10,222 nucleotides of DNA from positions 1 through 10,222 of the forward strand of contig JACUUP010000047.1 of NCBI GenBank assembly GCA_014859225.1, given 5' to 3'. The notes under the pieces were generated by a model, which was given only the letters and a program-made list of their open reading frames with translations, made no database searches and had not been told where the DNA came from. Source of the stretch: Candidatus Aerophobota bacterium. GTDB taxonomy: Bacteria; Aerophobota; Aerophobia; Aerophobales; B3-G15. The position numbers were made by a program, and so were the translations under genes. This document shows, in pieces, positions 1 through 10,222 of this stretch. Each line of letters starts with the position of its first letter. The first letter of the stretch is position 1.

Positions 1-43
1 CCCCACCTTCGCTCCTTTTTCAACCTGAACACTTCCGCTATGC

Positions 44-69
44 TCAAGTTAGCCTTTAGGGGAGCTTGA
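44..69 (+). other. Hairpin upstream of the zapA-cvpA-dgt-dnaG-rpoD operon
   Basis: Bases 44-50 pair with 63-69 (seven pairs, one of them G-U). After a 2x2 internal loop, CC at 53-54 pairs with GG at 59-60 around a four-base loop. A T-run follows only at 81-86, too far from the stem for a standard intrinsic terminator. The hairpin could be the end of an RNA transcribed from beyond the left edge, for example the 3' side of a 6S-like RNA, or leader structure. The 3' arm overlaps the possible -35 box at 66-71. The function is not settled. Confidence 0.3.
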
Positions 70-93
70 CACCTGCCTGATTTTTTCTATTAA
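66..93 (+). promoter_or_regulatory. Possible sigma70-type promoter of the zapA-to-rpoD operon
   Basis: A perfect -35 box TTGACA (66-71) is followed after 16 bases by TATTAA (88-93), a partial -10 match. A second candidate, TAATAT at 91-96, would give a 19-base spacer. It lies just upstream of the first gene of the + strand operon, in sequence that does not look coding. The -35 and the next eight bases nearly repeat those of the hydrogenase promoter at 6357-6370 (13 of 14 identical). Confidence 0.4.
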
Positions 94-126
94 TATTAAA
101 CAAATTAACGATTCTTCAGGTAAATA

Positions 127-404
127 ATGGGGTAAAAGTTACTATCTACAATCGGGAATATAACTTAAAGGCTGACACCAAAGAAGATGAAAAATTTTTA
201 AAACAAATTGCCTCTTATGTAGATGAAAAAACCAAAGGAATCGCTTCCTCCATCCCTGACAAAAATTTTGAACAAATATTTGTATTAGCTTCTCTTAATA
301 TTACAGCGGAACTTTTTGACCTTAAAAGCAAAAATCTTAATTCCAAAAAAAGACTTAACAGTTTATTAAATAAACTAACCAAAAAGTCAAAAGAAAATTT
401 ATGA
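127..404 (+). CDS. zapA: ZapA-like cell division protein; no start codon in its own frame
   Basis: The frame read from 132 to the TGA at 402-404 gives about 90 residues beginning VKVTIYNREYNLKAD, the usual N-terminal beta strand of ZapA. A short alpha-helical part follows and then a Lys/Asn-rich helical tail. ZapA binds FtsZ and stabilises the Z-ring at midcell. The frame is open from 81, but no ATG, GTG or TTG lies anywhere in it. A well placed ATG at 127, with AGGT (118-121) before it, is out of frame: it reads ATG GGG TAA. One extra G in the GGGG run at 129-132 would give Met-Gly-Val-Lys-Val and join the frames. So this is a base missing from the assembly, a real frameshift, or initiation at a rare codon such as ATT at 111. 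The stop overlaps the next start as ATGA. The size is normal for ZapA. Family call is fairly sure; the start is not. Confidence 0.75.
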
Positions 405-958
405 ACTGGATAGACATACTGTTGGGGGCTATTATTTTGATATTTGTAATCAGGGGTGTGTTTAAAGGGTTATTCAGAGAAGGGGCAGGACTTCTCGGCG
501 TGCTTGTAGGATTGATTGTAGCGATAAACCGTTATCAGCAGTTAGGAGAAGCTATCCACAACGAGCTTCAATTTTTGTCTCTTAAGATATGTAACATAAT
601 ATCCTTTGCGCTTATCTTTGGAGGTATAGCCATCATTGGGGCAATAGCGGGTATCATAGTTCACAACATTTTGTCCCGACACCCCATTCGGGGAATAGAA
701 GAGGGAGGAGGCTTTATCCTTGGTCTTTTAGAGGGTGCCCTAATTTGTAGCGTAATTTTAATACTTTTAAGCATCTCTCCTTTTTCCGCAAAATTTGATA
801 GATGGAGTGAGGGGTCCATTCTAAAGCCTTATCTTTCAAGAGTGGGCCCTTTTATTTATGATAGCATTGTCTCTGTAACTCCAGGAGAAGCAAAAAAATT
901 TATGGAGAAACTGGACCCATCTCAAGTTAAGCATTCCATATTTAATAACACAGGTTAA
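401..958 (+). CDS. cvpA: CvpA family inner membrane protein
   Basis: This 185-residue protein starts MNWIDILLGAII with a membrane segment at about 5-22. Further hydrophobic segments lie at about 28-45, 62-90 and 103-125, giving roughly four transmembrane helices, and a polar C-terminal tail follows. The conserved FxGLxREG-type loop is seen as GVFKGLFREGAG (19-30). This is the CvpA (colicin V production) family pattern. The biochemical role of the family is poorly known; in Enterobacteria it affects colicin V export and envelope stress. The start overlaps the zapA stop (ATGA) and has no strong Shine-Dalgarno site, so translation is probably coupled. The gene ends 14 nt before the dGTPase-like gene. 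Confidence 0.85.
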   Translation: MNWIDILLGAIILIFVIRGVFKGLFREGAGLLGVLVGLIVAINRYQQLGEAIHNELQFLSLKICNIISFALIFGGIAIIGAIAGIIVHNILSRHPIRGIEEGGGFILGLLEGALICSVILILLSISPFSAKFDRWSEGSILKPYLSRVGPFIYDSIVSVTPGEAKKFMEKLDPSQVKHSIFNNTG

Positions 959-972
959 ATTATTCTTCCCGG

Positions 973-2043
973 ATGGGACCTTCTATGCCAGAAGATAGAG
1001 CTATAATGAGGGGGAGGAACCGAATTTTTGACAGAGAAGCACAGGAGGAATGGGAGAAGAAAAATCTCTCTTGTTACGCTGCTCTAAGTTTTGAAACCAG
1101 AGGAAGGGAAAAAAAAGAGATTCCCTGTCCTTTAAGAACAGAGTTTCAGCGGGATAGAGATAGAATTATTCATTCCAAGGCATTCAGACGCTTAAAACAT
1201 AAAACGCAGGTTTTTATTGCGCCTTTTGGTGACCATTATCGCACAAGGTTAACTCACACTCTGGAGGTAAGTCAGATCGCACGCACCATTTCTCGAGCCC
1301 TGAGGCTAAATGAAGATTTGACTGAGGCTATAGCTCTGGGGCATGACCTCGGACACACTCCCTTTGGTCATATAGGGGAGTATGCCTTAAATGAGGTTTA
1401 CCCGGCAGGGTTTTGCCATAATGAACATAGCTTAAGAGTGGTGGATAGACTGGAAGGGAACGGCGGGCTTAATCTTACCCGGGAGGTGCGGGACGGCATT
1501 TTAAATCATTCCCAGGATAATGAGAAAATCTTATCTAAGAACACAAAGAGTAACCCCTTAACTCTGGAAGCTGAGGTGGTTAAGATAGCTGACCCCCTTG
1601 CCTATGTTAACCATGATATAGACGATGCACTGAGAGCAAACCTTCTAAAGATAGAGGACCTTCCCTTATATTCTCTGAAGATATTGGGAAAAGATGGGAG
1701 GGCGAGAATTGCCATTATGGTGAAAGATGTGGTTGTCAACAGCTTTGGCAAATCTTATATTCAAATGAGTCCACTCGTTCTTAAAGCCTTTAACCAGCTG
1801 CGGGATTTTATGTACGAGAAAGTTTACTTCTCTCCCGCATTAAAAGAAGAAGTTAACAAGGCTTCCTCCCTTATCAGCAGCATTTATCAGTTTTACATAA
1901 ACAATCCCCTTGAGGTTCCTCCGGTTTTCAGAAAAAATGGAGAAAATATAGAACGGGCGGTGGTGGATTATATTGCAGGGATGACTGACCGCTTTGCTTT
2001 AAATGAATACCAGAAACATTTTATACCCAGGGAGTGGGGATAA
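973..2043 (+). CDS. dgt: dGTPase-like HD-domain dNTP triphosphohydrolase
   Basis: This is a 356-residue cytoplasmic HD-superfamily enzyme, expected to hydrolyse dNTPs (classically dGTP) to deoxynucleoside and triphosphate. The HD metal site is clear: H95 in THTLEV, H124-D125 in GHDLGHTPFGH, and D207 in KIADPLAYVNHD. The N-terminal dGTPase signature is also present: YAALS (35-39), RTEFQRDRDRIIHSKAFRRL (55-74) and KTQVF. The usual ADRIAY motif reads ADPLAY (206-211), a small departure beside the metal Asp. The size fits the shorter dGTPase-like group. The start is uncertain: ATGs at 973, 985 and 1006 are in frame and none has a strong ribosome site. Relatives begin close to the EEWEKKNLSCYAALS part, so 1006 is possible. 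It overlaps dnaG by TAATG. Its place before dnaG suggests a link between dNTP levels and replication, which is an inference. Confidence 0.9.
   Translation: MGPSMPEDRAIMRGRNRIFDREAQEEWEKKNLSCYAALSFETRGREKKEIPCPLRTEFQRDRDRIIHSKAFRRLKHKTQVFIAPFGDHYRTRLTHTLEVSQIARTISRALRLNEDLTEAIALGHDLGHTPFGHIGEYALNEVYPAGFCHNEHSLRVVDRLEGNGGLNLTREVRDGILNHSQDNEKILSKNTKSNPLTLEAEVVKIADPLAYVNHDIDDALRANLLKIEDLPLYSLKILGKDGRARIAIMVKDVVVNSFGKSYIQMSPLVLKAFNQLRDFMYEKVYFSPALKEEVNKASSLISSIYQFYINNPLEVPPVFRKNGENIERAVVDYIAGMTDRFALNEYQKHFIPREWG
2029..2034 (+). promoter_or_regulatory. Ribosome binding site that sets the dnaG start
   Basis: AGGGAG lies 8 bases before ATG at 2043. The alternative in-frame GTG at 2034 falls on the end of this site and would have no site of its own, so the ATG at 2043 is preferred. 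The site lies inside the last codons of the upstream dGTPase-like gene. Confidence 0.6.
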
Positions 2044-3785
2044 TGGGTAGATATATTTCTCCAGATACAATTGACCAGATTTGTCAGCAAACAGATATAG
2101 TCCAGATAATATCTGAATATATTCCGCTGACCTCATCTGGTAAAAATTATAAGGCTCTTTGCCCTTTTCACGAAGAAAAAACCCCCTCTTTTGTAGTTTC
2201 TCCGGAAAAGCAAGTTTTTCATTGTTTTGGCTGCGGGGCAGGGGGAAACTTATTTACTTTTTTAATGAAATGGGAGAATGTTGCCTTTCCCGAAGCGGTA
2301 AGAATGGTTGCTCAAAAGGTGGGAGTTTCGCTTTCCCTGGATGAAAAAGTTACAGATTACAAACAAAAACTTTACCAGATAAATAGTCAGGTAACAGAGT
2401 TTTTTCACCAACAGCTTAAGAAAAATAAAACCGCTTTGAGCTATCTTTATAAAAGGGGGTTCAAATCTGACTCTATTGACCTTTTTAAGTTAGGTTGGGC
2501 TCCTTTCTCGCAAAGTTTTCTCAGTTTTTGCAAAAAAAATGACCTGCCTCAGGATGGCTTAAAAGAGCTTGGACTTACAAGGACATCTTCTTCCGGTGAG
2601 ATTTATCCTTATTTTAGAGAACGCATAATGTTTCCTGTAGTTTCTCTTTCAGGTAAGGTGGTAGGTTTTGGAGCAAGAGTCCTTGATGATTCCCTGCCAA
2701 AATACATTAATTCCTCCGCCTCATCTTTATTTGATAAAGGCAGGATTTTGTATGGACTTCATGTAGCCCAAAGAGAGGCGAGGAAAAGCAGGGAAGTCAT
2801 TTTAGTTGAAGGATACACTGATGTTATCAGTTTGCACCAGGAGGGTATACATAATGTTGTAGCTTCTCTGGGGACCTCGCTTACCACCTCTCAAATTCGG
2901 CTTTTGAGAAGATACGTGGATACGGTTTTTCTTGCCTATGACCAGGATAGCGCCGGGGAAGCAGCAACGATTAGAGGAGTGGACCTTTTGCTTGAAAATG
3001 AGCTTCAGGTAAAGGTTATATCTTTCCCCGGGGAGAAAGACCCGGCAGATTTTATCCGGGAAAAGGGGAAAAAAGCCCTCTTACAGGCAAAACAGAAAGC
3101 ACTACCTTATATTCAATACAGAATTGAAGCTACTACAGGTAAAGACGAATATCTTCCCCTGGAAAAAAAGCTGGAGATAGTGAATTCCTTATTTTTTACT
3201 TTAAAAAAGGTAAAGTCAAGATATCAACTGGATGATATGTTGAGAAGGTTATCGCAAGCGCTTGATTTCAATGAAGAGTCGCTCAGGTCTGAATTTAGGA
3301 GATTCTGCGAGGAAAAATATAAATTTTCCTTTTCCCCTACTCTTAAGTTTGAGGTGCCTGAGGAGGAGGAGATTGAAAAAAGGTTGCTTGAGGTGATGCT
3401 CTGCAGCCAAAAAGCAATAGAGGTAGCAAGAGCCACCTTCTCTCCCGATAGCTTTACCAGTCCGCTCTGTCGCAGGTTAGCTCAGGAGATTTTCTTATGT
3501 CAGTCTCCCTCTAATATCACTCCTGCTTACCTTATTAACCGAACTACCGATGAAAATCTCTCCTCTCTTATATCTTCTCTTTCCCTCAATGATTCTTCTC
3601 TTGAGGGTTTTGACCTTGAGCAGCTAACCCGGGAGATTGCTCAGGCTTTAAAAAGACGCTCTCACCAGAAAAGGATAGAGCAACTCAGACGGATGATTAA
3701 AGATTGTGAGCGTCAGGGTGAGGAGGAAAAGGTGAAGAGTTTATGCCGGGAGCTTGTTCAACTGAGAAGGAGTATACTTATATGA
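2043..3785 (+). CDS. dnaG: DNA primase DnaG
   Basis: DnaG makes the RNA primers for chromosomal replication and works with the replicative helicase DnaB. From ATG 2043 the protein has 580 residues, normal for the family, and begins MGRYISPDTIDQI like other primases. The CHC2 zinc ribbon has C40, H43, C61 and C64. The RNA polymerase core follows, with YINS (221-224). The Toprim domain has E256 in VEGYTD, D300 and D302 in AYDQDSAG, and D333 in GEKDPADF, so all the metal-binding acidic residues are present. The C-terminal part, from about 420, is helical and charged, as in the DnaB-interacting domain, and ends in a probable coiled coil. It overlaps the upstream gene as TAATG, and rpoD starts 33 nt after its stop. 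This is the dnaG-rpoD core of the macromolecular synthesis operon; rpsU is not in the window. Confidence 0.96.
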   Translation: MGRYISPDTIDQICQQTDIVQIISEYIPLTSSGKNYKALCPFHEEKTPSFVVSPEKQVFHCFGCGAGGNLFTFLMKWENVAFPEAVRMVAQKVGVSLSLDEKVTDYKQKLYQINSQVTEFFHQQLKKNKTALSYLYKRGFKSDSIDLFKLGWAPFSQSFLSFCKKNDLPQDGLKELGLTRTSSSGEIYPYFRERIMFPVVSLSGKVVGFGARVLDDSLPKYINSSASSLFDKGRILYGLHVAQREARKSREVILVEGYTDVISLHQEGIHNVVASLGTSLTTSQIRLLRRYVDTVFLAYDQDSAGEAATIRGVDLLLENELQVKVISFPGEKDPADFIREKGKKALLQAKQKALPYIQYRIEATTGKDEYLPLEKKLEIVNSLFFTLKKVKSRYQLDDMLRRLSQALDFNEESLRSEFRRFCEEKYKFSFSPTLKFEVPEEEEIEKRLLEVMLCSQKAIEVARATFSPDSFTSPLCRRLAQEIFLCQSPSNITPAYLINRTTDENLSSLISSLSLNDSSLEGFDLEQLTREIAQALKRRSHQKRIEQLRRMIKDCERQGEEEKVKSLCRELVQLRRSILI

Positions 3786-3818
3786 GAAATTATGTAAAGA
3801 AAACAAAGGTAAGGTGAT

Positions 3819-5105
3819 ATGAACAAAGATAATGATATAGAAAGGCTTTTGGAAAAAGGCGAGAAGAAGGGCAAACTTACCTACAGGGATGTGGAAAAAG
3901 TAGCGGCTAATATTGATGGGATGCAGATAGAGGACCTTTTTAATGTAATAGAACAGGAGGGAATTGAAGTAGTTCCAGATGAAGATGATGAGCTTAATAG
4001 AACTGAGTCTATATCGACAGAGATAACAGATGGTATTGGAAAGTATCTGCAGGAGATAGGCAAAACGGCTCTGCTCTCAGCAGAGGAGGAAAGAGAGTAT
4101 GGTAGAAAAATAAGGGAAAGCAAGAAGATTCTTCGTAGTAGAGTTATAGAAATAGTGGAACTTATCCAAACCAACAGCTTCTTTTGTTCCTTTTTCAAAA
4201 GTAAAGGGTTAAGAAATGAAGATTTTAAGGGACTGAGGAAGAAGTTCAGAAAAGTGAAAAAGATTAGTAAATCAATAGCACAGATTAAAAATGATGAGAA
4301 TGTATTTTTAGGTGTTTGTAATGATAAGAGCCATTTCACCTCTTTGCTGGAGGACATCAGGCAAGCTTACTGTTGTTACGAGATTTACAGAAATAAAATG
4401 ATAAAAGCAAACCTACGATTAGTGGTGAGTTTTGCCAAAAAATACACAGGCAGAGGCGTTCCTTTTCTTGATTTAATTCAGGAAGGGAACATTGGACTGG
4501 CAAGAGCGGTAGATAAATTTGACCATCGCAAGGGTAACCGTTTCAGTACCTATGCCAGCTGGTGGATAAGGCAGTCTCTTTCACGGGCTATTTCTGACCA
4601 ATCCCGGACTATTAGAGTTCCCATTCATATAACCGAGCTTATAAAAAAAGTAAATAGAATTTCTCAGGAGCTGGAACAGGAAATTGGAAGGTTACCTACA
4701 GCAAGGGATATAGCTGAGCGCTGTGGAATATCTCTGGAAAAGGTAGAGAGATTGCAAAGGGTTATTGTTCGTTCAACTTCTATGGATGCACCCATGGGAG
4801 AGGAGGAAGATAGCTATCTTATAGAGCTTATAGAGAATGAAAAGGCAGACTGTCCCTTTGAAAAAGTTAACCTCAGGTATCTCAGGGATGAAATAGAGAA
4901 GTTAATAAAACAGGTTAAAGATGACAGAGAAAGGGAGATTTTAAAACTTAGATTTGGCACCGAGGATGGATGGGACTGCACTTTGCAGGAGATAGGAGAG
5001 CGATATGGAGTTACCCGGGAGAGAATAAGGCAAATAGAAGCCAAAGTTCTCACTTATCTAAGAGACATAGCTAAACAGAAGAGATTAGAGGAGTACTTTA
5101 TGTGA
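3819..5105 (+). CDS. rpoD: Primary sigma factor RpoD (sigma70/sigmaA)
   Basis: This is the vegetative sigma factor, which directs RNA polymerase to -35/-10 promoters. It has 428 residues, the size of SigA-type factors and shorter than the E. coli protein. The start is ATG 3819 with the strong site AAGGTGAT at 3811-3818. Region 1.1 is at about 5-55, with an acidic linker after it. Region 1.2 is [12 protein letters not shown] (70-81). A short non-conserved Lys-rich insert covers about 105-185. Region 2 contains [16 protein letters not shown] (198-213), [10 protein letters not shown] (218-227) and [11 protein letters not shown] (242-252). Region 3 is at about 275-325. Region 4.2 is [20 protein letters not shown] (388-407), with the -35-contacting residues unchanged. 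At the -10 contact the usual Thr is Ser (S255 in WWIRQSLS), a mild change. Its position after dnaG and its complete domain set support a primary rather than an alternative sigma. The TTGACA/TAAAAT boxes seen at 6322-6384 fit its specificity. Confidence 0.96.
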
Positions 5106-5132
5106 TTTTCCGTAATAGCGCAACTCAAACCT

Positions 5133-5651
5133 TTACAGTGACTTAATTTTTCTACTTAAAATTATTTCTTCCCTGTTTACACGAACCAGTGGATAACAAT
5201 CCATTTTCCTGGCTTTGCTGACCTTTGGACGATATATATCTTTAAATCTCTTAGAGTATTTTATAGCCTCTTTTTTATCCTGTGCTAAAATGTATTTTTT
5301 CTTAAAAAGATTCTGAACCTTTTTGCTGAACAGGGATATCTCGTAAAGTGGTTTTTCCTGAGGATTTTCTATTGAGAGAACTATATGTTTGGATGTTAGC
5401 TCTTGCAGGGTAAATCCGTGCATTTCATCTGTTTTTTCTGCTGCAGCCTCCTGGTTTTTAGCAATATAAAAAATTGGGGGTAGCTCGGGAACAGAATAAC
5501 TCTGGTTAAAGAAACTGAACATTCGCCGAAATTTTCCCATTCCTGATTCTGCAACAAACACAGGTTTTTGCCTGGAAATTAAATAAAACTCATAAAAATC
5601 TTCCTGCACAGCAATTTCTACTTTCCAGAGCTTATCTTCTCTTTGCTGCAT
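5133..5651 (-). CDS. Uncharacterised protein encoded downstream of cysE
   Basis: I do not recognise this 172-residue protein. It has no signal peptide and no membrane segment, so it is probably cytoplasmic. The N-terminal part alternates charged and aromatic residues (KLWKVEIAVQEDFYEFYL, 7-24), suggesting a beta-rich fold. The middle carries a helix-like AKNQEAAAEKTDEM (64-77). The C-terminal third is very basic (about 105-172), with several Lys clusters and a YRPKVSKARK stretch, so nucleic acid or anionic ligand binding is possible but unproven. The start is ATG 5651, 7 nt after the cysE stop, with only a weak upstream AAGG. It is most likely in one transcription unit with cysE. The stop faces the rpoD stop 27 nt away, with no clear terminator between. 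The length of the open frame and the tight spacing support a real gene. Confidence 0.72.
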   Translation of the reverse strand: MQQREDKLWKVEIAVQEDFYEFYLISRQKPVFVAESGMGKFRRMFSFFNQSYSVPELPPIFYIAKNQEAAAEKTDEMHGFTLQELTSKHIVLSIENPQEKPLYEISLFSKKVQNLFKKKYILAQDKKEAIKYSKRFKDIYRPKVSKARKMDCYPLVRVNREEIILSRKIKSL

Positions 5652-5658
5652 TTTTATG

Positions 5659-6300
5659 TTAGCCTTTCTTTACTTCTTCTTTTTTCCAGGTGTTTACAAC
5701 CTTTTCTACTTCATCCAGCTCTCGCCTGAAATCCTCCAGCTTCTCTAAGATTGGGTCTGGCAAATCACCATGCTCAAGAGCTATGCCTAATACCCTTTTC
5801 CCCCTGTGTTTAACCACTCTACCTGGAACTCCCACCACAGTAGAATCAGGAGGAACATCCCTTATAACTACAGAACCTGCTCCTATAACCGCATTATCAC
5901 CTATCTTTATATTCCCCAGCACCTTGGCACCTGCAGCAATGGTAACATTGTTTCCGACGGTAGGATGCCTCTTTCCTTTTTCCCTGCCTGTTCCTCCCAG
6001 GGTAACTTCCTGAAATAGCGTTACATTATCACCTATCTTAGTCGTCTCCCCGATGACAACTCCCATTCCGTGGTCTATAAAAAAGCCTTTTCCGATTTTT
6101 GCTCCGGGATGAATTTCAATTCCAGTGAAAAAACGAACAATCTGGGAGATAACTCTTGCCAGAAAGTAAAATTTGTGCCCATGTAAAAAATGAGATATTC
6201 TGTGCCAGAAAAGTGCATGCAGCCCCGGATAAAGAAGAACCTCCCATATACTTCTTGCAGCAGGGTCCCTTTCAAATATGGCTTTTACATTTTCAAACAT
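5659..6300 (-). CDS. cysE: Serine O-acetyltransferase CysE
   Basis: The enzyme transfers acetyl from acetyl-CoA to L-serine, giving O-acetylserine, the first step of cysteine synthesis in the cytoplasm. The protein has 213 residues, the short bacterial form, with a helical N-terminal domain (about 1-58) that begins [15 protein letters not shown] left-handed beta helix follows, made of hexapeptide repeats (about 61-160). Active-site residues visible are E62 and H64 in [11 protein letters not shown], where E. coli has Asp-Ile-His, the catalytic H77 in [12 protein letters not shown], and H112 in [15 protein letters not shown] (157-164) closes the helix, and an acidic, helical C-terminal tail follows, the region that docks into O-acetylserine sulfhydrylase in other species. 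The start is ATG 6300 with only a poor A-rich ribosome site. A promoter is seen at 6322-6349. No cysK or cysS lies beside it, unlike in many genomes. Confidence 0.95.
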
Positions 6301-6321
6301 TTTTTTTCTTATCCCGGGCTT

Positions 6322-6349
6322 ATTTTACCAAACGACAAAATAAAATCAA
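6322..6349 (-). promoter_or_regulatory. Sigma70-type promoter for cysE
   Basis: On the - strand, TTGATT (6349-6344) is followed after 16 bases by TAAAAT (6327-6322), 5 of 6 matches to the -10 consensus. Transcription would start near 6315, leaving a short leader before ATG 6300. The -35 box lies only 7 bases from the oppositely directed TTGACA at 6357-6362, so polymerases at the two promoters would compete or be controlled together. Confidence 0.55.
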
Positions 6350-6356
6350 GAGCTAT

Positions 6357-6384
6357 TTGACATCTGCCTGTATCCTCATAAAAT
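6357..6384 (+). promoter_or_regulatory. Sigma70-type promoter of the hydrogenase-sensor operon
   Basis: A perfect TTGACA (6357-6362), a 16-base spacer and TAAAAT (6379-6384) form a good housekeeping promoter. The expected transcription start is near 6390, about 25 bases before the small-subunit ATG. No sigma54-type GG/GC pair with correct spacing is visible between 6301 and 6415, so the NtrC-type regulator encoded in this operon probably does not drive its own operon from here. Confidence 0.65.
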
Positions 6385-6390
6385 TACAGG
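6367..6390. repeat. Inverted repeat over the hydrogenase promoter -10 box (candidate operator)
   Basis: CCTGTA (6367-6372) and TACAGG (6385-6390) are exact inverted copies separated by 12 bases, so the half-site centres are 18 bases apart. The gap holds the -10 box. The size and position suit a dimeric helix-turn-helix repressor site, but six-base arms can also arise by chance. Confidence 0.4.
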
Positions 6391-6401
6391 TGGATAAAAA
6401 G

Positions 6402-6409
6402 AAAAGGTG
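6402..6409 (+). promoter_or_regulatory. Ribosome binding site that sets the hydrogenase small-subunit start
   Basis: AAAAGGTG lies 6 bases before ATG 6416. The upstream in-frame GTG at 6407 is inside this site and cannot be served by it, so translation should begin at 6416. A near-identical arrangement precedes the response regulator (9753-9760). Confidence 0.65.
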
Positions 6410-6415
6410 TTAATT

Positions 6416-7414
6416 ATGGTTTATCTTCTCTGGCTGCAGGCTGGATGTTGTGGAGCGGAGACTACATCTTTGTTAAACTGTGAACAGCCTGATTTTTTGG
6501 CTTTTCTGGAAGAGTTTGACATAAATTTAATCTGGCATCCTTTTCTTAGCCCGCATAATCAGGGAAAAATATTAGACATTCTGAAAGATTTATCCAGGCA
6601 AAAGAGGAAACTGGACATTCTGGTGGTGGAAGGTGCAATTTATGATGGTCCTGAGGGAACTGGAAAATATGACCTTTTTTGCGGGATGCCTTTCAAGGAA
6701 TGGATAGTTAATCTGGCAAAGCTGACGAGATATCTGGTGGCTGTTGGAACCTGTGCCTGTTTTGGAGGAATCGGGGCAAGTGGAAAAAATTTAATGGAAG
6801 CTACAGGACTTCAGTTTTTTAGAGAAAAGAAGGGAGGGTTTTTGGGAGAGGACTACAGGTCAAAGGAAAATTTACCCGTGATTAATATCGCTGGCTGCCC
6901 TGCCCATCCTGACTGGATTACAGAATCCCTGGTTAGCCTTGCAAAAGATGAGATGAGAAGTTGCGACCTTGATGATTTTCAAAGACCACGCATTTTTTAC
7001 GAGAAATTAGCCCATCATGCCTGCCCTCGAAATGAGTATTATGAGTTTAAGGCATCGGCGCAATGTTATTCTCAGCAGGGCTGTCTCTTTGAAAATCTTG
7101 GGTGTAAAGGCACACAGTGTGAATCTGATTGTAACGAGCGACTGTGGCTGACTCGGACCGGTAGTTGCACCCGGGGAGGATTTCCCTGCATCTCCTGCAC
7201 TTCACCCCGTTTTCCCGATGGTTTTTTACCCTTCTTTGAGACATTAAAAATAGGTAACATACCCACCACCCTGCCCCTTGATGTGCCCAAAGCCTGGTAT
7301 GTTGGAATAAGTGGACTGGCAAAGCTTGCCTGTCCCAAAAGGCTTCTTGTAAACGCCACTTCTTTTAAACCGGTAAAATTAGTTTTTCCAAAAGTAGCTA
7401 AAAATGATAAATGA
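6416..7414 (+). CDS. Group 2 [NiFe]-hydrogenase small subunit, HoxB/HupU-like (H2 sensor)
   Basis: This is the electron-transfer subunit of a cytoplasmic [NiFe] hydrogenase. It has 332 residues and no Tat signal. The whole chain follows the HupU/HoxB and HupS pattern: LWLQAG (5-10), VEGAIYDGPEGTG (71-83), PVINIAGCPAHPDW (154-167), HACPRNEYYEFKAS (201-214) and GCKGTQ (229-234). The proximal cluster should use four Cys; C12, C113 and C161 are present, but the CxxC partner is E15 (CGAE). An extra Cys (C11) precedes C12, and C115 follows C113. The distal cluster has H200, C203, C223 and C230. The medial region has C239, C251, C258 and C261, so a four-Cys cluster is possible. The stop overlaps the large-subunit start by 11 nt. 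The kinase and regulator that follow suggest a hydrogen sensor rather than an energy-yielding enzyme. Related group 2a uptake enzymes remain an alternative. Confidence 0.9.
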   Translation: MVYLLWLQAGCCGAETTSLLNCEQPDFLAFLEEFDINLIWHPFLSPHNQGKILDILKDLSRQKRKLDILVVEGAIYDGPEGTGKYDLFCGMPFKEWIVNLAKLTRYLVAVGTCACFGGIGASGKNLMEATGLQFFREKKGGFLGEDYRSKENLPVINIAGCPAHPDWITESLVSLAKDEMRSCDLDDFQRPRIFYEKLAHHACPRNEYYEFKASAQCYSQQGCLFENLGCKGTQCESDCNERLWLTRTGSCTRGGFPCISCTSPRFPDGFLPFFETLKIGNIPTTLPLDVPKAWYVGISGLAKLACPKRLLVNATSFKPVKLVFPKVAKNDK

Positions 7415-8870
7415 GCTTATTATTAGACCTTTTCCCCGTATAGGAGGTGACCTTGAGATAAAAGTTTCACTTGATGATAGCAAGGTAGTTGACTCTTATT
7501 GTTCAGGGACAGCTTTTAGAGGGTTTGAAAATCTTTTGAAGGGGAAATCTGTTATGGACTGTCTTGGTTTTGTATGTAGAATATGTGGAGTTTGTGGAGT
7601 TTCGCATTCAATTGCTGCCAGCAAAGCTATGAAGAAAATATTTGGTGTAAAAGTGCCCCAGAATGGATATTTGTGCAAAAACATAAGTTTAGCTACGGAG
7701 ATTGTGTTAAATCAGCTCGGTCACTTCTACCTGCTTTTTGCACCCGACCTTACAGATAAAAGGTACTCCTGTCATCCTCTTTATCCTGAGGTGGCAAAGA
7801 GGTTTTCTGCCCTCTCTGGAACATCTTATAAACACTTTATCCATGCCAGGAGAAAGCTTCTTGTCATAATGGGTCTTTTTGCTGGAAAATGGCCCAATAC
7901 TTTAGCAGTTCATCCTGGAGGAGTTACAAAAACTTTAAATAAAAGCGAGTTGATAAGATGTCTTGGAAGTTTAGTAGAGTTTCGGAATTTTTTAGAACAA
8001 AATTTACTTGGATGTGACATTGATGATTGGCTGGAGAAAAAAAATTTAAAAGATATAGAAAGCTTGTGCAGTCAAAATAATTACCACAGCGACCTTGGTA
8101 TATTCGCAAAATTTGGCAAAGAAATAGGTTTACCTTTGCTTGGCAAAAGCACGGGAAAATTTCTATGTTACAGTGGATACGAAAATGCTCAGGGAAAAAG
8201 CCTTTATAAGAGCGGTTTTTACAACAGCGCTATTTATCCTCTGGAGGTTGAGAAAATAACCGAGGAACAAAGTTTTAGTTTTTTTGAAGGGGAAAAGGCT
8301 CATCCCTTTGAAGGTTTTACAGAACCTTTTGTGGAAAAAAAGAAAGCTTATAGCTGGGTAAAATCTCCTCGTTATTCAGGAGAGGTGGTGGAAGTTGGAC
8401 CTCTTTCACGCATGGTGATTAATGAAGATTCTCTAATCAGCGACCTTTTTGAGAAGATGGGCTCAAATGTTTACTCAAGAGTCCTTGCCAGACTACACGA
8501 GGCTATATTCCTTACATCAAAGATAGGTGAGTGGCTCAAGAGGGTGAATCCAAACAAACCTTTCTATAACAAAGTGGGTAACATAAAACGCTCAAAAGGA
8601 GAAGGACTAATAGAGGCAGCAAGGGGTGCTCTTGGTCACTGGATTAAGGTGGAGAAAGGATATGTAAAAAACTATCAAATTATCACCCCCAGCAGCTGGA
8701 ATTTTTCTCCCCGGGACTCCCTGGGAGTTCCCGGTATTTTAGAACAAACTCTTATAGGCACAACTCTCAAAGAACCGACAGAGCCTCTTGAGATTTTCCA
8801 TATAGTAAGGTCATATGACCCTTGTTTTTTCTGCAGCGTTCATGTAAGTAAAGTGAGGAAAAGGAAATGA
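7404..8870 (+). CDS. Group 2 [NiFe]-hydrogenase large subunit, HoxC/HupV-like (H2 sensor)
   Basis: This subunit carries the NiFe(CN)2CO centre where H2 binds. It has 488 residues. The L1 motif is RICGVCGVSH (59-68), with C61 and C64. L2 is DPCFFCSVH (472-480), with C474 and C477. Group 2 signatures are clear: HFYLLFAPD (107-115), AVHPGGVTK (168-176), EAARGALGHW (404-413), with the active-site Arg R407, and SSWNFSPRDSLGVPG (430-444). Three points are odd. RIxGD near the N-terminus reads R12-I-G-G-D, with Gly14 where the proton-transfer Glu is expected. The gas-channel pair looks like V63 and L111, not the Ile/Phe of known regulatory hydrogenases. Only eight residues (VSKVRKRK) follow His480, shorter than a usual cleaved tail. 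No maturation protease gene is in the window. Start ATG 7404 lies within the small-subunit gene, and the stop overlaps the kinase start (ATGA). Confidence 0.92.
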   Translation: MINELIIRPFPRIGGDLEIKVSLDDSKVVDSYCSGTAFRGFENLLKGKSVMDCLGFVCRICGVCGVSHSIAASKAMKKIFGVKVPQNGYLCKNISLATEIVLNQLGHFYLLFAPDLTDKRYSCHPLYPEVAKRFSALSGTSYKHFIHARRKLLVIMGLFAGKWPNTLAVHPGGVTKTLNKSELIRCLGSLVEFRNFLEQNLLGCDIDDWLEKKNLKDIESLCSQNNYHSDLGIFAKFGKEIGLPLLGKSTGKFLCYSGYENAQGKSLYKSGFYNSAIYPLEVEKITEEQSFSFFEGEKAHPFEGFTEPFVEKKKAYSWVKSPRYSGEVVEVGPLSRMVINEDSLISDLFEKMGSNVYSRVLARLHEAIFLTSKIGEWLKRVNPNKPFYNKVGNIKRSKGEGLIEAARGALGHWIKVEKGYVKNYQIITPSSWNFSPRDSLGVPGILEQTLIGTTLKEPTEPLEIFHIVRSYDPCFFCSVHVSKVRKRK

Positions 8871-9760
8871 GCGTAAACAAAACTGATTATTCTTCTGAAA
8901 TTCTTCAAGAAAAGATGTGGATTGAGATAATCCAGAGTATGGAGTACCTGTATGCAGAACTTGCCGACAACCAGGCTCGATTAGAGAAGAAAAACGAAGA
9001 ACTAAAAAAAACTTATGAAGAGCTAAAAAAAGCTTATGAGGAACTTCAAACTCTTCAAGTTCAATTAATTCATTCGGAAAAGTTAGCTTCTATTGGTAGA
9101 TTAGCCGCAGGAGTTGCACATGAGATAAACAATCCTTTAACAGGTATACTCACCTTTGCACATTTGTTACTATTTAATATGCCGGATGATGATAGGCGAA
9201 AAAAAGATGTGGAAGTAATTGTTAAGGAGGCTAAGCGTTGCCGGCTAATCACGCAGAATCTTTTAGATTTTGCAAGACAGAGCGAGCCTAAAAAAACAAA
9301 AGTAGATATAAATATTGTTATAGGAAAAACACTCTCCCTTGTAGAAAATCAATCCTATTTTCAGAATATCAAAATAATAAAAGATTTTAACTTATACCTG
9401 CCCCTTTTACTAATTGATTCAAACCAGATTAAGCAGGTTTTTATGAATGTAATTCTCAATGCTCAGGAGGCTATGCCTCAGGGAGGATTTTTGACCATAG
9501 GCACTGATTTTAGTGAGGATGGAAAGTTTGTGCAAGTTGAATTTATTGATACAGGATGTGGAATATCCGAAAAGAACTTAGGAAAAGTATTTGACCCTTT
9601 TTTCACCACCAAACAGGTGGGAAAAGGAACAGGATTGGGGCTTGCTATAAGCTATGGAATTATAAAAAGTCATGCAGGGGAAATTATTGTACGCAGCAAA
9701 GAAAATAAAGGCACAACCGTTATTATAAGATTGCCCATTAAAAATAAAAAAGAAAGGTGA
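8867..9760 (+). CDS. Soluble histidine kinase of the hydrogen-sensor operon (HoxJ/HupT-like role)
   Basis: This 297-residue sensor kinase would phosphorylate the regulator encoded next. It has no membrane segment and no PAS, GAF or other recognisable input domain. Residues 1-35 are short and helical. Residues 36-70 form a charged coiled coil with a repeated EELKK(T/A)YEEL unit. The HisKA domain has the phospho-accepting H85 in GVAHEINNPLTG. The ATPase domain shows the N-box with N194 and N198, DTGCGI (228-233), the F-box FDPFFTTK (242-249) and GKGTGLGLA (252-260), all intact and NtrB-like. It starts at ATG 8867, overlapping the large-subunit stop, after the strong site GAGGAAAAGGA (8855-8865). 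The overlap argues for equal expression with the hydrogenase, and the kinase probably senses it by direct contact. In HoxJ a PAS domain does this; here the N-terminal helix and coiled coil would have to. The sensor role is an inference from context. Confidence 0.93.
   Translation: MSVNKTDYSSEILQEKMWIEIIQSMEYLYAELADNQARLEKKNEELKKTYEELKKAYEELQTLQVQLIHSEKLASIGRLAAGVAHEINNPLTGILTFAHLLLFNMPDDDRRKKDVEVIVKEAKRCRLITQNLLDFARQSEPKKTKVDINIVIGKTLSLVENQSYFQNIKIIKDFNLYLPLLLIDSNQIKQVFMNVILNAQEAMPQGGFLTIGTDFSEDGKFVQVEFIDTGCGISEKNLGKVFDPFFTTKQVGKGTGLGLAISYGIIKSHAGEIIVRSKENKGTTVIIRLPIKNKKER
9753..9760 (+). promoter_or_regulatory. Ribosome binding site that sets the TTG start of the response regulator
   Basis: AAAGGTGA lies 6 bases before TTG 9767 and overlaps the kinase stop codon (9758-9760). 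No ATG or GTG in the regulator frame lies near the start of the receiver domain, so TTG is the only well placed initiator. Confidence 0.7.
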
Positions 9761-9766
9761 GAGCAC

Positions 9767-10222
9767 TTGTTAGAAAGAGCAAAAGTAGTAGTAATAGATG
9801 ATGAGCCTGTAGTGTGTGAAAGTTGCAAGCGCATTCTTGAGCGGGCAGGCTATCTGGTAGAAACTTTCACAAATAGCAAAGAGGCTCTTGAGAGAGTTAG
9901 TCAGGAGATATTTGATGCAGCCATCGTTGATTTAAAAATGCCTGATATTGACGGTATGGAGCTTCTCAGAAGGATAAAACAGGAATACCCCGAGATTATG
10001 GTGGTAATGATTACCGGTTATTCTACTGTGGATACGGCGGTTCAGGCTATGAAAATGGGAGCTTTTGATTATGTACCCAAACCTTTCACCCCCGATGAGC
10101 TGGAGATTGTAGTGAAAAATGCACTTGAGAAAAAAAGGCTCCTCTTTGAAAACAGGTATCTGCGCACTCAACTTAAGCAAAGGTATGGATTTGGCAATAT
10201 AATAGGTAAGAGCAAAAAGATA
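9767..10222 (+). CDS. NtrC-family response regulator, partial at the right edge (HoxA/HupR-like role)
   Basis: The first 152 codons of a response regulator are present; the gene continues past the window. The receiver domain (about 5-122) has the acidic pair D11-D12, phospho-acceptor D55 in IVDLKMPD, T83 in MITGYS and K105 in PKPF. A helical linker (about 118-140) follows. Then comes FGNIIGKSKKI, the usual opening of the AAA+ sigma54-activation domain of NtrC-type proteins, cut off before the Walker A motif. The start is TTG 9767, giving (M)LERAKVVVIDDEP. It lies 6 nt after the kinase stop, so the two form a cognate pair. By analogy with HoxA and HupR it would activate sigma54 promoters of hydrogenase genes elsewhere in the genome. 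Whether a DNA-binding helix-turn-helix ends the protein cannot be seen. Confidence 0.93.
   Translation, partial: MLERAKVVVIDDEPVVCESCKRILERAGYLVETFTNSKEALERVSQEIFDAAIVDLKMPDIDGMELLRRIKQEYPEIMVVMITGYSTVDTAVQAMKMGAFDYVPKPFTPDELEIVVKNALEKKRLLFENRYLRTQLKQRYGFGNIIGKSKKI

Follow-up and report, generated by a model that had tools for sequence, protein, structure and literature searches.

The four genes that occupy the end of this locus raise the question of whether a hydrogenase-based sensor outside the Proteobacteria still senses H2 when a residue of its proton path has been replaced. The window analysed here is the entire contig C132 (10222 bases) of an Aerophobota MAG (1.8-Mb, 91% complete), and an earlier note on this DNA had described the genes as a hydrogen-sensing two-component module. 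The identity of the module is secure. We further consider it probable, at odds of roughly two in three, that it is an intact gas-sensing two-component module sharing a common ancestor with HoxBC-HoxJ-HoxA and HupUV-HupT-HupR, with a PAS-less signal path and an adjacent sigma54 target.

The features of the module and its upstream promoter-like site given here all lie on the plus strand. The run consists of the HoxB/HupU-like small subunit (6416-7414) and the HoxC/HupV-like large subunit (7404-8870) of a cytosolic sensor hydrogenase, a soluble HoxJ/HupT-like histidine kinase (8867-9760) and the receiver and linker part of a probable NtrC-type response regulator (9767-10222), cut at the contig end. 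The two subunit genes overlap by 11 nt and the large subunit and kinase genes by 4 nt (ATGA); a 6-nt gap separates the kinase gene from the regulator gene, which starts with TTG at 9767 and whose reading frame runs past the window end. Pfam domains scored far over their cut-offs for the small subunit (Oxidored_q6, NiFe_hyd_SSU_C), large subunit (NiFeSe_Hases), kinase (HisKA, HATPase_c) and regulator (Response_reg). ORF calls and Pfam domains thus bear out the tight four-gene run that had been described, and the same is true of the intact kinase (phospho-acceptor His; N, G1, F and G2 boxes), the intact receiver (Asp/Thr/Lys) and the statement that the window holds no catalytic hydrogenase or hyp gene. 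Upstream of the operon, a sigma70-type promoter-like site, TTGACA-N16-TAAAAT (6357-6384), agrees with the consensus in 11/12 positions; it has the best score of the region and is a consensus match only. The 14-mer TTGACAYCTGCCTG occurs in exactly two copies in the 1.8-Mb genome, both on this contig, one in the promoter-like site (6357-6370) and one immediately 5' of a zapA-like ORF (66-79), and the pair is possibly a shared promoter or operator. Elsewhere in the window, the minus strand encodes a 172-aa protein without a Pfam match (5133-5651), adjoining a serine acetyltransferase-like (hexapeptide repeat) gene.

NCBIfam and PDB searches alone gave an ambiguous family assignment, since the closest solved structure for both subunits was the group 2a enzyme Huc of Mycobacterium and no HoxBC structure was found among the PDB matches; annotated plasmid loci and relatives from GTDB genomes were therefore used in the trees. 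In two maximum-likelihood trees the large subunit falls into a clade with sequences of other Aerophobota, Latescibacterota, SM23_31 and Planctomycetota, which is the sister of the proteobacterial HoxC/HupV proteins of group 2b (support 98/93 and 95/89), the window sequence lying outside the proteobacterial 2b set itself. The group 2a set is monophyletic without it (100/100) and a 2c-like set also stands apart, these subgroup labels having been assigned from gene context and annotation, not by HydDB. The end branch of the window sequence is long (0.69-0.73), and the nearest relatives with the same module are the Aerophobetes (Aerophobota) MAGs Ae_b3b (NJBP01) and E44_bin3 (SOJT01). The small subunit keeps 42 of 43 invariant columns and carries a signature, GSCTRGG plus LP.D.PKAW...NA, that is common to HoxB/HupU and absent from 2a and 2c-like enzymes; its C-terminus is of the sensor type (TLPLDVPKAWY...NATSFK). 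A 50-residue extension of HoxB is required for the double-dimeric form of that sensor (PMC5665086). As no N-terminal extension precedes MVYLLWLQAGCCG in the window protein, it has no Tat signal, in agreement with the earlier reading of group 2 hydrogenase motifs without that signal. The further claim, that this is a divergent version of the HoxBC-J-A/HupUV-T-R-type module in another lineage, altered in sensor and kinase, was likewise upheld. No report of such a system in Aerophobota was found in the literature searched, of which coverage was partial (PMC6472368). The next-best match among 386 genomes, in G242, was rejected as a sensor: it is a group 2 protein with RIEGH and no sensor signature, and no neighbouring kinase was seen.

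The large subunit retains all four Ni-site cysteines (C61, C64, C474 and C477) and, aligned with 27 other sequences, 33 of the 35 columns invariant in those 27, the departures being Glu14 to Gly and Ala31 to Ser. Gly14 (codon GGA, 7443-7445) occupies the position of HoxC Glu13, the proton-transferring residue in RxEG, a motif that reads RIGGD in the window and RxEG in 5/5 other members of the clade. When the comparison was widened, RxEG was found in 48 large subunits not belonging to group 4, with the window protein as the sole exception; in one more row the sequence broke off ahead of the motif, and the seven rows of group 4/NuoD-like type are motif-less by family. HoxC with E13 exchanged reportedly still bound H2 but had lost activity and regulation (Gebler et al. 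2007). The glutamate acts as the outer relay of a proton path from Glu to Cys (PMC11212049), and in the current model H2 sensing depends on H2 being activated continuously, with transfer of protons and electrons (PMC10073562). From this model and the exchange result it follows that the window protein may be no H2 sensor at all; of the description as a hydrogen-sensing module, membership of the sensor family stands, but H2 sensing by the window copy is only putative, since its proton-path glutamate is Gly. The gas channel is altered as well. Val63 (7590-7592) and Leu111 (7734-7736) stand at the positions of HoxC Ile62 and Phe110. Three of the five sister sequences have I/F there, as HoxC does; V/L is found in the window and in aligned group 1 enzymes. 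The narrow gas channel has been credited with the O2 and CO resistance of the sensors (PMC5665086). Finally, a tail of eight residues, VSKVRKRK (8844-8867), follows the terminal DPCFFCSVH, whereas HoxC/HupV end at the His; the tail is longer in the Aerophobota, Latescibacterota and SM23_31 relatives and the Planctomycetota protein ends at the His. AlphaFold2, run on the large subunit with six sequences, gave a model of low quality (mean pLDDT 55).

The partner kinase begins with a helix, WIEII..ME..YAELA..Q..LE.KN..L (8909-9004), that is common only to HoxJ/HupT-type kinases. When three proteobacterial HoxJ/HupT kinases were used to build an HMM of residues 1-60, it matched all kinases of the new clade, that of the window with an E value of 1.5e-7; the next matches were a 5'-truncated HupT (5e-4) and, as the best unrelated ORF, one at 0.18. 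Judged by this sequence specificity, the helix is a family signature and a candidate docking element. In the window kinase no PAS domain was matched at E values up to 10, and one was found in 6/6 other kinases tested (HoxJ, HupT and four sister kinases). Where the relatives carry PAS, the window gene has two 21-nt heptad repeats (8996-9037). Collapse of these repeats during assembly is an unlikely cause of the PAS loss, as they are only 21 nt in length and carry mismatches, and the longest exact run of about 10 nt (by eye) is short for an assembler k-mer. AlphaFold2 predicted a single continuous helix over residues 10-104 that starts in the docking segment and extends into DHp, with a mean pLDDT of 77 and values of 54-61 across residues 61-90.

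These kinase features bear on one alternative, namely that the protein is an ordinary H2 sensor like HoxBC and that Gly14 arose as an error in the consensus or assembly of the MAG, GGA standing for GAA. The two codons differ by a single base, 48 among 49 full-length large subunits not belonging to group 4 have Glu and the remainder of the module is conserved; against this, both gas-channel positions are changed too, the end branch is long (0.69-0.73) and the kinase has lost its PAS domain, which jointly suggest real divergence, so that an error is possible but rather unlikely.

On the output side, the window holds 152 aa of the regulator, receiver and linker, and its NtrC-type nature is for that reason not visible there: the receiver that had been claimed is in the window and the AAA+ and HTH_8 domains very probably lie on another contig. 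On the minus strand of C192 (L047), positions 6119-7084 encode a 5'-truncated sigma54-activator AAA+ domain followed by HTH_8. The ends of C192 and of the window share the 12 nt GAGCAAAAAGAT in the same frame, with the final window base mismatched, and the joined regulator is 53% identical to that of Ae_b3b and 56% to that of SM23_31. The only other NtrC-like gene of the genome with a strong AAA+ match gives 44% and 43%, respectively. Judging from these matches, the window regulator very probably continues on C192. Its GAFTGA loop reads GSFTDA, as it does in Ae_b3b. In C. necator the active form of the regulator is the unphosphorylated one (PMC10073562).

As the earlier note had proposed to check, rpoN is present in the genome, with its sigma54 RpoN box intact, and further [NiFe]-hydrogenases were found on C131 and C16; the hyp genes present include hypD and hypE. 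The outcomes named in that note as refuting its reading, a large subunit placed among group 2a enzymes or a genome lacking rpoN and any other hydrogenase, were thus not observed. On C131 a cytosolic HydAB adjoins MTHFR-family genes; on C16 a group 4-type complex keeps both CxxC pairs and lies beside genes read as those of a CODH/ACS cluster. The expectation that the targets lie elsewhere was not confirmed. The strongest well-placed sigma54-type site, TTTGGCATAAAAATTGC (C192 5975-5989), lies directly after the regulator gene, 32 nt 5' of a receiver gene, and the sigma54 promoters sought at the other hydrogenase loci were missing, no site of comparable strength being found 5' of the C131 HydAB, C16 group 4 or C158 hypDE genes. 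Exact TGGCACN5TTGC matches proved no guide: of four in the genome, three are intragenic and the fourth is not followed by a gene start within 200 nt. The C192 site alone combined an intergenic position, the right strand and conservation. In Ae_b3b, TTTGGTATAAAAATTGC is found 16 nt 5' of the orthologous receiver gene, downstream of a terminator-like hairpin, and in SM23_31 TGGCATATTATTTGC is found 51 nt 5' of a receiver-protein gene that is itself upstream of the sensor genes. These sites are consensus matches only, with a chance of about 0.004 and 0.02 per gap from local frequency. Their recurrence in three genomes points to the adjacent receiver gene as one likely target of the module. The predicted transcript extends into a NuoL/Mrp-like subunit gene in the window genome and, in Ae_b3b, into a receiver-kinase gene and then a group 3b hydrogenase. 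The NuoL/MrpA-like membrane subunit on C192 (L047 3569-5548) is isolated, with no complete complex beside it. The protein encoded behind the SM23_31 site (L059 4045-5814) unites two receiver domains with a domain like GCV_H and a protease domain like HycI.

An intact regulator and promoter speak against a decaying sensor, whose hydrogenase part would be non-functional and whose kinase would be constitutive or respond to another cue. Such decay would explain why a near-universal active-site residue and the PAS domain are missing, and the large subunit does diverge slightly faster than the small subunit predicts (-1.4 sd). However, none of the four reading frames is broken, the genes are translationally coupled or closely packed, the other invariant residues of both subunits are kept (33/35 and 42/43 columns), and the intact kinase and regulator residues speak against general decay; we regard decay as unlikely. 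With kinase chemistry, regulator and promoter intact and the input altered at three points, the evidence from this one genome speaks for an input half that was retuned rather than plainly decayed.

In the preferred reading, that of an intact module with a common ancestor with HoxBC-HoxJ-HoxA/HupUV-HupT-HupR, the cytosolic HoxBC-like dimer would bind the kinase through the C-terminus of the small subunit and the N-terminal helix of the kinase, and the redox or ligand state of the dimer would set kinase activity. The kinase would phosphorylate the NtrC-type regulator, which would drive sigma54 transcription of the receiver gene directly downstream and then of the NuoL/Mrp-like membrane subunit gene. 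In the window copy, because the PAS domain is lost, the signal would pass from the docking helix directly to the dimerisation helix of the kinase. As the proton-gate glutamate is lost, continuous turnover of H2 would probably be very slow, if it occurs at all, in which case the sensor would report ligand occupancy or use another proton route. A more specific version, in which the sensor signals by ligand binding instead of turnover, through bound H2 or CO acting on the PAS-less helical kinase, is suggested by the missing glutamate, the gas channel opened to Val/Leu and the CODH/ACS-type genes of the organism; we consider it speculative and quite unlikely.

The preferred reading may be set against known systems. 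HoxBC-HoxJ-HoxA of C. necator likewise comprises a cytosolic sensor of small and large subunit and a soluble kinase that begins with this N-terminal helix; its regulator is NtrC-type, as that of the window very probably is. It has, however, a kinase PAS domain, E13, I62/F110, Q67 and a large subunit ending at the His, for which the window has no PAS, Gly, Val/Leu, His (versus Q67) and the 8-aa tail. The HupUV-HupT-HupR systems of the Azospirillum and Afipia plasmid loci have the same sensor and kinase families, but their kinase gene lies 5' of the sensor genes, and PAS and E13 are present. The sister modules (Ae_b3b, E44_bin3, Latescibacterota, SM23_31 and Planctomycetota) belong to the same clade, with the kinase gene beside the sensor genes; an NtrC gene was seen in Ae_b3b, SM23_31 and Planctomycetota, the contigs of the other two ending earlier. 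The order small subunit, large subunit, kinase and NtrC regulator is the same in Ae_b3b and Planctomycetota, and in SM23_31 a protease-like gene stands between large subunit and kinase. Unlike the window, the sisters have Glu in 5/5 sequences and PAS in the four kinases tested; the sigma54-type site 5' of a receiver gene is shared with Ae_b3b and SM23_31. Mycobacterium smegmatis Huc, the best PDB match over near the full length of both subunits, belongs with the other 2a enzymes to a separate clade with another small-subunit C-terminus and no kinase beside the 2a loci examined. That the window encodes a group 2a-type uptake hydrogenase standing beside a two-component pair by chance is hardly credible: Huc is the best solved relative, but the PDB matches included no HoxBC structure, both trees exclude 2a, the small subunit carries the sensor signature and other phyla have kept the same arrangement of genes with kinase and regulator.

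With this locus, sensing of the HoxBC-J-A type extends to phyla that are uncultured and presumably anaerobic, where it has a likely sigma54 output of its own. It also provides a natural variant bearing on whether turnover of H2 is a requirement for H2 sensors, and on whether PAS is needed in coupling a hydrogenase to its kinase; the common N-terminal kinase helix is a concrete docking candidate, testable in C. necator.

Two further hydrogenase-related arrangements were observed in the genome. On C131 (L005 6030-10058), HydAB is followed by genes for an MTHFR C-terminal-domain protein and MTHFR, possibly an H2-driven methylene-THF reductase unit. On C260 (L080 3-2369), a single ORF encodes a HycI-type maturation protease domain, the only HycI match of the genome, fused N-terminally to HypF.
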